DNA of 64,000 bases, taken from positions 62,001 to 126,000 of the forward strand of contig WGNP01000013.1 in assembly GCA_016124495.1 (NCBI GenBank), written 5' to 3'. Below the pieces are notes generated by a model. The model was not told where the DNA came from and did no database searches. It saw only the letters and a list, made by a program, of their open reading frames with translations. The DNA comes from Hyphomonas sp. Its GTDB lineage: Bacteria; Pseudomonadota; Alphaproteobacteria; Caulobacterales; Hyphomonadaceae. This document shows, piece by piece, positions 1 to 64,000 of this stretch; position 1 is the first letter of the stretch, and each line of letters starts with the position of its first letter. The position numbers were made by a program, and so were the translations under genes.

Positions 1-1
1 G

Positions 2-565
2 CTGAAGCCGGGGGAGACTTTCCTCTGCCATGGCGCGACCAGCGGCATCGGCGTGATGGCCCTGCAGATGGCGAAGGTCTGGGGGGCGCCGAAGATTTTC
101 GGCACGGCGGGATCGGAGGAGAAATGCAAGCTCGCCCGCGAGCTCGGCGCGACACGCGCGATCAATTACCGCCAAGAGGCGTTCGAGGAGATCGTGAAAG
201 CCGAAGGCGGCGCCGATGTCACGCTCGACATGGTGGGCGGGGAATACATCCAGAAGAACATCTCGGCGGCCAAGCTCGACGGGCGGATCATCAACATCGC
301 GTATCAGAACGGGTTCGCGGCGAACGTGAATTTCGCGCCGGTGCTGATGAAGCGCCTGTCGCTGATGGCGACAACGCTGCGGGCGCGGCCCGTGCCGGAG
401 AAGCGGCGCATCCGCGACGCCGTGGAGCGGGATTTCTGGCCGCATGTGATTTCGGGAGCCATTCGTCCGGTACTGGACGGGACGTTTGCGCTGGCCGAAG
501 CAGAGGCCGCGCTTGAACGGATGGCGCAAGGCGGGCATTCAGGGAAAATCCTGCTGCGGCCGTGA
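2..565 (+). CDS. NAD(P)H:quinone oxidoreductase, zinc-type alcohol dehydrogenase superfamily (5' truncated)
   Basis: The reading frame is open from the first bases of the window, so the N-terminal part lies outside; about 187 C-terminal residues are present. They begin with the nucleotide-binding Rossmann segment (HGATSGIG, followed by an alanine/methionine helix) and continue through the GSEEKC and GADVTLDMVGG stretches typical of the PIG3/QorA branch of medium-chain dehydrogenases. The end (GGHSGKILL) is the usual C-terminus of this family, so the 3' end is intact. Members reduce quinones or other carbonyls with NADPH in the cytoplasm; the substrate here cannot be read from sequence. Confidence 0.85.
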   Translation: MKPGETFLCHGATSGIGVMALQMAKVWGAPKIFGTAGSEEKCKLARELGATRAINYRQEAFEEIVKAEGGADVTLDMVGGEYIQKNISAAKLDGRIINIAYQNGFAANVNFAPVLMKRLSLMATTLRARPVPEKRRIRDAVERDFWPHVISGAIRPVLDGTFALAEAEAALERMAQGGHSGKILLRP

Positions 566-612
566 CCGGGCGCGGGTCTCGGTGGGACTGGCGAACGGGG
601 ACACGGCGAAAC

Positions 613-1350
613 ATGCAAACGACAACACTGATCGGCGCGCTGCTGGCGCTGGGCCTGCTCGCCGCCTGCACGCAGGCGGCGCCGCCGAGCAAACCGGTCC
701 CCGCCGAGACGGTTACCCCGGAGCCTGAGGCCGAAGCGCCGGAAACGTCCACTGAGGAAGAGGGATCCGAAGCGGACCTCGGAAGGTACTGGACCGAGCA
801 GGGGATGTACTGCTGCCACTACGAGGTGATGACCTATCCACCGCCGCTCGGCATCAACGGCGAGACGACAACTTTCGAGCCCGCTTCAAATTCGGCTCGC
901 GGACTAACCGGCAACGTCACCTTTTCCTTGTTGCCCATGCCTGAAGGTTGGGACTCGCCCACCCATCCTATCCGCATGCAGGGCGAAAACGGACTGACCT
1001 ACGACCTGCGTGTCGTCGAGGATGGCGGTGTCAATGCGATCGGCACGCTCGACTGGTCTGACATCATGATGAGACCCATCGGCATGGAGGATTACCTCAA
1101 CGAGGTGACCGAAGACCCGGGCACCTTGGTGTTCGTCTTTGAGGTGATCAAGTCCAGCGAGGGTGAAGACATCCCCGGCGATCATCCGTGCATGACCGAC
1201 CGGTACGTCGCCCTCACGGCTCAAAACGGGGGCCCGGACAAGGACTATCTCAGTTTGGCCATGTTCGGCGACGATCCTTGGCCAGCAACCGAGGACAGGT
1301 TTTGTGGCGGCTACAGTTATGCGCGAGGCGTAGTTTCCCCCGGAGACTAG
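613..1350 (+). CDS. Putative lipoprotein of unknown function
   Basis: A 245-residue protein beginning with a lipoprotein signal: a short polar start, a leucine/alanine-rich core and the lipobox LAAC near residue 20. A proline/glutamate-rich linker follows (residues about 22-50), then a globular domain with many acidic and aromatic residues. I chose the ATG at 613 because it begins the signal peptide directly; an upstream in-frame start at 562 would put 17 charged residues in front of it. No family was recognised. It is likely anchored in the inner or outer membrane facing the periplasm. It stands alone between the oxidoreductase and trcR. Confidence 0.7.
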   Translation: MQTTTLIGALLALGLLAACTQAAPPSKPVPAETVTPEPEAEAPETSTEEEGSEADLGRYWTEQGMYCCHYEVMTYPPPLGINGETTTFEPASNSARGLTGNVTFSLLPMPEGWDSPTHPIRMQGENGLTYDLRVVEDGGVNAIGTLDWSDIMMRPIGMEDYLNEVTEDPGTLVFVFEVIKSSEGEDIPGDHPCMTDRYVALTAQNGGPDKDYLSLAMFGDDPWPATEDRFCGGYSYARGVVSPGD

Positions 1351-1419
1351 TGGGCCTTTCCAGCCGGCTGCTTCTGGCGTATAGCGCGGCCCAAGGTTCC
1401 CAGTTGCCCTGGATCCCAA

Positions 1420-1446
1420 CCGCCCGGCACCCCCAGTGCCGGGCGG
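1420..1446. terminator. 11-bp perfect hairpin, terminator-like, no U-tract
   Basis: The arms CCGCCCGGCAC and GTGCCGGGCGG pair perfectly around a CCCCA loop. The hairpin lies 70 bases after the lipoprotein stop and 39 bases before the trcR start. No run of T follows, so it could be a Rho-independent terminator of weak type, a 3'-end stabiliser, or a structured part of the trcR leader. Confidence 0.5.
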
Positions 1447-1484
1447 CTGCATTTCAGGCGCTACCCAAGTTTGAGGAGATTTCC

Positions 1485-2156
1485 ATGTCCGACGTTCTCA
1501 TGCCGCGCGCCACTGCCGTCTGGCTGCTCGACAACACCACGCTGACCTTCGCCCAGATCGCGAAATTCTGCGGCCTGCACCATCTCGAAGTGAAGGGCAT
1601 CGCGGACGGCGATGTCGCCGAGAATATGCGCGGCGTGGACCCGATCGCCGGCGGCATCCTCTCGCGCGAGGAAATCGCGCTGGGCGAAGCCGATGCTACT
1701 CATGACCTCAAGGTCGAACAGTCGCGCATCGACCATATCCCTCAGCCGAAGCGCAAGGGCAGCCGCTACACGCCGGTGATCCGCCGCGCTGACAAGCCGG
1801 ACGCCGTGGCCTGGTTCATACGCCACCACCCGGAAGTGCCGGACGCCCAGATCATCAAGCTGATCGGCACTACGAAAGCGACGATCAACAATGTGCGCGA
1901 CAAGTCGCACTGGAACGCAACCAACATCAAACCGGTGGACCCGGTGACGCTCGGCCTGTGCAGCCAGATCGAACTCGACGAAGTGATAGCGAAAGCTGCC
2001 GACAAGCGCCGCAAGATGGACGCCGAGAAAGCCGCGCGTTCCGAAGGCCCGGGCCTTGCGCCAGCGCAGGATACGCCGGCGCCGTTCGTACCGGAACCGG
2101 AAGAGGATCGCCGCAGGACGTTCTCGGCCGACGACGTGTTCCGCAATTTCGAATAG
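1485..2156 (+). CDS. trcR: TrcR-type cell-cycle transcriptional regulator (DUF1013)
   Basis: A 223-residue cytoplasmic protein matching the alphaproteobacterial DUF1013 family along its length: the N-terminal ATAVWLLDNTTLTF block, FCGLHHLEVKGIADG, the central RYTPVIRRADKPDA segment, the helix-turn-helix-like IIKLIGTTKATINNVR stretch and the NIKPVDPVTLGLCSQIELD block. Members are annotated as cell-cycle transcriptional regulators. I chose the ATG at 1485 because family homology starts there and GAGGAGAT lies 6 bases upstream; the frame is open much further upstream but that part resembles no protein. The C-terminal 40 residues are a low-complexity alanine/proline-rich tail. Confidence 0.88.
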   Translation: MSDVLMPRATAVWLLDNTTLTFAQIAKFCGLHHLEVKGIADGDVAENMRGVDPIAGGILSREEIALGEADATHDLKVEQSRIDHIPQPKRKGSRYTPVIRRADKPDAVAWFIRHHPEVPDAQIIKLIGTTKATINNVRDKSHWNATNIKPVDPVTLGLCSQIELDEVIAKAADKRRKMDAEKAARSEGPGLAPAQDTPAPFVPEPEEDRRRTFSADDVFRNFE

Positions 2157-2183
2157 CCCCCTTCGCTGAGGTTCTGGACTTAA

Positions 2184-3738
<1,555 letters not shown>

Positions 3739-3742
<4 letters not shown>

Positions 3743-4953
3743 CCGCCGGCCTGGCCCGGGGTGGCGACACTTGCGACGAGCCCGGCTTCAAACATCCGCT
3801 CCACGACAGAGCGCGGCAGCAGCACCCAGAGACGCCCCTTGGCGTTCATCGTGCCGGCGCGGTTGCCGGCATCGACCCCGGTGCCAAAATAGATATCGCC
3901 TCGGACTGGGCCCTTGATGGCGCCGCCGGTATCCTGCGCGATCAGCAGCCCTGACCAGTCCCCGCCGAGGCCGGGCGCCGTCGTCTGTACAAACATCGGC
4001 ACGCCGAGGGCGTGGAATTCGGGATCAACCGCCATCGAGCCGAGCGGCGTGAGCGGGACATTGTGAGCGCCGTTCGGGCCGAGGCCCGGGTCGCCCTCGG
4101 GGAGTGACTGGAAGAAGACAAAGCGCGGATTGATGTTCATCGCCTCGCGCACTTCGGCGGCGCTGGAGCGGCCCATCCAGCTCCGGATGCCCTGCATCGA
4201 GCCTTCAGCGCGGGTGATGCGGCCGGTTTCGATCAACCAGTTGGCGACGGACTTGAAGGGTTGGCCATTGTGGGCAGCGTAAGCGGCGCGCAGCGTACTG
4301 CCGTCAGGAAAGGTCAACCGGCCGGAGCCCTGGACCTGCAGGAAGAAGACGTCCGCAGGATGCGCGTAGGCGATGGCCGGGCCGCCGCGGGCGGTGATGT
4401 CGGCGCGGGCCGGATAGGGCCGGGTCGAACCATCCGGCAGTTTCTGCAGCGGGCTGTCGCCATTGGCAACGAAATCGGACGGGACGGCGAAAACGGGTTC
4501 GGTGAATACGCCCTCAGGCGCCCGTCGGGCTTCATAATGCGGCTCAAAATAGCCTGTGAACTTGTCCTTGCCTTCGCGGTCGATGATCTCGAGCGGGACG
4601 AACTGCGTTTCAAAAATCTTGCGGGCGGCGGCCTCGCCCTGAGCGGATTCAAGCGCGGCGCAGCCCGGTTGCCAGTCACCGGCCGTCCCGGCCCAGGGCG
4701 CGTTGCGCGACAGGGCCGCGTCAAAAGCGCGGCGGCTGAAGCGGTCGCACGTACGCCGGAAGGCTTCAACGGGCGCAGCGAGCGGGGCCGTGCGCCAACC
4801 CGGCAGCTCCAGGTAGGTGGCGGGGTTTGCGGAGGGGGGCAGACCGGAGGTTCCGGAGCCGCCGGGCACTGGGCGATGTTCGATTGGCGCAGGTGCGGTC
4901 TGGCAGGCCGACAGGATCAGGGCGAGCGGAAGAAGGAATCTGAGATGTCGCAT
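3739..4953 (-). CDS. mltA: Membrane-bound lytic murein transglycosylase A
   Basis: A 404-residue lipoprotein (lipobox LSAC at residues 14-17) that cleaves the peptidoglycan glycan strand, forming 1,6-anhydro-muropeptides. The middle carries the MltA substrate domain (FTGYFEPHYEARR), and the 3D domain near the C-terminus has the AQDTGGAIKGPVRGDIYFG block containing the catalytic aspartate region. Start: the ATG directly precedes the lipoprotein signal. It is cotranscribed with the smr-domain gene downstream and probably with the Tim44-domain gene 61 bases upstream. Confidence 0.93.
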
Positions 4954-5014
4954 ACCTGCGGCTATGCCGCAAAACGGCCCGGGCTGTCACCCGGCGATTC
5001 ACCTTTCAGGAGAG

Positions 5015-5629
5015 TCAGGCGGCGACGTCCACGTCGTCCAGCAGCCAGTTCGGATCCGGCGAGGCAACCTCGCGCTTGAAGGTCCAGATTTCTTTGGCCG
5101 TGCGGGTCACTTCGCCGTCGCCCAGATCAGCTTCGTAGCGCACCGAGACGCGGGCGATGCCAACGTCGAGGTCGGCGCGGTCGATCTCGGCGCGCTTGAT
5201 GCGCAGCAGCTCGAAGGCCCGGTCGCTGGAGGTTTCACGCGCCTTGATGGCGGCGTCCCAGGCTTCATAGACGTCATCGTCCAGAAGCGGGCGCAGGGCC
5301 GCCCGGTCGCCGCGCGCATAAGCACCGACAATCATCGTGTAAGCGGCCTTGGCGCCGCGCAGGAATTCTTCCGCCGAGAAGGAGCTGTCAGCATTGTAGA
5401 TTTCTTCCAGCCCGCCCGCGGCGGGGCCTGTGAAGATGGGACGTTCGGGCTCAGTCCGCCGCGGCACGGGGGCCTGAGCCTCAGGCGCTCCGCCGCGCTG
5501 TTCCGGCGCGGGCGCAGGGCGCTGCATCGGCCTCTCGTCCCCTCCCCGGCCGAGGGCCACATAAAGACGCCACAGCACGAACAGCGCCACGGCAGCCAGG
5601 ATGAGGACTTCGATAACAGGGTTCGACAT
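5015..5629 (-). CDS. Tim44-like (TimA) domain membrane-anchored protein
   Basis: A 204-residue protein with one N-terminal membrane helix (residues about 5-22), an arginine/proline-rich linker to about residue 60, then a Tim44-like domain. Recognisable family parts are the FSAEEFLRGAKAAYTMIVGAYARGDRAALRPLLDDDVYEAW stretch and the strand-rich end with KEIWTFKREV and DPNWLLDDV. In alphaproteobacteria this gene lies divergently from secB, as it does here. A role in the inner membrane in protein translocation or envelope work is plausible from the homology to mitochondrial Tim44 but not shown. Confidence 0.85.
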   Translation of the reverse strand: MSNPVIEVLILAAVALFVLWRLYVALGRGGDERPMQRPAPAPEQRGGAPEAQAPVPRRTEPERPIFTGPAAGGLEEIYNADSSFSAEEFLRGAKAAYTMIVGAYARGDRAALRPLLDDDVYEAWDAAIKARETSSDRAFELLRIKRAEIDRADLDVGIARVSVRYEADLGDGEVTRTAKEIWTFKREVASPDPNWLLDDVDVAA

Positions 5630-5650
5630 TTTAGGGGCGGGTTCCTAAGT

Positions 5651-5659
5651 TTATCCACA
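5651..5659 (+). promoter_or_regulatory. Perfect consensus DnaA box
   Basis: TTATCCACA matches the DnaA-box consensus at all nine positions. It lies 22 bases upstream of the tim44-domain gene and 120 bases upstream of secB, about 4.2 kb from the putative origin. A single box in a divergent promoter region could let DnaA control one or both genes. Confidence 0.55.
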
Positions 5660-5778
5660 GCGATCACGGTTAGATAGTGCAGGCAAGACGGACGTGCCAG
5701 CCTTTGCGTTGCGCGGCCAAGGGGCGCATGTTACGCGCAGGGCGCGCCAGCCACGCCGGACAGAGTTAAGGATTTATA

Positions 5779-6270
5779 ATGACAGATACCAGCGCGCCCG
5801 CAAACCCCACTCCCGGCAGCCCGGCGCAGTCTGCGCCTTCGCTGCGGGTTCTTGGCCAGTATGTGAAGGATCTGTCTTTCGAAAATCCTGGCCATGCGCC
5901 AGTCCAGACGCAGCCGAACATCGACCTAGGGATCGATGTCGGCGCTGCCCCGCATGTCGACGGCAACGGCCTGTTTGAGGTCTCCCTGAAGCTTTCGGCC
6001 AAAGCGTCGTCCGGCGAGACGACGCTGTTTATCACCGAACTCGACTATGCTGGCCTGTTCCAGTTGTCGAACGTGACCGAGAAGCAGATCGAGCCGATGC
6101 TGCTGATCGAGTGTCCCCGCCTGCTGTTCCCGTTTGCGCGCCGGATCATCGCGGAGATCACGCGTGAAGGCGGCTTCCCGCCCCTGCTGATCGACCCGGT
6201 AGATTTCGTGCAGCTCTACCAGGCCCAGTACCGCAAGGCGGCCGAGCGCGCGGGGGAGACGCCCGCCTGA
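5779..6270 (+). CDS. secB: Protein-export chaperone SecB
   Basis: A 163-residue cytoplasmic chaperone that holds preproteins unfolded and delivers them to SecA. The sequence follows the SecB fold: an early VLGQYVKDLSFENP strand, the EVSLKLSAKA strand, the ITELDYAGLFQLSN segment, the LLIECPRLLFPFARRII helix and the GGFPPLLIDPVDFVQLY motif. Length is typical. It is convergent with dnaQ, with three bases between the stop codons. Confidence 0.96.
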   Translation: MTDTSAPANPTPGSPAQSAPSLRVLGQYVKDLSFENPGHAPVQTQPNIDLGIDVGAAPHVDGNGLFEVSLKLSAKASSGETTLFITELDYAGLFQLSNVTEKQIEPMLLIECPRLLFPFARRIIAEITREGGFPPLLIDPVDFVQLYQAQYRKAAERAGETPA

Positions 6271-6273
6271 TCC

Positions 6274-6975
6274 TTAATGGATGGTTTTCCAGACCGCGCC
6301 TGCGCCGAGCTTTTCGATGAGCGCAGCATGGGCGGCGAGTTCCTGATCTGTGGCAGATGAGGCAAGCGGCTTTGGCCGCCGAAGCGCGGGCGGACGCACC
6401 GGGCCGCCCTCCTGGTGATTCGCCGCGTCGAAGCTGAACGCGCGGGCACGTCCGCCGAGCAGTTCAAGATAGACCCTGGCAAGCAGCTGGCTGTCGAGCA
6501 GCGCGCCGTGGAAGGTGCGGCTTTCGAGCGAAATGTCGAAACGCTTGCAGAGCGCATCGAGGCTGGCCGGCGCACCCGGAAAGCGCTTGCGCGCTATCGC
6601 AACCGTATCGATCCAACGATCATCCGGGATCGGCGGGCGCCCACAACGCGCCAGTTCGGCATTCAGGAAGCCGCGGTCGAACGCAGCATTGTGCGCGACG
6701 AGGGTCGCGTCGCCCAGGAAGCTGAGGAAGGAATCGACGATATCGGGATGCTCGAAGGGCGGCTTGTCGCTCAGGTCCCCGTCGGTGATCCCGGTGATGC
6801 GGATCGTCGCCTCCGAAACGGGCCGGCCGGGATTGATCAGGCGGCGGAAGGTTCGCCCGGTCGGGATATGGTTGATCAGCTCGACGGCGCCGATCTCGAT
6901 AACGCGGTCGCCGTCTGCCGGGTTGAGGCCGGTGGTTTCGGTATCGAAGGCGATTTCGCGGATCCGGTCGGTCAT
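6274..6975 (-). CDS. dnaQ: DNA polymerase III epsilon subunit (3'-5' proofreading exonuclease)
   Basis: A 233-residue DEDD-type exonuclease. Exo I is FDTETTGL (residues 10-17), Exo II is the [10 protein letters not shown] block, and Exo III is [17 protein letters not shown] with the catalytic His and Asp. The epsilon subunit proofreads for the replicative polymerase. It is the last gene of a minus-strand cluster ppsR-maf-aroE-coaE-dnaQ in which each start overlaps the previous stop by four bases, so the proteins are probably translationally coupled. This order is conserved in Caulobacterales next to the origin. Confidence 0.95.
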
Positions 6976-7580
6976 GCGTCTCTCTCGGCGGCGAGGCGAA
7001 TCATCAAGGCAACTATGGCGCGAACCTGGTCTCGGGCAAAGTCGAAGCCATGCGCGGAGGAGAGGATGAAATCGGCACGGGCGCGCTTGTCGGCGTCCGG
7101 CATCTGGCGGGCAAGGATCGCCTCAAAAGTTTCTGCGGTCATGCCGGGCCGGGCGAGGACGCGCTCGCGCTGGATCTCCGCCGGCGCCGTGACGACGAGG
7201 GTAAAATCGCAGTGACGGTTGCCACCGGTCTCGAACAGGAGCGGAATGTCGATGACGGCGAACGGCGCACCGGCGGCATGCGCGTTGCGGCGGAAATCGA
7301 GCTGCGCGGCGCCGGCGAGCGGGTGGACGATGCCTTCGAGCTGTTTCATCGCATCCGGATCGTCGAGCACTCGGGTGCGCAGGCGCGTGCGGTCAACTGT
7401 GCCGCCTTCGGTGACCCCGGGAAAGGCCGCTTCGATGGGGGCAACGGCGGCGCCGCCTTCGGTATAGAGCGCGTGAACGGCAGCGTCGGCATCATAGACG
7501 GGCACGCCCTCTTCGCGGAAGAGGGTCGCGGTGGCGGACTTGCCCATGCCGATAGACCCCGTCAGTCCGAGGATGATCAT
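6972..7580 (-). CDS. coaE: Dephospho-CoA kinase
   Basis: A 202-residue P-loop kinase that phosphorylates dephospho-CoA to coenzyme A, the last step of CoA synthesis. The Walker A motif [11 protein letters not shown] covers residues 5-15; [10 protein letters not shown] follows, then HPLA and the [11 protein letters not shown] segment, all characteristic of the family. The start overlaps the aroE stop and the stop overlaps the dnaQ start, each by four bases. Confidence 0.95.
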
Positions 7581-8392
7581 TGGACAGCCTCCAGAAGCGA
7601 GCGAGCACGGGCGTGCGCAGCAGCGAGATCCGGCGCAACGCCGAACCAGAGTTCGAAACTGAGCGAAGCCTGCGCGACCAGCATGCCCAGCCCGTCAAGC
7701 GCCCGCCAGCCCTTGCGGCGTGCCTCAGTAAGAGCGGCGGCGGCGCCCTTGCCATAGCTGATGTCATAGAAGATGCCGCCGGCCGATTCCGGCAGCCTGA
7801 GCGCCTCACCGGCATGACCCAGGCTCAACGTGTTGATGACGATGTTGGCACGCGCCAGCTGGGCGAGACCCTCCTCGAGGGTCAGGATGCGGGCGGCGGG
7901 GGCCAGGTCCAACGCCAGGGTTTCAGCGCGGGCGATCGTCCGGTTACAGAGGGTCAGGCGCGCGCCGCGGCGCGCAAGCACGTCTGCAACGGCGCGGGCT
8001 GAGCCCCCTGCCCCAAGCAGGAAGACTTCGCGGCCATCGACGTCGATATCGCCATAGTCGAGCGTCAGGGCGAAACCGGGCGCGTCGGTGTTTTCGGCAT
8101 GCCACTGGCCTTCCGGCGTGCGAACCAGCGTATTGACGGCGCGGAGGCGGCGGGCGGTGTCACTGGCGGTTGGGGCGAGACGCAGCGCGCTCTCCTTGTG
8201 GGGCAGCGTAACGTTGAGCCCGATCGCTTCGTGTGCGCGCAGCGAGTCCAGCGAAGCGGGTAGCTCATCAGGCTTGACTTCCAGTGCGGCGTAGACGGCA
8301 TCGATGCTGTTCTCGCGCAGCCAGTGGTTGTGGATATAGGGGGAGAGCGAGTGGGCGACCGGATCGCCGATGACGCCGAGCAGCCTTGTCAT
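7577..8392 (-). CDS. aroE: Shikimate dehydrogenase
   Basis: A 271-residue NADPH enzyme converting 3-dehydroshikimate to shikimate in aromatic amino-acid synthesis. The shikimate-binding [10 protein letters not shown] motif lies near residue 16, the catalytic lysine is in NVTLPHKE (about residue 66), and the cofactor loop is GAGGSARAV (about residues 126-134). Length is normal. It is coupled by overlaps to maf upstream and coaE downstream. A one-mismatch DnaA box (TGTGGATAT on the plus strand, 8329-8337) occurs within the coding region, probably by chance. Confidence 0.95.
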
Positions 8393-8985
8393 TGCGGCAG
8401 GACCTTCCGGATACGCAGATAGTCGAGCAGTGGAAGCAGCGGGAGGCCGAGGATCGAAAAATAGTCGCCTTCGATCCGGGAGAAAAGCTGCGCCCCATAG
8501 CCTTCGAGCTGGTAGGCGCCGACAGTGGTAAGCAGCGTGCCGCCGCAGCGCGCCACATAATCGTCGATGAATTCGGGCGAGAGCGGGCGCATCGTAAGCT
8601 TCGGGCGCGCGAGGTGGCGCCAGACGGGCCGGCCCTCTTCACAAACCACGATAGCGGTCTCTAGCGTGTGGGATTTTCCGGAGAGACGGAGGAGATGGTT
8701 TTTCGCCTCCGCCAGATCGCACGGCTTGTCGAGCGCCTCCTCACCAAGCGCAAGCATCTGGTCGCCGCCGATGACGAGCCCTGGACGCGACTGCGACACG
8801 CGGACGGCCTTCATCTCGGCGAGCTGCATAGCCTGGTCGCGCACGGACACCCCTTCGGCGCGCATTGCGGTGCGATAGGAATCCTCATCGACGTTTGGTG
8901 CAACGGCTTGTGCCATGACGCCAGCAGCCGTCAGCAAGGCACGGCGGCTGGCGCTGCCGGAAGCTAGAGTTACAGCCAGACTCAC
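8389..8985 (-). CDS. maf: Maf-family nucleoside triphosphate pyrophosphatase
   Basis: A 198-residue protein with the Maf signature LASGSASRRALL at residues 8-19, the GDQMLALGEEALDKP block and the TTVGAYQLEGYGAQLF motif with its conserved glutamate. Maf proteins hydrolyse non-canonical or canonical nucleotides to monophosphates. The start codon is GTG and overlaps the ppsR stop as GTGA, which fixes the start and suggests translational coupling. The variant motif places it in the YceF/YhdE range; the exact nucleotide preference is not readable. Confidence 0.92.
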   Translation of the reverse strand: MSLAVTLASGSASRRALLTAAGVMAQAVAPNVDEDSYRTAMRAEGVSVRDQAMQLAEMKAVRVSQSRPGLVIGGDQMLALGEEALDKPCDLAEAKNHLLRLSGKSHTLETAIVVCEEGRPVWRHLARPKLTMRPLSPEFIDDYVARCGGTLLTTVGAYQLEGYGAQLFSRIEGDYFSILGLPLLPLLDYLRIRKVLPQ

Positions 8986-9824
8986 GGATGGCCCCGGCGT
9001 TCATGCAGAAGGTTGAGAATCGCAGCGGCCGTTTCTTCGACTGAGCGGCGCGACACATCGATGGTCTTCCACTGGTTGCGCTGGAATAAACGGTTCGCCT
9101 GCGTGATTTCTTCGCGCACGGCCTCCTCATCCGCATAGTCGCCGGCGTCATCCTGGTTGAGCGAGATGAGGCGCTGGCGCCGGATCTGGACGAGGCGCTC
9201 AGCGGAAATCTTCAAACCGACGACGAGCGGCCCCTTGTCACCCATCTTTTCCAGGAAATCCGGTAGCGGAGCACCTGGCACCAGCGGAATGTTGCCAGCG
9301 CGGACCTTGCGGTTGGCGAGGTAGACGCAGGTCGGTGTCTTCGACGTACGGCTGACCCCCAGCAGTATAACGTCGGCACCGATCAGGCTTTCCATATTCT
9401 GGCCGTCATCATGTGCCAATGTGAAGTTGATCGCTTCCATCCGCTCAAAATAGTCTTCGTCCATCGCATGCTGGCCCGCAACGCGGTTGTTGGCGGCGAC
9501 GCCGAGATGGCGGCTCAGCATGGCGATTGAAGGATCGAGCACCGGCAGGGTGGGAATGCTCCGCTCACGGCAGAAAGATTCAAGGCGGGCGCGCAGGCCC
9601 GAATCGGAGATCGTGTACCAGACCACGCCGGGCGCCGCCTCAATCTCGCGGGTGACGCGCTCGAGCTGGCGTTCGGAGCGCACAAGGTAATAGTTGTGCT
9701 CCAGCGGTTGGACGTTCTCGAACTGCGCGCAGGCGGCGCGCTGTACTGCGTTCAACGTCTCGCCGGTGGAGTCGGAGACGAGGTGCACATTGAAGTAGAT
9801 GGCGGGCCGGGCAGGGCGTGTCAT
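8982..9824 (-). CDS. ppsR: Pyruvate,phosphate dikinase/PEP synthase regulatory kinase-phosphorylase (DUF299)
   Basis: A 280-residue DUF299 protein. Early VSDSTGETLNAVQRAA and the P-loop-like GVSRTSKTPTCVYLANR motif are diagnostic; the C-terminus carries QVSEEAxxxNR-like residues seen here as REEITQANRLF. The family reversibly phosphorylates PPDK or PEP synthase using ADP. I chose the ATG at 9824; the frame remains open 24 codons further up but into the candidate origin and without homology. It heads the minus-strand cluster and faces hemE across the gene-free gap, the same flanking gene that borders the Caulobacter crescentus origin. Confidence 0.92.
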   Translation of the reverse strand: MTRPARPAIYFNVHLVSDSTGETLNAVQRAACAQFENVQPLEHNYYLVRSERQLERVTREIEAAPGVVWYTISDSGLRARLESFCRERSIPTLPVLDPSIAMLSRHLGVAANNRVAGQHAMDEDYFERMEAINFTLAHDDGQNMESLIGADVILLGVSRTSKTPTCVYLANRKVRAGNIPLVPGAPLPDFLEKMGDKGPLVVGLKISAERLVQIRRQRLISLNQDDAGDYADEEAVREEITQANRLFQRNQWKTIDVSRRSVEETAAAILNLLHERRGHP

Positions 9825-9863
9825 ATGCCTGTCTTGCCGGTGCTTCCTTATTTGCACAAGGGT

Positions 9864-10061
9864 TGTGACTCGCCTGTGGAATGAGCCGCAGCTCACAGGG
9901 ACTCACACGCTTTCCACAACTGGGAGAATTCGACTCTCGCGTGGTCACGGCCTGTTCCGCCCTGTGATTTCCCTTGAAGCTTTAACCTTGCGTTAATCAT
10001 TGAGAGTCGCTGGAAATCTGTTCGCCTGTCAGGCGAGCGGCGCGTGTGACTCGCTTGTGGA
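9864..10061. repeat. 17-bp direct repeat pair with DnaA-box cores in the origin region
   Basis: TGTGACTCGCYTGTGGA occurs at 9864-9880 (Y is C) and 10045-10061 (Y is T), 181 bases apart. Each copy contains a CcrM site (GACTC) and ends in TGTGGA, the complement of the TCCACA core of DnaA boxes. The conservation of the whole 17-mer suggests a composite binding element rather than an isolated box. Confidence 0.6.
9982..9996. promoter_or_regulatory. Perfect CtrA-binding box TTAA-N7-TTAA in the origin
   Basis: TTAACCTTGCGTTAA matches the full CtrA box used in Caulobacterales, where CtrA bound at the origin blocks replication in swarmer cells. It lies near the middle of the ppsR-hemE gap. At about 65 percent GC such a site is expected roughly 0.06 times by chance in 64 kb. 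Confidence 0.75.
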
Positions 10062-10169
10062 TTTTGGTGGACAAAGCCGTAGAAACGAGGCTCTCCAACC
10101 TTTCTGCAGTTTCATAACTATAAGCGCCCTGACGGGCTCCTTTAAATTGGGATGAAAAGGGGAAGGGTA

Positions 10170-11207
10170 ATGACGGCCGCCGGCGGGAAAAAATTTCTGG
10201 ATGTGCTTTCAGGCAAGGCAGTCTCGCCTCCTCCCGTCTGGATGATGCGCCAGGCTGGCCGCCACCTTCCGGAATATCTCGAAACCCGCTCACGGGCACG
10301 GGACTTTCTGGACTTTTGCTACACACCCTCCCTTGCAGCCGAGGCAACGCTTCAGCCGGTTCGCCGGTACGGCATGGATGCTGCAATCCTCTTCGCGGAT
10401 ATCCTGCTGATTCTCGATGCGATGGGTCTCAATGTCGCCTTCGAGAAGGGCGAGGGCCCGCTGGTCGAAGTCATCAACGGTCCGGCAGATCTCGAACGTG
10501 TCAGACCGCAAGCGGCTGCCGATAAGCTTTCCCCGGTTTATGAAACAGTTTCGCGGGTCAAGGCTGCGCTGCCATCTTCCTGCGCGCTGATCGGCTTTGC
10601 AGGGTCGCCGTGGACGGTGACGCTGTATGCGGTTGAAGGCCGGGGTAAGACGGACAAGTCCATGGCCTGGCGCTGGGCGCATGGCCGGCAGGCCGATCTG
10701 GCGGCGGCAATGGATCTCGTAGGTGAGGCAACCGCGTGTTACCTTGCCCGGCAAGTCGAGGCGGGCGCTGATGCGTTGATGCTGTTCGATAGCTGGGCGG
10801 AGGGCCTGCCGGATAATATCTTCGAGGAAGTTATTATTGCGCCGACCAGGAAACTGGTGGCGCGGCTGCGAGGCATGGGTGTGACCGTGCCAATCATCGG
10901 CTTTCCGCGCGGTGCGGGCGTAATGGTGCCTGACTATGTGGCGGCGACGGGTGTGACGGGCGTCGGTCTTGATACCGCTGCCTTGCCGAAATTCATTAAT
11001 AGTACCCTGCCCCCGAATTTCCCGGTTCAGGGCCATCTTGATCCCCTTCTGTTGATCGAGGGAGGTGCGCGTCTTGACGCACGGGTCGACCAGCTTCTGG
11101 ACGCCTATCGCGGCCGGCCCCATATCTTCAATCTCGGTCATGGGGTTCGTCCTGAAACCCCGATTGCGAATGTTGAACGCGTTCTGGCCCGGATTCGAAA
11201 AGGATAA
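10170..11207 (+). CDS. hemE: Uroporphyrinogen decarboxylase
   Basis: A 345-residue enzyme that decarboxylates uroporphyrinogen III to coproporphyrinogen III in haem synthesis. The family signature WMMRQAGRHLPEY near the N-terminus supplies substrate-binding arginines; GFAGSPWTV, FDSWAEGL and the final FNLGHGVRPETP motif are all present. I prefer the ATG at 10170, which has GGGGAAGGG directly upstream; an in-frame ATG at 10152 would add six residues. It is followed 8 bases later by hemH, and hemJ completes a haem operon beside the origin. Confidence 0.95.
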   Translation: MTAAGGKKFLDVLSGKAVSPPPVWMMRQAGRHLPEYLETRSRARDFLDFCYTPSLAAEATLQPVRRYGMDAAILFADILLILDAMGLNVAFEKGEGPLVEVINGPADLERVRPQAAADKLSPVYETVSRVKAALPSSCALIGFAGSPWTVTLYAVEGRGKTDKSMAWRWAHGRQADLAAAMDLVGEATACYLARQVEAGADALMLFDSWAEGLPDNIFEEVIIAPTRKLVARLRGMGVTVPIIGFPRGAGVMVPDYVAATGVTGVGLDTAALPKFINSTLPPNFPVQGHLDPLLLIEGGARLDARVDQLLDAYRGRPHIFNLGHGVRPETPIANVERVLARIRKG

Positions 11208-11215
11208 GCCTGCCG

Positions 11216-12289
11216 ATGGGCCGCAAGATTGCCGTCGTATTGTTCAATCTCGGCGGTCCGGACAAACCCGCGTCGGTTCAGCCGTTCCTGAAAAACCTGT
11301 TCCGCGATCCTGCGATCATCCGGGCGCCGCTGCCGATCCGCTGGCTGCTGGCTCGGTTGATTTCCCGCACACGTGCGCCAGCTGTTATCAAAAACTATGC
11401 GATGATGGATGCTGGCGGAGGCTCTCCGCTGCTGCGCGAAACCGAGCTTCAGGCCCGGGCGCTGGAAGCCGAGTTAGCGAAAACTCTGCCCGGCAACGAC
11501 GTAAAATGCTTTATTGCAATGCGTTACTGGCACCCGTTTACGGAAGAAGCCGCAGCTGACGTGAAGCGCTGGGGCGCCGACGACGTGGTCCTCTTGCCGC
11601 TCTATCCGCAATTCTCGACAACCACGACGGGTTCGTCCCTCACCGCCTGGAAGGCTGCGTTCAAGGGTCAGGCGAAAACCGTCTGCTGCTATCCTTTCGA
11701 CGAAAACTTCGTGGCGGCGCATGTCGACCGGATCATGGATGGCCACCGGCGCGCAGGTGAACCGGGGCAGGTGACCTTACTGCTGTCGGCCCACGGGTTG
11801 CCGGAGCAGGTGGTCCGCGAAGGTGACCCCTACCAGTGGCAGTGCGAGGCGCTCGCCGAGATGATCGCGGGCCGGGTGCCCGCTCATTGGGAAGTGATCC
11901 CCTGTTACCAGTCGCGTGTCGGGCCGCTGAAGTGGATTGGTCCGGCGACGGAAGCAGAAGTCGAGCGCGCAGCCAAGGCGAGGAAGCACATCCTGATCGC
12001 ACCGATCGCGTTCGTATCGGAGCACATCGAAACGCTGGTCGAGCTGGGTGAAGAATACCGACTTGTCGCCGAAGCCGACGGGGCGGCAAGCTATACGCGC
12101 GTCGAAGCGCTTGGGACGCATCCCGGATTTATCCGGACCCTGGCCGATGAAACGGTGGCAGCCCTGGGTATGAAAGGTGAGATCCGGTCCTGCGCAGGCA
12201 GCCGGCTTTGCCCGTCGGACTGGACGGGATGCCCGCATGCAGCCACACATCAGAGGGCAGGCGAGCGCGTTGTCGAGCAGGCACTCTGA
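11216..12289 (+). CDS. hemH: Ferrochelatase, possibly [2Fe-2S] type
   Basis: A 357-residue enzyme inserting iron into protoporphyrin IX. The N-terminal VVLFNLGGPDKP, the YPQFSTTTTGS segment, the LLSAHGLPEQV motif with the catalytic histidine, and the FVSEHIETLVELGEEY block define the family. The C-terminus contains three clustered cysteines at residues 326, 332 and 339 (C-x5-C-x6-C), as in bacterial ferrochelatases carrying a [2Fe-2S] cluster; the cluster itself is inference. The gene is between hemE (8-base gap) and hemJ (9-base gap). Confidence 0.94.
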   Translation: MGRKIAVVLFNLGGPDKPASVQPFLKNLFRDPAIIRAPLPIRWLLARLISRTRAPAVIKNYAMMDAGGGSPLLRETELQARALEAELAKTLPGNDVKCFIAMRYWHPFTEEAAADVKRWGADDVVLLPLYPQFSTTTTGSSLTAWKAAFKGQAKTVCCYPFDENFVAAHVDRIMDGHRRAGEPGQVTLLLSAHGLPEQVVREGDPYQWQCEALAEMIAGRVPAHWEVIPCYQSRVGPLKWIGPATEAEVERAAKARKHILIAPIAFVSEHIETLVELGEEYRLVAEADGAASYTRVEALGTHPGFIRTLADETVAALGMKGEIRSCAGSRLCPSDWTGCPHAATHQRAGERVVEQAL

Positions 12290-12298
12290 GGGTCCGGA

Positions 12299-12730
12299 AT
12301 GGAAATCTATCTCTGGGTTAAGTCGGCCCACGTCATCTTCGTTATTGCCCTGATGGCCGGGCTGCTCATCTATCCGCGCTACAAGATCCATCAGCTCTCG
12401 AGCCGGCTGGGCGAACCGCTTTTCGAGACGATGAAAGAAGCTTCCGCGCGCCTGAAGCGGATCATTCTCACGCCGAGCCTCCTGCTGGTCTGGGGACTAG
12501 GTATCTGGATGCTTGTTTTAAACCCAGATCTGCTGTCTCAGGGCTGGATGCTCGTGAAACTGGCGTTGGTCGCGGTCATCACTGCCGTGCACGCTTACTT
12601 TATGGTGCTGGGCAGGAAGGTGGATGCGGTCTCAGGCACCGTTCAGGCTAAAACCCTGCGGATGCTTAACGAAGTGCCTTTCATCCTGATGATCGGTGTC
12701 GTGATCATGGTCATAGTCCGGCCATTCTGA
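12299..12730 (+). CDS. hemJ: Protoporphyrinogen IX oxidase HemJ
   Basis: A 143-residue integral membrane protein of the HemJ/UPF0093 family, with about four hydrophobic helices. The N-terminal KSAHVIFVIALMAGLLIYPR contains the conserved histidine and the RY that follows, and LKLALVAVITAVHAYFM (here VKLALVAVITAVHAYFM) carries the second conserved histidine. It oxidises protoporphyrinogen IX to protoporphyrin IX. Placed directly after hemH, it supplies the ferrochelatase substrate, so the three-gene operon covers consecutive late haem steps apart from coproporphyrinogen oxidase. Confidence 0.9.
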   Translation: MEIYLWVKSAHVIFVIALMAGLLIYPRYKIHQLSSRLGEPLFETMKEASARLKRIILTPSLLLVWGLGIWMLVLNPDLLSQGWMLVKLALVAVITAVHAYFMVLGRKVDAVSGTVQAKTLRMLNEVPFILMIGVVIMVIVRPF

Positions 12731-12869
12731 TCCCCGACCCTTTCCGGCTTGACGTTTCCGGACAAATTGGCGATGAGGGATATATGCCGGTGCGCCCAGT
12801 CCTTGTGGTGCCCCCCAATTTCTCCTGACCGGCGCCCCCTCGCTAGATCCAAAATCCGGACCGTTCCGA

Positions 12870-14159
12870 ATGGCTTCCTCGATGCTCGACAACCTCACCA
12901 GTGTAACTTTGCGCGAACTCAAGGCGAAATCACCCGAGGAACTGCTGCTCTACGCCGAGGAGCTTGAGGTTGAAAATGCGTCCTCAATGCGAACCCAGGA
13001 CATGCTGTTTGCGATCCTGAAGGAGCTGGCAGACAGCGAAGTTGAGATTACGGGCCAGGGCGTACTCGAGGTTCTGGTTGATGGCTTCGGCTTCCTGCGC
13101 TCGCCGGAATCGAACTACCTGCCGGGCCCGGACGACATTTATGTCAGCCCCGAAGTCCTTAAGAAAGCGAACATCCGTACTGGCGACACGGTCGAAGGGC
13201 CGATCATCGCCCCGCAGGATTCAGAGCGCTACTTCGCACTGACCGATGTCAGCCGGATCAATTTTGAAGACCCGGACAAGGCCAACAAGAAAGTCCACTT
13301 CGACAACCTGACGCCGCTCTATCCGGACCGCCGCCTGAAAATGGAGAGCCGCGATCCGACCAAAAAGGATCGTTCCGGCCGGGTCATCGATATCGTGGCC
13401 CCGATCGGCAAGGGTCAGCGCGCCCTGATCGTCGCCCCGCCGCGGACCGGTAAAACCGTCCTGATGCAGAACATCGCTTCGGCGATCGAAGAGAACCATC
13501 CCGAATGCTACCTGATCGTCCTGCTGATCGACGAGCGCCCGGAAGAAGTGACCGACATGCGCCGCACCGTGAAGGGCGAAGTCATCGCTTCGACCTTCGA
13601 TGAGCCTGCGACGCGCCACGTCCAGGTGGCTGAAATGGTGATCGAGAAAGCCAAACGCCTCGTCGAGCACAAGCGCGATGTCGTCATCCTGCTCGATTCG
13701 ATCACGCGTCTCGGCCGCGCCTACAACACGACGGTCCCCTCCTCCGGCAAGGTGCTGACCGGCGGCGTGGATGCCAACGCGTTGCAACGCCCGAAGCGTT
13801 TCTTCGGCGCGGCACGAAACGTCGAGAATGGCGGATCGCTGACGATTGTTGCCACCGCCCTGATCGATACCGGCTCGCGCATGGACGAGGTTATCTTCGA
13901 AGAGTTCAAAGGCACGGGCAACTCCGAGATCGTCCTTGACCGGAAGATCGCGGACAAACGCACCTTCCCGGCTCTCGACATCATGAAGTCCGGCACGCGG
14001 AAAGAAGAACTCATAACGCCGCAGGACCAGTTGTCGAAGATTTACATCCTGCGCCGCATCCTCGGCCCGATGGGAACCTCGGACGCGATCGACTTCCTGA
14101 TCGACAAGCTGCGCCAGACGAAGACCAACGACGAATTCTTCGAAGCGATGAAGAACTGA
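12870..14159 (+). CDS. rho: Transcription termination factor Rho
   Basis: A 429-residue hexameric RNA-dependent ATPase that ends transcripts. The N-terminal domain ([13 protein letters not shown]) is followed by the RNA-binding fold with [22 protein letters not shown], the Walker A loop APPRTGKT at residues 189-196, the Q-loop/R-loop region with [23 protein letters not shown] and a family-typical C-terminus. Start at 12870; an ATG four codons later is possible. The 139-base gap from hemJ holds no recognisable gene and probably its promoter and leader. Confidence 0.97.
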
Positions 14160-14175
14160 CGGGAGGCGCCTGCCG

Positions 14176-15507
14176 ATGGGCACGCGCGACACCATCTGCG
14201 CCCTTGCCTCGGGCGCGCCGCCCTCGGCGATTGCGGTCGTCCGGATTTCCGGTCCCGCCGTCTACGAGATCGGCGCGCTATTGCTGTCGGGTGGTTTGCC
14301 CCCGGCCCGGCGCGGAAGCCTTACGCGGCTAAGCGACCGGGACGGCAACCTGGTCGACGAAGGCATTGCCCTCTTCTGCCCCGCCCCCAGCTCCTACACC
14401 GGCGAAGACACGCTCGAGCTCTTCCTGCATGGGGGACCGGCGGTCATCACCCATGCGCTTGCCGCGCTGACCTCCATGGCGGATGTCCGGCTTGCGGAAC
14501 CCGGGGAGTTCACCCGCCGCGCCTTTGAGGCCGGAAAACTCAACCTGACCCAGGCCGAAGGCGTGGCAGATCTCATCGAAGCCGAGACCCTTGCGCAGAA
14601 GGGCCAGGCCCTCCGCCAGCTGTCCGGCGCCCTTTCCGCGACCTATTCCGGCTGGCGGGACGAGTTGATGGGACTTCTCGCTCTGGTGGAGGTCTTGATC
14701 GACTTTCCGGATGAGGGTGATGTCGCCCCTGACGTTGCCGATCCGGTCCGGACCCGGGTGGACGGGTTAATCAAGGATGTCGAAGCCGCCCTCGGGGATG
14801 GCGGGATTGGCGAGCGCATCCGGGATGGATTCCGCGTCGCAATCATCGGCGCGCCGAATGCTGGCAAGTCCACGCTCCTCAATCGGCTTGCCGGACGCGA
14901 GGCGGCAATCGTTACGGCACGGCCAGGAACTACCCGCGACGTGATCGAGATCCGGCGGGTCCTTGGCGGCCAGGTTGTCTGGATTGCCGACACGGCAGGA
15001 CTGCGCGAAACCGAAGACGAGATCGAGGCAGAAGGAATCCGGCGGGCCAGGATGACAGCGGAGGACGCCGACTTCTGCCTCCTCCTGATAGATGCGTCCG
15101 ATCCGGCTGCCCCCCCTCCCCTCCCCTTCCTGCCGCCGAAGGGGATAATTGTGATGAACAAGTCGGATCTCGCGGGCCCCGGCGCGCTGCCTGCATCTGA
15201 CTTTATAATCGCTGCAAAGGACGGCGCGGGGATCGACAATCTTGAAGCCGGCCTCAGCGCCCGCATCGCTGCGCTCGCCGGATCAGTGGAGTCCCCGGTC
15301 ATCACACGCGCCCGCCACCGTGAGAAACTGGCCCGCGGCCTCGCCGCCCTCGCCTCGGCCCGGACGGCAATTGACCAGGACTTCGGCTTCGAACTGGTCG
15401 CCGAAGACCTTCGCCTCGCCATCCGTGAGATGCAGGCGATCATCGGCGAGATCGGTGTCGAGGATGTTCTCGGCGCTGTCTTCTCCCGCTTCTGCATCGG
15501 GAAATAG
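14176..15507 (+). CDS. mnmE: tRNA uridine-5-carboxymethylaminomethyl modification GTPase MnmE
   Basis: A 443-residue GTPase acting with MnmG to modify the wobble uridine of certain tRNAs. It has the N-terminal tetrahydrofolate-binding domain (DTICALASG), helical domain with [23 protein letters not shown], an inserted G domain with the P-loop GAPNAGKST (225-233), DTAGLRE and NKSD motifs, and the invariant C-terminal FCIGK with the cysteine. It starts 16 bases after rho and is followed by its partner mnmG. Confidence 0.96.
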
Positions 15508-15558
15508 GCTCTAGGGAATCGCCTCCCCCGACGTTATACACCCGGCCACAGCCCCTGC

Positions 15559-15573
15559 TTAAGAGATGGTTAA
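15559..15573. promoter_or_regulatory. Perfect CtrA-binding box overlapping the mnmG start codon
   Basis: TTAAGAGATGGTTAA has both TTAA half-sites at the 7-base spacing, and its last A is the first base of the mnmG ATG. Bound CtrA here would cover the ribosome-binding region of the DNA and any promoter close to the start, and so could control mnmG-rsmG-parA-parB transcription. Confidence 0.6.
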
Positions 15574-17438
15574 TGTCGCACGCGGCCGACTTTGATGTGA
15601 TCGTGATCGGCGGCGGCCATGCCGGATGCGAAGCCGCAACGGCCTCTGCCCGCTTCGGCGCGCGCACAGCGCTCGTCACCCACAAGCGATCGACCATCGG
15701 CGAGATGAGTTGCAACCCGGCCATTGGGGGCCTTGGCAAAGGCCACCTAGTCCGCGAGATCGATGCCCTCGACGGCGTCATGGGACGGATGGCCGACAAG
15801 GCCGGCATCCAGTTCCGGATGCTGAACCGCTCCAAGGGTCCGGCCGTCTGGGGGCCCCGCGCGCAGATAGACCGCAAGCTCTATCGCGAAGCGATGCAGG
15901 CCGAGCTCGGCGATTACCCTAACCTTACAATCATCGAGGACGGCGCCGAAGACCTGATCGTCGAGGACGGACAGGTCGCCGGCATCATTGGCCTTACCGG
16001 AACCCTTTATCGGGCGACCAGGGTTGTGATCACGACCGGGACCTTCCTGAAGGGCGTCATCCATATCGGCGCCAAGCGCATCCCTGCCGGCCGGGTCGGC
16101 GAGGCGGCTGCCATCGGATTGTCGGACCGGCTCTGTGCGCTCGGCCTGCCGATGGGGCGGCTTAAGACGGGGACCCCCGCTCGCCTGGATGGCCGGACGA
16201 TCCATTGGGACCGACTTGAAATACAGCCGGCTGATTACCAGCCGATCCCGTTCAGTTTCCTGACCGAGCGGATTGACGTGCCCCAACTCGCCTGCGGCAT
16301 CACCTGGACCACGCCCGAGACCCACGCGATCATCGATGCGAACCTCAACCAGTCGGCCGTTTACTCCGGCGCGATTGCCGGACGCGGTCCACGCTATTGC
16401 CCCTCCATCGAGGACAAGGTGCACCGGTTCGCTGACCGGGATCGCCACCAGATCTTCCTTGAGCCAGAAGGCCTCGACGATCACACTGTCTATCCGAACG
16501 GCATCTCGACCTCGCTGCCGGAAGAGATCCAGGACCTTTTCATCCGGACGATCCCCGGCCTCGAGGATGTCGCCATTCTGCAGCATGCCTATGCCATAGA
16601 GTATGACTATGTAGACCCGCGTGCCCTTTCGCCTGCGCTCGAAGTTAAGGCACTTCCCGGCCTCTACCTCGCGGGCCAGATCAATGGCACGACAGGATAC
16701 GAAGAAGCGGGCGCACAGGGTCTCATGGCGGGCCTCAACGCAGCCCGTGCGGCGGCTCAGAAAGACCCCGTCATCTTTGACCGAGCTGAGGCCTATATTG
16801 GCGTCTTGATTGACGACCTCGTGACCCGGGGCGTGACGGAGCCCTATCGGATGTTTACTTCGCGCGCCGAATACCGGCTCGCGCTCCGGGCCGACAATGC
16901 CGACCAGCGGCTGACATTCCGCGGCCTTGAAGCCGGATGTGTCGGGTCTGAACGCGCCGCGATGTTTCACGTGAAACATCGCGCATTGGATGAGGCCCGG
17001 GCGAAACTCAAATCCTTGACCCTGTCTCCAGCCGCCGCGGTGAAGGCGGGGTGGACCATCAATCAGGACGGCCGGGTCCGGTCGGCCTGGGAGTATCTCG
17101 CATATAAGGAGATCACGCTCGCGCACCTCCGCCTCGTTTGGCCGGAGCTCGAATCGATCCCTGACGCGGTCGGCGCCCAGATCGAGATTGAAGCCCTCTA
17201 TGCGGCCTATCTTGACCGGCAGTCGGATGACGTCGCCGCGCTGCGGCGTGACGAGTCCCTGACGCTGCCCGAGGGCCTCGACTATGATGCCATTGGGGGG
17301 TTGTCGAACGAGGTCCGGTCCAAACTCAAGGCCGTGCGCCCGATGACCCTCGGCCAGGCGGCGCGGATCGAGGGTGTGACACCCGGGGCCTTGACCGCAC
17401 TGCTCGGCCACGTGAAACGCGTCCGGCGAACAGGGTAG
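15573..17438 (+). CDS. mnmG: tRNA uridine-5-carboxymethylaminomethyl modification enzyme MnmG (GidA)
   Basis: A 621-residue FAD enzyme that works with MnmE on wobble uridines. The dinucleotide loop [11 protein letters not shown] begins near residue 12; [20 protein letters not shown] and the [13 protein letters not shown] block are family signatures, and the C-terminal helical domain is complete. A perfect parS site is embedded at 16963-16978 and encodes the peptide MFHVKH, an insertion also seen at parS sites in other alphaproteobacterial genes. A weaker parS-like half site lies near the 3' end (17404-17419). It is followed 17 bases later by rsmG. Confidence 0.96.
16963..16978. other. parS centromere site 1 (inside mnmG)
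   Basis: TGTTTCACGTGAAACA is the perfect 16-bp ParB-binding palindrome. The symmetry extends to 26 bases (16958-16983). It is read in frame as MFHVKH in MnmG. It lies about 7 kb from the putative origin and 1.1 kb upstream of parA, the usual distance in Caulobacter relatives. Confidence 0.95.
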
Positions 17439-17455
17439 ATCCGGGCGGCACACAA

Positions 17456-18085
17456 ATGACACACACGAATGACCGCGGGGCCTTTCTGGCCGCCCACGAT
17501 GTTTCACGTGAAACATTGGCTAAGCTCGACATCATCATTGAGACGCTCGACCATTGGCGGACGCGGAGCAATCTGATTGGTCCGAAAGAGTGGCCGCAGA
17601 TCTGGACGCGGCATGTAGGCGACTCCGTCCAGCTGCTTGACCGGATCCCTGATACGGCCCGCGTGGTCGACCTCGGATCCGGCGCCGGTTTTCCCGGATT
17701 GATTCTCGCAGCGGCCCGTCCGGCCGGTCATGTGACGATGATCGAGAGCGTCGGAAAGAAATGTGCGTTTCTTCGCGCCGCCATCAAAGCTGCTGATTTG
17801 CCCGCCGAAGTCCACCAGGGCCGGGTCGAGGCAGCGCCCCCGATCGCCGCTGCTTACGTCACTGCACGCGCGTTTGCTCCGCTTCCGGAGCTCCTCGATT
17901 ATGCCGCGCCCTGGCTGCGCAAAGGGGCAACAGGGGTCTTCCCGAAGGGTGAGCGCTGGAAAGAAGAATTGACGGCAGCCCAGCAAAGGTGGAATTTCGC
18001 TTATCAAGCGATTCCAAGTCGCAGTGGTGGGTCCGGGGTAATCTTGATTGTGCGGGAGGCTGCGAGACGCCATGGCCAGGCCTAG
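17456..18085 (+). CDS. rsmG: 16S rRNA (guanine527-N7)-methyltransferase RsmG (GidB)
   Basis: A 209-residue SAM-dependent methyltransferase that modifies G527 of 16S rRNA. The SAM-binding loop VVDLGSGAGFPGL sits near residue 65, preceded by the family segment WTRHVGDSVQLL and followed by MIESVGKKCAFL. The second perfect parS lies in its N-terminus and encodes VSRET, the usual peptide at this place. The stop overlaps the parA start by 14 bases. Confidence 0.95.
   Translation: MTHTNDRGAFLAAHDVSRETLAKLDIIIETLDHWRTRSNLIGPKEWPQIWTRHVGDSVQLLDRIPDTARVVDLGSGAGFPGLILAAARPAGHVTMIESVGKKCAFLRAAIKAADLPAEVHQGRVEAAPPIAAAYVTARAFAPLPELLDYAAPWLRKGATGVFPKGERWKEELTAAQQRWNFAYQAIPSRSGGSGVILIVREAARRHGQA
17500..17515. 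other. parS centromere site 2 (inside rsmG)
   Basis: A second perfect TGTTTCACGTGAAACA palindrome, extended by one base pair on each side (17499-17516), 537 bases from site 1. It is translated as VSRET near residue 17 of RsmG. The two sites and the adjacent parA-parB genes form the chromosome-partitioning locus. Confidence 0.95.
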
Positions 18086-18878
18086 AATATTTGCTGTCGT
18101 AAACCAGAAGGGCGGTGTCGGTAAAACCACGACGTCGATCAACCTTGGCACCGCGCTCGCCGCCGTCGGGCGCCGGGTGCTGATCGTTGACTTCGATGCG
18201 CAGGGTAACGCCTCGACCGGTCTCGGCATTTCCCGGGCGGAGCGGCTCCAGACGTCCTACGACCTCGTGGTCGACCGGATCCCGCTCGAGGAAGCCGTCC
18301 TCTCCACCATCGTCCCTCGCCTCGATATCATTCCAGGCGACGAGAACCTTTCCGGTGTGGAGACGGAACTCGCGGGCGATGCCCACCGGTCCTACCGTCT
18401 CAAGGAAGCGCTGCAGACCTATATCGCGCGCGCCGAGACCGGCGACCTCGTGAAGTATGATTACGTCCTGATCGATTGCCCGCCTTCGCTGTCGGCCCTG
18501 ACGATGAACGCGATGACGGCTGCCGATGCGCTGCTCGTTCCGCTGCAATGCGAGTTCCTGGCCCTGGAAGGCCTGTCCCAGCTTTTGCGCACCGTTGAAG
18601 TGGTCCGATCCGGCCTCAATCCGACGCTCGAAATCCAGGGTGTTGTCCTGACCATGTATGACCGGCGCAATTCGTTGTCCGACCAGGTGGCCAACGAAGT
18701 GCGCTCTTTCTTCGGCTCCAAGGTCTACAACACCGTGATTCCACGCAACGTGCGCCTGTCCGAAGCGCCGTCTTTCGGCAAGCCGGCGCTCCTTTATGAT
18801 TACCGCTGCCCGGGGAGCGAGGCGTATATCCGTCTCGCATCGGAGGTCTTGCAGCGCGAGAAGGCGAGGGTGGCATGA
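18072..18878 (+). CDS. parA: Chromosome-partitioning ATPase ParA
   Basis: A 268-residue Walker-type ATPase that binds DNA non-specifically and pulls ParB-parS complexes to the new pole. The deviant Walker A motif KGGVGKTT covers residues 13-20; VDFDAQGNASTGLG, the YDYVLIDCPPSLS Walker B segment and FLALEGLSQL are typical. The ATG at 18072 gives the standard N-terminus (RIFAVVNQKGG); longer frames start inside rsmG. It overlaps rsmG by 14 bases and parB by four (ATGA). Confidence 0.96.
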   Translation: MARPRIFAVVNQKGGVGKTTTSINLGTALAAVGRRVLIVDFDAQGNASTGLGISRAERLQTSYDLVVDRIPLEEAVLSTIVPRLDIIPGDENLSGVETELAGDAHRSYRLKEALQTYIARAETGDLVKYDYVLIDCPPSLSALTMNAMTAADALLVPLQCEFLALEGLSQLLRTVEVVRSGLNPTLEIQGVVLTMYDRRNSLSDQVANEVRSFFGSKVYNTVIPRNVRLSEAPSFGKPALLYDYRCPGSEAYIRLASEVLQREKARVA

Positions 18879-19813
18879 GCGGCGAACCCCAGGATGACGG
18901 CCGCCGCGCTTCGCGGCTCGGACGCGGGCTTTCGGCACTGATCGGCGAAGTCGAGGCCATGGGCGTTCGCTCGCCCAGCGCAACTGTTCCGGCCCCGGAT
19001 GTTCCGCCTGCGGAACGACCGAACGAGATTGCGCTTGACCTGATCCGCCGCAACCCGGCCCAACCGCGCCGCAGCTTTGATGATGGCGAATTGCGCGAGC
19101 TTTCGGAATCACTGAAGACTAAGGGGGTCCTTCAGGCGATTCTGGTGCGTCCCGATCCGAAAGAGGCGGGCAAGTATCAGATCATCGCCGGCGAACGCCG
19201 TTGGCGCGCTGCGCGCATGGCGGGGCTTACCCATATCCCCGCCGTGGTCAGGGATGTCGACGAACTTGCGCTCCTCGAGATCGGCATCATCGAGAACGTT
19301 CAGCGCGCCGACCTCAATCCGGTCGACGAGGCGGAGGCCTATGACGCGCTGATCAAACGCTTCGGCCGCACCCAGGACAGCCTCGCCACCAGCGTCGGCA
19401 AGAGCCGCGCCCATATCACCAACACGCTCCGCCTGCTCCAGCTTCCGGAAGGCGCACGCCGCCACATCCGCGAAGGCCGCATCAGCGCCGGCCATGCCCG
19501 CGCGGCCCTCGGCTGTGCCAACCCCGAAGCGCTCATCGAGCTCGCCATCGAAAAAGGCCTCAGCGTTCGTGAAGTCGAAGCCAAGGCCCGCGAGTCGCGT
19601 GAGGCGAGCCTCGAGACCAAGTCGATACCGCCCAAGCCGGTGATGGAAAAGGACGTCGACACCGAGGCCCTCGAAGCGGACATCAGCCGCGAGCTGGGCC
19701 TCGTCGTCGACATCCGCCATGGCCGGGAAGGGGGTGAGATCCGGATCAAGTACCGCGATCTCGAACAGCTGGACGAAGTCTGCAAGCGCCTGACGGCGAA
19801 GCGCAAGCTCTAA
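18875..19813 (+). CDS. parB: Chromosome-partitioning protein ParB
   Basis: A 312-residue CTPase and parS-binding clamp. After a short ParA-interacting N-terminus (RLGRGLSALIGE), the CTP-binding domain has IRRNPAQPRRSFDD and the GERRWRAARMAGL box; the helix-turn-helix that reads parS spans DSLATSVGKSRAHITNTLRLLQLP, and the C-terminal dimerisation domain ends in a basic stretch. It is the last gene of the mnmG-rsmG-parA-parB series and is convergent with holA one base away. Confidence 0.96.
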   Translation: MSGEPQDDGRRASRLGRGLSALIGEVEAMGVRSPSATVPAPDVPPAERPNEIALDLIRRNPAQPRRSFDDGELRELSESLKTKGVLQAILVRPDPKEAGKYQIIAGERRWRAARMAGLTHIPAVVRDVDELALLEIGIIENVQRADLNPVDEAEAYDALIKRFGRTQDSLATSVGKSRAHITNTLRLLQLPEGARRHIREGRISAGHARAALGCANPEALIELAIEKGLSVREVEAKARESREASLETKSIPPKPVMEKDVDTEALEADISRELGLVVDIRHGREGGEIRIKYRDLEQLDEVCKRLTAKRKL

Positions 19814-19814
19814 G

Positions 19815-20846
19815 CTAGCGCGCGCCTTCGGCAACCCTTGCCAGATCGTTAATCAGTAGGCGGACGATTGGCTCCGCCGTCGGCCCAGCGGTTTTGGCCT
19901 GTCGTTCGGCATCGTGGATCCGCTCCATGATCCGCATCAGGCGTCTCGGCGTCCAGGTATTCATCCGCTTCCGGAAGGCCGGCCAGTCTTTCTCCCAGAC
20001 CGGGGGGCGCAGGCTGCGGCCCGCATTGGCATCGCCCGCCGACACCTTTTCATGCGCGCTCAGCATCCGGAGCGTCTCCATCTGCAGCGACCGCAGGATA
20101 GAGATCGGACTCGTCCCTGCCTCGGTCAGCCGGTCGAGCGCCTTGTGCGCTTCCGCCGGGCGGCCCTCGAGCGCGGCGATCAGAACCCCGCTCATGTCCT
20201 GGCGCAGGGTCGCGGCCGTCAGAGCGCGGACGTCAGCCACGGACACACTCCGCCCGAGTCCCCGCGCATACAGCGCAAGCTTTTCGATCTCGGCGTTGGC
20301 TATTGCCCGGTGCCCCGGAAGATCGGCGCAGAACATCTCAAGCGCCGTATCGTCCATCACCGCGCCTTCTGCCATTAAGGCGGCACGTACCCTGTCGACG
20401 ATGTCGCCCGCTTCCTCGGTGAAAAGCTGAAGGCACGCGGTGCGCTTCGCTTTCTCCGCCGCGCCGCGCAATTTTGACTTTGCAGCAAGGCTGCCGGTCT
20501 CGATCACCAGCTTTGCCGCGTACCGCCCGGGCGCCGAGTCTCCCGCCTCGATGGCCTCGATCAGCAGCGCTGCAATCTTATCGCCGCCGGTGCGCACCCG
20601 CACCCCCCGCTTGTCGCCAAGGAGGGAGAACGCCTCCAGCGCATCAAACAGGAGGGAGGGATCTTTGCGGATTGCATCATCGTCCAGAACGGTGACCTCG
20701 AGTCCGACCTTGCCGCCCCACGCCGACAGTACTGCTTGCGCAGCGTCGGAAGCCAGACCTTCATCGTCGGAAAAGGCGAGCACCGCCCAGATGTCGTCTC
20801 CGGGGCGCCGGGCGAAAGTTTCCGCCTGCTTGCCCTTGAGCAGCAT
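19815..20846 (-). CDS. holA: DNA polymerase III delta subunit (clamp loader)
   Basis: A 343-residue HolA protein with the N-terminal sequence beginning [16 protein letters not shown], a central AAA+-like but ATPase-dead region (FFSLLGDKRGVRVR-type segment, then CADLPGHRAIANAEIEKLALYA), and a helical C-terminal domain ending in RLLINDLARVAEG. It opens the beta clamp during loading. It is the last gene of the leuS-lptE-holA block: its start touches the lptE stop (one base shared), as is common in proteobacteria. Confidence 0.9.
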   Translation of the reverse strand: MLLKGKQAETFARRPGDDIWAVLAFSDDEGLASDAAQAVLSAWGGKVGLEVTVLDDDAIRKDPSLLFDALEAFSLLGDKRGVRVRTGGDKIAALLIEAIEAGDSAPGRYAAKLVIETGSLAAKSKLRGAAEKAKRTACLQLFTEEAGDIVDRVRAALMAEGAVMDDTALEMFCADLPGHRAIANAEIEKLALYARGLGRSVSVADVRALTAATLRQDMSGVLIAALEGRPAEAHKALDRLTEAGTSPISILRSLQMETLRMLSAHEKVSAGDANAGRSLRPPVWEKDWPAFRKRMNTWTPRRLMRIMERIHDAERQAKTAGPTAEPIVRLLINDLARVAEGAR

Positions 20847-21331
20847 TACGGGGACGCGAACTTGAGGCGGATGTCGTCCGCGATCCGCTTGGCGAGCATG
20901 CGCATGGCGCGGTCGGACGCGCTGGTCTGCGCGGCGATATCACCAAACGGCGAGTCGGGCACGAGAAAGCCGGTCTCGACATTCACGCTGCCGGTTACCG
21001 AAACTGTCTCCCCCGTCATGACGTAAACGCCGGTCGCCAGAACGCTGGAGCGCGAGGCGGCCCCGTCCGGCTGGAAGGCAAGTCGCGAAAGCTGGTCATT
21101 CAGGTCGACCTTGAGGGTGACCTGCTCTGTCAGGCCCGGCACGCCGAGCGCCAGTTCCTGCAGCAGGGCCTGGCGCAGCATGTGGCCCGCCCTGCCCCGG
21201 ATGTCGTCGACCTCAATCAGCCCGGCATCGGCGTACTTTCCGTCCGCTGGCGCATAGACCGGCTGGAATCCGCAGGCGCTGAGAGAAGTGCCCGAGGCGG
21301 CGAGGAGCAGGGCGGCGAAGAGGTGTTTCAT
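20846..21331 (-). CDS. lptE: LPS-assembly lipoprotein LptE
   Basis: A 161-residue lipoprotein (lipobox LSAC, cysteine at about residue 23) with the short LptE hallmark CGFQPVYAP after the cysteine, and the [12 protein letters not shown] segment. It sits in the outer membrane as the plug of the LptD translocon that inserts lipopolysaccharide. The start at 21331 gives the signal peptide; a longer frame upstream runs inside leuS. Its ATG overlaps the leuS stop by four bases. Confidence 0.88.
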
Positions 21332-23925
21332 GCAACCACGATATTCACGATGCGTCCCGGCACGACAATGGTTTTCTTCACGTCCTTGCCGGTGATAAAC
21401 CCTGCAACCTCCGGCAAAGCGCGCGCCGCCGCCTCCACTGCCTCGTTTCCGAGGTCCCTCGCCACGGTGATTTCGCCGCGCCGTTTGCCGTTTACCTGAA
21501 CAGCGAGAGTGACAGTATCTTCGGCAACAAGGGCGGCGTCGGCCTCCGGCCAGGCGGCGGCAGACACAAGGCCCTGCCCGCCGATCCGCTCCCACGCGCT
21601 CTCGGCAAGGTGCGGCATGAAAGGGGTCAGGCAGCGCGCCAGCATGGAGACGGCCTCGGCGCGGGCACCCAGCAGGCCGCCGGAGCTTTCTGCCTTCTTC
21701 AGCGCGTTCACCCATTCATAGATGGTCGCGATCGCGGAATTGAACCGGAACTCGGCGATGGCCTTGTCGACAGCTTTCGCGGCCCGGTGGCTCACCCGCC
21801 GAAGGTCCAGCGATGCGGCGTCCTCACCCGGGTCAGGGTAGGGGGCCACAGGCAGGTTGTCGGCCAGACTCCAGATGCGCTGCGCAAACCGGCCAGCGCC
21901 TTCGACGCCGGACTGCGTCCATTCGACATCCCTCTCGGGCGGCGAGTCCGACAACATGAACCAGCGCGCGACATCGGCGCCGTAGGTCGCAACGATCCCG
22001 TCCGGATCGACGGTATTCTTCTTCGACTTTGACATTTTCTCAATGGCGCCAGCTTCGACGTGCTCACCGGTCGCCCTCTCGACCCAGCGATTGTCCTGCT
22101 TCTCGACCGCTCCGGGCTCAAGCCAGCGGCCGTCGGCTGCGCGGTACGTCTCGTGCGTCACCATGCCTTGCGTGAAGAGGCCCGCGAACGGCTCTCCGAC
22201 CGGCAGGTCCAGTTCGCCGACGTCCCGCATCGCGCGCGCGAAGGCACGGGAATAGAGAAGGTGCAGCACGGCATGTTCCACGCCGCCGATATACTGATCC
22301 ACAGGCAGCCAGTATGCGCGCTCCGCCGGATCGCTGATCGAGGCAAAGCGGGCATAGTACCAGGAGCTGTCCACGAACGTGTCCAGCGTGTCGGTCTCGC
22401 GCCGCGCCGGTTTTCCGCAGGTCGGGCAGTTTACATGTTTCCAGGTCGGGTGATGGTCCAGCGGATTGCCCGGCTTGTCGAAGGTCACATCCTCCGGCAG
22501 ACGCACCGGCAGCATCTTCGCGGGCACCGGCACGACGCCGCAGACCTCGCAATAGATCACCGGGATCGGGCAGCCCCAATAGCGCTGGCGCGAGAAGCCC
22601 CAGTCGCGCAGGCGGTAATTGACCGTACCCTGGCCATGTTCGGAGGCTTCGAGTTTTGAGATCGCCAGACGCTTGGCCTCGTCCACGGCAAGCCCGTCAA
22701 GAAAGCCGGAATTGAAGATGCGTCCCGGGCCGGTATAGGCCTTTTCGTCGACGCGGAAGTCTTCTGCTGCCGTCTCGGGCGGCAGGACAACCGGCGTGAC
22801 CGGCAGGGCGAACTTTCGCGCAAAATCGAGGTCGCGCTGGTCGTGTGCCGGGCAGCCGAAGATCGCGCCGCTGCCATAGTTCGACAGCACGAAGTTGGCG
22901 GACCAGACCGGCAAGGTGCAGGACGGATCGAAGGGATGACGCACGCGCACGCCGAGGTCGACGCCCAGCTTGGGCGCCTTCTCGATGGCCTCTTCAGACG
23001 TGCCGATGCGCGAGGCTTCTGTGATGAAAGCTGCGACAGCGGTATTCTGCGCCGCAATCGTGCGGGTCAGCGGATGGTCGGGCGCCAGAGCGATGAAGCT
23101 GGCGCCGAACAATGTGTCGGGACGCGTCGTGTAGACTTCGATTGGATCTGTCGCATGGTTCGGGCCGCTCTCCGCTCCGGCTGCCACCAGAAACTCCGGC
23201 GCTCCGGCAATGTCCCACCAGACCAGCGCGCCTTCCGACCTGCCGATCCAGTTCGCCTGCATCGTGCGGACCTTATCGGGCCAGCGGTCCAGCTTCTGGA
23301 CTTCCGTGAGCAGATCATCCGCATACGCCGTGATCCTGAAGAACCATTGTGTCAGGTCGCGCTGTTCGACCAGCGCGCCTGACCGCCAGCCGCGCCCGTC
23401 AATCACCTGCTCGTTGGCGAGTACGGTATTGTCGACCGGGTCCCAGTTCACTTTCGAGGCCTTGCGATAGACAAGGCCCTTCTCGAGGAATTTCAGGAAC
23501 AGCGCCTGCTGTGCGCCGTAGTATTCCGGATCACAGGTCGCGAACTCGCGGCTCCAGTCCAGAGACAGGCCCAGCTTCTTGAATTGCGCCTTCATCGCGT
23601 CGATGTTGGCATAGGTCCATTTGCCGGGATCGATTCCGCGTTCCATCGCGGCGTTCTCAGCTGGCAGGCCGAAGGCGTCCCAGCCCATCGGGTGGAGGAC
23701 ATTGTAGCCCTTGGCGCGCCGGTGGCGGGCAACGACGTCGCCCATAGCATAGTTGCGCACATGCCCCATGTGCAGCCGGCCGGAAGGGTAGGGGAACATC
23801 TCGAGGACGTAAGCCTTCGGCGCCCCCGGCGCTTCGGCGGGAGACCGGGTGCGAAACAGGTCCGCTGCGGCCCAGGCGTCACGCCACCTGGGCTCCGCAG
23901 CCTGCGGATCATATCGGGTTGCCAT
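21328..23925 (-). CDS. leuS: Leucyl-tRNA synthetase
   Basis: An 865-residue class I synthetase charging tRNA-Leu. The HMGH motif is at residues 52-55 after FPYPSGRL, the CP1 editing domain contains [12 protein letters not shown] and [13 protein letters not shown], and KMSKSKKN lies near residue 629. The C-terminal domain is complete. The gene precedes lptE and holA on the minus strand in the order common to many proteobacteria. Confidence 0.97.
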
Positions 23926-23972
23926 CCGGCGCTCCCATCAAGGCATCAGAAGTAGGGTCTGAGTCAGGCGCT

Positions 23973-24398
23973 TTAGCCGATCTCGGATGCCTTAAGAAGG
24001 CGGGCCCGCTCAAGAATCTTGTTCTCGAGCTGCTGGCCGGTTTCAGAATCCACCGCCGCGTCAGTCCAGGTTCCCTCGGTATTGACCTGGCGATAGACGC
24101 TGACCTTGACGCCGTCAGCGCGTAGCCGAGAGTCCAGGATATAGACCGTTGCCTTGATCCGTTCGGCGGGCGCACCCTCGAACGACTTCCAGTCATAGAT
24201 GACGAGACCGCCAAGCGCGTCGGCGCTGACAAGCGGCAGAGGCGCCATCGTGTCGAGCGTGGCGCGCCACAGGTAGGGGTTCGCGGCGCCCACCGATTCC
24301 GCTGCGGCGTCTGCAGCCGAGTTGGATTTGCCGCCCGACAGGCATCCGCTCAGGGCGATCATCGCTGCAAACGCGGCGGCAGTCATCGGCTTCATCAT
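23973..24398 (-). CDS. DUF3576-domain lipoprotein
   Basis: A 141-residue lipoprotein (lipobox LSGC near residue 18) with a short serine/alanine linker and the DUF3576 core: NPYLWRATLDTMAPLPLVSADALGGLVIYDW, followed by ERIKATVYILDSRLRADGVKVSVYRQ. The family is confined mainly to alphaproteobacteria and usually lies upstream of leuS, as here (47 bases). I chose the tandem ATG at 24398, which starts the signal and has AGGAA upstream. Function unknown; the location suggests an envelope role alongside LptE. Confidence 0.85.
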   Translation of the reverse strand: MMKPMTAAAFAAMIALSGCLSGGKSNSAADAAAESVGAANPYLWRATLDTMAPLPLVSADALGGLVIYDWKSFEGAPAERIKATVYILDSRLRADGVKVSVYRQVNTEGTWTDAAVDSETGQQLENKILERARLLKASEIG

Positions 24399-24516
24399 CG
24401 TTGTGTTCCTGCGTGCAATACCTTGTTCACTGTGCGTGTATAACAACGCAGGTATGGCCTCGCCAGTGTTGTTCTGCGCATGGCCCGAACCGGACACATC
24501 GCGAGGGAGCATCTCG

Positions 24517-25701
24517 ATGCGGCAACATCTGACAGGTCTGGCCGTCGCGTTGGTGGCGGTTGCGGCTCCTGCTGCGGCGCAGGACGTCTGGGATGAAACC
24601 GGCGGCATGGAAACCGAGGCGACCTATGAGGCGGCGGTTGTCGCGGCCTCGGACGCTGACGAGCCCGTTCTTTATACATTGCGCGGCGCCTTCGCGGCGA
24701 ACCTCGTGCTCGACAATGGCGCCGAAGTGGGCTTTCGCGCCTCCGGCGGCTTCGACAAGGACAATCCCTCCCGTGCCGGATTCAGCGGCGTATTTGGCCC
24801 CGCCCAGCCCGCGCCGACCCCTGCCGGCGCGTTCAGCGGCCTCGCCCGGGGGCCTACTGCCGGCGATGCCGGCCCTCGCGGGCGCCTCGAGACGGGATAC
24901 TTCTATATAGACGGCGGATACGGCGAGCTGCGCGCCGGTCTCGATGAAGGCGTCGCGACGCGCTTCTTCGAGGGCGCCCCGACCCTGTTTCGCCATGCGG
25001 CGCTGCTCAATCCGTCGCTCGACCCCACCGGCCGGACGATCGCGCGCACCGACCATGACCTTACCGGCCCGTCCCTCAAGGTGAGTTATGCGACCCCCCG
25101 CATCCTGGGCGCGCGGGCAGGGGTGTCCCTGACGCCGGAGGCCAATGCCGCCGGCCTCGACCGCGATCCCGTCCGCGATCTCGGCGGGGCGCCTCAGGCG
25201 GACATCGAAAACGCTGTCGAAGTCGGTCTCAACGTCTCTCGTCGCCTGCCGCGCAGCGGCGTGCGCCTGCGCGCCGCGGCGGCCTGGAGCCAGGCTGATG
25301 CAGCACAGACGCCGCTTCCCGGCGTCTACGATACGGTCGAGACCTGGTCCGCCGGCGGGTCTGTGGAGCTCTCCTCACTGGCCTTCGGGGCGAGTTACCT
25401 TGACAGCGATAACGGCTATGCTGCCAGCAACGGCGATTACACCGCCGTTTCGGCGGGTCTGCGCCTGACGCTCGGTAAGATCGACGCCGGACTCGAGCTG
25501 GCCACCGCGGAGGATGAAGGTATCGGCGCCGAATCAGACTCGCTCGGCCTGTCCGCGGGCCGCAATTTTGGCGAGCGGTTGCGGATCGTGGGCGGGTGGC
25601 AGAGCCGCGATACTCGCTACACGGGAAACCGCCCCCCCCTGGCGCCCCAAATACGGGAGGAGGCCGATAGCATTGTGATCGAAATCACACTGTCGGGCTA
25701 A
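24517..25701 (+). CDS. Porin-like outer-membrane protein
   Basis: A 394-residue secreted protein with a signal peptide (residues 1-22, ending APAAAQ). The mature part is rich in glycine and alternating strands with repeated GA-type turns: GAEVGFRASGGFDKDNP, GYGELRAGLDEGVATRFFEGAP, GASYLDSDNGYAASNGDYTAVSAGLRL, ending IVIEITLSG. This is the pattern of trimeric general porins of alphaproteobacteria. The ATG at 24517 has GAGGGAG about 8 bases upstream. It diverges from the DUF3576 gene over 118 bases. Confidence 0.75.
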   Translation: MRQHLTGLAVALVAVAAPAAAQDVWDETGGMETEATYEAAVVAASDADEPVLYTLRGAFAANLVLDNGAEVGFRASGGFDKDNPSRAGFSGVFGPAQPAPTPAGAFSGLARGPTAGDAGPRGRLETGYFYIDGGYGELRAGLDEGVATRFFEGAPTLFRHAALLNPSLDPTGRTIARTDHDLTGPSLKVSYATPRILGARAGVSLTPEANAAGLDRDPVRDLGGAPQADIENAVEVGLNVSRRLPRSGVRLRAAAAWSQADAAQTPLPGVYDTVETWSAGGSVELSSLAFGASYLDSDNGYAASNGDYTAVSAGLRLTLGKIDAGLELATAEDEGIGAESDSLGLSAGRNFGERLRIVGGWQSRDTRYTGNRPPLAPQIREEADSIVIEITLSG

Positions 25702-25721
25702 AACCCCAGAGTATCAGAATG

Positions 25722-25736
25722 TTAATCTTTCATTAG
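25722..25736. promoter_or_regulatory. Near-perfect CtrA-type box upstream of the NtrZ-like gene
   Basis: TTAATCTTTCATTAG has one half-site perfect and the second TTAG instead of TTAA, with the 7-base spacer. It lies 41 bases upstream of the chosen ntrZ-like start and just after the porin stop, in the only non-coding space available for the ntrZ-like promoter. Confidence 0.45.
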
Positions 25737-25776
25737 CAACCTGCGCACAGTATTTAATCAGCTCAGGATGTCTGAC

Positions 25777-26238
25777 ATGCGCGCTTGTTTTGCCCTTTCC
25801 TTTGCCTTCGCTGCGGCGGCCTTCTCGGCCCCTGCGATGGCGCAGGTGCGCGCGGGCGATGACGCCATCCGGATCGAAGCGCCCACCGCCTCGGAAACCC
25901 CGTCGGCCCGGGCCGAGTGGTATCGTCAGTTCTCCGAAGCCAAACCGGCTGAAAACCGCCCGCAATGGCAGGCAGAGCCGTCGCAGGATTTCTCCATGCG
26001 CCTCGGCGGCAATTCGCGCTGGGAACTGAGCGTTGACAAGTTCACCCGCCTCGGCACCTCGCCGCTTCCGCGTGAGGAAGTTCAGGCTGGCGCCTCGTTC
26101 AAGATCACGCCTCGCTTTTCGGTCGGCGGCGAAGTCAGCATCCGCGCTGATGAACTGAACGGATTGAATGATTCTGCCCGTTGGGAAAATCAGGACGTTG
26201 AGGCTGGCATCCGGCTGAAATCGGCCTTCAAGTTCTGA
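25777..26238 (+). CDS. ntrZ: NtrZ-family periplasmic protein
   Basis: A 153-residue secreted protein with a signal peptide (residues 1-23, APAMAQ) and a C-terminal part resembling the NtrZ family of Caulobacterales: SRWELSVDKF, then EVQAGASFKITPRFSVGGEVSI, and a final EAGIRLKSAFKF. In Caulobacter NtrZ restrains the sensor kinase NtrY in the periplasm. I prefer the ATG at 25777, with AGGA 7 bases upstream; an ATG at 25768 is also in frame. No ntrY or ntrX lies in this window. The stop overlaps the convergent thiamine-phosphate-synthase-like gene by 11 bases. The family name is from memory of motifs. Confidence 0.65.
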   Translation: MRACFALSFAFAAAAFSAPAMAQVRAGDDAIRIEAPTASETPSARAEWYRQFSEAKPAENRPQWQAEPSQDFSMRLGGNSRWELSVDKFTRLGTSPLPREEVQAGASFKITPRFSVGGEVSIRADELNGLNDSARWENQDVEAGIRLKSAFKF

Positions 26239-26860
26239 TTTTCGGCCCGAAAGCCGCCATTCCGGCCACCGCCGCAAAACCTGCTGCTCCGGCTACGCTG
26301 CCCGCGTTTTCCGGCGTCACGCCGCCCAGCGCGTAAACCGGCAGCCGTGTTTCCCGCCCCAGCCTCCAAAATCGCAGGGGGCCGAGTGCTGGCCCCGCGC
26401 TGGCGCTGCGAGAGGCAAACACGGTCGACAGCAGCACTCCGTCCACCGGAAGACGTGCCGCGACCCGCAATTCCCGGCTGGAATGCGCGCTGACCGTCTG
26501 CAGGGCGAACCGTGTCTGCCACTGGCGGGCGCCCTGTCTCAGCCGGAAAGGCCAGTGTACCCCGTCCGCACCCACCTTCGCGGCCAGCCCGGGATCTGCC
26601 GCAACCAGAAAAGCGAGCCTGCGGCGCCCGCATATTCCGGCCAGCGCCTTCGCCACGCCCTCCCGGTCCGCCGCGCCAAAATGGCGGTAAATGATGCCAG
26701 ATCCTGCCGGAAGCCCGCGCGCAATCGCCGCCGGATCCGGCGTCCGCGCTGGATCGGTGACGAACCAGGCTGGTGGCAGGGCAGGGGGAAGGTGCGCTGC
26801 GCTGAGGCGCGCAGCGGCGATCAGCTTGCGCTGCGCCCGGCTTTGGGGTTCTAGGCTCAT
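26228..26860 (-). CDS. Thiamine phosphate synthase/TenI-like protein
   Basis: About 210 residues with a compact TIM-barrel pattern: PPAWFVTDPARTPDP at the start of the barrel, GIIYRHFGAADREG, FLVAADPGLAAKVGADGVHWP, a VSAHSSREL segment, and LPVYALGGVTPENAGSVAGAAGFAAVAGM at the end. The order matches ThiE/TenI, which join or rearrange thiamine precursors, but the usual ThiE phosphate and pyrimidine motifs are weakened, so the TenI branch or a diverged relative is possible. The start is uncertain (26860, 26866 or further up): it faces yggS with only four bases between ATGs. Confidence 0.7.
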   Translation of the reverse strand: MSLEPQSRAQRKLIAAARLSAAHLPPALPPAWFVTDPARTPDPAAIARGLPAGSGIIYRHFGAADREGVAKALAGICGRRRLAFLVAADPGLAAKVGADGVHWPFRLRQGARQWQTRFALQTVSAHSSRELRVAARLPVDGVLLSTVFASRSASAGPALGPLRFWRLGRETRLPVYALGGVTPENAGSVAGAAGFAAVAGMAAFGPKIRT

Positions 26861-26864
26861 TACC

Positions 26865-27524
26865 ATGACCGATACGCCGGAAGCCGGAATTTCCAAACGC
26901 CGGGATACGATCCTCGCGCAGCTCGCCGCCGCGGCTAGTCCGCCGCCGGTGCTGGTCGCAGTCTCCAAGACGCAGCCGGACGCGGCGCTCGAAGACATGC
27001 TTGCCACCGGTCAGCGGGTGTTCGGCGAAAACCGCGTCCAGGAGGCAAAAACCCACTGGGAAGACCGGCGCGCGCGCTTCCCGGATCTCGAATTGCACCT
27101 GATTGGCCCATTGCAATCCAACAAGGCCGAAGACGCCGTCCGCCTCTGCGATGTGATCCAGACGCTCGATCGGCCAAAGCTGGCCGATGCGCTGGCGGCC
27201 GCCATGGGGAAGACCGGCCGCCGTCCGCGCCTTATGGTCCAGGTGAACACGGGCGAGGAGCCGCAGAAAGCCGGAATTGCGCCTGCCGATTTGCCCGCCC
27301 TCCTCGAGTACGCCCGCAAACAGGGCCTCGAGATCGAAGGACTGATGTGCATCCCGCCGGTGGGCGAACCGGCCGGGCCACATTTTGCGCTGCTCGCCAA
27401 ACTCGCCCGCGCGCATGGTTTGGCTTCGCTTTCGATGGGCATGAGCGGAGACTACGAACTCGCCGCCCGCTTTGGCGCAACGCATGTACGAGTGGGGACG
27501 GCGCTGTTTGGGGAGAGACAGTAG
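26865..27524 (+). CDS. YggS-family PLP homeostasis protein
   Basis: A 219-residue protein of the alanine-racemase-like barrel fold. The PLP lysine is in VLVAVSKTQPDAAL (about residue 36), followed by FGENRVQEA, LHLIGPLQSNK, MVQVNTGEEPQKAG, and the phosphate-binding LSMGMSGDYELA with the final GATHVRVGTALFG. Members buffer pyridoxal phosphate in the cytoplasm rather than catalyse a reaction. Its ATG is four bases from that of the divergent gene, so its promoter must lie within that gene. Confidence 0.93.
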   Translation: MTDTPEAGISKRRDTILAQLAAAASPPPVLVAVSKTQPDAALEDMLATGQRVFGENRVQEAKTHWEDRRARFPDLELHLIGPLQSNKAEDAVRLCDVIQTLDRPKLADALAAAMGKTGRRPRLMVQVNTGEEPQKAGIAPADLPALLEYARKQGLEIEGLMCIPPVGEPAGPHFALLAKLARAHGLASLSMGMSGDYELAARFGATHVRVGTALFGERQ

Positions 27525-27625
27525 CCGGCAACAAAAGACAGCTCATCCTGAGTATCCGTTTTGGTCAAGGTGATGCAGTTGCTCATTCTCGGTCGTCTCC
27601 GATGAGCTCAGCGGTTTGACGAGGC

Positions 27626-28135
27626 TCAGGCGCGGATCTCGATCAACGACCCGCCGCCGAGTAACTTCAGCACAGCCCGCAAGTCTGCCTGAGCCAGCGC
27701 GATGCAGCCCTCGGTCGGGGCATACCCGTCCCGCGCCACGTGCAGGAAGATCGCACTGCCCATCCCCGCCACTACGGGTTCGTCATTATAGCCGAGCTCC
27801 ACAATCAGGTCGTAGAGCCCATCCTCCCGCCAGAGGCGTTCATGGCTGCCCAGGCAGGGCAGCGGCGCGAGGCGGTTGTACGTGGGCTCGGCCACATCAT
27901 CGCTCCAGCCGTCTTCCCGCCGGATCGCAATCGCCGGAAGTCCCGTTTCCGGCGGCGGCCCCTTGTCCGGCCGATAAAACACCCGCCGCGCCGGCCAGCG
28001 GCCGATGGGGGAGGCCCCGTCGCCTTCGCGCTTGGCCGCCGCCGGTTTCACCCCGCCCTTTCCGAGCGCGCAGCGGAGCCCAAGGCCTTCGCCTTCAAAA
28101 CGCCCGTCTGCGAAGGCAGTGAAATGGCTTGCCAG
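27626..28135 (-). CDS. L,D-transpeptidase (YkuD) family protein with probable CTG start
   Basis: The catalytic part has HVARDGYAPTEGCIAL, the YkuD histidine and nucleophilic cysteine, and earlier KREGDGASPIGRW. Family members begin about 25 residues before that block, but the frame has no ATG, GTG or TTG there. A CTG at 28135-28133 preceded by GGGAG with a 6-base gap gives FTAFADGRFEGEG...LRCALGKGG, the expected N-terminus (169 residues). The only alternative, GTG at 28051, would remove it. No signal peptide is seen, so export to the cell wall is not explained. Such enzymes make 3-3 peptidoglycan or lipoprotein crosslinks. Confidence 0.75.
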   Translation of the reverse strand: MASHFTAFADGRFEGEGLGLRCALGKGGVKPAAAKREGDGASPIGRWPARRVFYRPDKGPPPETGLPAIAIRREDGWSDDVAEPTYNRLAPLPCLGSHERLWREDGLYDLIVELGYNDEPVVAGMGSAIFLHVARDGYAPTEGCIALAQADLRAVLKLLGGGSLIEIRA

Positions 28136-28253
28136 TCTCGGCTCCCGGGATTGTTATTGGCGTAAGGTGACGCGCCGAATTATGCAGCCCCCCATGCCCC
28201 GCGCCAAGAGGCGCCCGGACTTAAGCCCATGCAGGCGTTGAAGGATTTTCGTG

Positions 28254-28940
28254 ATGTCGACCAGGAAACACATTCTCATCGTCGATGACGAGGCTGACTT
28301 CCGCGACACGCTCTCTGAACAGTTCGAACTCAGCGAGGGCTTTCAGGTTACAAACGCGGGGACCGGAGAAGAGGCGTTGACGCTCGCCGCTGCCCAGCGC
28401 GTCGACATCATCGTGCTGGATGTTGACATGCCTGGCATCAACGGCATCGAGACCTGCAAGCGCCTTCGCGCCGCCGGTATCCGTGCGCCGATCATCATGC
28501 TGACGGGCCGCACCGGTGAGGCCGACACGGTCGCCGGCCTCGACGCCGGCGCCAATGACTACGCGGCCAAGCCGTTCACCTTCTCGGTTCTGCTTGCCCG
28601 CGTACGCGCCCAGCTGCGCAGCTTCGAGCAGACAGAAGACGCGACCTTCGAGATCGGCCCCTACGAGTTCCGCCCCTCAACCAAGACGCTGCGCACGAAG
28701 GAAGGCAAACGCATCCGGCTGACGGAGAAGGAAACAGAGATCCTGAAATACCTCTACCGGGCAGGGGGGAGAGCGGTCGCGCGCGAGACGCTGCTGTCAG
28801 AAGTCTGGGGCTATAACGCCGCCGTTACTACCCATACACTGGAGACCCACATCTACCGCCTCCGCCAGAAGGTCGAGCCCGACCCCGGCAATGCACGCCT
28901 GCTGATGACCGATCCGGGTGGGTACCGTCTTCAGGTCTAG
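28254..28940 (+). CDS. cenR: OmpR-family response regulator, CenR-like
   Basis: A 228-residue two-component regulator. The receiver has the acidic pair DD at 11-12, the phosphoacceptor Asp56 in LDVDMPG, Thr84 and Lys106 in AAKPF. The winged-helix domain follows IGPYEFRP and contains LTEKETEILKYLYRAGG, then VWGYNAAVTTHTLETHIYRLRQKVEPDPGNARLL. The exact HTLETHIYRLRQK run and overall sequence resemble CenR, the essential envelope regulator of Caulobacter, but I cannot compare it directly. No kinase lies nearby. The ATG at 28254 follows a GTG; AAGGA sits 8 bases upstream. The stop overlaps that of xth by four bases. Confidence 0.7.
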   Translation: MSTRKHILIVDDEADFRDTLSEQFELSEGFQVTNAGTGEEALTLAAAQRVDIIVLDVDMPGINGIETCKRLRAAGIRAPIIMLTGRTGEADTVAGLDAGANDYAAKPFTFSVLLARVRAQLRSFEQTEDATFEIGPYEFRPSTKTLRTKEGKRIRLTEKETEILKYLYRAGGRAVARETLLSEVWGYNAAVTTHTLETHIYRLRQKVEPDPGNARLLMTDPGGYRLQV

Positions 28941-29746
28941 GCCTTCACCTGAACGCTGATCGGCGCATGATCGGACGGCTTCCAGCCGCCGCGCCAGGCA
29001 AGATGCACCCGGTAGCTGTCGACCTTCGTATCGCTGAGCGCTTCCTTGTTCGCCCAGATATGGTCCAGCCGCCGGCCCTTGTTGGCGGCAGCCCAGTCGG
29101 CCGCGCGGTAGCTCCACCAGGTGTAGAGTTTGTGCTCGGCCGGAACGGCGAGGCGAGCGATATCCTCGAACCCGGCGAATTTCCGCCCGTCTTCCAGCCG
29201 CTGGGTTTCTTCCGGTGTGTGCGAGACGATCCCCAGCAGCTGCTTGTGTGACCAGACATCATGCTCGTGCGGCGCAACGTTCAGGTCGCCGACGAGAATG
29301 CGCGGCGCGCCCTTTTTGAGCTTCGCGTAGCCGGGGCCCAGACGGTCCAGGAAATCGAGCTTGTGGGCGAACTTCTCGTTCACCGCCGCGTCCGGCACAT
29401 CGCCGCCGGCCGGCAGGTAGATGTTGTGGATCTCGAGCCCCGATCTGAGCCGCGCGGCAATCACGCGCGCATGATTCTCGCGGCAGAGGTCCGGCGACTC
29501 AACCAGCTCGATCGGCGTGCGCGAGGCAATCGCTACGCCCGCATGTCCGCCGCGCTGCCCGCGCATCAGAACATGAGCAAAGCCCATCTCCTTGAACGCC
29601 TTCAGAGGAAACTCGGCGTCCTGGCACTTGGTTTCCTGAAGGCAGATTACGTCCGGCTTCTCGGCCGCGACAAAGCCTTCGACGTTCGGCGCACGAAGGC
29701 GCACCGAGTTGATGTTCCAGCTGACGATTCTGAGTGGTTTGGGCAT
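28937..29746 (-). CDS. xth: Exodeoxyribonuclease III
   Basis: A 269-residue AP endonuclease/exonuclease of the EEP superfamily. Motifs in order: RIVSWNINSVR at the start, CLQETKCQDAEFP with the metal glutamate, NIYLPAGGD, GDLNVAPHEHDVW, and the C-terminal SDHAPI with the catalytic aspartate and histidine. It repairs abasic sites. I chose the ATG at 29746; the frame is open for 52 further codons upstream without homology. It converges on cenR. Confidence 0.92.
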   Translation of the reverse strand: MPKPLRIVSWNINSVRLRAPNVEGFVAAEKPDVICLQETKCQDAEFPLKAFKEMGFAHVLMRGQRGGHAGVAIASRTPIELVESPDLCRENHARVIAARLRSGLEIHNIYLPAGGDVPDAAVNEKFAHKLDFLDRLGPGYAKLKKGAPRILVGDLNVAPHEHDVWSHKQLLGIVSHTPEETQRLEDGRKFAGFEDIARLAVPAEHKLYTWWSYRAADWAAANKGRRLDHIWANKEALSDTKVDSYRVHLAWRGGWKPSDHAPISVQVKA

Positions 29747-30040
29747 CCGGATGGAGTAGAGCCCCGGCCCGGAAAGCGAAACCCGGTTCTTGGGCAAAGG
29801 CGTGAAAATTCGGAATCCGGCCGCAGACGCCAACGCGCCCGAACGCGGGGAGTTCGGGCGCGCCGGACGCTTTTGACGGCGTCTTTGATGTGACCGTGGC
29901 AAGTTGCCACTGGTCTCGGCGGATCGGAAGGTTCGCAGCGGGGGGTCAATGCTGCGCTGGGTTTCCTTGCCGCCGATAGTGGCAATAATGTCACTTCCGA
30001 TCGGGTTCGCAAGTTAATTGAAGGTAACTCCGGGCGCCGG
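29747..30040. other. Gene-free stretch with several inverted repeats
   Basis: This 294-base gap separates xth from lolA. It contains an 11-bp hairpin (29834-29862, arms CGCGCCCGAAC), the perfect dyad GTGGCAAGTTGCCAC (29896-29910), and the related imperfect dyad GTGGCAATAATGTCAC (29979-29994). The latter two may be operators for xth, which reads leftward from here. No reading frame with homology was seen. Confidence 0.5.
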
Positions 30041-30697
30041 TCAGCGGTTGTCGAAATCCTTGAGAATGAACAGGCGCGGGTTGAGCTTGGTGCCCGTTTC
30101 AATGCCGCTCAGCAGCACTGATGTGCGTCCACCATTGGCATCGACCGTCCGCCAGCCGGTTAGCGCATTGTCTGCCAGTACCACGGTCAGCGTGCCGTCC
30201 ATCTCGCCAGTTTTGTCACGCACCGTGATGCTCGTCTGGTCACCCATACGGCGCACATCCACCACTTCGGCTTCTTTCTCGAAATCGAGAGTGCTTGACA
30301 GCAAAAGCGACAGCGGCGTTGAGGCGAGCGGCACCCGGTCGGTCGTCTCGAGGTCGGAATCCTGCAGCGCCACGGTCGTCCCGTCGCTGACCAGCACCAG
30401 CGGCACCGGATCATCATAGTCAAACCGCACCTTGCCGGGCCGCGACAGCGCAAACTGGCCCGTGGAGTAGGAGCCATCCGGCGAGTACTGCTCGAACTTG
30501 CCCCGCGCCGTTTTCACGGCCGCGAGCGCTTTGGCGGCTTCCTTAAGCAGTTTCGAGCGGTCAGCGGCAGTCAGCGGCGCAGCGGCCGGGGCAGGGGCCG
30601 AAACGGAAGGGCTGGTCGGGGCCTGTTTCAGGCCCATCGTCAGCGGCGCGCCCATGATGAGGGCGGCGGCGCTGATGCTGGCGATCAAGTTCATCAT
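30041..30697 (-). CDS. lolA: Outer-membrane lipoprotein carrier protein LolA
   Basis: A 218-residue periplasmic protein with an N-terminal signal region and an alanine/proline-rich linker to about residue 50. The LolA core follows: ARGKFEQYSPDGSYSTGQFALSRPGKVRFDYDDP, then VLVSDGTTVALQDSDLETTDRVPLASTPLSLLLS. It carries lipoproteins from the inner to the outer membrane. In alphaproteobacteria it usually lies near ftsK and xth, and both are close here although not adjacent. It diverges from the thioredoxin gene over about 195 bases. Confidence 0.9.
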   Translation of the reverse strand: MMNLIASISAAALIMGAPLTMGLKQAPTSPSVSAPAPAAAPLTAADRSKLLKEAAKALAAVKTARGKFEQYSPDGSYSTGQFALSRPGKVRFDYDDPVPLVLVSDGTTVALQDSDLETTDRVPLASTPLSLLLSSTLDFEKEAEVVDVRRMGDQTSITVRDKTGEMDGTLTVVLADNALTGWRTVDANGGRTSVLLSGIETGTKLNPRLFILKDFDNR

Positions 30698-30892
30698 GTG
30701 TCGGGTCTCCTTGTGACCTTGAGCCGGGATTTACAGGTAGGCGCCTGAACCCAGGCTAAACAGGGCAGTTGGCTCGCGTTTATGCAATAACCTGCGCCGA
30801 CCCCGGGTGCACCAGTGCCTACTGCTTGCAGATTTTCCGCCGGCATCCCATCTTGCCGCCTGAAACTCACGGTATCGCAAGGGACACCCGAC

Positions 30893-31780
30893 ATGGCCAC
30901 CGCAGGTCTGCAACACACATCGGACGGCACCGACCAGGGCTTCATGGCTGATGTGGTCGAAGCCTCCATGACCCAGCCGGTCATCGTCGACTTCTGGGCC
31001 CCCTGGTGCGGGCCCTGCCGCACTCTTGGCCCTGTCCTCGAGCGCGTCGTCGAGGGCAAAAAAGGCGCGGTGAAACTCGTTAAAATCAACACCGAAGAGC
31101 ACAATGCCTATGCCAGCCAGCTTGGCGTGCGTTCAATCCCGGCCGTCTACGCCTTCCACAAGGGCCGCCCGGTCGACGGCTTCATGGGCGCGCTGCCGGA
31201 ATCGCAGGTCACCGCCTTCATCGAACGCCTCCTTGGCGGCACCGACAATTCGCAGGTCATCGCCGAAGCCCTCAGCCAGGCCGAAGCCGCCAGCCAGGCC
31301 GGCGACATTCCGCTTGCCGCCGAAATCTATGCCGCCGTAATCCAGGAAGATCCTGAAAACACCGCCGCCATCGCCGGTCTTGCCCGCTGCTACCTCGCCA
31401 ATGGCGATACCGAACGCGCTCTTGCCACGCTGGAGATGGTGCCTCCTGCCAGGAAGAATGAAAGCGTCGTCAAAAGCGTCCGCCTCGCCATCGAGATGGC
31501 CGCCGATGCCCCGGCGCCGACCGAGCTGGACGCGGCCCTTTCCGCCGTCAGCGCTAATCCGGGCGACCATGCCAGGCGCTACGAGCTCGCCGAACAGTAC
31601 GCCGCTGCGGGCCGCTACAAGGACGCCGCCGACCACCTGCTGATCATCCTCACCGCCAAGCTCGGCTGGGAAGACGGCAAGGCGAAGACGAAACTGCTGC
31701 AGGTCTTCGAGGCCGCCGGCCCGGCTGACCCCGTCACCATCGAAGGCCGCCGGCGTCTCGCTTCGCTGATGTTTGCCTGA
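30893..31780 (+). CDS. Thioredoxin with TPR-like C-terminal domain (CnoX/YbbN type)
   Basis: A 295-residue cytoplasmic protein: an N-terminal thioredoxin domain with the active site WCGPC (residues 38-42) and RSIPAVYAFHKGRPVDGFMGALPE, then helical repeats from about residue 125 (ALSQAEAASQAGDIPLAAEIYAAVIQEDPEN and similar). The layout is that of CnoX/YbbN, a chaperone-linked holdase active under oxidative stress. The start at 30893 fits the family; an earlier frame start has no support. It heads a plus-strand run with the Lon-N protein, trm112 and DUF971. Confidence 0.9.
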   Translation: MATAGLQHTSDGTDQGFMADVVEASMTQPVIVDFWAPWCGPCRTLGPVLERVVEGKKGAVKLVKINTEEHNAYASQLGVRSIPAVYAFHKGRPVDGFMGALPESQVTAFIERLLGGTDNSQVIAEALSQAEAASQAGDIPLAAEIYAAVIQEDPENTAAIAGLARCYLANGDTERALATLEMVPPARKNESVVKSVRLAIEMAADAPAPTELDAALSAVSANPGDHARRYELAEQYAAAGRYKDAADHLLIILTAKLGWEDGKAKTKLLQVFEAAGPADPVTIEGRRRLASLMFA

Positions 31781-31828
31781 TCGGGCAATCGCCCCACCTT
31801 CTGTCCAGAAAAGCCGGAAGGGCCTGAC

Positions 31829-32473
31829 ATGTCGCATTACCGAAAGACCGCAGACCTGCCGGAGGCTATCCCCGTATTCCCGCTGCCGGGGGCATTGCTC
31901 TTCCCGCGCTGTGAACTGCCGCTCAACATCTTCGAGCCGCGCTATCTCAACATGTTCGATGACGCGATGCGCGGCCACCGGCTGATCGGCATGATCCAGT
32001 CGCTCGGCGGCGCGCGCGAGCGTCCGGACATTGCCCGTGTTGGCTGCGCCGGCCGCATCACCAGCTACGCTGAGACCGATGACGGCCGCTATCTCGTCAC
32101 CCTTACGGGCATCTGCCGCTTCGCCGTGAAGCAGGAACTTGCCGTCACCACGCCTTACCGGCAGGTCAGCCCCGGATGGGACGCCTTTGCCGCCGATCTT
32201 TATCCTGCGTCCGAGGACGGCCTGCCGGACCGCAGCGAGCTGATCCTGTCGCTGCGCACGTACGCCGCCACCCACGGCCTTCAGGCGGACTGGGGCGCGG
32301 TCGAAGACGCGCCGATGGAAACGCTTGTAGACGCCCTCGCTGCCGGTTGCCCGTTCCCCGCGCCAGAGAAGCAGGCGCTGCTCGAAGCGGTGAGCCTCGC
32401 GGACCGCGCCCGCACGCTGATCGCCCTGATGGCGATGAGCGCCAGTGGCGGTCACGATGGCCCCTTGCAATAG
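31829..32473 (+). CDS. Lon N-terminal-domain protein
   Basis: A 214-residue free-standing Lon substrate-binding (LAN) domain without the ATPase or protease parts. The start [34 protein letters not shown] and MIQSLGG are typical, with [28 protein letters not shown] following. In alphaproteobacteria it commonly follows a YbbN-type thioredoxin and precedes trm112, as here. A helper role in substrate delivery to proteolysis is possible but unproved. Confidence 0.9.
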
Positions 32474-32481
32474 AGACCGTC

Positions 32482-32754
32482 ATGAGCGCGCCTGATGCTC
32501 CCGCCGAATTCATGCCGAACGGCGTCGATCCGCGCCTGCTCGAGCTGCTGATCTGCCCGGTCACACGCCAGCCGCTGGTCTATGACCGCGCCGCCAATGA
32601 GCTGATCTCCGCTAAGGCGCGTCTCGCCTATCCGATCCGCGGCGGCATTCCGATCATGCTGGAAGAAGAAGCCCGCGACATGGACGTTTTGCCGGGTCTT
32701 TCAGGCGGCGCGGACGAAGCATCGGGTGTTCAGGAAACAGGGGAGGGGACATGA
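32482..32754 (+). CDS. Trm112-family protein
   Basis: A 90-residue protein containing [25 protein letters not shown] and [18 protein letters not shown]. This is the YcaR/Trm112 fold, a small partner of methyltransferases or other enzymes, in which the four zinc cysteines are reduced to one CP here, as in most bacteria. The ATG at 32482 is 8 bases after the Lon-N gene stop. Its stop overlaps the next start by four bases. Confidence 0.88.
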
Positions 32755-33056
32755 CCGCTCCCGCCTGGCCCGCGCGCCTCACTTTCCGCGCCGGCGCGCA
32801 GGAACTCGTCGCCGAATTCGATGACGGCAAGTCTGGACGCGTGCCCTACAAGCGCCTGCGCGAGGAAAGTCCGTCCGCGGAAGTCCAGGGCCACGGCCGC
32901 GGACCTAAGCCGCCGCAAAAGCCTGTGCCGGAGGACATCCGTGTCCTGAAAGCCGAACCCGTCGGACGCTACGCCCTGCGCCTCTTCTTCTCCGACGGCC
33001 ATTCCAGCGGGCTCTACACCTGGAACATCCTCCGCGCCCTGACGGTCGGCGACTAG
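32751..33056 (+). CDS. DUF971 protein (gamma-butyrobetaine hydroxylase-like N-terminal domain)
   Basis: A 101-residue single-domain protein. The pattern [17 protein letters not shown]-like start (here [19 protein letters not shown]), followed by [20 protein letters not shown] and [21 protein letters not shown], is diagnostic of DUF971. The domain binds a zinc ion in longer enzymes and occurs alone in many proteobacteria with an iron-sulfur-linked role proposed. The start overlaps the trm112 stop (ATGA). Confidence 0.88.
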
Positions 33057-33128
33057 CCACGCGGCCGGCAGTGTGCCGCCCGTGCTTTGGCTTCGCTCAG
33101 GATAAGCTGCGCGGCTTGGTGAGGGATG

Positions 33129-34367
33129 CTACCGCATCAGGCTCGGAAGATGTGCCTGGTCCGCGCTCGCCTGCCGGGCCAGCGCCCGGCGCAGAGGCGC
33201 GATCCGATTGGCTGCCGTCAGGGCGAGGCCGCGCAAGCCTTTCAGCAGCCCGTTGTCATTCGAGAAGGCCCGGTCGATCAGGTCCATTCCCATCGCGGTC
33301 GCCGCCGCATCGAACCGCCGCCAGTCCTGATATTGCGCAAGCACTGTATCGCTGCCGGGGTCGAGCCCGGTCTCGCGCGCGCTGGTCATCACATCCACCA
33401 GCGCGCCGACATCCTTGAAGCCGAGGTTCAGGCCCTGGCCCGCCAGCGGATTGATCCGCCGCGCCGCGTCTCCCAGCAGCGCCGTGCGCGGGCCCACCAT
33501 CTTTTCGGCAATCTGCATCACCAGCGGATAGGAGAGAGGAGGCCCGTCCATGCGCATCTCGCCTGCGAAGTCTGCAAAGCGCGCGTTCAGTTCGGCCTCG
33601 ATCTGGTTCTTCGGCAGTTTTGCCAGCGTCTCGGCGGCGCCGGCCTTCATGTACCATGCAAGGTTGGCGCGGTCGCCCGGCAGGGGGAGGGTCGCGAACG
33701 GACCCTCCGGCGTAAACAGCTGCCGGGCGATACCGTGATGCGGGCGGCTCAGGGTCACGTCGGCCGCGAAGACGGATTTGCCATAGCTTCGCCCTTCGGT
33801 CCGCAGGCCGAGGCTGTTGCGGACCGCTGAGTGAATTCCATCGCAGGCGGCCACCAGTCCCGCTCGGACCATGCGTCCGTCTTCCAGCGAGATTTCAGCG
33901 CCCGCCGGGCCCGTTGTCATGCCGGAAAACCTGGCGCCGCGCAGCCAGGTCAGGCCGGGCACCTCCGCCGTCTGGCGGTCCAGGGCTGCCTGAAGCGCGC
34001 CGGCTGGCACCATCTGGCCCAGCGGTTCACCGTTTGGGTCCCGGTCCAGGTCCTCTGCCGAGAAGGCCGCATGCGGCGCGCCGAACCAGTGGGTGCCGCC
34101 GTCTTCCGCGTCGAGGCCGTTGAGGGGTGTAGTCTGGCCGGCAAGCTCGGGCCCAATCCCCGTCGCCATGAGCAGGCGCCAGCTTCCCCGCACGACGGCG
34201 AAAGTCCTTGTATCTGTTGAATTCTCATCCGTCGACGGCCGGCCGTCGATGAGCGTTACGGTAAACCCCGCCTGCGCGGCGAGGATCGCCAGGGATGTGC
34301 CGACAGGCCCCGCACCAATGACCGCGAGTTCACAGGGGCCGGGGGGGGCGAGGCGTGTTTGCGACAT
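33129..34367 (-). CDS. UbiH/UbiF-family FAD monooxygenase (ubiquinone synthesis)
   Basis: A 412-residue flavoprotein hydroxylase. The N-terminal AVIGAGPVGTSLAILAA binds the FAD adenosine, LVAACDGIHSAVRNSLG is the DG motif, and LLGDAARRINPLAGQGLNLGFKDV is the GD motif. These belong to the UbiH/UbiF/VisC group that hydroxylates the ubiquinone ring at different positions; which position is not readable. The start at 34367 gives a standard N-terminus although no clear Shine-Dalgarno sequence precedes it. It diverges from amt over 217 bases. Confidence 0.88.
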   Translation of the reverse strand: MSQTRLAPPGPCELAVIGAGPVGTSLAILAAQAGFTVTLIDGRPSTDENSTDTRTFAVVRGSWRLLMATGIGPELAGQTTPLNGLDAEDGGTHWFGAPHAAFSAEDLDRDPNGEPLGQMVPAGALQAALDRQTAEVPGLTWLRGARFSGMTTGPAGAEISLEDGRMVRAGLVAACDGIHSAVRNSLGLRTEGRSYGKSVFAADVTLSRPHHGIARQLFTPEGPFATLPLPGDRANLAWYMKAGAAETLAKLPKNQIEAELNARFADFAGEMRMDGPPLSYPLVMQIAEKMVGPRTALLGDAARRINPLAGQGLNLGFKDVGALVDVMTSARETGLDPGSDTVLAQYQDWRRFDAAATAMGMDLIDRAFSNDNGLLKGLRGLALTAANRIAPLRRALARQASADQAHLPSLMR

Positions 34368-34584
34368 TTGAAAGAGGTAGCGGTGCTGCACCGCGGCGTC
34401 CAGCGGTGGCACTGAATTGGGCGTTTGGCCGCAAGCGTGCACAAGCTTTAACCAACGCCCCCAGGAATCAGCTCCGCCCTAGGACTGCTGTGCGACTTTT
34501 ACGGGCAGCCGAAATCATATCGGGTCCGGGAGAGCGCGGGGGGTCCCGGCTCTGCAGGACTGCAACAGACAGAAGGAGGGGCCA

Positions 34585-36042
34585 ATGGGCCAATTGACTG
34601 GACGATGGATCCGCGGGGCCTTGCTTGCTCCGCTGCCAATGCTCGCGGCGGGAGCAGCATGGGCGCAGGAAGCGGGGATCACCCTGCCGGAGCCGACCGT
34701 AGATAAGGGCGACGTCACGTGGATGATGGTCTCTACGATGGTCGTGTTCCTGATGATCATCCCAGGCCTTGCTCTGTTCTACAGCGGTCTCGTGCGGACC
34801 AAGAACGCGCTCTCGGTTCTCATGCAGGTCGGCACGGTCACAGTGATCGGCATGATCCTCTGGGCGCTCGTCGGTTACTCGCTGGCCTTCACCACCGGCC
34901 CTTCGGCCACCCTCGACCAATTCATCGGCGGCACTGCGCGTCTGTTCCTCAACGACGCCGGAACCGATCTCTCGGATAACCTCGTCGCGACCTTCTCGAC
35001 AGGCATCTACCTGCCGGAACTGGTCTTCGTCGTCTTCCAGATGACCTTCGCCTGTATCACCGCCTCGCTCGTTCTCGGCGGTCTTGCCGAGCGCGTAAAG
35101 TTCACCGGCGTCGTGCTCTTCGCGATCATCTGGCCGCTCCTTGTATACTACCCGATGGCCCACATGGTCTGGTGGTGGCCGGGTCCCGACCTCGTTGCCA
35201 GCGGCACGCCTGCCGTCGGCGGCTTCATCTGGAATTTCGGCGCCCTCGATTTTGCCGGCGGTACCGTCGTCCACATCAACTCGGGTATCGCGGCCCTCAT
35301 CGGTGCCATCGTTCTCGGCAAGCGCATGGGCTACAAGAAAGAGCCGATGCCACCCCACTCGCTGATGATGGTCCTGATTGGCACCGGCCTGCTCTGGTTC
35401 GGCTGGTTCGGCTTTAACGCAGGCTCGAACCTCGAGTCGAACTACTACTCCGTCCTCGCTATGGCCAACACCTTCCTGGCCCCGGCCGCTGCAGGCTTCG
35501 CGTGGGTCATGACCGAGTGGCTGACGCGCGGCAAAGCCAGCCTTCTCGGCCTCTGCTCCGGCATCGTGGCCGGCCTTGTTGCCGTCACCCCGGCCGCTGG
35601 CTTTGCCGGCCCGGTCGGCGCCATCATCCTCGGCCTGATCGCCGGCCCGGTCTGCCTGTTCGCCTGTTCGGCGCTCAAGTCGGCCCTCGGCTATGACGAC
35701 GCGCTCGACGTGTTCGGCATCCACGGCATCGGCGGCATCATCGGCGCCATCGCCACCGGCTTCCTCGTCAACCCCGCCTGGGGCGGCGCCGGCGTCGTTG
35801 ACTATGTGAGCTGCAACGAGGCAGGTGCGGTCCTCTCGGTCTGCCCGGTCGCAACGTACAACCTCGCAACCCAGGTCACCGCTCAGATCAAGGGTGTGCT
35901 CGTCACGCTCGTCTGGTCCGGCGTCGGCAGCCTGATTGTCTTCGGTGCCTTGAAAGTCCTCGGCCTCCTCCGCGTTAAGGAAGAGGAAGAGCAGGAAGGC
36001 CTCGACATCACCTCGCACGGCGAAGCGGCCTATCACAGCTGA
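34585..36042 (+). CDS. amt: Ammonium transporter Amt
   Basis: A 485-residue membrane protein with an N-terminal signal-like segment (cleaved after about AAWAQ), then 11 predicted helices. Amt landmarks: MMVSTMVVFLMIIPGLALFYSGLVR, the KNALSVLMQ loop, GTVVHINSG with the first pore histidine region, and DVFGIHGIGGIIGA with the second. A strong AGGAGG precedes the ATG. No glnK regulator gene adjoins it, which is unusual for amt. A strong intrinsic terminator follows. Confidence 0.94.
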   Translation: MGQLTGRWIRGALLAPLPMLAAGAAWAQEAGITLPEPTVDKGDVTWMMVSTMVVFLMIIPGLALFYSGLVRTKNALSVLMQVGTVTVIGMILWALVGYSLAFTTGPSATLDQFIGGTARLFLNDAGTDLSDNLVATFSTGIYLPELVFVVFQMTFACITASLVLGGLAERVKFTGVVLFAIIWPLLVYYPMAHMVWWWPGPDLVASGTPAVGGFIWNFGALDFAGGTVVHINSGIAALIGAIVLGKRMGYKKEPMPPHSLMMVLIGTGLLWFGWFGFNAGSNLESNYYSVLAMANTFLAPAAAGFAWVMTEWLTRGKASLLGLCSGIVAGLVAVTPAAGFAGPVGAIILGLIAGPVCLFACSALKSALGYDDALDVFGIHGIGGIIGAIATGFLVNPAWGGAGVVDYVSCNEAGAVLSVCPVATYNLATQVTAQIKGVLVTLVWSGVGSLIVFGALKVLGLLRVKEEEEQEGLDITSHGEAAYHS

Positions 36043-36065
36043 GCCCGGCTTGCCGAAATCCATCT

Positions 36066-36096
36066 GGGGCCGCGGACACGTTCCGCGGCCCCTTTT
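36066..36096 (+). terminator. Intrinsic terminator of amt
   Basis: A perfect 11-bp stem (arms GGGGCCGCGGA and TCCGCGGCCCC) around a CACGT loop, followed by TTTT, 23 bases after the amt stop. It is a canonical Rho-independent terminator. Confidence 0.85.
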
Positions 36097-36271
36097 CATT
36101 GCGCCGCAACCGTCATTCGCCGTGACAGAAATTTATGCTCGCCGGATTCCAGCAGATTCCGGCCTTCCGGGCCAAAAAACCTTCGAATTCCACAGGCCGC
36201 GTTTGCGGCATGTTAAGCCTAACAGGCGACACCTGACGCTTCGTACCCCGCCACTACCGGAGCATCCCCTC

Positions 36272-38731
36272 ATGCAAGACACCGCGATCCGGGACGAAGA
36301 CCTGCGCACGGTAAGCGATCCGGTCTGGCGGATCCTGACCGGCGCTGCAGCGTTCGGGGCAGGGGTGTTTGTCTGTGGCAGTGTCGGCTCATACCTGCCA
36401 TCCGACCCCAGCTGGAATGCCGCCACAGGCGCCAGCGTGCAGAACCTGTTCGGCTCGGCCGGCGCGGTGTTCGCCGATCTCGCGCGCCAGCTGCTCGGCT
36501 GGTCCGGCTGGATCGCCGGTCTCGCGCTGATGATCGGCGGCGCCATGCGTGCCGTCCTCGTCGGCAAGCCGCGCATCCGCCGGTGGCTGTATGGCGCTGT
36601 GGCCGTGCCGCTGTCGGCCGCCGCCTTTGCCGCCTGGCCCGTGCCGGAAACCTGGCCGCTCAGCGCCGGCCTCGGCGGCATGTTCGGCGACGGCGTGTTC
36701 AGTCTGGCCGTCCTGCCGTTCCGCGCCCTGATGCTGCCGGCGCCCGAAAGCTGGGCCGGCTTCCTGCTTGGCGGCGCCGCGCTCTGGGCCGGCCTTTCCG
36801 CGCTCGGCTTCCAGCGCCGCGACGCGAAACTCCTCTCCGAAACCGCCGCCCGCTCCGGCAAGACGGCCGTCACCGGCGCTGCAGGTCTTGGCGGCTTCCT
36901 GATCCGCATCGGCCACTCGCTCGCCGCCCGCCAGCCGGTGCGTATGGATGGGAGGGACGTGCCCGTTTCCAGCGACCGCACCCTGATCATCAAGCATGAC
37001 GACGACTACGTCCCGTCCTCGCGCTACCTGCCGTCCGACAATGACGCCGACGAATACGACAGCCGCTACGGCGCCGCTGCCTGGGACGACGAAGACGACA
37101 CCGAAGAAGCCGAGGCTGCCCCGCCGCCGCCGGGCCTGCGCTTCGCCGTACCGCGCCAGATGCCGAAGACGACCGCCGCCCCGAAAGTCGCCCCGCCGAC
37201 CCGTCGCCGCACCTCGACGCGCCTGCCGTCGCTCGACCTGCTGCAGGTCCCCGAAGAGCGCCGCGAGACGTTCGACGAGGACGCCCTGCTGGCCAAGGCC
37301 GAGCGCCTGTCTGCGGTGCTGAAAGAGTTCGGCATCCAGGGCCGCATCAAGGAAGTGCGCCCGGGCCCCGTGATCACCCTGTTCGAGATGGAGCCGGCCC
37401 CAGGCGTCAAATCCTCGCGCGTCATTACCCTCGCCGACGACATCGCCCGCTCGATGAGCGCCGTCTCTGCCCGCGTCGCCGTCGTGCCCGGCAAGAACGC
37501 GATCGGCATCGAACTGCCGAACGACGAGCGCGAGAAGGTCTTCCTGCGCTCCATCCTGCAGTCCGAAGCCTATGTGAACTCGCGCGCTTCGCTGCCCGTC
37601 GCCCTCGGCGAGGACATCGGCGGCCAGCCGACCGTCGTGGACCTGGCCCGCATGCCCCACCTGCTCGTCGCAGGCACCACCGGCTCGGGTAAGTCGGTCG
37701 GCGTCAACGCGATGATCCTGTCGCTGCTCTATCGCCACACGCCGGAACAGGTCCGCCTTATCCTGATCGACCCGAAGAAGCTCGAATTCACCGTCTACGA
37801 AGGCATCCCGCACCTGCTGGCCCCGGTCATCACCAAGGCGCCGGAAGCCGTCAACGCGCTCAAATGGGCCGTGCGCGAAATGGAAAACCGCTACGAGCTG
37901 ATGTCCAAGGCAGGTGTTCGCAACCTCGCCGGCTTCAACGAGAAGGCTTCGAAGTACCGAGCCGCCGGCGAGCCGCTGGCGCGCAAGGTCCAGACCGGTC
38001 TCGACGCCGGCGGCAAGCCCATGTTCGAAACGGAGATGCTGCCGCTCGACCATATTCCGCAGATCGTTGTCGTGATCGACGAGATGTCGGACCTGATGGT
38101 TGTCGCAGGCAAGGAAATCGAAGGCTGCCTGCTGCGCCTCGCCCAGATGGCCCGCGCCGCCGGTATTCACCTGATCACCGCTACCCAGCGGCCGTCCGTG
38201 GATGTCATCACCGGCACGATCAAGGCGAACTTCCCGACGCGTATCTCCTACATGGTCACCAACAAGGTCGACAGCCGCACCATCCTCAACGAGCAGGGCG
38301 CCGAACAGCTGCTTGGCAACGGCGACCTTCTCCACCAGGAGCCCGGCAAGAAAACCCAGCGCCTGCACGGCCCCTTCGTCTCCGACGAGGAAGTCTGCGC
38401 GGTGGCCGACTGGCTGCGCGAGCAGGGCGAGCCGGACTATGTCATGGACATTGTCGAGGCCAAGGATGACGGCTCTTCAGGTTCCCCGGTGATGGACGCC
38501 ATGCTTGGTATGGGTGAAGCTGGCGGCGATGATGACGACGCGCTGTTCGCCGAAGCGGTATCGGTCGTGATCCGCGACCAGCGCGCCTCTACTTCCTATC
38601 TCCAGCGCCGCCTCAAGGTCGGCTACAACAAAGCCGCCGGTTTGATCGACCGCCTCGAGGAAGAGGGCGTCATCTCCGCGCCCAACCACGCCGGCAAACG
38701 CGAAGTCCTCACCAAGGCGAAGGCCGCCTAG
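36272..38731 (+). CDS. ftsK: DNA translocase FtsK
   Basis: An 819-residue protein anchoring at the division septum and pumping the chromosome terminus. Four to five N-terminal membrane helices (to about residue 175) precede a short acidic/proline linker; the motor has GTTGSGKSVGVNAM near residue 468 and the QIVVVIDEMSDLMV Walker B region; the C-terminal gamma winged helix (RDQRASTSYLQRRLKVGYNKAAGLIDRLEEEGVI) reads orienting DNA motifs. I chose the ATG at 36272, since longer frames begin in the amt terminator region. Confidence 0.94.
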   Translation: MQDTAIRDEDLRTVSDPVWRILTGAAAFGAGVFVCGSVGSYLPSDPSWNAATGASVQNLFGSAGAVFADLARQLLGWSGWIAGLALMIGGAMRAVLVGKPRIRRWLYGAVAVPLSAAAFAAWPVPETWPLSAGLGGMFGDGVFSLAVLPFRALMLPAPESWAGFLLGGAALWAGLSALGFQRRDAKLLSETAARSGKTAVTGAAGLGGFLIRIGHSLAARQPVRMDGRDVPVSSDRTLIIKHDDDYVPSSRYLPSDNDADEYDSRYGAAAWDDEDDTEEAEAAPPPPGLRFAVPRQMPKTTAAPKVAPPTRRRTSTRLPSLDLLQVPEERRETFDEDALLAKAERLSAVLKEFGIQGRIKEVRPGPVITLFEMEPAPGVKSSRVITLADDIARSMSAVSARVAVVPGKNAIGIELPNDEREKVFLRSILQSEAYVNSRASLPVALGEDIGGQPTVVDLARMPHLLVAGTTGSGKSVGVNAMILSLLYRHTPEQVRLILIDPKKLEFTVYEGIPHLLAPVITKAPEAVNALKWAVREMENRYELMSKAGVRNLAGFNEKASKYRAAGEPLARKVQTGLDAGGKPMFETEMLPLDHIPQIVVVIDEMSDLMVVAGKEIEGCLLRLAQMARAAGIHLITATQRPSVDVITGTIKANFPTRISYMVTNKVDSRTILNEQGAEQLLGNGDLLHQEPGKKTQRLHGPFVSDEEVCAVADWLREQGEPDYVMDIVEAKDDGSSGSPVMDAMLGMGEAGGDDDDALFAEAVSVVIRDQRASTSYLQRRLKVGYNKAAGLIDRLEEEGVISAPNHAGKREVLTKAKAA

Positions 38732-38770
38732 CGCGTCGGACTGCGAACTTTGGTGGGAAACAAAGGCAAA

Positions 38771-38814
38771 GGCCCCCGACCTCCCAAAGATGGAGGCGGG
38801 GGCCCGATCGTTTT
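38771..38814 (+). terminator. Intrinsic terminator of ftsK
   Basis: A long GC stem (GGCCCCCG-A-CCTCC pairing with GGAGGCGGGGGCC, one bulge), a loop of about seven bases and a short TTTT after a few further bases, 40 bases downstream of the ftsK stop. It can serve ftsK and may also act against the convergent aldo/keto reductase transcript. Confidence 0.75.
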
Positions 38815-38907
38815 GAAGCGGAAGGGCTTTACCTATCTCCCAGCGGGAAAGGTGGGGCCCGCGACCGCAGGCCGTGGGCGGTGAGGCGCTCGGAGCAACA
38901 AGCAGCT

Positions 38908-39924
38908 TCACCCCATCGGATACAGAATTTCCTTCGTTACCTGATCGCACGCCTTCATCACATCTGGCGACAGCTCCAGGTCAATCGCCGCCAGGATGTC
39001 CGCCAGCTGATCAAACTTCGACACACCGACAATCGTCGAGGCCACGAAGTCATGCTGTTTCGACCAGGCCGTCGCCAGCGTCACTACGCTTATGCCGGCG
39101 TCTACTGCGATCTTCATGTAGCGCTCGGTCGCGGCGAGGGACTTCTCGTTAACGAAGCGCCGGGCCATCGTGGCCTGCCGTCCGCCAAGCTTCAGGTAGG
39201 AGGAGAACCGTGCGCCCTCAGGCGTCGCCCCGCCATTGTACTTGCCGGAGAGAACGCCGCCGCCGATCGGGGAATAAGGGATCAGGCTCACGCCTTCTTC
39301 CTTGCACACCTTCGACAGCGCATCCTCGAACCGTCGGTTGTTAAGTGAGAAATTGTTCTGGATCGTCTGGTAGCGTACCGTACCCAGCCGCTCCGAGGTC
39401 GCGATCGACTTCATCAGACCCCAGGCGTCCTCGTTCGAACAGCCGATGATCCTCACGAGGCCCTCGCGAACCAGCTCGTCTAGCGTATCCATCGTCTCGT
39501 CATAGGCGGTGCCGTGGTCCGGCCAATGCGTCTGGTAGAGGTCGATATAATCCGTCTGCAGACGGTCAAGGCTTGCCTCCACGGCGCGGCGGATATTGTG
39601 CCGGTCAAGCGCCGTCATGCCAGCGCGCTGCGATCCCTTGATCCAGCCATGCGACGGCCCGCACACCTTGGTGGCCAGGATGATCGAGTCGCGGTCCTTG
39701 GTCTGCATCCAGCGCCCGAAGATTTCCTCTGTCCGCCCGGCCCATTTCGAATCCGGCGGCACGGGATAATTCTCGGCCGTGTCATAGAAATTGATGCCCG
39801 CCTCATAGCTTGCATCGAGGATGCGGAAGGCCTCGGCCTCGTCAGTCTGCGACCCGAAGGTCATTGTTCCCATGCAGATGTCGGAGACGAAAATCGGGCT
39901 CTTGCCCAGGCGGCGCTGTTTCAT
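38908..39924 (-). CDS. Aldo/keto reductase
   Basis: A 338-residue NADPH-dependent oxidoreductase. Family features: GTMTFGSQTDEAEAFRILDASYEAGINFYDTAENY with the catalytic aspartate/tyrosine, STKVCG-like (here ATKVCG) lysine strand, DYIDLYQTHWPDHG with the catalytic histidine, and SIVGVSKFDQLADIL-type cofactor end (here TIVGVSKFDQLADIL). It is closest in pattern to the YhdN/Tas group. Substrate unknown. It converges on ftsK. Confidence 0.92.
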   Translation of the reverse strand: MKQRRLGKSPIFVSDICMGTMTFGSQTDEAEAFRILDASYEAGINFYDTAENYPVPPDSKWAGRTEEIFGRWMQTKDRDSIILATKVCGPSHGWIKGSQRAGMTALDRHNIRRAVEASLDRLQTDYIDLYQTHWPDHGTAYDETMDTLDELVREGLVRIIGCSNEDAWGLMKSIATSERLGTVRYQTIQNNFSLNNRRFEDALSKVCKEEGVSLIPYSPIGGGVLSGKYNGGATPEGARFSSYLKLGGRQATMARRFVNEKSLAATERYMKIAVDAGISVVTLATAWSKQHDFVASTIVGVSKFDQLADILAAIDLELSPDVMKACDQVTKEILYPMG

Positions 39925-39983
39925 TGTTTCTTCCCTTTGAATTCACTCCGGAGTCTAACGCCGTGCGCGTATTCCGCCAGTGG

Positions 39984-41597
39984 TCAGCCGAGCGATCTTT
40001 CACCTTTCGCAAGGCAGCCCGCCGCCTCTAGGATATCGAGCGCCGCTTTCAGCCCAACCTCATACCGCTTCCAGCGCCCCAGCGCGGTCGTGTACAGCGG
40101 CTCGCGCACCTGCGCCGAGCTGGCGGTCGCCACCGGCGCGGCGTTTTCGTGGAAGGCAAGGCACTGATCCTCGAACGGCAGGCCGCAGAAATCCAGCAGG
40201 CGCCGCGCCTCGGTTTCAAGGTCCGCCACCACCCGCTCATACTGTACCAGAGTGAACCGCTCCGGCGGGAGCGCGTGTTCGAAATGCCGGACCATCCGGT
40301 CAAACTGCACAAAGTAGCGCGCCGTGTCCTCCAGCGTGTAGGCATAGTTGTAATAGGAAAAGCTCGTCGCAAACATCTGCCGGTAGTTCGACAGCACCGT
40401 ATCCGCCGGATGGCGCCGCAGGCAAATGACGCGCGCCTCCGGCAGCGCTGCCAGGATCACCGGAGCGAGCAATACGTTCAGCGGCATCTTGTCGGTGAAC
40501 CGCCCGGCCAGCCCGAGCGAACCGCGCACGCTCTGCAGGTAGCGCTCGCCCACCGCCGTGAGGTCCGCGCCCGCCGCCGCGTCCAGCGTCTCCGGATCAA
40601 GCACCAGGTTCGACGGCGTCTTCGCCATCCGCTTGAGGCAAAGCGCGAAGTCCGTCAGCTCCCCGGCAGAGGTCAGCTGGCTATGGCTGGAGAGGATCCG
40701 GTCTACTAAAGTTGTGCCCGTCCGCGGCATGCCGCAGATGAACACGGGCGCGCCCCCGGCCGCGCTCGTCCGTCCCCGGAGCGCTCCGGCCGAGCGGATC
40801 GCCGCCTCGAACAGTGCGGCGTCGGCCCCGGCATGATGCGCGATATGCGCGCACTTGCCGGCCTTCGCCCGCGCCAGCCAATGCAGAGCCGCCTCCGGCT
40901 GCTTCAGGTCTTCATGCGCTTTCGCCAGCGCATGCCCGATCCGTAACGCTGCATCCGGATCCTCCGCATGCAGCGCAAACAGCGCTTCCAGCGCGGCGAT
41001 CTCTTGGCGCTCCTCTGTCTGCCGGGTGATTTGCACAATGGCGGGCAGGCCGCGCGTATCCTCCGGATCAGCCGCAGCGCAGGCCCGGTAGGCCGCCCGT
41101 GCGCCGTCCATGTCCCCCGCAAACTGTAATGCGGCGCCGTAATTGTACTGGTAGTTCGCGTTGCCCGGTTCGGCGGTCGTGGCGCGCGCGTAGAAGGGCA
41201 GGGCCTCGCCGTGCAGGCCCGCCCGGCTCATCACCACGCCAACCGTATCCAGCGTGAAGGCGTCCTCCGGCAACAAGGCGCCCGCTTGCCGGGCTGCGTT
41301 GACGGCTTGCGCCCTTTGCGACAGGGCAATCAGGCAGCGGGCCCGCTGGGCAAGGGCCGCGGCATGGTCCGGTGCGCGCTCGAGGGCGGCGCGGAACAGC
41401 TCCTCAGCCCGGGCGAAATTTCCATGGTCACTGGTCAGCAGGCCCAGCAGGTAGAAGGCCTCGGCATTGTCCGGCGCCGTCTTCAGCACGTCGACGCACA
41501 GCGCATGCGCCTCGCGGTAGGCCTTCCGCGACAGCAGGCGCGCCGCCTCGGCGAGCCTGTTGTCGCCTGGCCCCGGAAGTGATGAAAAATTGGGCAC
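39984..41597 (-). CDS. TPR-repeat sulfotransferase-family protein
   Basis: A protein with N-terminal tetratricopeptide repeats (about residues 15-250 from the chosen start; repeated AEAFYLLGLL, FRAALERAPDHA and similar units) and a C-terminal sulfotransferase domain: FICGMPRTGTTLVDRILSSH carries the PAPS 5'-phosphate loop, followed by RFTDKMPLN and VICLRRHPADTVLSNYRQMF with the 3'-phosphate arginine/serine. No ATG is available; the GTG at 41597 (537 residues, GGAG 5 bases upstream) is preferred over GTG at 41699 (571 residues). The acceptor molecule is unknown. It diverges from a TonB-dependent receptor. Confidence 0.85.
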   Translation of the reverse strand: MPNFSSLPGPGDNRLAEAARLLSRKAYREAHALCVDVLKTAPDNAEAFYLLGLLTSDHGNFARAEELFRAALERAPDHAAALAQRARCLIALSQRAQAVNAARQAGALLPEDAFTLDTVGVVMSRAGLHGEALPFYARATTAEPGNANYQYNYGAALQFAGDMDGARAAYRACAAADPEDTRGLPAIVQITRQTEERQEIAALEALFALHAEDPDAALRIGHALAKAHEDLKQPEAALHWLARAKAGKCAHIAHHAGADAALFEAAIRSAGALRGRTSAAGGAPVFICGMPRTGTTLVDRILSSHSQLTSAGELTDFALCLKRMAKTPSNLVLDPETLDAAAGADLTAVGERYLQSVRGSLGLAGRFTDKMPLNVLLAPVILAALPEARVICLRRHPADTVLSNYRQMFATSFSYYNYAYTLEDTARYFVQFDRMVRHFEHALPPERFTLVQYERVVADLETEARRLLDFCGLPFEDQCLAFHENAAPVATASSAQVREPLYTTALGRWKRYEVGLKAALDILEAAGCLAKGERSLG

Positions 41598-41760
41598 AGC
41601 GTCTCCGCAGCGTGCCTCGGCACGCCCATACTGTGTTCTTTTTGCTGCATTTGAATTGAAATTGGAAGCAATCGGTTCGGCCCGGCTTGCGCGCTTCACC
41701 TCGCCAATTGATGGGTCAGCAGGGCGGCGGCCTTAGACATCCGCAAGCAAGGAAAAACTC

Positions 41761-44265
41761 ATGCTCAGAAAATATCTTCTCCTGACCGCGAGCGCGGCCG
41801 TACTCGCTTCCGGCTTCGCGATGACCGCCGTGGCCCAGGAGGCGGCGCCAGCGGCCGACTCTGAACTGCGCGTGACCGCGGTTACCGTTACCGCCACCCG
41901 CCGGGCTGAGAGCGTGCAGGATGTGCCGCTGAACATCGCCGCGGTCGGCGGTGAGCAGATCGAGGAGCAGGGCTTCGATGAGCTTGCCGACGTGCTCGCA
42001 TATGTGCCCGGCATCAACGTCATCGACCGCGGCGGCCGGCAGGGCAATCCGATCATCGTGCGGGGTCTGAACGCTGACGGCCTCGGGTCCGGGGACGGCA
42101 ACAATGACGGCGGCGGCACGGTTGCCACTTATATCGGCGAGGTCCCGCTCTTTGTCGACCTGAAGCTGAACGACCTGGAGCGCGTAGAGGTCCTGCTGGG
42201 GCCGCAGGGCACGCTGTACGGCGCCGGCACGCTCGGCGGCGCGATCCGCTACATTCCGAAGAAGCCAGACTTTGGCGGGGACACGCTGGATGTCCGCACC
42301 GAGCTTTCCCAGTATTCCGAAGCCGACGACATTTCCTATGATACCGGCTTCACGTTCAACAAGACGCTGGCGCCGAACTTCGCGGTGCGCGGCTCGATCG
42401 ATTTCGAGAAGGATTCCGGCTTCATCGATTATCCCTTCGTGGTCCGCGAGATCGGCGTGTCTGATCCGGACCCGGACTTTTCCGATCCATCAGACGTAGC
42501 GGCCAACCTGCGACGCGTGAACGATGCCGACGGCGAGGATGTTCTGTCGGCGCGCCTCGCAGCCCGCTGGGCGCCGCTCGACTGGCTTGACGGGACGCTC
42601 ACTTACTACGTGCAGCAATCCGATATCGAAGGCCGCCGCGGTTCCTCCGCGCGCTCAACTGTTCCGGCCGGCGAGTATGAACTCGGCAAGCGCGTCGAAG
42701 AGCCGAACGAGATCACCAACCAGCTGCTCGCCCTGGAAGTCGTCGCCGACCTCGGCTTTGCCGAACTCACTTCGGCCACCGGCTATTCGAAGTTCAACGA
42801 CCTCGGCCAGCGCGACCAGACAGACCTGCTGATCACACTGGAATACAGCTATGAAGCTTTCCCGACCTTTACGTCCTTCACGCGGGAGAAGGGCAAGCAG
42901 GACCGGATCAACCAGGAGCTTCGCCTTGTCTCGACAACCGATGGCCCGCTCAACTGGATCGCCGGCGTATTCTATAACCAGTTCGAGAGCGCAGGCTATT
43001 CGGCGGAGTACACGCCCGGCTACGCAGATTTCGCTGGCTTCAACCGCCCGGACGACCTTGAGTATTACTCGCAGGCCTATTCGAAACTGGAAGAGTCCGC
43101 CTTCTTCGGCGAGATCGGTTACGATCTGACAGACAAGTGGACGGTCACGGTCGGTGGACGCTACTACCAGTATGAACTCGAATCCTTCAGCGATGTCGAT
43201 TTCCCGCTGTTCGATGCCGGCTTCCAGACCGTTGGCGTCAGCGCCCTGCAATCCAGTCTCGAGGCTGACTTTGCAGCCGGCAGCCCGAATGGTACCGAGA
43301 AGACTGGGCAATCCGATGAAGGCACGCTGTTCAAGTTCAATACGTCCTATAAGTTTACGGACGATATTCTTGGCTACCTGACCGTCTCTGAAGGCTACCG
43401 GATCGGGAACGAAAACGGCGTGCCGGAATGCCCCGCCTTCAATCCGCTCGCGCCGAACGTCCAGGGCGCCTGCGCCCTCGCGCCCGGCCAGAAGTTCGGC
43501 CCGAATGCAGGCGACGTTTCTACGCGCGACGAGCGGCAGTACCTGCCCGACACGACCACCAACTACGAAGTCGGTTTCAAGACGACGCTGGCCGATGGCC
43601 GTGTCACGCTGAACGGCGCCGCCTACTTCATCGAGTGGACGGATCCGCAGCTGACCTCGGCGACAATCAACGCGTCAATTCCGATCACCGTCAACGCCGA
43701 CGGCGCCGAGTCCAAGGGCATCGAGTTCAACGGCGAGTGGCTGATCTCCGAGGCACTGTCGGTCCGCGGCAGCTACAGCCATTCAGAAGCTTCGCTGACA
43801 GCGCTCGCGCCAGGCCTCGTTGGCTCCATCACGCCGCCAGGCTTCGGTACGATCCTGATCAATGGCGAGGACGGCGACCGCCTTCCGGGCTCTCCGGAAG
43901 ACCAGTTCTCCGTGTTCGGAACCTATGTGCACCAGCTGAGCGCTGACCGCACTCTGACATTCAATGGCGGCTACGCCTGGCAGGGCGATGTGCTTTCCCG
44001 CACCGGCGGCCGGGGCGGCGGGCTGACGCTCGATGCCTACGGCGTGGCAAACGTGTCGGCGGTCTATGATACAGGCCCGTGGTCGGCCTCACTGTTTATC
44101 AACAACCTGTTCGACGAGTATTACGAGACGGGTGTGGTGTCTTCCTCGCTGTTCAACCAGGTGCTGGCGGACGATGATGGCGGACCCGTCTACACCCGCA
44201 GCTACTTTACTTATGTAGGAGCCCCGCGCGCCATCGGCGTTCGGTTCAATTACAGCTTTGATTGA
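41761..44265 (+). CDS. TonB-dependent receptor
   Basis: An 834-residue outer-membrane transporter. A signal peptide (residues 1-26, ending AVAQ) is followed by a TonB-box-like VTAVTVTATRRAESVQDVPLNI, plug domain with GVNVIDRGG-like segment (here GINVIDRGGRQGNPIIVRG) and VEVLLGPQGTLYGAGTLGGAIRYIPKKP, then a long beta barrel. The last residues end YSFD, with the penultimate phenylalanine common in barrels. Substrate unknown; a sulfotransferase and an amidohydrolase on the opposite strand flank it. A strong terminator follows. Confidence 0.93.
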   Translation: MLRKYLLLTASAAVLASGFAMTAVAQEAAPAADSELRVTAVTVTATRRAESVQDVPLNIAAVGGEQIEEQGFDELADVLAYVPGINVIDRGGRQGNPIIVRGLNADGLGSGDGNNDGGGTVATYIGEVPLFVDLKLNDLERVEVLLGPQGTLYGAGTLGGAIRYIPKKPDFGGDTLDVRTELSQYSEADDISYDTGFTFNKTLAPNFAVRGSIDFEKDSGFIDYPFVVREIGVSDPDPDFSDPSDVAANLRRVNDADGEDVLSARLAARWAPLDWLDGTLTYYVQQSDIEGRRGSSARSTVPAGEYELGKRVEEPNEITNQLLALEVVADLGFAELTSATGYSKFNDLGQRDQTDLLITLEYSYEAFPTFTSFTREKGKQDRINQELRLVSTTDGPLNWIAGVFYNQFESAGYSAEYTPGYADFAGFNRPDDLEYYSQAYSKLEESAFFGEIGYDLTDKWTVTVGGRYYQYELESFSDVDFPLFDAGFQTVGVSALQSSLEADFAAGSPNGTEKTGQSDEGTLFKFNTSYKFTDDILGYLTVSEGYRIGNENGVPECPAFNPLAPNVQGACALAPGQKFGPNAGDVSTRDERQYLPDTTTNYEVGFKTTLADGRVTLNGAAYFIEWTDPQLTSATINASIPITVNADGAESKGIEFNGEWLISEALSVRGSYSHSEASLTALAPGLVGSITPPGFGTILINGEDGDRLPGSPEDQFSVFGTYVHQLSADRTLTFNGGYAWQGDVLSRTGGRGGGLTLDAYGVANVSAVYDTGPWSASLFINNLFDEYYETGVVSSSLFNQVLADDDGGPVYTRSYFTYVGAPRAIGVRFNYSFD

Positions 44266-44330
44266 CCTTGTCTGAGCGGGCCGGACGACAGTCCGGCCCG
44301 GCGGGGCACCGGGGGGGTGTCAGACCGGAA

Positions 44331-44358
44331 AAGGCCGCCCGGGAGGGCGGCCTTTTTT
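44331..44358 (+). terminator. Intrinsic terminator of the TonB-dependent receptor
   Basis: A 10-bp stem AAGGCCGCCC/GGGCGGCCTT around GGGA followed by TTTT, 66 bases after the receptor stop. A second 9-bp hairpin (arms GGGCCGGAC, 44278-44299) lies upstream of it. Together they form a strong end for the receptor transcript. Confidence 0.85.
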
Positions 44359-44405
44359 GTGTTCATCCTTGAACCCCTCTCCCGCAGGCGGGAGAGGGGT
44401 TCGGG

Positions 44406-45683
44406 TCAGTCCGCGAACCCGTCAAAAAACACGGCGCCGTCCTTCATCACGAAGTCGACGTCTTCCAGCTCGCGAACGTCCGCCAGCGGATCACCGGTCA
44501 CGGCGATGATGTCGGCGCGCTTGCCGGCTGTGAGGCTGCCGATCTCGCCGGCGAGGCCGAAGAGTTCGGCATTGCCGATTGTGGCGGCACGGATGGCGTC
44601 GGCCGGGCTCATGCCCCATTTGACCATGAAGGCGAACTGGCGGGCATTGTAGCCATGGGTATAGACGCCGGCGTCTGTGCCGAAGGCGATTTTCGCACCG
44701 GCCTTCACGGCGGCCTGGAAGCGCTCGCGCTGGGCCTGGCCGACGATCTTCTCCTTCTCAAGAGACTCCGGAAGAATGCCGGCCGCTTCGCCTTCGCCAA
44801 GGATGAAGTCCGACACATAGATGTCCATCGACAGGAAGACGCCTTTCTTGATCGCGGCCTTGATGCTCTCGTCGGTGATCAGGCTCGCATGCTCGATCGA
44901 ATCGACGCCCGCCTCGATTGCGGTGGCAATGCCCTTGGCACCGTGGGCGTGCACAGCGACCTTGAGGCCGAGCTCATGGGCCTCGTCCACGATCGCCTTC
45001 ATTTCCTCCAGCGTGAATTGTTGCGCACCGATGGTCGTACCTTTCGAGAGCACGCCGCCGGTACCGCAGAACTTGATCACCTCGGCGCCGTACTTCTTGT
45101 TCTCGCGCACCTTCTGGCGCACCGCCCACGGACCATCGGCGACGCCGCCGTCGATGGCGCGGTCTTCATAGGGCAGGAGGTTGTTGTCGCAGTGCCCACC
45201 GGTGATGCCGATCGACTGGCCGGCGGGAATGATCCTCGGGCCGGGTACTTCGCCGGAATCGATGGCGTCCTTCAGGTCCACGTCCGCGAACCCCGGGCCG
45301 CCGAGATTGCGCACGGTCGTGAAGCCGGCACGCAGCGTCTTCTCCGCGTTCGCGACGCCGGAGATGGCGGAGCGGGAGGTGGAGACGGCGAGGCGGCGAT
45401 AGCCGTGCAGGTCGGAGCGGCTGGTCAGGTGGACGTGGCTGTCGGACAGGCCGGGGAGCAGGAAGGCGCCTTTCATCTCGATACGGGGTACGCCCGACGC
45501 GCCGAGCGTGCCGGCGCGTCCTACTGCCTTGATGCGGCCGTCCTCGATGAGGATGTCATGATCTTTCATCACGGTCCCGCGCTCGACATCGATGACGTGG
45601 CCACCGGAGAGAAGGATCGTCTCGGCCGCGGCGCCGAGGCTGAGGACGAGGAGGCTGGCGGCAGAGAGCAGAGCGCGAAGCAT
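44406..45683 (-). CDS. Secreted metal-dependent amidohydrolase
   Basis: A 425-residue enzyme of the amidohydrolase superfamily with a signal peptide (residues 1-20, LSLGAAAE), so it acts in the periplasm. Metal ligands follow the imidazolonepropionase-like pattern: LPGLSDSHVHL, the probable carbamylated-lysine region EVIKFCGTGGVLSKG, VAVHAHG, DSIEHASL, and the aspartate in IAFGTDAGVYTHG. Such secreted forms often act as dipeptidases or on xenobiotic amides; the substrate is unknown. It diverges from rarD over 123 bases. Confidence 0.88.
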   Translation of the reverse strand: MLRALLSAASLLVLSLGAAAETILLSGGHVIDVERGTVMKDHDILIEDGRIKAVGRAGTLGASGVPRIEMKGAFLLPGLSDSHVHLTSRSDLHGYRRLAVSTSRSAISGVANAEKTLRAGFTTVRNLGGPGFADVDLKDAIDSGEVPGPRIIPAGQSIGITGGHCDNNLLPYEDRAIDGGVADGPWAVRQKVRENKKYGAEVIKFCGTGGVLSKGTTIGAQQFTLEEMKAIVDEAHELGLKVAVHAHGAKGIATAIEAGVDSIEHASLITDESIKAAIKKGVFLSMDIYVSDFILGEGEAAGILPESLEKEKIVGQAQRERFQAAVKAGAKIAFGTDAGVYTHGYNARQFAFMVKWGMSPADAIRAATIGNAELFGLAGEIGSLTAGKRADIIAVTGDPLADVRELEDVDFVMKDGAVFFDGFAD

Positions 45684-45806
45684 GGGGTGTTTCCGGGGGG
45701 CTGGTTGCCCTTCAGGCTTAGCGCCCGGACGGGATGTTGGCCAGTGCAACGCGGCCCGCAAAATCCCGGTGGCGCGGGTTTAGGCAGCGGCCTATAGGTC
45801 CCGCGC

Positions 45807-46718
45807 ATGAACGCCGCCCTCCGCCTCGGATTTCCTGCCGCACTTGGCTGCTACCTGATCTGGGGCAGCCTGCCGCTGTATATCCGCGCGATGAACCATG
45901 TCGGCGCGTTCGAGCTGCTGGCGCACCGCATCCTGTGGTCGGTGCCGACCGCGGTCCTGCTGATTGCGCTGGCCACCAAATGGCGCGACGTGAAGGCGGC
46001 CTTCACCGGCTCGAACCTCAAGTGGTTGGCGCTTTCCAGCGTGCTGATCGCTTCCAACTGGGCGATCTATATCTGGGCGGTCAATGCCGGCCGCGCGATG
46101 GAGGCCTCGCTCGGCTATTACATCAACCCGCTGGTCAATGTCCTGTTCGGCATGCTGATCTTTTCGGAGACGCTGCGGATCGCGCAATGGGTCGCCGTGG
46201 GGATTGCCACCATCGGTGTCGTGATCATGGCCTTCGCTTTCGGGCATGTGCCCTGGGCGGCGCTCGCGCTGTGTACGACGTTCGCGTGCTATGGCGTGAT
46301 CCGGAAGAAGGTCGTGATCGACAGCCGCGCGGGCTTCCTCGTCGAGGTCGCGCTGCTCGCGCCGCTCGCCGCGCTCTGGCTCGCCTTGTTTGCAACGACG
46401 CAGCCGGGAGGCCGCTGGATGGGAGAGGGCGGCTGGGACATCGCACTGCTGATCGCGGCGGGGCCGATCACGGCAGTGCCGCTGATCCTGTTTGCGCTCG
46501 CGGCCAAGCGGCTGAAGCTCTCGACCATCGGCATGATGCAGTACATCGGCCCGACGCTGCAGTTCCTGATCGCGCTGTTCGTGTTCAAGGAGGCGTTCAG
46601 CCCGGTGCACGCGGTGGCCTTTGGCTTCATCTGGACCGCGCTGGTGATCTTCACGACCGACAGCCTGATGGGCGATGCCAAGGCCCGGCGGCTGGCCCGC
46701 GCGGCTGGGCCGGCCTGA
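45807..46718 (+). CDS. rarD: EamA-family transporter RarD
   Basis: A 303-residue membrane protein with ten hydrophobic helices. RarD-type landmarks: LIWGSLPLYIRAMNHVGAFELLAHRILWSVP near the N-terminus, SSVLIASNWAIYIWAVNAGRAMEASLGYYINPLVNVLFG, and the C-terminal IGMMQYIGPTLQFLIALFVFKEAF. RarD proteins are proposed exporters of small molecules such as chloramphenicol analogues; the natural substrate is unknown. Confidence 0.9.
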   Translation: MNAALRLGFPAALGCYLIWGSLPLYIRAMNHVGAFELLAHRILWSVPTAVLLIALATKWRDVKAAFTGSNLKWLALSSVLIASNWAIYIWAVNAGRAMEASLGYYINPLVNVLFGMLIFSETLRIAQWVAVGIATIGVVIMAFAFGHVPWAALALCTTFACYGVIRKKVVIDSRAGFLVEVALLAPLAALWLALFATTQPGGRWMGEGGWDIALLIAAGPITAVPLILFALAAKRLKLSTIGMMQYIGPTLQFLIALFVFKEAFSPVHAVAFGFIWTALVIFTTDSLMGDAKARRLARAAGPA

Positions 46719-46722
46719 AGCA

Positions 46723-46756
46723 CAAAAAAGCGGCGGAACCCGGAGGCGCCGCCGCT
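46723..46756 (-). terminator. Terminator for the minus-strand GNAT-hydrolase-LysE transcript
   Basis: Read on the minus strand, the stem AGCGGCGG/CCGCCGCT (46729-46736 with 46749-46756) is followed by TTTTTT. It lies 74 bases past the LysE-family stop and just after the convergent rarD stop, so it can also slow rarD transcription. Confidence 0.65.
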
Positions 46757-46829
46757 AAGTCTGTCGAATGCTGATGAGAGCATTGTTCAATTCACCGGAA
46801 CAGATGCAATGCATGTGCCAGACGCAGGC

Positions 46830-47450
46830 TCAGCCGCGTGGCGGGGTGAGGGCGAGCCAGAAAGCGATGGCCACCAGCAGGCCCGTGAAAGTTAACCGCG
46901 CCGCCAGCGAGGTGCGCCAGGTCTCGAGCCGCGCGCCGAGCTGGGCGGCGAGCAGGACGATGCCGGCATGTACGAGCGTTGCGACGGTAAGATGGATCCC
47001 GCCGAGCAGCAGGGTCTGCTGCCAGACGGGCAGCGCGCTGGCGGGGTTCACGAACTGGTTGATCAGCAGCACATAGAAGGCGAGGGCCTTGGGGTTCAAT
47101 ACGTTCGCGATCAGGCCGCGCCGGAAGCCGCGCTCCTGGCCGACTGCTGATAATGCAACAGAGCCCGTGTCCGACAAGGCCTCCCAGGCGAGGTAGAGCA
47201 TGAAGGCGATGCCGGCCCAGTGCAGGCCGGTGTGAACGCTCGGTGCACTGATGATCAGCGCGGTCAGTCCGGTGACCGCGGCGATGAGCTGAAGGGAGAG
47301 GCCGGTGGCGATTCCGGCGACCGCGCCGAAGGCGGGCTTGCGGCCTTCGCGGATCGTGAGCGCCGCCAGCCAGCCCATGTTGGGGCCGGGCGTCAGCTCG
47401 ATGACCGCGACCGCGAACAGGAATCCGATCCAGTCAAACCCGTCCGGCAT
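46830..47450 (-). CDS. LysE-family amino-acid exporter
   Basis: A 206-residue membrane protein with six hydrophobic segments. The family motif VIELTPGPNMGWLAALTIREGRK sits after the first helix, and LLINQFVNPASALPVW follows in the fifth. Members export amino acids or derivatives. The start at 47450 is chosen because it begins the first helix and leaves 4 bases after the upstream hydrolase stop; the longer frame extends into the hydrolase. Substrate unknown. Confidence 0.88.
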   Translation of the reverse strand: MPDGFDWIGFLFAVAVIELTPGPNMGWLAALTIREGRKPAFGAVAGIATGLSLQLIAAVTGLTALIISAPSVHTGLHWAGIAFMLYLAWEALSDTGSVALSAVGQERGFRRGLIANVLNPKALAFYVLLINQFVNPASALPVWQQTLLLGGIHLTVATLVHAGIVLLAAQLGARLETWRTSLAARLTFTGLLVAIAFWLALTPPRG

Positions 47451-47454
47451 CTGG

Positions 47455-48588
47455 CTACAGGCACCCGGCGACCGCTTCGACGAGGCGCACGGCGCGCGGG
47501 TCACCGACCAGGCTGCTCGACTGGCGGTTCATCACATAGGCGCAGGTGAGTCCCCGCGAAGGCGAGGCGATGGCAAGCGAGCCGCCCCAGCCGCAATGGC
47601 CGAGCCCGTCCTCGAACGGACCGAAGGCCTTGAGGTTGTTGTGCATGATGCCGGCGCCGAAGCGCGTGATCATCGGCAGCACGAAGTCCGGCCCGTCCAC
47701 GCGCGCGGCGGTCAGCGCCGCGAAGGTGCCGGGGCGCATCAGGCGCTTGCCGCCGATCAGGCCGACATTCGCATAGGCATTGTAGAGCATGGCCACGGCG
47801 GAGGCGGTGCCATGTCCGTTCGCGGACGGAATCTCGATCTCGCGCCAGATCGCGCCGCCCCGGTCGGGCGCCGACCATTTCGTCAGGAAAGCCGCACGGC
47901 GCGGCGGTGTGATCTCGCCCAGCGAGGCGAGCGCCTTGGGGCGCAGGATTTCAGCGATACGCGCATGCTCCGCCTCCGGAAGACCGATGCGGAAGTCGAT
48001 GCCCAGCGGCGCAGTGATGTCCTCGCGCAGGATTGTTCCGAGCGTGCGGCCTGTGATGCGGGCGACGATCTCGCCCACCAGATAGCCCCATGTCAGCGGA
48101 TGATAGCCATGCGCCGTTCCGGGCGGCCACATCGGGGCAAGCGCTGCGAGGGCAGCGGCGCAGGCGGGCGGATCCAGCCAGAGGGCTGGGTCGATCTCGT
48201 CAATGAACCCCGGCAGGCCCGCTTGATGACTGGCGACTTCGCCGATGGTGACCGCCTCTTTTCCGGCCGCAGCGAATTCTGGCCAGACTTCGCTGACCGG
48301 AGTTTCGTATCCCGCCGGAAGCGCTTCGGTGGCCATAGCAAGGATCAGGGCCGAGATGCCCTTGGTGGTGGAGTAGACCGGCACGATCGTGCCCGCGTTC
48401 CAGGCCTTGGTGCCCGCCCGGTCGGCCCAGCCGCCCTGAAGGTCGACGATCACTTCGCCGTCCAGCAGCACCGCAAAGCCAGCGCCCTGTTCCTCGCCGC
48501 GGGCGAAATTGTCCGCGAAGGCGTCCTGCACGGCTTCGAAGCCGGGCGCAGTGAAGCCGGAGATCGGGGGCAGGGCGGTATCAGCCAT
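47455..48588 (-). CDS. Serine hydrolase of the beta-lactamase class C/EstB family
   Basis: A 377-residue protein with VYSTTKGISALIL, the S-x-x-K catalytic motif near residue 95, the YHPLTWGYLVGEIV segment that supplies the second tyrosine, and a C-terminal HCGWGGSLAIASPS block. No signal peptide, so it is cytoplasmic, which favours an esterase such as EstB over a true beta-lactamase. It overlaps the GNAT gene by eight bases and is followed by the LysE-type exporter, suggesting an operon of three. Confidence 0.88.
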   Translation of the reverse strand: MADTALPPISGFTAPGFEAVQDAFADNFARGEEQGAGFAVLLDGEVIVDLQGGWADRAGTKAWNAGTIVPVYSTTKGISALILAMATEALPAGYETPVSEVWPEFAAAGKEAVTIGEVASHQAGLPGFIDEIDPALWLDPPACAAALAALAPMWPPGTAHGYHPLTWGYLVGEIVARITGRTLGTILREDITAPLGIDFRIGLPEAEHARIAEILRPKALASLGEITPPRRAAFLTKWSAPDRGGAIWREIEIPSANGHGTASAVAMLYNAYANVGLIGGKRLMRPGTFAALTAARVDGPDFVLPMITRFGAGIMHNNLKAFGPFEDGLGHCGWGGSLAIASPSRGLTCAYVMNRQSSSLVGDPRAVRLVEAVAGCL

Positions 48589-49066
48589 GAAGTGTCTTCT
48601 CCATCCGGAAGCGTTTCAGCTGCTCGCCGCTGCGCTCCACCGTTTCGGCATAGGCGGCGGTAAAGCCGACCGCTTCGAAGGGGCCCTTCGCATGCAGGCT
48701 CGCATCGGTCCAGAGACGGACCATCCCGACGCGGCGGGCCTCGCCTTCGAGGGCGTCGTAGAGCCGCCGGAAAAGGCCCTGTCCCTGCGCCTCGGCAAGG
48801 ATGTAGGCGAGGTCGACATACCCCTCACCCGTCAGTGTCAGGAAGCCGAGCGGGCGCCCGCCGGTTTCGGCGAGCCAGACCGATTGCGCGCGCAGATGTG
48901 CGGCCCGGGCCTCGCCGGCGCGCGGAGCCGGCGACCAGGCGGCGCGGTCCGCCTCGGTGTACTGGGCCGCGCCCTCGCGGATCGCCGCATGGAACACGCC
49001 GCCCAGCGCATCGAAATCCGCAGGGCTCGCCCGTCTGATCTGGACATGCTGCGTCATGCGGGGCAT
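48581..49066 (-). CDS. GNAT-family N-acetyltransferase
   Basis: A 161-residue protein of the GNAT fold. VQIRRASPADFDALGGVFHAAI begins it, LGFLTLTGEGYVDLAYILAEAQGQGLFRRLYDALEGEAR provides the acetyl-CoA-binding QGxGxF-type loop, and LHAKGPFEAVGFT ends it. Its ATG at 49066 has AAGGGAG 4 bases upstream. It lies 42 bases from the divergent CoA-ester lyase start. The substrate is not known. Confidence 0.87.
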   Translation of the reverse strand: MPRMTQHVQIRRASPADFDALGGVFHAAIREGAAQYTEADRAAWSPAPRAGEARAAHLRAQSVWLAETGGRPLGFLTLTGEGYVDLAYILAEAQGQGLFRRLYDALEGEARRVGMVRLWTDASLHAKGPFEAVGFTAAYAETVERSGEQLKRFRMEKTLHG

Positions 49067-49108
49067 CGCTCCCTTGAAACCAGAACCAGCCTAAGGGGTA
49101 ACCCGCTC

Positions 49109-49987
49109 ATGTCCACCGCCCACCGCCCGCGCCGTTCCTGCCTTTACATGCCCGGCGCCAATGCCCGCGCGCTCGAAAAGGCCCGCGAGATTCCCGCCGA
49201 CACGCTGATCCTTGATCTTGAGGACGCGGTCGCGCCTGAGGCCAAGGCCGAAGCGCGCGGCGCGATTGCGGCGGCGCTGAAGGCCGGCGGATACGGCCCG
49301 CGCGAATTGCTCGTGCGGATGAACGGGCTCGATACCGAATGGGGGCACGCCGATCTCGAAATGGCGGTGGCCGCCGGCGCGCATGCGGTGCTGGCGCCGA
49401 AGGTGACCGGCGCCCGTGATATCGAACGGCTGGACGCAGCGCTGGGCAAAGCCGGGGCAGGCGCAGATTTTGCGCTCTGGGTGATGATCGAGATGCCGCT
49501 CGCCATTCTGAACATCAAGGAGATCGCTGCAGCGAAGATCGGCTCGCGCCTCACGACCTTCGTGATGGGCACCAATGACCTTGCGAAAGAATGCCGTGCC
49601 CGGATGACCCCGGACCGGCTCGCCTTCCAGACCGCGCTGCAGCTCTCGGTCGCGTCCGCGCGCGCCTACGGCCTCACGGCCATCGACGGCGTCTACAATG
49701 ATATCAAGAACGAGGCGGGCTTTGCCAGCGAATGCGAACAGGGCCGCGACCTCGGCTTTGACGGCAAGACGCTGATCCACCCCTCGCAGGTCGATACGTG
49801 CAACCGCGTCTTCGCGCCATCGGCCGCCGACGTGGACCAGGCCCGCGCCGTCATCGAGGCGTTCGCGGATCCGGCGAACGCCGGCAAGGGCGTGCTGAAG
49901 GTCAACGGCAAGATGACCGAGCTGCTCCACCTCGACGAAGCGCGCCGGACCGTGGCGATGGACGCGGCGATCCGGGCTTTGGTTTAG
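49109..49987 (+). CDS. HpcH/HpaI-family CoA-ester lyase (malyl-CoA lyase or malyl-CoA thioesterase like)
   Basis: A 292-residue TIM-barrel protein. The start SCLYMPGANARALEKAREIPADTLILDLEDAVAPEAKAEAR carries the metal acid region; later VMIEMPLAILNIKEIA, the substrate loop GTNDLAKECRARM and GKTLIHPSQVDTCNRVFAP are all CitE/Mcl hallmarks. Two genes downstream is a probable mesaconyl-CoA hydratase, which makes or uses methylmalyl-CoA, so a role as beta-methylmalyl-CoA lyase or malyl-CoA thioesterase is likely. The sequence alone does not separate these two. Confidence 0.85.
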   Translation: MSTAHRPRRSCLYMPGANARALEKAREIPADTLILDLEDAVAPEAKAEARGAIAAALKAGGYGPRELLVRMNGLDTEWGHADLEMAVAAGAHAVLAPKVTGARDIERLDAALGKAGAGADFALWVMIEMPLAILNIKEIAAAKIGSRLTTFVMGTNDLAKECRARMTPDRLAFQTALQLSVASARAYGLTAIDGVYNDIKNEAGFASECEQGRDLGFDGKTLIHPSQVDTCNRVFAPSAADVDQARAVIEAFADPANAGKGVLKVNGKMTELLHLDEARRTVAMDAAIRALV

Positions 49988-50060
49988 CCACTTGGGCCAC
50001 AGGACTCGACACGGCGGCGTCCGCCCCTAACTCCTCACCCACCACACAAAGGAGCGCCCC

Positions 50061-50408
50061 ATGACCTATATCCTCATCCACAATCCCGGTTGCGGCTCGT
50101 CCAAGAAGGGGTTGGAGCTGCTCGAGGCAAACGGGGTGAAGCCCACAATCCGCAAGTACATGAGCGCGGCGGAGCGGCTCAGCGTTGAGGAACTCATGGA
50201 CATCGCGAAGAAGATGGGCGCCAAGTCGCCGCGCGCGTTCCTGCGGGAGGCGGACGCCAAGGCGGCCGGGCTCGCCGAGACTGCGAGTGACGACAAGGTC
50301 TATGCCGCGATGGCGGAAAATCCGAAGCTGATCCAGCGGCCGATCGGCATCAACGGCAAGAAGGCCGTGCTCGGACGCCCAAACGCCAAGCTGCTCGAGA
50401 TTCTCTGA
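50061..50408 (+). CDS. ArsC/Spx-family thioredoxin-fold protein
   Basis: A 115-residue protein with IHNPGCGSSKKGLELLEANGV, the ArsC catalytic-cysteine motif (Cys11), and NPKLIQRPIGINGKKAVLGRP, the arginine-containing stretch. It may reduce arsenate with glutathione/glutaredoxin or act as a YfgD/Spx-like protein; the absence of ars genes nearby favours caution. It starts 73 bases after the CoA-ester lyase with an AAGGAG upstream. Confidence 0.85.
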   Translation: MTYILIHNPGCGSSKKGLELLEANGVKPTIRKYMSAAERLSVEELMDIAKKMGAKSPRAFLREADAKAAGLAETASDDKVYAAMAENPKLIQRPIGINGKKAVLGRPNAKLLEIL

Positions 50409-50512
50409 GCGCCGCGCAATTTTGTCGCAGAACCGGCCTCAGCCGGGCCGTTCGATCAAATTTCACCGATCCGGTTTGCCAGATTTGAGCCCGGGTATGG
50501 GACAGTCGGCGG

Positions 50513-50782
50513 ATGATGATCCTCGCCCTTGTCTTCGCCGGTCTCCTGCTCGCCTTTGCGGCCTTTGCGGCCTTCGGGCTGCCTTACATGCTGATGGGCG
50601 CCCGGGCGTTCGAGGAATTCGGCGAGCGGCCGGATGCGCAGGCCATGGCCGGCGTGCTTGCGGCGGCAGCAACCCTGATCGCGGCGCTGCCCTTTGTCGC
50701 TCCCGCCTTGATTTCACCGGGCCCTCAGGTGCAGGTGTTCGCCGAGACCGTGCTGGGCGCGGCGTCCCCGTTCCGGAGCTGA
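50513..50782 (+). CDS. Small membrane protein, unknown function
   Basis: An 89-residue protein made of two hydrophobic segments: residues 2-28 (LALVFAGLLLAFAAFAAFGLP) and about 45-67 (GVLAAAATLIAALPFVAPALI) with a short acidic loop between. No family was recognised. It lies 31 bases before the mesaconyl-CoA hydratase on the same strand. The C-terminal 20 residues are polar. Confidence 0.55.
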   Translation: MMILALVFAGLLLAFAAFAAFGLPYMLMGARAFEEFGERPDAQAMAGVLAAAATLIAALPFVAPALISPGPQVQVFAETVLGAASPFRS

Positions 50783-50813
50783 CGCGCGTTTCCCGCTAAC
50801 CAAGGAGACGGAC

Positions 50814-51890
50814 GTGGCAGGCGCAGCGACGATTCAGAAAACCGGGACGTTGAAGTCGAACCCCGGCAATTTCTTCGAGGATTTCAAGCCCGGCGACACG
50901 CTGGTGCATGCAACGCCGCAGACGGTGACCGAGGGTGACCTCGCCCTCTACCGCGCCCTGAACGGCAGCCGGTTCGCGCAATACTCCTGCGCCGAGTTTG
51001 CCCGCAGCGTTGGCTTGCCTGGCCTCGGCGCCGATCCGTTGCATGCCTTCCACATCGTGTTCGGCAAGAGCGTGCCGGATATTTCCCTGAACGCCGTGGC
51101 GAACCTCGGCTATGCCGATGGCCGTTTCCTGCGCCCGGTGATGCCCGGCGACACCTTGCGCGCGACCAGCGAAGTGATCGGGGTGAAGGAGAACTCCAAC
51201 GGCAAGACCGGGGTCGTCTGGGTTCGGACGAACGGGCGAAACCAGTACGGCGAAGACGTGCTGAACTATGTGCGCTGGGTGATGGTAAACAAGCGCGATG
51301 AGGCCTCGCCGGCGCCGAAGCCCGTGGTTCCGGACCTGCCGGCAACGGTCGACGCCAAGGACTTGTCCGGCTTTCCCCAGATGAAGCGCTGGAACATCGC
51401 CGAGTCCGGCAGCCGGCACATGTATGAGGACTACGAGATCGGCGAGAAGATCAACCACAGCGACGGCATGACGATCCAGGAGGCCGAGCACCAGATTGCG
51501 ACGCGTCTCTACCAGAACACCGCCAAGGTCCACTTCGATTTCCACGGCCAGAAGGAAAGCCGGTTCGGCAAGCGCCTGATCTATGGCGGCGTGGTCATCT
51601 CGATTGCGCGCTCGCTGTCGTTCAACGGCCTCGCCAATGCCGGGCAGATGCTGGCGATCAACGCCGGCAGCCATGTCAGCCCGCTGTTTGCCTGGGACAC
51701 GATCTATGCCTGGAGCGAAGTACTGGACAAGGCAGAGCTGTCGGAGACCTGCGGCGCGCTGCGCCTGCGCCTCGTCGCGGTGAAGGACCAGCCGCCGGGC
51801 GATTTCGCCTACAAGAACGCCGACGGCAAATATGCCGACGGCGTGCTGCTCGACTTCGATTATTGGGCAGCGATTCCGCGGGCCCGCTGA
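50814..51890 (+). CDS. mch: Mesaconyl-CoA hydratase (double-hotdog MaoC family)
   Basis: A 358-residue protein with two MaoC/hotdog modules. NPGNFFEDFKPGDTLVHATPQTVTEGDLALYRALNGSRF begins the first; HIVFGKSVPDISLNAVANLGYADGRF and YVRWVMVNKRDE follow; NHSDGMTIQEAEHQIATRLYQNTAKVHFD and RLIYGGVVISIARSLSFNGLANA form the second. This pattern is what I recall of Mch, which hydrates mesaconyl-CoA to beta-methylmalyl-CoA in the ethylmalonyl-CoA pathway. The start is GTG with AAGGAGA 7 bases upstream. The neighbouring CoA-ester lyase could be its partner. Confidence 0.85.
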   Translation: MAGAATIQKTGTLKSNPGNFFEDFKPGDTLVHATPQTVTEGDLALYRALNGSRFAQYSCAEFARSVGLPGLGADPLHAFHIVFGKSVPDISLNAVANLGYADGRFLRPVMPGDTLRATSEVIGVKENSNGKTGVVWVRTNGRNQYGEDVLNYVRWVMVNKRDEASPAPKPVVPDLPATVDAKDLSGFPQMKRWNIAESGSRHMYEDYEIGEKINHSDGMTIQEAEHQIATRLYQNTAKVHFDFHGQKESRFGKRLIYGGVVISIARSLSFNGLANAGQMLAINAGSHVSPLFAWDTIYAWSEVLDKAELSETCGALRLRLVAVKDQPPGDFAYKNADGKYADGVLLDFDYWAAIPRAR

Positions 51891-51912
51891 CGAAGCCCGA
51901 AAGACGTCCTAT

Positions 51913-52338
51913 ATGGGGAAGATGGGCGGATATCTTCCTTACGTGGATTTCACAGAGTTCGCGACGGCGCTGGCGGTCTTCCTGTCGGCGCTGGTCAGCC
52001 TGATCGGCACGTCGGGGCGAAAGCGCTCGATTGCGCAGGGTGAGGCCAAATTGTCGGATCTGGCCGAAATGACCGGGATCCTGAACCCCAGGCAGCTGAT
52101 GGCCGTGTTCGGCCCGCCTGATATGGGGCGGACCTGGCCGGGTGTGACTTTGTTGGATGTGCGCCGGGCCCGCGGGCCGATGGGCTGGCTGATGTCGAGC
52201 GATCTTGTGGATTACGCCTGTATCGCGGCCGCGGCGGCTGTACTGGTGTTCGACTACTGGCTCGTACCGCTGGCGCTGATGTTTGCTCTGGGTGTTCAAC
52301 TGGCGGGGTGGGTGGTCTCCGCGCGGGTTCCGAAATGA
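51913..52338 (+). CDS. Hypothetical membrane protein
   Basis: A 141-residue protein with a probable hydrophobic N-terminal helix (residues about 13-33) and a second hydrophobic region near the C-terminus (about 100-133, YACIAAAAAVLVFDYWLVPLALMFALGVQLAG). Between them is a polar segment. No family was recognised. Start at 51913 or the ATG three codons later; neither has a strong Shine-Dalgarno sequence. It lies 22 bases after mch and 62 bases before dapF. Confidence 0.5.
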   Translation: MGKMGGYLPYVDFTEFATALAVFLSALVSLIGTSGRKRSIAQGEAKLSDLAEMTGILNPRQLMAVFGPPDMGRTWPGVTLLDVRRARGPMGWLMSSDLVDYACIAAAAAVLVFDYWLVPLALMFALGVQLAGWVVSARVPK

Positions 52339-52400
52339 ACGGCGAAGTGAGGCTTTTGGCCCGCTTCCCGCAGACGCTGAAACCCGGTAGGATTTCACTT

Positions 52401-53210
52401 ATGAAGCTCTGGAAGATGAATGGTGCTGGCAACGCGTTTGCCATTTTCGACGCGCGCTCGGCGCCGTTCGCGCCGAGCGTGGAGCAGATCCGCCAGATTG
52501 CGGCCGACCTGAAGGCTGACCAGGTGATCGCGCTGGAACGCGATGCCACCAAGGATGTGTTCATGCGGATATGGAATGCTGATGGAGGCCAGGTTTATGC
52601 CTGCGGAAATGCCTCGCGCTGCGTCGGCCATCTCATCCTCGCCGAGACCGGCAAGGACCGGATCACGATCCAGACCGAAGCCGACATGCTGAAGGCCTTC
52701 CGCGCCGAGGGTGGCCTGATCACGGTGGACATGGGTTCGCCCCTGATGGGCTGGGCCGATATTCCGTTGGCGGAGAAAATGGACGTGCGCGGCGTCGACC
52801 TTAAGATCGGGCCGATCGACAGGCCGATCCTGGCGCTGCCGGCGGTCGTCTCGATGGGGAATCCGCATGCGGTGTTCTTCGTCGAGGATGTGAATGCATA
52901 TGACATACCGAAGATCGGCCCGCTGGTGGAGAACCATCCGTTGTTCCCGCAGGGCACGAATGTCGGCTTTGCGCAGGTCATCGACAAGCAGACGATCCGG
53001 TTGCGGGTCTGGGAGCGCGGGGCTGGTCTGACCAAGGCCTGCGGCACGGGCGCCTGCGCGGCGCTGGTCTGCGCGGCGCGCGCCAAGCTGACCGGGCGAA
53101 AGGCGCGGGTCATCGTGGATGGCGGCGACCTCCACATAGAATGGCGCGAGAGCGACGACCACGTTTACATGACCGGGCCGGTCGAACTGGAGTTCGAGAC
53201 GGATGTTTAG
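52401..53210 (+). CDS. dapF: Diaminopimelate epimerase
   Basis: A 269-residue cofactor-free racemase that epimerises LL-diaminopimelate to the meso form for lysine and peptidoglycan. The two catalytic cysteines are Cys68 in YACGNASRC and Cys214 in KACGTGACA; the WKMNGAGNAF start and VSMGNPHAVFFV complete the family pattern. The usual CGNG is CGNA here. Start at 52401 chosen by homology with GGTAGGA upstream. In Caulobacter relatives dapF is followed directly by mtaB and ftsY; here a small gene intervenes. Confidence 0.94.
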   Translation: MKLWKMNGAGNAFAIFDARSAPFAPSVEQIRQIAADLKADQVIALERDATKDVFMRIWNADGGQVYACGNASRCVGHLILAETGKDRITIQTEADMLKAFRAEGGLITVDMGSPLMGWADIPLAEKMDVRGVDLKIGPIDRPILALPAVVSMGNPHAVFFVEDVNAYDIPKIGPLVENHPLFPQGTNVGFAQVIDKQTIRLRVWERGAGLTKACGTGACAALVCAARAKLTGRKARVIVDGGDLHIEWRESDDHVYMTGPVELEFETDV

Positions 53211-53718
53211 GGCGCGGGGCTTGAACAAAGCGACGCCTGCGGCCAATCTGTTTCGGGGTGTGACCCTGCGGCTGTCCTTTCTCCTCTTGCCTGCCCTCCT
53301 GTTTGCAGCCCCAGTCTCTGCGGATCCGCTCCAGGTAGCCAAGGGTATGTGGTCAACGTCCACGGATATGTATGTTTCCTTATCCACCAACGGCGAAGCA
53401 GTTGATGATGCGTCCGAACATTCCGCATTAGACGAGTGCTGGTCGGCCGACGAAGAGGTTCTCATCGACGAAAGCATGGCCGATATGTTCGAAGGGTGTG
53501 CGGCGACCCGGAGCCGTGGCAACGCTTATTCCTTCGCCCTCGACCTTGCCTGCGACTTTGAAGGCTTTCCGATGAACGGTGCGGCCGAGTTTATGGTCAA
53601 CAAAGCGAGGGACATGTTCTCAGTCCATCTCCTGCTTTCCGGCGACTCCGACGGCTCGGTAATGACCGCCGAAGGACTGATTATCGGCCATCGCACCGGC
53701 ACCTGCACCGCGCCGTAA
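53203..53718 (+). CDS. Secreted protein, DUF3617-like
   Basis: A 171-residue protein overlapping dapF by eight bases. A signal peptide (about residues 22-40, LLPALLFAAPVSA) precedes a mature part with four cysteines (DECW, EGCA, LACDF, TGTC) that can form two disulfides. The opening GMWSTSTDMY and the cysteine layout resemble DUF3617 proteins. It breaks the otherwise conserved dapF-mtaB junction. Function unknown. Confidence 0.6.
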   Translation: MFRARGLNKATPAANLFRGVTLRLSFLLLPALLFAAPVSADPLQVAKGMWSTSTDMYVSLSTNGEAVDDASEHSALDECWSADEEVLIDESMADMFEGCAATRSRGNAYSFALDLACDFEGFPMNGAAEFMVNKARDMFSVHLLLSGDSDGSVMTAEGLIIGHRTGTCTAP

Positions 53719-53778
53719 TAGTCAATCCGGTCTTAGGCGCTTGCTTTTCGCAGCTCAAGGCGCGATCTCACGGTCAAC

Positions 53779-55056
53779 ATGCCGGATACCGCTCCTCCTT
53801 CTGGCCCGACGGTGATTACCCTCGGATGCCGCCTCAACACCTATGAGTCCGAGGTGATGCGCCGGCATGCGCGCGACGCCGGCCTCGGTGACGCTGTGAT
53901 CGTGAACACCTGCGCGGTGACCAGTGAAGCGGTGCGCGGCGCGCGCCAGGCGATCCGGCGGGCGGCAAAGGAAAACCCTGGTGCGCCGATCCTCGTCACG
54001 GGCTGCGCAGCGCAGATTGATCCGGGCGCGTTCGCAGCGATGCCGGAAGTCACCCGCGTAATCGGCAACCACGAGAAAATGCAGGCCGAGACCTGGGCGC
54101 CGCTGGACCTGCTGGGCGGCGCAGAGAAAGTGCGCGTCAACGACATCATGGGCGTGCGCGAGACGGCGGCGCATCTGATTGACGGGATGGATGGACGGGC
54201 GCGCGCCTATGTGCAGGTACAGAATGGCTGCGACCACCGGTGCACCTTCTGCATCATTCCGTACGGGCGCGGAAATTCGCGCTCTGTGCCGGCGGGGGAG
54301 GTGGTCGCGCAGGTGCGGCGTCTCGTTGAAACCGGGCATTACGAAGTGGTGCTGACCGGCGTCGACCTGACAAGCTGGGGCGCGGACCTGCCGGGTGCGC
54401 CACAGCTTGGCAATCTGGTGCAGCGCATCCTCAAGCTGGTGCCGGAACTCCGCCAACTGCGGATTTCCTCGATTGATGCGATCGAGATGGACGAGGCGCT
54501 GATCGCGGCGCTGGGGGAGGCGCGCGTGGCGCCATACCTGCATTTGTCATTGCAGCACGGGGACGACCTGATCCTGAAGCGCATGAAGCGCCGACATGGG
54601 CGGGATCAGGCCATTCAGCTCACGGAGCGTCTGCGCGCCGTCCGCCCGGACATCGCGCTGGGCGCCGACATCATTGCGGGCTTTCCAACCGAGACCGAGG
54701 CCCATTTTGAAAGCTCTTTGAAGCTGGTGGAAGAGTGTGGCCTCTCCTTCCTGCACGTGTTTCCCTACAGCCCTCGTCCCGGCACGCCGGCGGCGAAGAT
54801 GCCGCAAGTTGCAAAGCCCCTGATCAAAGAGCGCGCTGCGCGGCTGCGCGCGTTTGGCGAGGCGGCGCTGGCGCGGCACCTCGAGCGACATGTGGGCGAA
54901 ACCCGCACCGCGCTGCTCGAACGCGGCCTTGCGGCGAGGCTTCCGGACTTCACGCCTGTGCGCCTTACTTCTCTGGCAGGGGAGGGCGGCCAGGTCCTCC
55001 CGGTGCGGATTACCGGCCATGACGGCAAACAACTGCTTGGAACACATCTCCCATGA
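53779..55056 (+). CDS. mtaB: tRNA t6A37 methylthiotransferase MtaB
   Basis: A 425-residue radical-SAM enzyme adding a methylthio group to t6A37 of tRNA. Three N-terminal cluster cysteines are in TLGCRLN, NTCAVT and TGCAAQ, and the radical-SAM triplet is CDHRCTFC near residue 153; RISSIDAIEMDE and LGADIIAGFPTETEAHF follow, with a shortened TRAM-like end. Its stop overlaps the ftsY start by four bases. Confidence 0.94.
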   Translation: MPDTAPPSGPTVITLGCRLNTYESEVMRRHARDAGLGDAVIVNTCAVTSEAVRGARQAIRRAAKENPGAPILVTGCAAQIDPGAFAAMPEVTRVIGNHEKMQAETWAPLDLLGGAEKVRVNDIMGVRETAAHLIDGMDGRARAYVQVQNGCDHRCTFCIIPYGRGNSRSVPAGEVVAQVRRLVETGHYEVVLTGVDLTSWGADLPGAPQLGNLVQRILKLVPELRQLRISSIDAIEMDEALIAALGEARVAPYLHLSLQHGDDLILKRMKRRHGRDQAIQLTERLRAVRPDIALGADIIAGFPTETEAHFESSLKLVEECGLSFLHVFPYSPRPGTPAAKMPQVAKPLIKERAARLRAFGEAALARHLERHVGETRTALLERGLAARLPDFTPVRLTSLAGEGGQVLPVRITGHDGKQLLGTHLP

Positions 55057-56294
55057 TCCTCTGGTTCGGCAAGAAGAAGAAGCTCGACGAGGCGAAGGCC
55101 GCCGGCGCCGCCATGGCGGCGCCAGAGCTTTCGGCAGAGGAACTCGCGGCGCAGGAAGAAGCGGCACGCGAGAAGGCCCTGATCGAGGCGAAGGTGGCCG
55201 AGGCGAACCGCGCCTGGGAAGAGCGCCAGCAGCGCGAGGCCCAGGAGGCCGAGGACGAGGCCGTGCGCGCAAAGGCTGCGGCCGAGCTGAAACTCCTGGA
55301 GGACCGGCGCGAGCATGAGCGCCTGCGCGCCGAAGCCGAGGCGGCGGCGCGGGCTGCGGCTGAAGCCGAGGCGAACGATCCCGGCCTGCTGGGCAAGCTG
55401 GGCGAAGGGCTCGCGCGCTCCGCGGCGCGGTTGACGGCAGGCCTCGCGGCGTTGGGCCGCCGTAAGCTCGATGCGGCGGCGTTGGAAGAGCTCGAAGATC
55501 TGCTGATCACCTCCGACATGGGCACAAAGGTTGCTGCGCGCGTGACCAAAGGGCTCGCCAAAGGCCGGTTTGATCGCGAGATTTCCGGAGAGGAAATCCG
55601 CAGCGTGCTGGCTGAGGAAATCGAGGCGATCCTTAAGCCGCGCGAGAAGGTCGTCGATTTCTCGGCTGGACCGCGCCCGCGCGTGGTGCTGTTTGTCGGC
55701 GTCAATGGGTCCGGCAAGACGACGACGATCGGCAAGATTGCCTCGAAGCTTCAGGCGCAGGGCGCCAAGGCACTCCTCGTGGCGGGCGATACATTCCGCG
55801 CGGCCGCAGTGGAACAATTGAAGGTGTGGGGCGAACGCGGCGGCATCCCGGTGATGGCGGGCGCGCATGGCGCGGACGCGGCAGGGCTTGTCTATGGCGC
55901 CGTGGAGCGCGCGCAGGCAGAGGACCTGGACCTCGTGCTGGTCGATACCGCCGGGCGATTGCAGAACAAGGCCGAGCTGATGGCAGAGCTCGGCAAGGTC
56001 GTCCGGGTGCTGAGGAAGCTCGATCCCGAGGCACCGCATGACGTGATCCTCGTGCTGGATGCAACCGTGGGCCAGAACGCCCTCGCACAGGTCGAGGCCT
56101 TCCGGCATACGGCGGGCGTCACCGGCCTGGTGATGACCAAGCTCGACGGCACCGCCAAGGGCGGCGTTCTCGTCGCGATTGCCGAGGCGCATGACCTGCC
56201 GATCCATTTCATTGGCATCGGCGAGAAGGCGGAGGATTTGCGGCCGTTCAGCGCGAGCGCTTTCGCCAAAGCGCTGGTCGGCCTGAAGACTTGA
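55053..56294 (+). CDS. ftsY: Signal recognition particle receptor FtsY
   Basis: A 413-residue SRP-receptor GTPase that docks ribosome-nascent chains on the membrane. Residues about 10-110 are a highly charged alanine/glutamate coiled region (A domain), followed by the N domain and the G domain: GVNGSGKTT (216-224), DTFRAAAVEQL, DTAGRLQNK, TKLDGTAKGG and the final GIGEKAEDLRPF. It overlaps mtaB (ATGA). The charged N-terminal domain is longer than in many species but normal for alphaproteobacteria. Confidence 0.96.
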   Translation: MILWFGKKKKLDEAKAAGAAMAAPELSAEELAAQEEAAREKALIEAKVAEANRAWEERQQREAQEAEDEAVRAKAAAELKLLEDRREHERLRAEAEAAARAAAEAEANDPGLLGKLGEGLARSAARLTAGLAALGRRKLDAAALEELEDLLITSDMGTKVAARVTKGLAKGRFDREISGEEIRSVLAEEIEAILKPREKVVDFSAGPRPRVVLFVGVNGSGKTTTIGKIASKLQAQGAKALLVAGDTFRAAAVEQLKVWGERGGIPVMAGAHGADAAGLVYGAVERAQAEDLDLVLVDTAGRLQNKAELMAELGKVVRVLRKLDPEAPHDVILVLDATVGQNALAQVEAFRHTAGVTGLVMTKLDGTAKGGVLVAIAEAHDLPIHFIGIGEKAEDLRPFSASAFAKALVGLKT

Positions 56295-56297
56295 TCT

Positions 56298-56513
56298 TTA
56301 TTCGGCGGCTTCCGCCACGCTTGGTCCGTCGTCGAACAGTTCTTCAAGACTGCGCCCGAACAGACGGGCGATCGCAAAGGCGAGCGGAAGTGAGGGGTCG
56401 TACCTACCGGTTTCGATGGCGTTCACCGATTGGCGGGAGACGTCCAGCTTGTCGGCGAGGTCCTGCTGGCTCCAGCCACGCTCGGCTCGCAGGGCGCGGA
56501 TGATGTTCTTCAT
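56298..56513 (-). CDS. XRE-family helix-turn-helix regulator
   Basis: A 71-residue regulator with one helix-turn-helix: LRAERGWSQQDLADKLDVSRQSVNAIETGRYDPSLPLAFAIARLFGRSLEELF, the standard Cro/CI type of the Xre group. It is the second gene after a small membrane protein, separated by five bases, and probably represses their shared promoter (56937-56984), where three CTTG...CAAG dyads are seen. Such pairs, HTH plus membrane protein, are common and often autoregulated. Confidence 0.88.
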   Translation of the reverse strand: MKNIIRALRAERGWSQQDLADKLDVSRQSVNAIETGRYDPSLPLAFAIARLFGRSLEELFDDGPSVAEAAE

Positions 56514-56518
56514 CGCGT

Positions 56519-56926
56519 TCAGTCCCGCTTGCCGAGGCAGGCGGCGCCGTAGCTGAACCCGTAGGCGAGGAAAAAGAAGGGTCCGAGCAGGAACACCGGG
56601 AAGCCTTCGATGGCGCCGTAAATCTGCAGGAAGCCCACAAACGTGGCGAGCGCTGCAGTAATGGCGCCGCCCCTTGCCATGGCGGTCAGTTGCCGAAGGC
56701 GCGTATACTCGTCAGTTTCGGCAATCAGCCGCAGCATAACCCAGAGCACCCCGGCCAGTGGCAAGGTAGTGGCCGCGGCGCTGCCGATTCTGACGCTAGC
56801 GCCGGCTGTTTCCATATCAATGAAGGAACTCGTGACAACCACCGTGACCACATACATGGACATCAAGGGCCAGAAGGCCTGGAGGTAACGGCGGTTGGCG
56901 GATTTGAAGCCTTTCGGTTGCGTCAT
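56519..56926 (-). CDS. Membrane protein paired with XRE regulator
   Basis: A 135-residue protein with four hydrophobic segments: about residues 18-35 (WPLMSMYVVTVVVTSSF), 45-62, 80-100 and 105-125 (PVFLLGPFFFLAYGFSYGAACL). The start at 56926 follows the operator-promoter. The first gene of a two-gene operon with the XRE regulator. No enzymatic motif; it may be the controlled partner of the regulator, for instance a stress or fluid-membrane protein. Confidence 0.65.
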   Translation of the reverse strand: MTQPKGFKSANRRYLQAFWPLMSMYVVTVVVTSSFIDMETAGASVRIGSAAATTLPLAGVLWVMLRLIAETDEYTRLRQLTAMARGGAITAALATFVGFLQIYGAIEGFPVFLLGPFFFLAYGFSYGAACLGKRD

Positions 56927-56936
56927 CGGAACATTC

Positions 56937-56984
56937 CTTGTCAAGTTTCCTTGTCTATATGACAAGGTTCCTTGACTAGTCAAG
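56937..56984 (-). promoter_or_regulatory. Sigma-70-type promoter overlapped by three dyads (operator of the XRE pair)
   Basis: On the minus strand, TTGACT (56978-56983) and TATAGA (56954-56959) are spaced 18 bases apart, close to the sigma-70 consensus. Three dyads overlay them: CTTGACTAGTCAAG (56971-56984) on the -35, CCTTGTCTATATGACAAGG (56949-56967) on the -10, and CTTGTCAAG (56937-56945) just after it. The shared CTTG/CAAG half-sites make this a probable autoregulatory operator. Confidence 0.75.
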
Positions 56985-56999
56985 TGTCCTTTACAGACC

Positions 57000-58739
57000 T
57001 TACTCGGCCGCGAGCGTCTGCGACGGCGCCACTTGCGCGCCGCGCACCAACCGGCCCGGCTTGGCGCCCGTCGGCGTGCCGTCACGGTGGGTGATCTGGC
57101 CCTTGAGGATGGTGGCGGTGTAGCCGGAGGCGCGTTGCATCAGGCGACGCCCGCCGGCGGGCAGGTCGCGGATGACTTCCGGCAGGTGGAGTTTCAGGTT
57201 TGTAAGGTCGATCACGTTGAGGTCGGCGCGCATGCCCGGCGCGATCAGGCCCCGGTCCCACAGGCCGATCCATTCGGCGGTAGCGCGGGACTGTTTGTGG
57301 ACAAGAAATTCGGGGCTGAGCTTCGGGCCGCGCGTCCGGTCGCGGATCCAGTGGGTGAGCATCGTTGTGGTGAAGGAGCCGTCGCAGATCATGCCGACAT
57401 GCGCGCCGCCGTCCGAGAGGCCGGGTAGGGTGGCGGCGCTCTGCATCATCTCGGAGATGGGGTCGAGCGAGCCTTGCGCGTAGTTGAGGAAGGGCAGGTA
57501 GAGCATACCCTGACCATCCCGTTCCAGCATCAGGTCGAGGGCGACTTCCTCGGGGCTGACGCCGCGCCGGGCCGCGATGGCCGCCAGCGTGCGCTCGGGG
57601 CCGGGTTCGTAGTCGACCGGGTCTGACAGCTGGAAGATCTTGCCGAAGCTGCGCAGCATCACTTTCAGGAAGGGATTGTCCGTGTTCGGCTGATCGGCCA
57701 GCAGGCGCGCGCGGAAGTCCGGATCGTGAAGCTTGTGCACGCGTTCAGCATGCGGAAGATCGGCGATCTCGCGGTAGACCGGGTGCGCGCTGAACGGGTT
57801 CAGCGTCAGGTCAAGTCCAAGCAGCACGCCGACGGGGCGAGGGGCCACCTGCGCGCGGATCGGCAGGCCTTCGGCAGCAGCGGTCTCAATGGCGCCGAGC
57901 AAGAGGCGCCAGCCTTCCGGCGCAACATCGGCCTGCGCGAGCGAGACTGAAAGGGGGCGGCCGGAGACTTCGACGAGGCGGCGCAGCATCGCGGCCTCTT
58001 TCTGCGGATCGTTGAAGTCCGAGACGAACTGCAGCACGCCGCGCCCGGCCTCGGCGAGGCCCATGGCGATGCCGGTGAGTTCTTCCTGAGAGGCGGTGAG
58101 GGTCGGCGTCGGCTGGCCGTCGGAGGTACGGTGGTTCAGTGTCCGCGAGGTGGAAAAGCCCATCGCGCCGGCCATCACGGCGTCCTTGGCGAGCTGCTTC
58201 ATGGCCGCTATGTCGGCGGGTGTCGCATCCTCGCGGTTGGCGCCCCGGTCGCCCATCACGAAAACGCGCAAGGCGGCGTGGGGTAGCTGGGCGCAGATGT
58301 CGGTGTCGAATTTGCGGGTTGAAAGGAAGTCCAGATAATCGGGGAAGCTTTCCCATTTCCACGGCAGACCTTCTTCCAGAACGGGGTAGGGAATGTCCTC
58401 CACGCCTTCCATCAGGCGGATCAGGCGGCCGTGGTCTTCGGGTTTGCACGGGGCAAAGCCCACGCCGCAATTGCCCATCACGGCGGTGGTGATGCCGTGC
58501 AGCGAGGAGGGGCTGATCGCCTCGGCCCAGGCGGCCTGGCCGTCATAATGGGTGTGCAGGTCTACGAAGCCGGGCGTGACGACCTGTCCGCGCGCGTCGA
58601 TTTCCTCGAGACCCTTGCCGCCCACCTTGCCGATGCCCGTGATCACGCCGCCGGAGACGGCGACGTCGCCTTCGAAGGCCGGCGCGCCGGAGCCGTCGAT
58701 GATGGTGCCGCCGCGGATGATCAGGTCATGTGTCGCCAT
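57000..58739 (-). CDS. N-acyl-D-amino-acid deacylase family amidohydrolase
   Basis: A 579-residue enzyme of the D-aminoacylase/amidohydrolase group. [16 protein letters not shown] gives the first metal ligands, [13 protein letters not shown] the cysteine ligand typical of D-aminoacylase, and the end carries [13 protein letters not shown] with the catalytic aspartate. It begins with the [21 protein letters not shown] beta-sandwich strand. No signal peptide, so cytoplasmic. The natural substrate is unknown. Confidence 0.9.
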
Positions 58740-58835
58740 GGGGAAATCCTCCAGTCCGGCAGGATGCCTTAAGGGGAGGGGGTGTCAAACCCTGACGCTG
58801 CTTCCCCCTTGCGTAAAACCCGCTTATGCGCAGGC

Positions 58836-59696
58836 ATGGGGCCAGAATTCCTTCCCGTTGCGCTTTGCCTGATGTCGGCCCTGACGGTTGCGATTACCAA
58901 TGTCATGGTGAAGCGCGGCGGGGACGTGCTCACCACGCGGGCTATCGTGGCGCTGGCAATGGGGCTGACGGTAGTGCCGTTTGCGCCCTTCGTGCCGCTG
59001 CCGCCGCCGGGGACCTGGGGGCTGATCTTTCTGTCTATGGCGGTGCACTGGTTCTACCAGTTCTGCGCTATCCGTGCGCTGCACCGGGGCGCGCTGTCGC
59101 TGGTCTTCCCGGTGATGCGCGGCCTCGGCCCCCTGGCGACCGCGGTGCTGGCGTTCTTCTGGCTGCAGGAGGGCCTGTCCTTCCTGCAGACAGCCGGGCT
59201 GGTGGTCGCGAGCCTCTCGATCCTCGTCTTTGCGCTGCCGACGTCCAGTACCCCTGACGGGCGGCGGCTCGACCGGTCGGCACTGTTCTGGGCGATGATG
59301 ACGGCGGTGGGGGTCGGCCTCTATGCCGTGGCCGATACCCGCGCGGCGCGGGCGATGGAGACGCCGTTTACCTTCATCGTCTGGCTGTTCCTGCTGGACT
59401 GGATCGGCGTGACGGCCGTGCTGCTTTGGCAGCGAAAGGGCAGGGTGATCGCGAGCCTGAAGCCGGAACTTCGCAATGGCCTCATCGGCGGTGTGGCCGG
59501 GTCCATCTCCTACGGCCTTGCCATCTATGCCTACACCCTGACGGACGCAGCGATGGTGACCGCGCTGCGGGAAACCTCGGTTGTTTTTGCAGCCGCCTTC
59601 GGGGCCTGGCTGCTGAAGGAAGGCTTCGGGCGGCGGCGGATCCTGGCGGCGTCCACGCTGGCAGCAGGCCTCGTGCTGATGCAGGCGGCGGGGTGA
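58836..59696 (+). CDS. EamA-family (DMT) transporter
   Basis: A 286-residue membrane protein with ten hydrophobic helices in two EamA repeats; PVMRGLGPLATAVLAFFWLQEGL and ALRETSVVFAAAFGAWLLKEGFGRRRI are the repeat landmarks. The ATG at 58836 is preferred: an in-frame GTG at 58782 directly after AAGGGGAGGGG is possible and would add 18 residues, but the sequence there is not helical. It diverges from the deacylase and could move the product of that enzyme, which is speculation. Confidence 0.85.
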   Translation: MGPEFLPVALCLMSALTVAITNVMVKRGGDVLTTRAIVALAMGLTVVPFAPFVPLPPPGTWGLIFLSMAVHWFYQFCAIRALHRGALSLVFPVMRGLGPLATAVLAFFWLQEGLSFLQTAGLVVASLSILVFALPTSSTPDGRRLDRSALFWAMMTAVGVGLYAVADTRAARAMETPFTFIVWLFLLDWIGVTAVLLWQRKGRVIASLKPELRNGLIGGVAGSISYGLAIYAYTLTDAAMVTALRETSVVFAAAFGAWLLKEGFGRRRILAASTLAAGLVLMQAAG

Positions 59697-59778
59697 CGCG
59701 CGGCTCTGGAACGCCGCGTGCATCCGTGAGAGACAGTCGCGGTTGAACCAGCGGGCCCTCAACTGCGTAGGAAATGGC

Positions 59779-60516
59779 ATGAACGATACAGCGAAATCTG
59801 AAAACGGCATCAGCACGGCCGCCGGCAAGGCGAACCAGCTCTGGGCGGACTTCGTGCCGGTCATCGCCTTTGTGCTGGTCTACAACATTTTCCGGCGCGT
59901 CGAACTGCTGGACGGACTGATCAATAAGGACACGGCGATTTTCTGGGCGACTGGCGTACTGCTCGGGCTGATGCTGGTCTTCCTGGCGCGGCAACTGATA
60001 CGCCGTGAGCCGGTCTCGCAGATGATGCTGTTCTCGTCTGCCATTGTCGGCGGCTTCGGCCTGATCGGCATTCTGCTCCAGGAGAAGGCTTTCATCTATG
60101 TGAAGCCCACCATCCAGCAGCTGTTCATGGCGAGCATCATCTTCATTCCGCTGATGTTCGGGCGGAATGTCTGGAAGTCGCTGTTTGCGAAAGTGTTCGA
60201 TCTGCCGGATTTCGCCTGGCGAACCCTGGCTATCCGCTGGGGATTTTTCTTCGTCGCGATGGCGCTGTGGAACGAATATCTCTGGCGCACCTATGCGCCG
60301 GGCTTTGACGTGCCGCTCGTGATGGCAGGTATCGCTGTCGCGCCCGCTGGCACATATGAGTTCCTTGGACTGACATTTGGCGCGAAGGACGCAGAAGATG
60401 TCTGGGCCAACTGGAAGCTTGGCAACATGCTGATCGTGCTGGTCTTCGGCGCAGCAAACACGCCGTACACGTTGAAACATCTGCGCGAGCCAAAGGCGGA
60501 CTCAGCGCCAGCTTAG
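59779..60516 (+). CDS. yciB: Inner-membrane-spanning protein YciB (septation protein A)
   Basis: A 245-residue integral membrane protein. After a short polar N-terminus come QLWADFVPVIAFVLVYNIFRRVE, then FIYVKPTIQQLFMASIIFIPLMFGRNVWKSLF and the signature RWGFFFVAMALWNEYLWRTYAP with the conserved WNE. YciB proteins help envelope organisation and cell elongation. Start at the ATG 59779; in Caulobacter relatives the gene follows ftsY and precedes the ccm cluster, an order kept here with insertions. Confidence 0.9.
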   Translation: MNDTAKSENGISTAAGKANQLWADFVPVIAFVLVYNIFRRVELLDGLINKDTAIFWATGVLLGLMLVFLARQLIRREPVSQMMLFSSAIVGGFGLIGILLQEKAFIYVKPTIQQLFMASIIFIPLMFGRNVWKSLFAKVFDLPDFAWRTLAIRWGFFFVAMALWNEYLWRTYAPGFDVPLVMAGIAVAPAGTYEFLGLTFGAKDAEDVWANWKLGNMLIVLVFGAANTPYTLKHLREPKADSAPA

Positions 60517-60636
60517 GCTTTCGCGACGTGCAACTCGTCCAGAACGAAGTTGAAGGGTGAGCCACAGAAGGGCGCGCCTTTGCCGGCGACCATCCGTCGA
60601 TATCTCTCTGGACGGATTTGTATCATTTGGCGTGAG

Positions 60637-61188
60637 TTAGCGTGTCAGCTTTTCTGTACCGGGCGGATTGGCGAAAGGCGCGAACGCATCCTTTGCCCGC
60701 GTCTCGGCAAAATGCGTCAGTGCCCAGACGACAGTCGGGAACGCAAGTTCTGACCACGGAATATCCTTCCAGCGGACGAGCTTCACAGTTTCGCTCTCCG
60801 GACCCGGAGCAATGTCCGACATCAGCGTTGCTCGGAACATGATCTGCACCTGCGCAATGCGGGGTACCGAGTAAACCGCCAGAATGCGATCAATCCGAAT
60901 GTCCGCACACGCCTCTTCTCTCGCCTCGCGCCTGGCGCCTTCCTCGACGCTTTCGCCCTCCTCCATGAAGCCTGCCGGCAGGGTCCAGAATCCCTTGCGG
61001 GGTTCAATGGCGCGCTTGCAGAGGAGGATGAGTTCACCTTGCGTCACCACGGAGCCTGTAACGATCTTCGGGTTTACGTAATCCACGAAGTTGCAGCGGT
61101 TGCAGATACGCCGTACCCTGTCATCTCCTTCTGGAGTGGCCAGCCGAAAATCTGCACTCTGGAAAGAAGTTGGCAATTGATCAGTCAT
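60637..61188 (-). CDS. NUDIX hydrolase with zinc-ribbon N-terminus
   Basis: A 183-residue hydrolase. The Nudix box GFMEEGESVEEGARREAREEA (about residues 74-94) carries the metal glutamates, and the preceding CNRCNFVDYVNPKIVTG suggests a partial zinc ribbon (two cysteines visible at about 29 and 32) as in NudC-like NADH pyrophosphatase relatives. Nudix enzymes cleave nucleotide-linked diphosphates; the substrate is unknown. It diverges from the MarR gene over 138 bases. Confidence 0.88.
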   Translation of the reverse strand: MTDQLPTSFQSADFRLATPEGDDRVRRICNRCNFVDYVNPKIVTGSVVTQGELILLCKRAIEPRKGFWTLPAGFMEEGESVEEGARREAREEACADIRIDRILAVYSVPRIAQVQIMFRATLMSDIAPGPESETVKLVRWKDIPWSELAFPTVVWALTHFAETRAKDAFAPFANPPGTEKLTR

Positions 61189-61326
61189 CCAATCTTTATC
61201 CTGTCGCCTGTATGGGGAATGAGTTTGATCCGTCTACGGGGTTACTGTTTAACACCTCGGCAACGGATCGGCCCAGTCCATCTCATTTCTTCCCTCACCC
61301 CACCCTCAGCAAACGGAAACATCACC

Positions 61327-61842
61327 ATGGCCTTCAATCTCAACACTTCGCCCAGCCATCTCCTGCACCGCGCCCAGCAGATCGCCGCCAACCACTCGGC
61401 CGCTGCGCTGAAGTCGGCCGGCCTCACGCTGCGCCAGTTCTCTGTCCTCTCGGCCCTTTCGGGCAACGAAGGTGTCAGCCAGTCTGATCTTGTCAATGCT
61501 ACGGGCATCGACCGCTCGACCCTCGCCGACATGGTCGCCCGCATGGAAGCCGGCGGCATGATCAAGCGTTCGGATTCCAAAACCGACGCGCGCGCCAAGT
61601 CGGTGTCGCTGACCCCGAAAGGTAAAAAAGCCCATGACAAGGCCCTCCCGGCCGTCATGAAAGCGGACGCTGCCCTCTTCGCCACGCTGGCAAAAGCCAA
61701 GCAGGACGCACTGATCCAGGGCCTGACCGGCCTCGTCGACGACGTCGACAAGAAAGACGCTGCGCCGGCTCCGAAAGCCAAGAAAGCACCTCCTGCCAAG
61801 AAAGCCCCTGCGAAAAAAGCACCGGCCAAAAAAAGGAAATAA
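61327..61842 (+). CDS. MarR-family regulator with lysine/alanine/proline-rich C-terminal tail
   Basis: A 171-residue protein. The winged helix-turn-helix domain spans about residues 5-135 (LRQFSVLSALSGNEGVSQSDLVNATGIDRSTLADMVARMEAGGMIKRSDSKTDARAKSVSLTPKGKKA). The last 35 residues are a tail of repeated AKKAP units ending in KKRK, similar to eukaryotic histone H1 and bacterial H1-like proteins, which would bind DNA non-specifically. The combination is known in alphaproteobacteria near conserved loci but its role is not known to me. The ATG at 61327 is chosen because the domain starts there. Confidence 0.85.
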   Translation: MAFNLNTSPSHLLHRAQQIAANHSAAALKSAGLTLRQFSVLSALSGNEGVSQSDLVNATGIDRSTLADMVARMEAGGMIKRSDSKTDARAKSVSLTPKGKKAHDKALPAVMKADAALFATLAKAKQDALIQGLTGLVDDVDKKDAAPAPKAKKAPPAKKAPAKKAPAKKRK

Positions 61843-61866
61843 GGTCCGTTTCAGGACCAAGCAGAG

Positions 61867-62388
61867 TTACGAGCGAGGCGCCCCAAGCGCCTCGCTTATT
61901 TTTTGGAGAGAGGTCTCGTCCAGCGGCCCGGCGATGTGCAGCAGGATCTCTCCCTCGCCCGATATGACAAATGTCTCCGGCACACCCGTCAGGCCGAAGT
62001 CCAGTCCGCCCTTGCCGTCCGGATCGAGGGCGACCTGCGTAAACGGATTGCCGAGGCGGTTCAGGAAGGCGTCGCCGTTCTCCGGCTTGTCCTTGTAGAG
62101 GATCCCCGTGAGCTGCTCCGGGTGGGTCTGGCTGAGCTGCATGAGGTATTTGTGCTCGGCCTCGCAAGGCGCGCACCAGCTGGCAAAGAGGTTCACGGCC
62201 ACCGGCTGGCCATCGGCCGGCGGGGCAAAGGAAATCTCGCCGCCCTCCCTCAGCTCAAAGACAAACTCCGGCGCGGCGCGGGAGACGCGTTCGAACTCGC
62301 CCTTGGCCGGATACAGCATCCGCCAGGCGCCGAGCAATCCGAACAGGACCAGCGCAGCGACCGGCAGGGCGAAGATCCAGCGGCTCAT
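61867..62388 (-). CDS. ccmG: Thiol:disulfide interchange protein CcmG (DsbE)
   Basis: A 173-residue membrane-anchored thioredoxin of the cytochrome c maturation pathway. An N-terminal anchor (about residues 5-22, ALPVAALVLFGLLG) is followed by the ASWCAPCEAEH active site and GLTGVPETFVISGEG, whose cis-proline loop and later stretch are typical of CcmG. It reduces apocytochrome thiols in the periplasm. Its end overlaps the terminator of the MarR gene. It starts 1 base past the ccmD stop. Confidence 0.93.
   Translation of the reverse strand: MSRWIFALPVAALVLFGLLGAWRMLYPAKGEFERVSRAAPEFVFELREGGEISFAPPADGQPVAVNLFASWCAPCEAEHKYLMQLSQTHPEQLTGILYKDKPENGDAFLNRLGNPFTQVALDPDGKGGLDFGLTGVPETFVISGEGEILLHIAGPLDETSLQKISEALGAPRS
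61872..61904 (+). terminator. Intrinsic terminator of the MarR gene inside the ccmG coding end
   Basis: A perfect 10-bp stem (arms AGCGAGGCGC and GCGCCTCGCT) around CCCAA, followed by TATTTTTT. It is 30 bases past the MarR-gene stop but lies within the last codons of ccmG on the opposite strand. Confidence 0.8.
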
Positions 62389-62389
62389 G

Positions 62390-62545
62390 TCAGGCGCCGT
62401 CCGTATCGTTGGCGGCTAGCTGCGCGAGGCGTTTGCGCGCGGCGCGGGCAGCCAGGATCACCTGCAGGGTTGTGCCCAGGATCAGCAGCGCGCCGAGCGC
62501 GTAGCAGGCCCAGATATAGGCGGCGTTCTTGTCGAAGTCGGGCAT
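62390..62545 (-). CDS. ccmD: Haem exporter protein CcmD
   Basis: A 51-residue protein too short for ordinary ORF lists, found between ccmC and ccmG. It begins MPDFDKNAAYIW, has one membrane helix (about residues 13-30, CYALGALLILGTTLQVIL) and a basic cytoplasmic tail with RAARKRLAQL. This is the usual CcmD pattern. CcmD joins the CcmABC complex and releases holoCcmE. The gaps to its neighbours are 1 and 3 bases. Confidence 0.88.
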   Translation of the reverse strand: MPDFDKNAAYIWACYALGALLILGTTLQVILAARAARKRLAQLAANDTDGA

Positions 62546-62548
62546 GTG

Positions 62549-63280
62549 TCAGAAGGCCTCCAGCTCACGCGAGCGCAAGCGCGCGATGCGCCGCTCGCGG
62601 ATTTCCGTCCGCATGCGGGTCATTACCAGACCGCCGAACAGCAGCGAGTGGCCGATGGCGCTCACCAGCAGGGGCGTCAGGTACACAGCGGCCATCTTCG
62701 GGCCGTCCGCGGTGATCACACTGGCGTCCTGGTGGAGCGAGGTGAACAGGTCAACTGAGAACTTGATCAGCGGGATGTTGATGGCGCCGACCATGGCGAG
62801 GATCGCGCCGGCGCGGGCCGCCTTCTGGCGGGTGTCCATCGCGGCGCGCAGCGCCATGTATCCGAGAAAGAGGAAAAACAGGAACAGAACGGACATCATC
62901 CGCGCATCATCCCATTGCCACCAGGTGCCCCAGGTCGGTTTGCCCCAGATTGACCCGGTCGAGAGGCAAATTGCTGTCCACACCGCGCCGATCGGGGCGA
63001 TGGCCTTGGCCGCGATGTCGGCGAGTTCATGGCGCCAGACAAACCAGACGAAGCTGGCGATCGCCAAGGCTGAGTAACTCGCCATCGCGAGCCAGGCGGC
63101 TGGCACGTGAACGAACATCACGCGCATGATGTCGCCGCCCTGATATTCGTCCTTTGGCACAATCCAGAGCCCCTGCCACAGGCCATAGGCGATACAGGCC
63201 GCGCCAAGCGAATAGAAAGCCGGCGCCAGCCAGTCCGACAGGCGCAGGAACTTGTGGGGGTTGGCGAAGTAGGACCACAT
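62549..63280 (-). CDS. ccmC: Haem transporter CcmC
   Basis: A 243-residue membrane protein with six hydrophobic segments. The WGKPTWGTWWQWDDARM block is the tryptophan-rich haem-handling motif, preceded by a VPAAWLAM histidine region (FVHVPAAWLAMASY) and followed by LFLFFLFLGYMALR. It moves haem to CcmE for cytochrome c maturation. The ATG at 63280 is used; a GTG at 63283 adds one residue. It is followed by ccmD and ccmG. Confidence 0.95.
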   Translation of the reverse strand: MWSYFANPHKFLRLSDWLAPAFYSLGAACIAYGLWQGLWIVPKDEYQGGDIMRVMFVHVPAAWLAMASYSALAIASFVWFVWRHELADIAAKAIAPIGAVWTAICLSTGSIWGKPTWGTWWQWDDARMMSVLFLFFLFLGYMALRAAMDTRQKAARAGAILAMVGAINIPLIKFSVDLFTSLHQDASVITADGPKMAAVYLTPLLVSAIGHSLLFGGLVMTRMRTEIRERRIARLRSRELEAF

Positions 63281-63301
63281 CACACCTGACCTAGCGCTCC
63301 C

Positions 63302-63967
63302 TCAGTCTGCCGCCAAGCGGAGCGCTGCCGCCATCGCATAGGGCGCAACAGCGCAGGCGAAGAGAGTGGACGCAGCCAGGAACAGGGGCGCGCCGGCCGA
63401 CCCCGGCCCGCCCGACATCGCGAGGGCGCCAAAAATCGCGGTCGGGACATACAAGGGCAGCGCGATCAGCGAGATCAGCAGCCCGCCCCGGCGCACGGTG
63501 GCCGAGAGCGCCGCACCGACCCCGCCCCAGAAGAAAAAGGCAAGGCTGCCGAGGGCGTAGAGGCCCGCATTGACCAGCAAGTCCGGGCTCGCCTCGGCCT
63601 GGAACATCAGCGCGAGCAGCGGAGAGAAGAGGGCGAGGGGCAGGCCCGCCGACAGCCAGTGCGCTATCGTTTTGGCCGCGGCGATGGCTGAAACCGGCGC
63701 GCCCGTCTGCAGCCAGAGGTCCAGCGTGCCGTCTTCGGCGTCGGACTGGAAGATACGCTCAAGCGTCACAAGGCTGGCGAGCGCGAGGGCAACCCAGATG
63801 ATCCCGGGCCCCACGGCCTTGAGCGTTTCAACGTCGCTCCCGATGCCGAGAGGCACCAGTACGGCCGCGCCACCGAGAAAGCCGAGCGGAAGCAGCGCGC
63901 CTGCACCGCCCGCCCAGGCTTCGCCGAGGGACTGTCGGAAAGCCGCAAGGATAGGCGCCGCGCTCAA
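63302..63967 (-). CDS. ccmB: Haem exporter permease CcmB
   Basis: A 221-residue membrane protein with six hydrophobic segments. LESIFQSDAEDGTLDLW-like stretch (here LERIFQSDAEDGTLDLWLQTG), followed by GLPLALFSPLLALMF and VRRGGLLISLIALPLYVPTAIFG, is the CcmB signature. Its start codon is TTG (63967-63965), overlapping the upstream stop as TTGA, so it is probably coupled to ccmA. Confidence 0.92.
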   Translation of the reverse strand: MSAAPILAAFRQSLGEAWAGGAGALLPLGFLGGAAVLVPLGIGSDVETLKAVGPGIIWVALALASLVTLERIFQSDAEDGTLDLWLQTGAPVSAIAAAKTIAHWLSAGLPLALFSPLLALMFQAEASPDLLVNAGLYALGSLAFFFWGGVGAALSATVRRGGLLISLIALPLYVPTAIFGALAMSGGPGSAGAPLFLAASTLFACAVAPYAMAAALRLAAD

Positions 63968-63999
63968 AGCGTCAGGTCTCCGCTCGCTGCAAAGCCGGC
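63964..63999 (-). CDS. ccmA: C-terminal end of CcmA (haem exporter ATPase), truncated by the window
   Basis: Only about 11 codons and the TGA are visible (end of the frame reads AGFAASGDLTL then stop). The stop overlaps the ccmB start by TTGA. The identity is inferred from gene order, since ccmA normally precedes ccmB; the fragment alone would not identify it. Confidence 0.5.
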   Translation of the reverse strand, partial: AGFAASGDLTL

Positions 64000-64000
64000 C

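Follow-up and report, generated by a model that had tools for sequence, protein, structure and literature searches.

The nearest described systems include two alphaproteobacterial origins of replication, cited here from the accessible parts of the publications. In Caulobacter crescentus, the origin (Cori) is bordered by hemE and a COG1806 gene and contains CtrA boxes, GANTC sites and DnaA boxes that are typically weak (PMC4468827). In Hyphomonas neptunium, skew, dnaA and DnaA sites gave no clear origin before marker frequency was used, and the marker-frequency maximum was found close to hemE (Jung 2019, PMC6650430). According to the same paper, hemE lies near 0 degrees, and two parS sites and parAB are ~7 kb away. 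CtrA ChIP-seq in this species gave a site next to the origin and a genome-wide motif TTAA-N7-TTAAC (Leicht 2020, PMC7200025). The available text of these two papers describes neither boxes nor GANTC at the origin.

Escherichia coli and Vibrio cholerae provide precedents for methylation acting on initiator sites. In E. coli oriC, the low-affinity DnaA sites R5, I2, I3, tau1 and tau2 overlap GATC and are hidden by SeqA (PMC4285127); not all Dam bacteria are reported to have seqA, which is known from a subset of them. In V. cholerae oriII, the 11- and 12-mers bound by RctB each contain a methylation site, and full methylation aids binding (PMC2865523). This system differs in its initiator, its methylase and its location on a secondary chromosome. 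As far as the sources were accessible, opposite statements are in print on a direct action of CcrM on an alphaproteobacterial origin. In C. crescentus, over-expression of CcrM gives extra chromosome copies; according to a review, initiation does not require CcrM (PMC6090056), and another paper states that full methylation is required. The methylation sensitivity of C. crescentus DnaA was left open (PMC3973325).

The window analysed here is a stretch of 64,000 bp (contig C18, positions 62001-126000) from a Hyphomonas assembly of 25 contigs (3.27 Mb, 93.66% complete). We consider the gap between ppsR and hemE in this window to be the chromosomal origin, with a probability of about 95%. Its features are listed in Table 1. 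The ppsR start (9824) was taken from homologues, and an alternative in-frame GTG is present at 9896. The hemE start was placed by the upstream GGGGAAGGG, and there is also an in-frame ATG at 10152. The first two named matches of hemE were from Henriciella (64%) and Hirschia maritima (61%), which places the genome in the Hyphomonadaceae.

Table 1. Coordinates of the features in and around the gap (window numbering)
Feature	Position	Strand	Remarks
Candidate origin, intergenic, Cori-like	9825-10169		345 bp
ppsR (COG1806/DUF299)	8982-9824	-	left boundary gene; PF03618, NF003742
hemE	10170-11207	+	right boundary gene; PF01208
S0, single DnaA-like box ATTTGCACA	9850-9858	+	CACAAG invariant in 39/39
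P1a, DnaA-like box fused to CcrM site TGTGACTC	9864-9872	-	GANTC in 33/39
P1b, DnaA box	9875-9883	-	11 bp from P1a; 6/9 consensus bases here
P2a, DnaA-like box fused to CcrM site GANTCACA	9899-9907	+	GANTC in 39/39
P2b, DnaA-like box CTTTCCACA	9910-9918	+	11 bp from P2a in 39/39
S3, single TGTGA box, here TGTGATTT	9963-9971	-	GANTC in 38/39, lost in the window's species
CtrA box TTAA-N7-TTAA, perfect	9982-9996		congeners: TTWW-N7-TTAA in 39/39, perfect in 22/39
Dyad TCGCCTG-T-CAGGCGA	10022-10036		with variants in 4/39 congeners
P3a, DnaA-like box fused to CcrM site TGTGACTC	10045-10053	-	GANTC in 37/39
P3b, DnaA box AAATCCACA	10056-10064	-	11 bp from P3a; TGTGGA invariant
ATAACTATAAGCGCCCTGACGGGC block with GCCC-GGGC hairpin	10114-10137	+	largely conserved in the genus
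parS, perfect	16963-16978		
parS, perfect	17500-17515		
parA and parB	18048-19813	+	parA 18048-18878, parB 18875-19813

The initial annotation had proposed an origin between ppsR and hemE, the genes that also border Cori, and this placement was borne out by the protein families and strands of the two genes. Of 61 family genomes searched, 59 had a hemE match; the loci of the best 30 were fetched, and the two genes were neighbours in all 30. Among named loci (the best 80 of at least 587, a few of them Hyphomonadaceae), 48 of 80 had the divergent pair; the 32 without a ppsR match in the fetched flank were dropped. The dyad, a direct repeat (TGTGACTCGCYTGTGGAWT, starting at 9864 and 10045), the CtrA box and five GANTC sites (9867, 9900, 9932, 10004 and 10048) were all found where they had been reported. 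Two further claims could not be confirmed. The gap had been called the only gene-free one above 300 bases; a crude gene caller left six others, although in at least one of them the caller had dropped an ORF (20846-21715). Genes had been said to run away from the gap on both sides, and the same caller preferred a plus-strand ORF on the left side (5779-6270).

With Cori, known here from published descriptions, the gap shares the boundary genes hemE and COG1806, CtrA boxes, GANTC and, putatively, weak DnaA boxes; perfect CtrA boxes number one here versus five in Cori. Unlike Cori, the gap contains no IHF consensus (WATCAN5WTR, strict pattern only; 4 in the window vs 3.46 expected), which is why it is classed as Cori-like, and it has tandem pairs at 11 bp in which one box contains GANTC. 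It also contains no W-box (TCCCCA). The second perfect CtrA box present in 14/39 congeners lies at a place that the dyad overlaps. The AT content was 47% in the gap vs 36% in the window, and the gap's least stable 50-mer, at 9973, ranked at the 99.8th percentile of the window.

The position near hemE, two parS sites and parAB ~7 kb off and a CtrA site beside the origin are shared with H. neptunium (PMC6650430, PMC7200025). The two parS sites were present ~7 kb from the gap in 8/8 genomes, and the reported proximity of parS, parAB and two polymerase III subunits (dnaQ, 6274-6975; holA, 19815-20846) held. A GC-skew fit was made with 20 sampled stretches per genome and a terminus-opposite model, at a resolution no better than tens of kb. 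In the complete congener G022, the skew switched 4 kb from hemE (r 0.75, compared with 0.41 at dnaA), and in the complete congener G015, 17 kb from hemE (r 0.88, compared with 0.54 at dnaA). A one-contig congener (G070; 3,705,021 bp), the record of which begins inside the ppsR/hemE gap, had its best fit 20-80 kb from hemE (r 0.68; 0.65 at hemE and 0.19 at dnaA). TA skew gave best fits at distances from hemE of 79 kb (G070), 4 kb (G022) and 62 kb (G015); those of ORF-strand bias, which were weak, were at 99, 96 and 557 kb. The distance between dnaA and hemE was ~480-525 kb in G022, G015, G005 and G046; dnaA is nearer to hemE in some other genera (~112 kb in G006, ~76 kb in G010).

The skew check proposed for the origin gave a split result: the switch is near hemE in G022 and G015, but contig C18 makes no turn at the gap. 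Over 206 of its 209 kb, the cumulative minimum falls at 149 kb, and the gap is 77 kb away from it. The skew of the window and of C18 was rejected as an origin locator, since it is unusable at such a scale. That C18 is uninformative here, together with the unclear skew, dnaA and DnaA-site signals of H. neptunium (PMC6650430), would suit an origin located elsewhere, for example beside dnaA, with the gap being a regulated divergent promoter region in conserved synteny. We regard this as very improbable: skew favours hemE over dnaA in G022 and G015, parS adjoins the gap in 8/8 genomes, and the H. neptunium marker frequency, in the accessible part of the report (PMC6650430), points to hemE. The origin reading is supported by all of these and by the synteny and the published CtrA ChIP-seq. 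The H. neptunium origin has been mapped near hemE, so a location of this kind is not new. We regard the origin as an ordinary member of a familiar class, for which a map already exists in a probable near relative.

For the boxes, the gap was aligned in 39 of 42 congeners. The three left out were G100, in which the contig stops short of hemE, G070, in which the gap is divided by the start of the record, and G104, which has an insert. The alignment contained 20 invariant 4-mer positions, and eight of these are CACA/TGTG cores at distinct sites. Six of the eight cores form three tandem pairs, which are 11 bp apart from core to core in 39/39: P1 (9864/9875), P2 (9904/9915) and P3 (10045/10056). 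In the congener gaps, 11 bp was the commonest same-strand TGTG-TGTG spacing (n=117), followed by 23 bp (n=25). It was also the commonest in 16 loci from other genera of the family (20/43), 15 of which had an 11-bp TGTG pair. In the 48 named-locus gaps, the spacing was not prominent (8, vs 10 at 12 bp and 10 at 20 bp). Pairs in sister genera often consist of two ordinary DnaA boxes, for example TGTGGATGCATTGTGGATAA. Arrays in E. coli oriC have a 2-bp spacing, like the pairs here, which are a 9-mer plus 2 bp. The window holds five 11-bp pairs vs 0.63 expected, and three of the five are in the gap. Outside the origin, overlapping TGTG 11-bp pairs were seen at 17449-17465, between gidA and gidB and beside parS.

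In the window's species, no more than 5 to 7 of the 9 bases of a box agree with the DnaA consensus. A perfect box had been reported as missing from the gap, and TTWTNCACA is indeed absent. P1b is a perfect TTATCCACA in 2/39 congeners and reads CATTCCACA in the window's species. As it is perfect in these two and the array is conserved, the absent perfect box appears to be a drifted position in a conserved array; judged from the alignment, divergence at conserved box positions would largely resolve this weak point. A perfect TTATCCACA occurs just once in the window, at 5651-5659, between called genes and 4 kb left of the origin. The C-terminal part of DnaA contains RDHTTV in G070 and in a near relative (G092).

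The three TGTGANTC sites of the gap were matched by none of 4198 other 345-bp windows, and its three 11-bp TGTG pairs were equalled by none. Five GANTC sites (0.54 expected from the window rate) occurred in 1 of these windows, a CtrA box in 22 and three CCACA in 84. Likewise, none of 20000 first-order Markov shuffles contained three TGTGANTC or three 11-bp pairs, while five GANTC were found in 224 shuffles, a CtrA box in 51 and three CCACA in 832.

Four of the eight cores carry GANTC in the genus (TGTGANTC), namely P1a, P2a, S3 and P3a, and all four do so in 30/39 congeners. The window's species retains three of the four, S3 being without GANTC; the motif is missing at P1a in 6/39 congeners and at P3a in 2/39. 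Such boxes are unlike the C. crescentus consensus sites for CtrA and DnaA, which are described as being without GANTC-like sequence (PMC3973325, accessible part). At P2a, the N of GANTC takes all four states (T in 14, G in 9, A in 9 and C in 7 congeners), while the flanking GA and TCACA are invariant. By the criterion used, this was the only free column with invariant flanks. The free position at the fused sites is the N of CcrM and not the N of TTATNCACA.

The element columns were excluded when the tree was built. On this tree, the N columns of the four sites required at least 5, 5, 5 and 2 changes, similar to background columns (mean 3.6; 182 columns, 35 with none), and the sixteen GA/TC columns required 8 together, five of them at P1a. 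As the four states at 9902 take just 5 changes, the species are not independent. In the 39 gaps, 162 of 320 GANTC sites were fused to TGT/ACA vs 19 of 1702 in 1.18 Mb sampled from three congeners; shared descent inflates the Fisher p of this contrast. Within the window itself, 3/5 were fused in the gap vs 1/96 outside.

The composite TGTGANTC-N3-TGTGNA had 91 matches in 41/41 genomes. By coordinates, 88 were in the gap, the three outside were all one sequence, and the reversed control gave 0. In the divergent ppsR/hemE gaps of the named loci, this composite occurred in 0/48 and a single-box TGTGANTC in 5/48. Among the 16 loci from other genera of the family, TGTGANTC-N3-TGTGG was found in 1 and at least one TGTGANTC in 3, so some fused sites also occur outside the genus. 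These comparisons give good support for regarding fused DnaA/CcrM boxes as a sequence feature of the genus. Searches of the accessible part of the open-access PMC literature gave no account of a Hyphomonas origin with GANTC within its DnaA boxes. The fusion across the genus appears to be new, unlike the location of the origin.

A serious rival to gating of DnaA is the control of promoters in the gap by GcrA. On this view, the gap would still be the origin, but GcrA and CcrM would act through the GANTC sites on promoters of hemE, ppsR or a CcnA-like RNA, and the overlap with the boxes would be a matter of packing in a small and crowded gap. GcrA is known to act on methylated GANTC promoters, and C. 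crescentus Cori encodes the RNA CcnA, both according to partly accessible sources. Three more conserved GANTC columns (9926, 9932 and 9942) are not fused to any box. There is also a conserved promoter-like block upstream of hemE (10114-10137), which probably comprises the hemE promoter -10 and a leader hairpin. Packing would not, however, be expected to fuse half of all GANTC in the gaps to TGT/ACA or to keep the phase to a DnaA box constant at 11 bp. An Rfam search of 9300-10700 gave no match up to E = 1, which speaks against a CcnA-like RNA but is compatible with an undescribed one. Promoter control has a real chance of being correct, though one clearly below even.

A different protein that requires GANTC could also bind the TGTGA half of each pair, leaving only the TGTGGA half to DnaA. 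The TGTGA boxes here match the DnaA consensus at only 5/9 bases, as this would suggest. Against it, many pairs of sister genera have TGTGGA in this half, and P1a is TGTGTACAA (TTGTACACA, 7/9) in two of the six congeners without GANTC there. The Helicobacter pylori box TCATTCACA, as given in a partly accessible source, likewise has a TCACA core. We consider this reading unlikely.

We infer that DnaA binds the boxes and that its binding depends on methylation. An origin with methylation gating of DnaA, either directly or through GcrA, stands at about even odds. In its favour, the genome also encodes GcrA and a protein with a RAMA domain, as in CcrM; the RAMA search matched only Caulobacter among 14 control genomes. 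Points against it are the modest consensus matches of the boxes, the GANTC losses at S3, P1a and P3a, the shared descent of the species, the conserved GANTC columns outside the boxes, the missing IHF consensus, the skew fits of C18 and G070, and the review's statement on CcrM in C. crescentus. DnaA would nucleate on the boxes closer to consensus (P1b, P3b and P2b) and would extend cooperatively to the partner box at a distance of 11 bp (one helical turn, made up of the 9-mer and 2 bp). In non-replicating cells, CtrA~P at 9982 would block DnaA assembly. In the genus, the TGTGA-type boxes (P1a, P2a, P3a and S3) contain the CcrM site within the box. CcrM acts late in the cycle; until then, the fused boxes of a fired origin would be hemimethylated, and this state may lower DnaA occupancy, directly or via GcrA, so that the origin does not re-fire.

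More tentatively, CcrM methylation inside the tandem boxes might itself switch DnaA assembly and thus provide a once-per-cycle lock without SeqA. It is possible, if somewhat doubtful, that such direct switching is an alphaproteobacterial counterpart to Dam/SeqA within the initiator's own sites, with GANTC and CcrM here vs GATC and Dam in E. coli. The genus has fused boxes at places where sister genera often have plain ones, so the question of a direct CcrM action lends itself to a direct test. H. neptunium is one species suited to this, as conditional mutants, ChIP-seq and synchronised cultures have been published for it, as far as the accessible text of the papers goes (PMC6650430, PMC7200025).

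Two observations concern the assemblies. Neither of the two Pfam domains of DnaA had a match in the window's assembly. dnaA was present in 99/101 family genomes, so its absence here is most likely an assembly gap, and a loss in the window's species was rejected. The 19 kb around dnaA in the near relative (G092:C22:419001-438000) had only short or diverged matches here, with 65-96% identity. In G104, a 74%-complete congener (G104:C18:3389-4001), the gap is much longer, with ~410 bp between S3 and P3. This may be a real insertion into the origin or an artefact; no perfect CtrA box was seen, and the insert carries, as read from the sequence, a small DUF983-like ORF.
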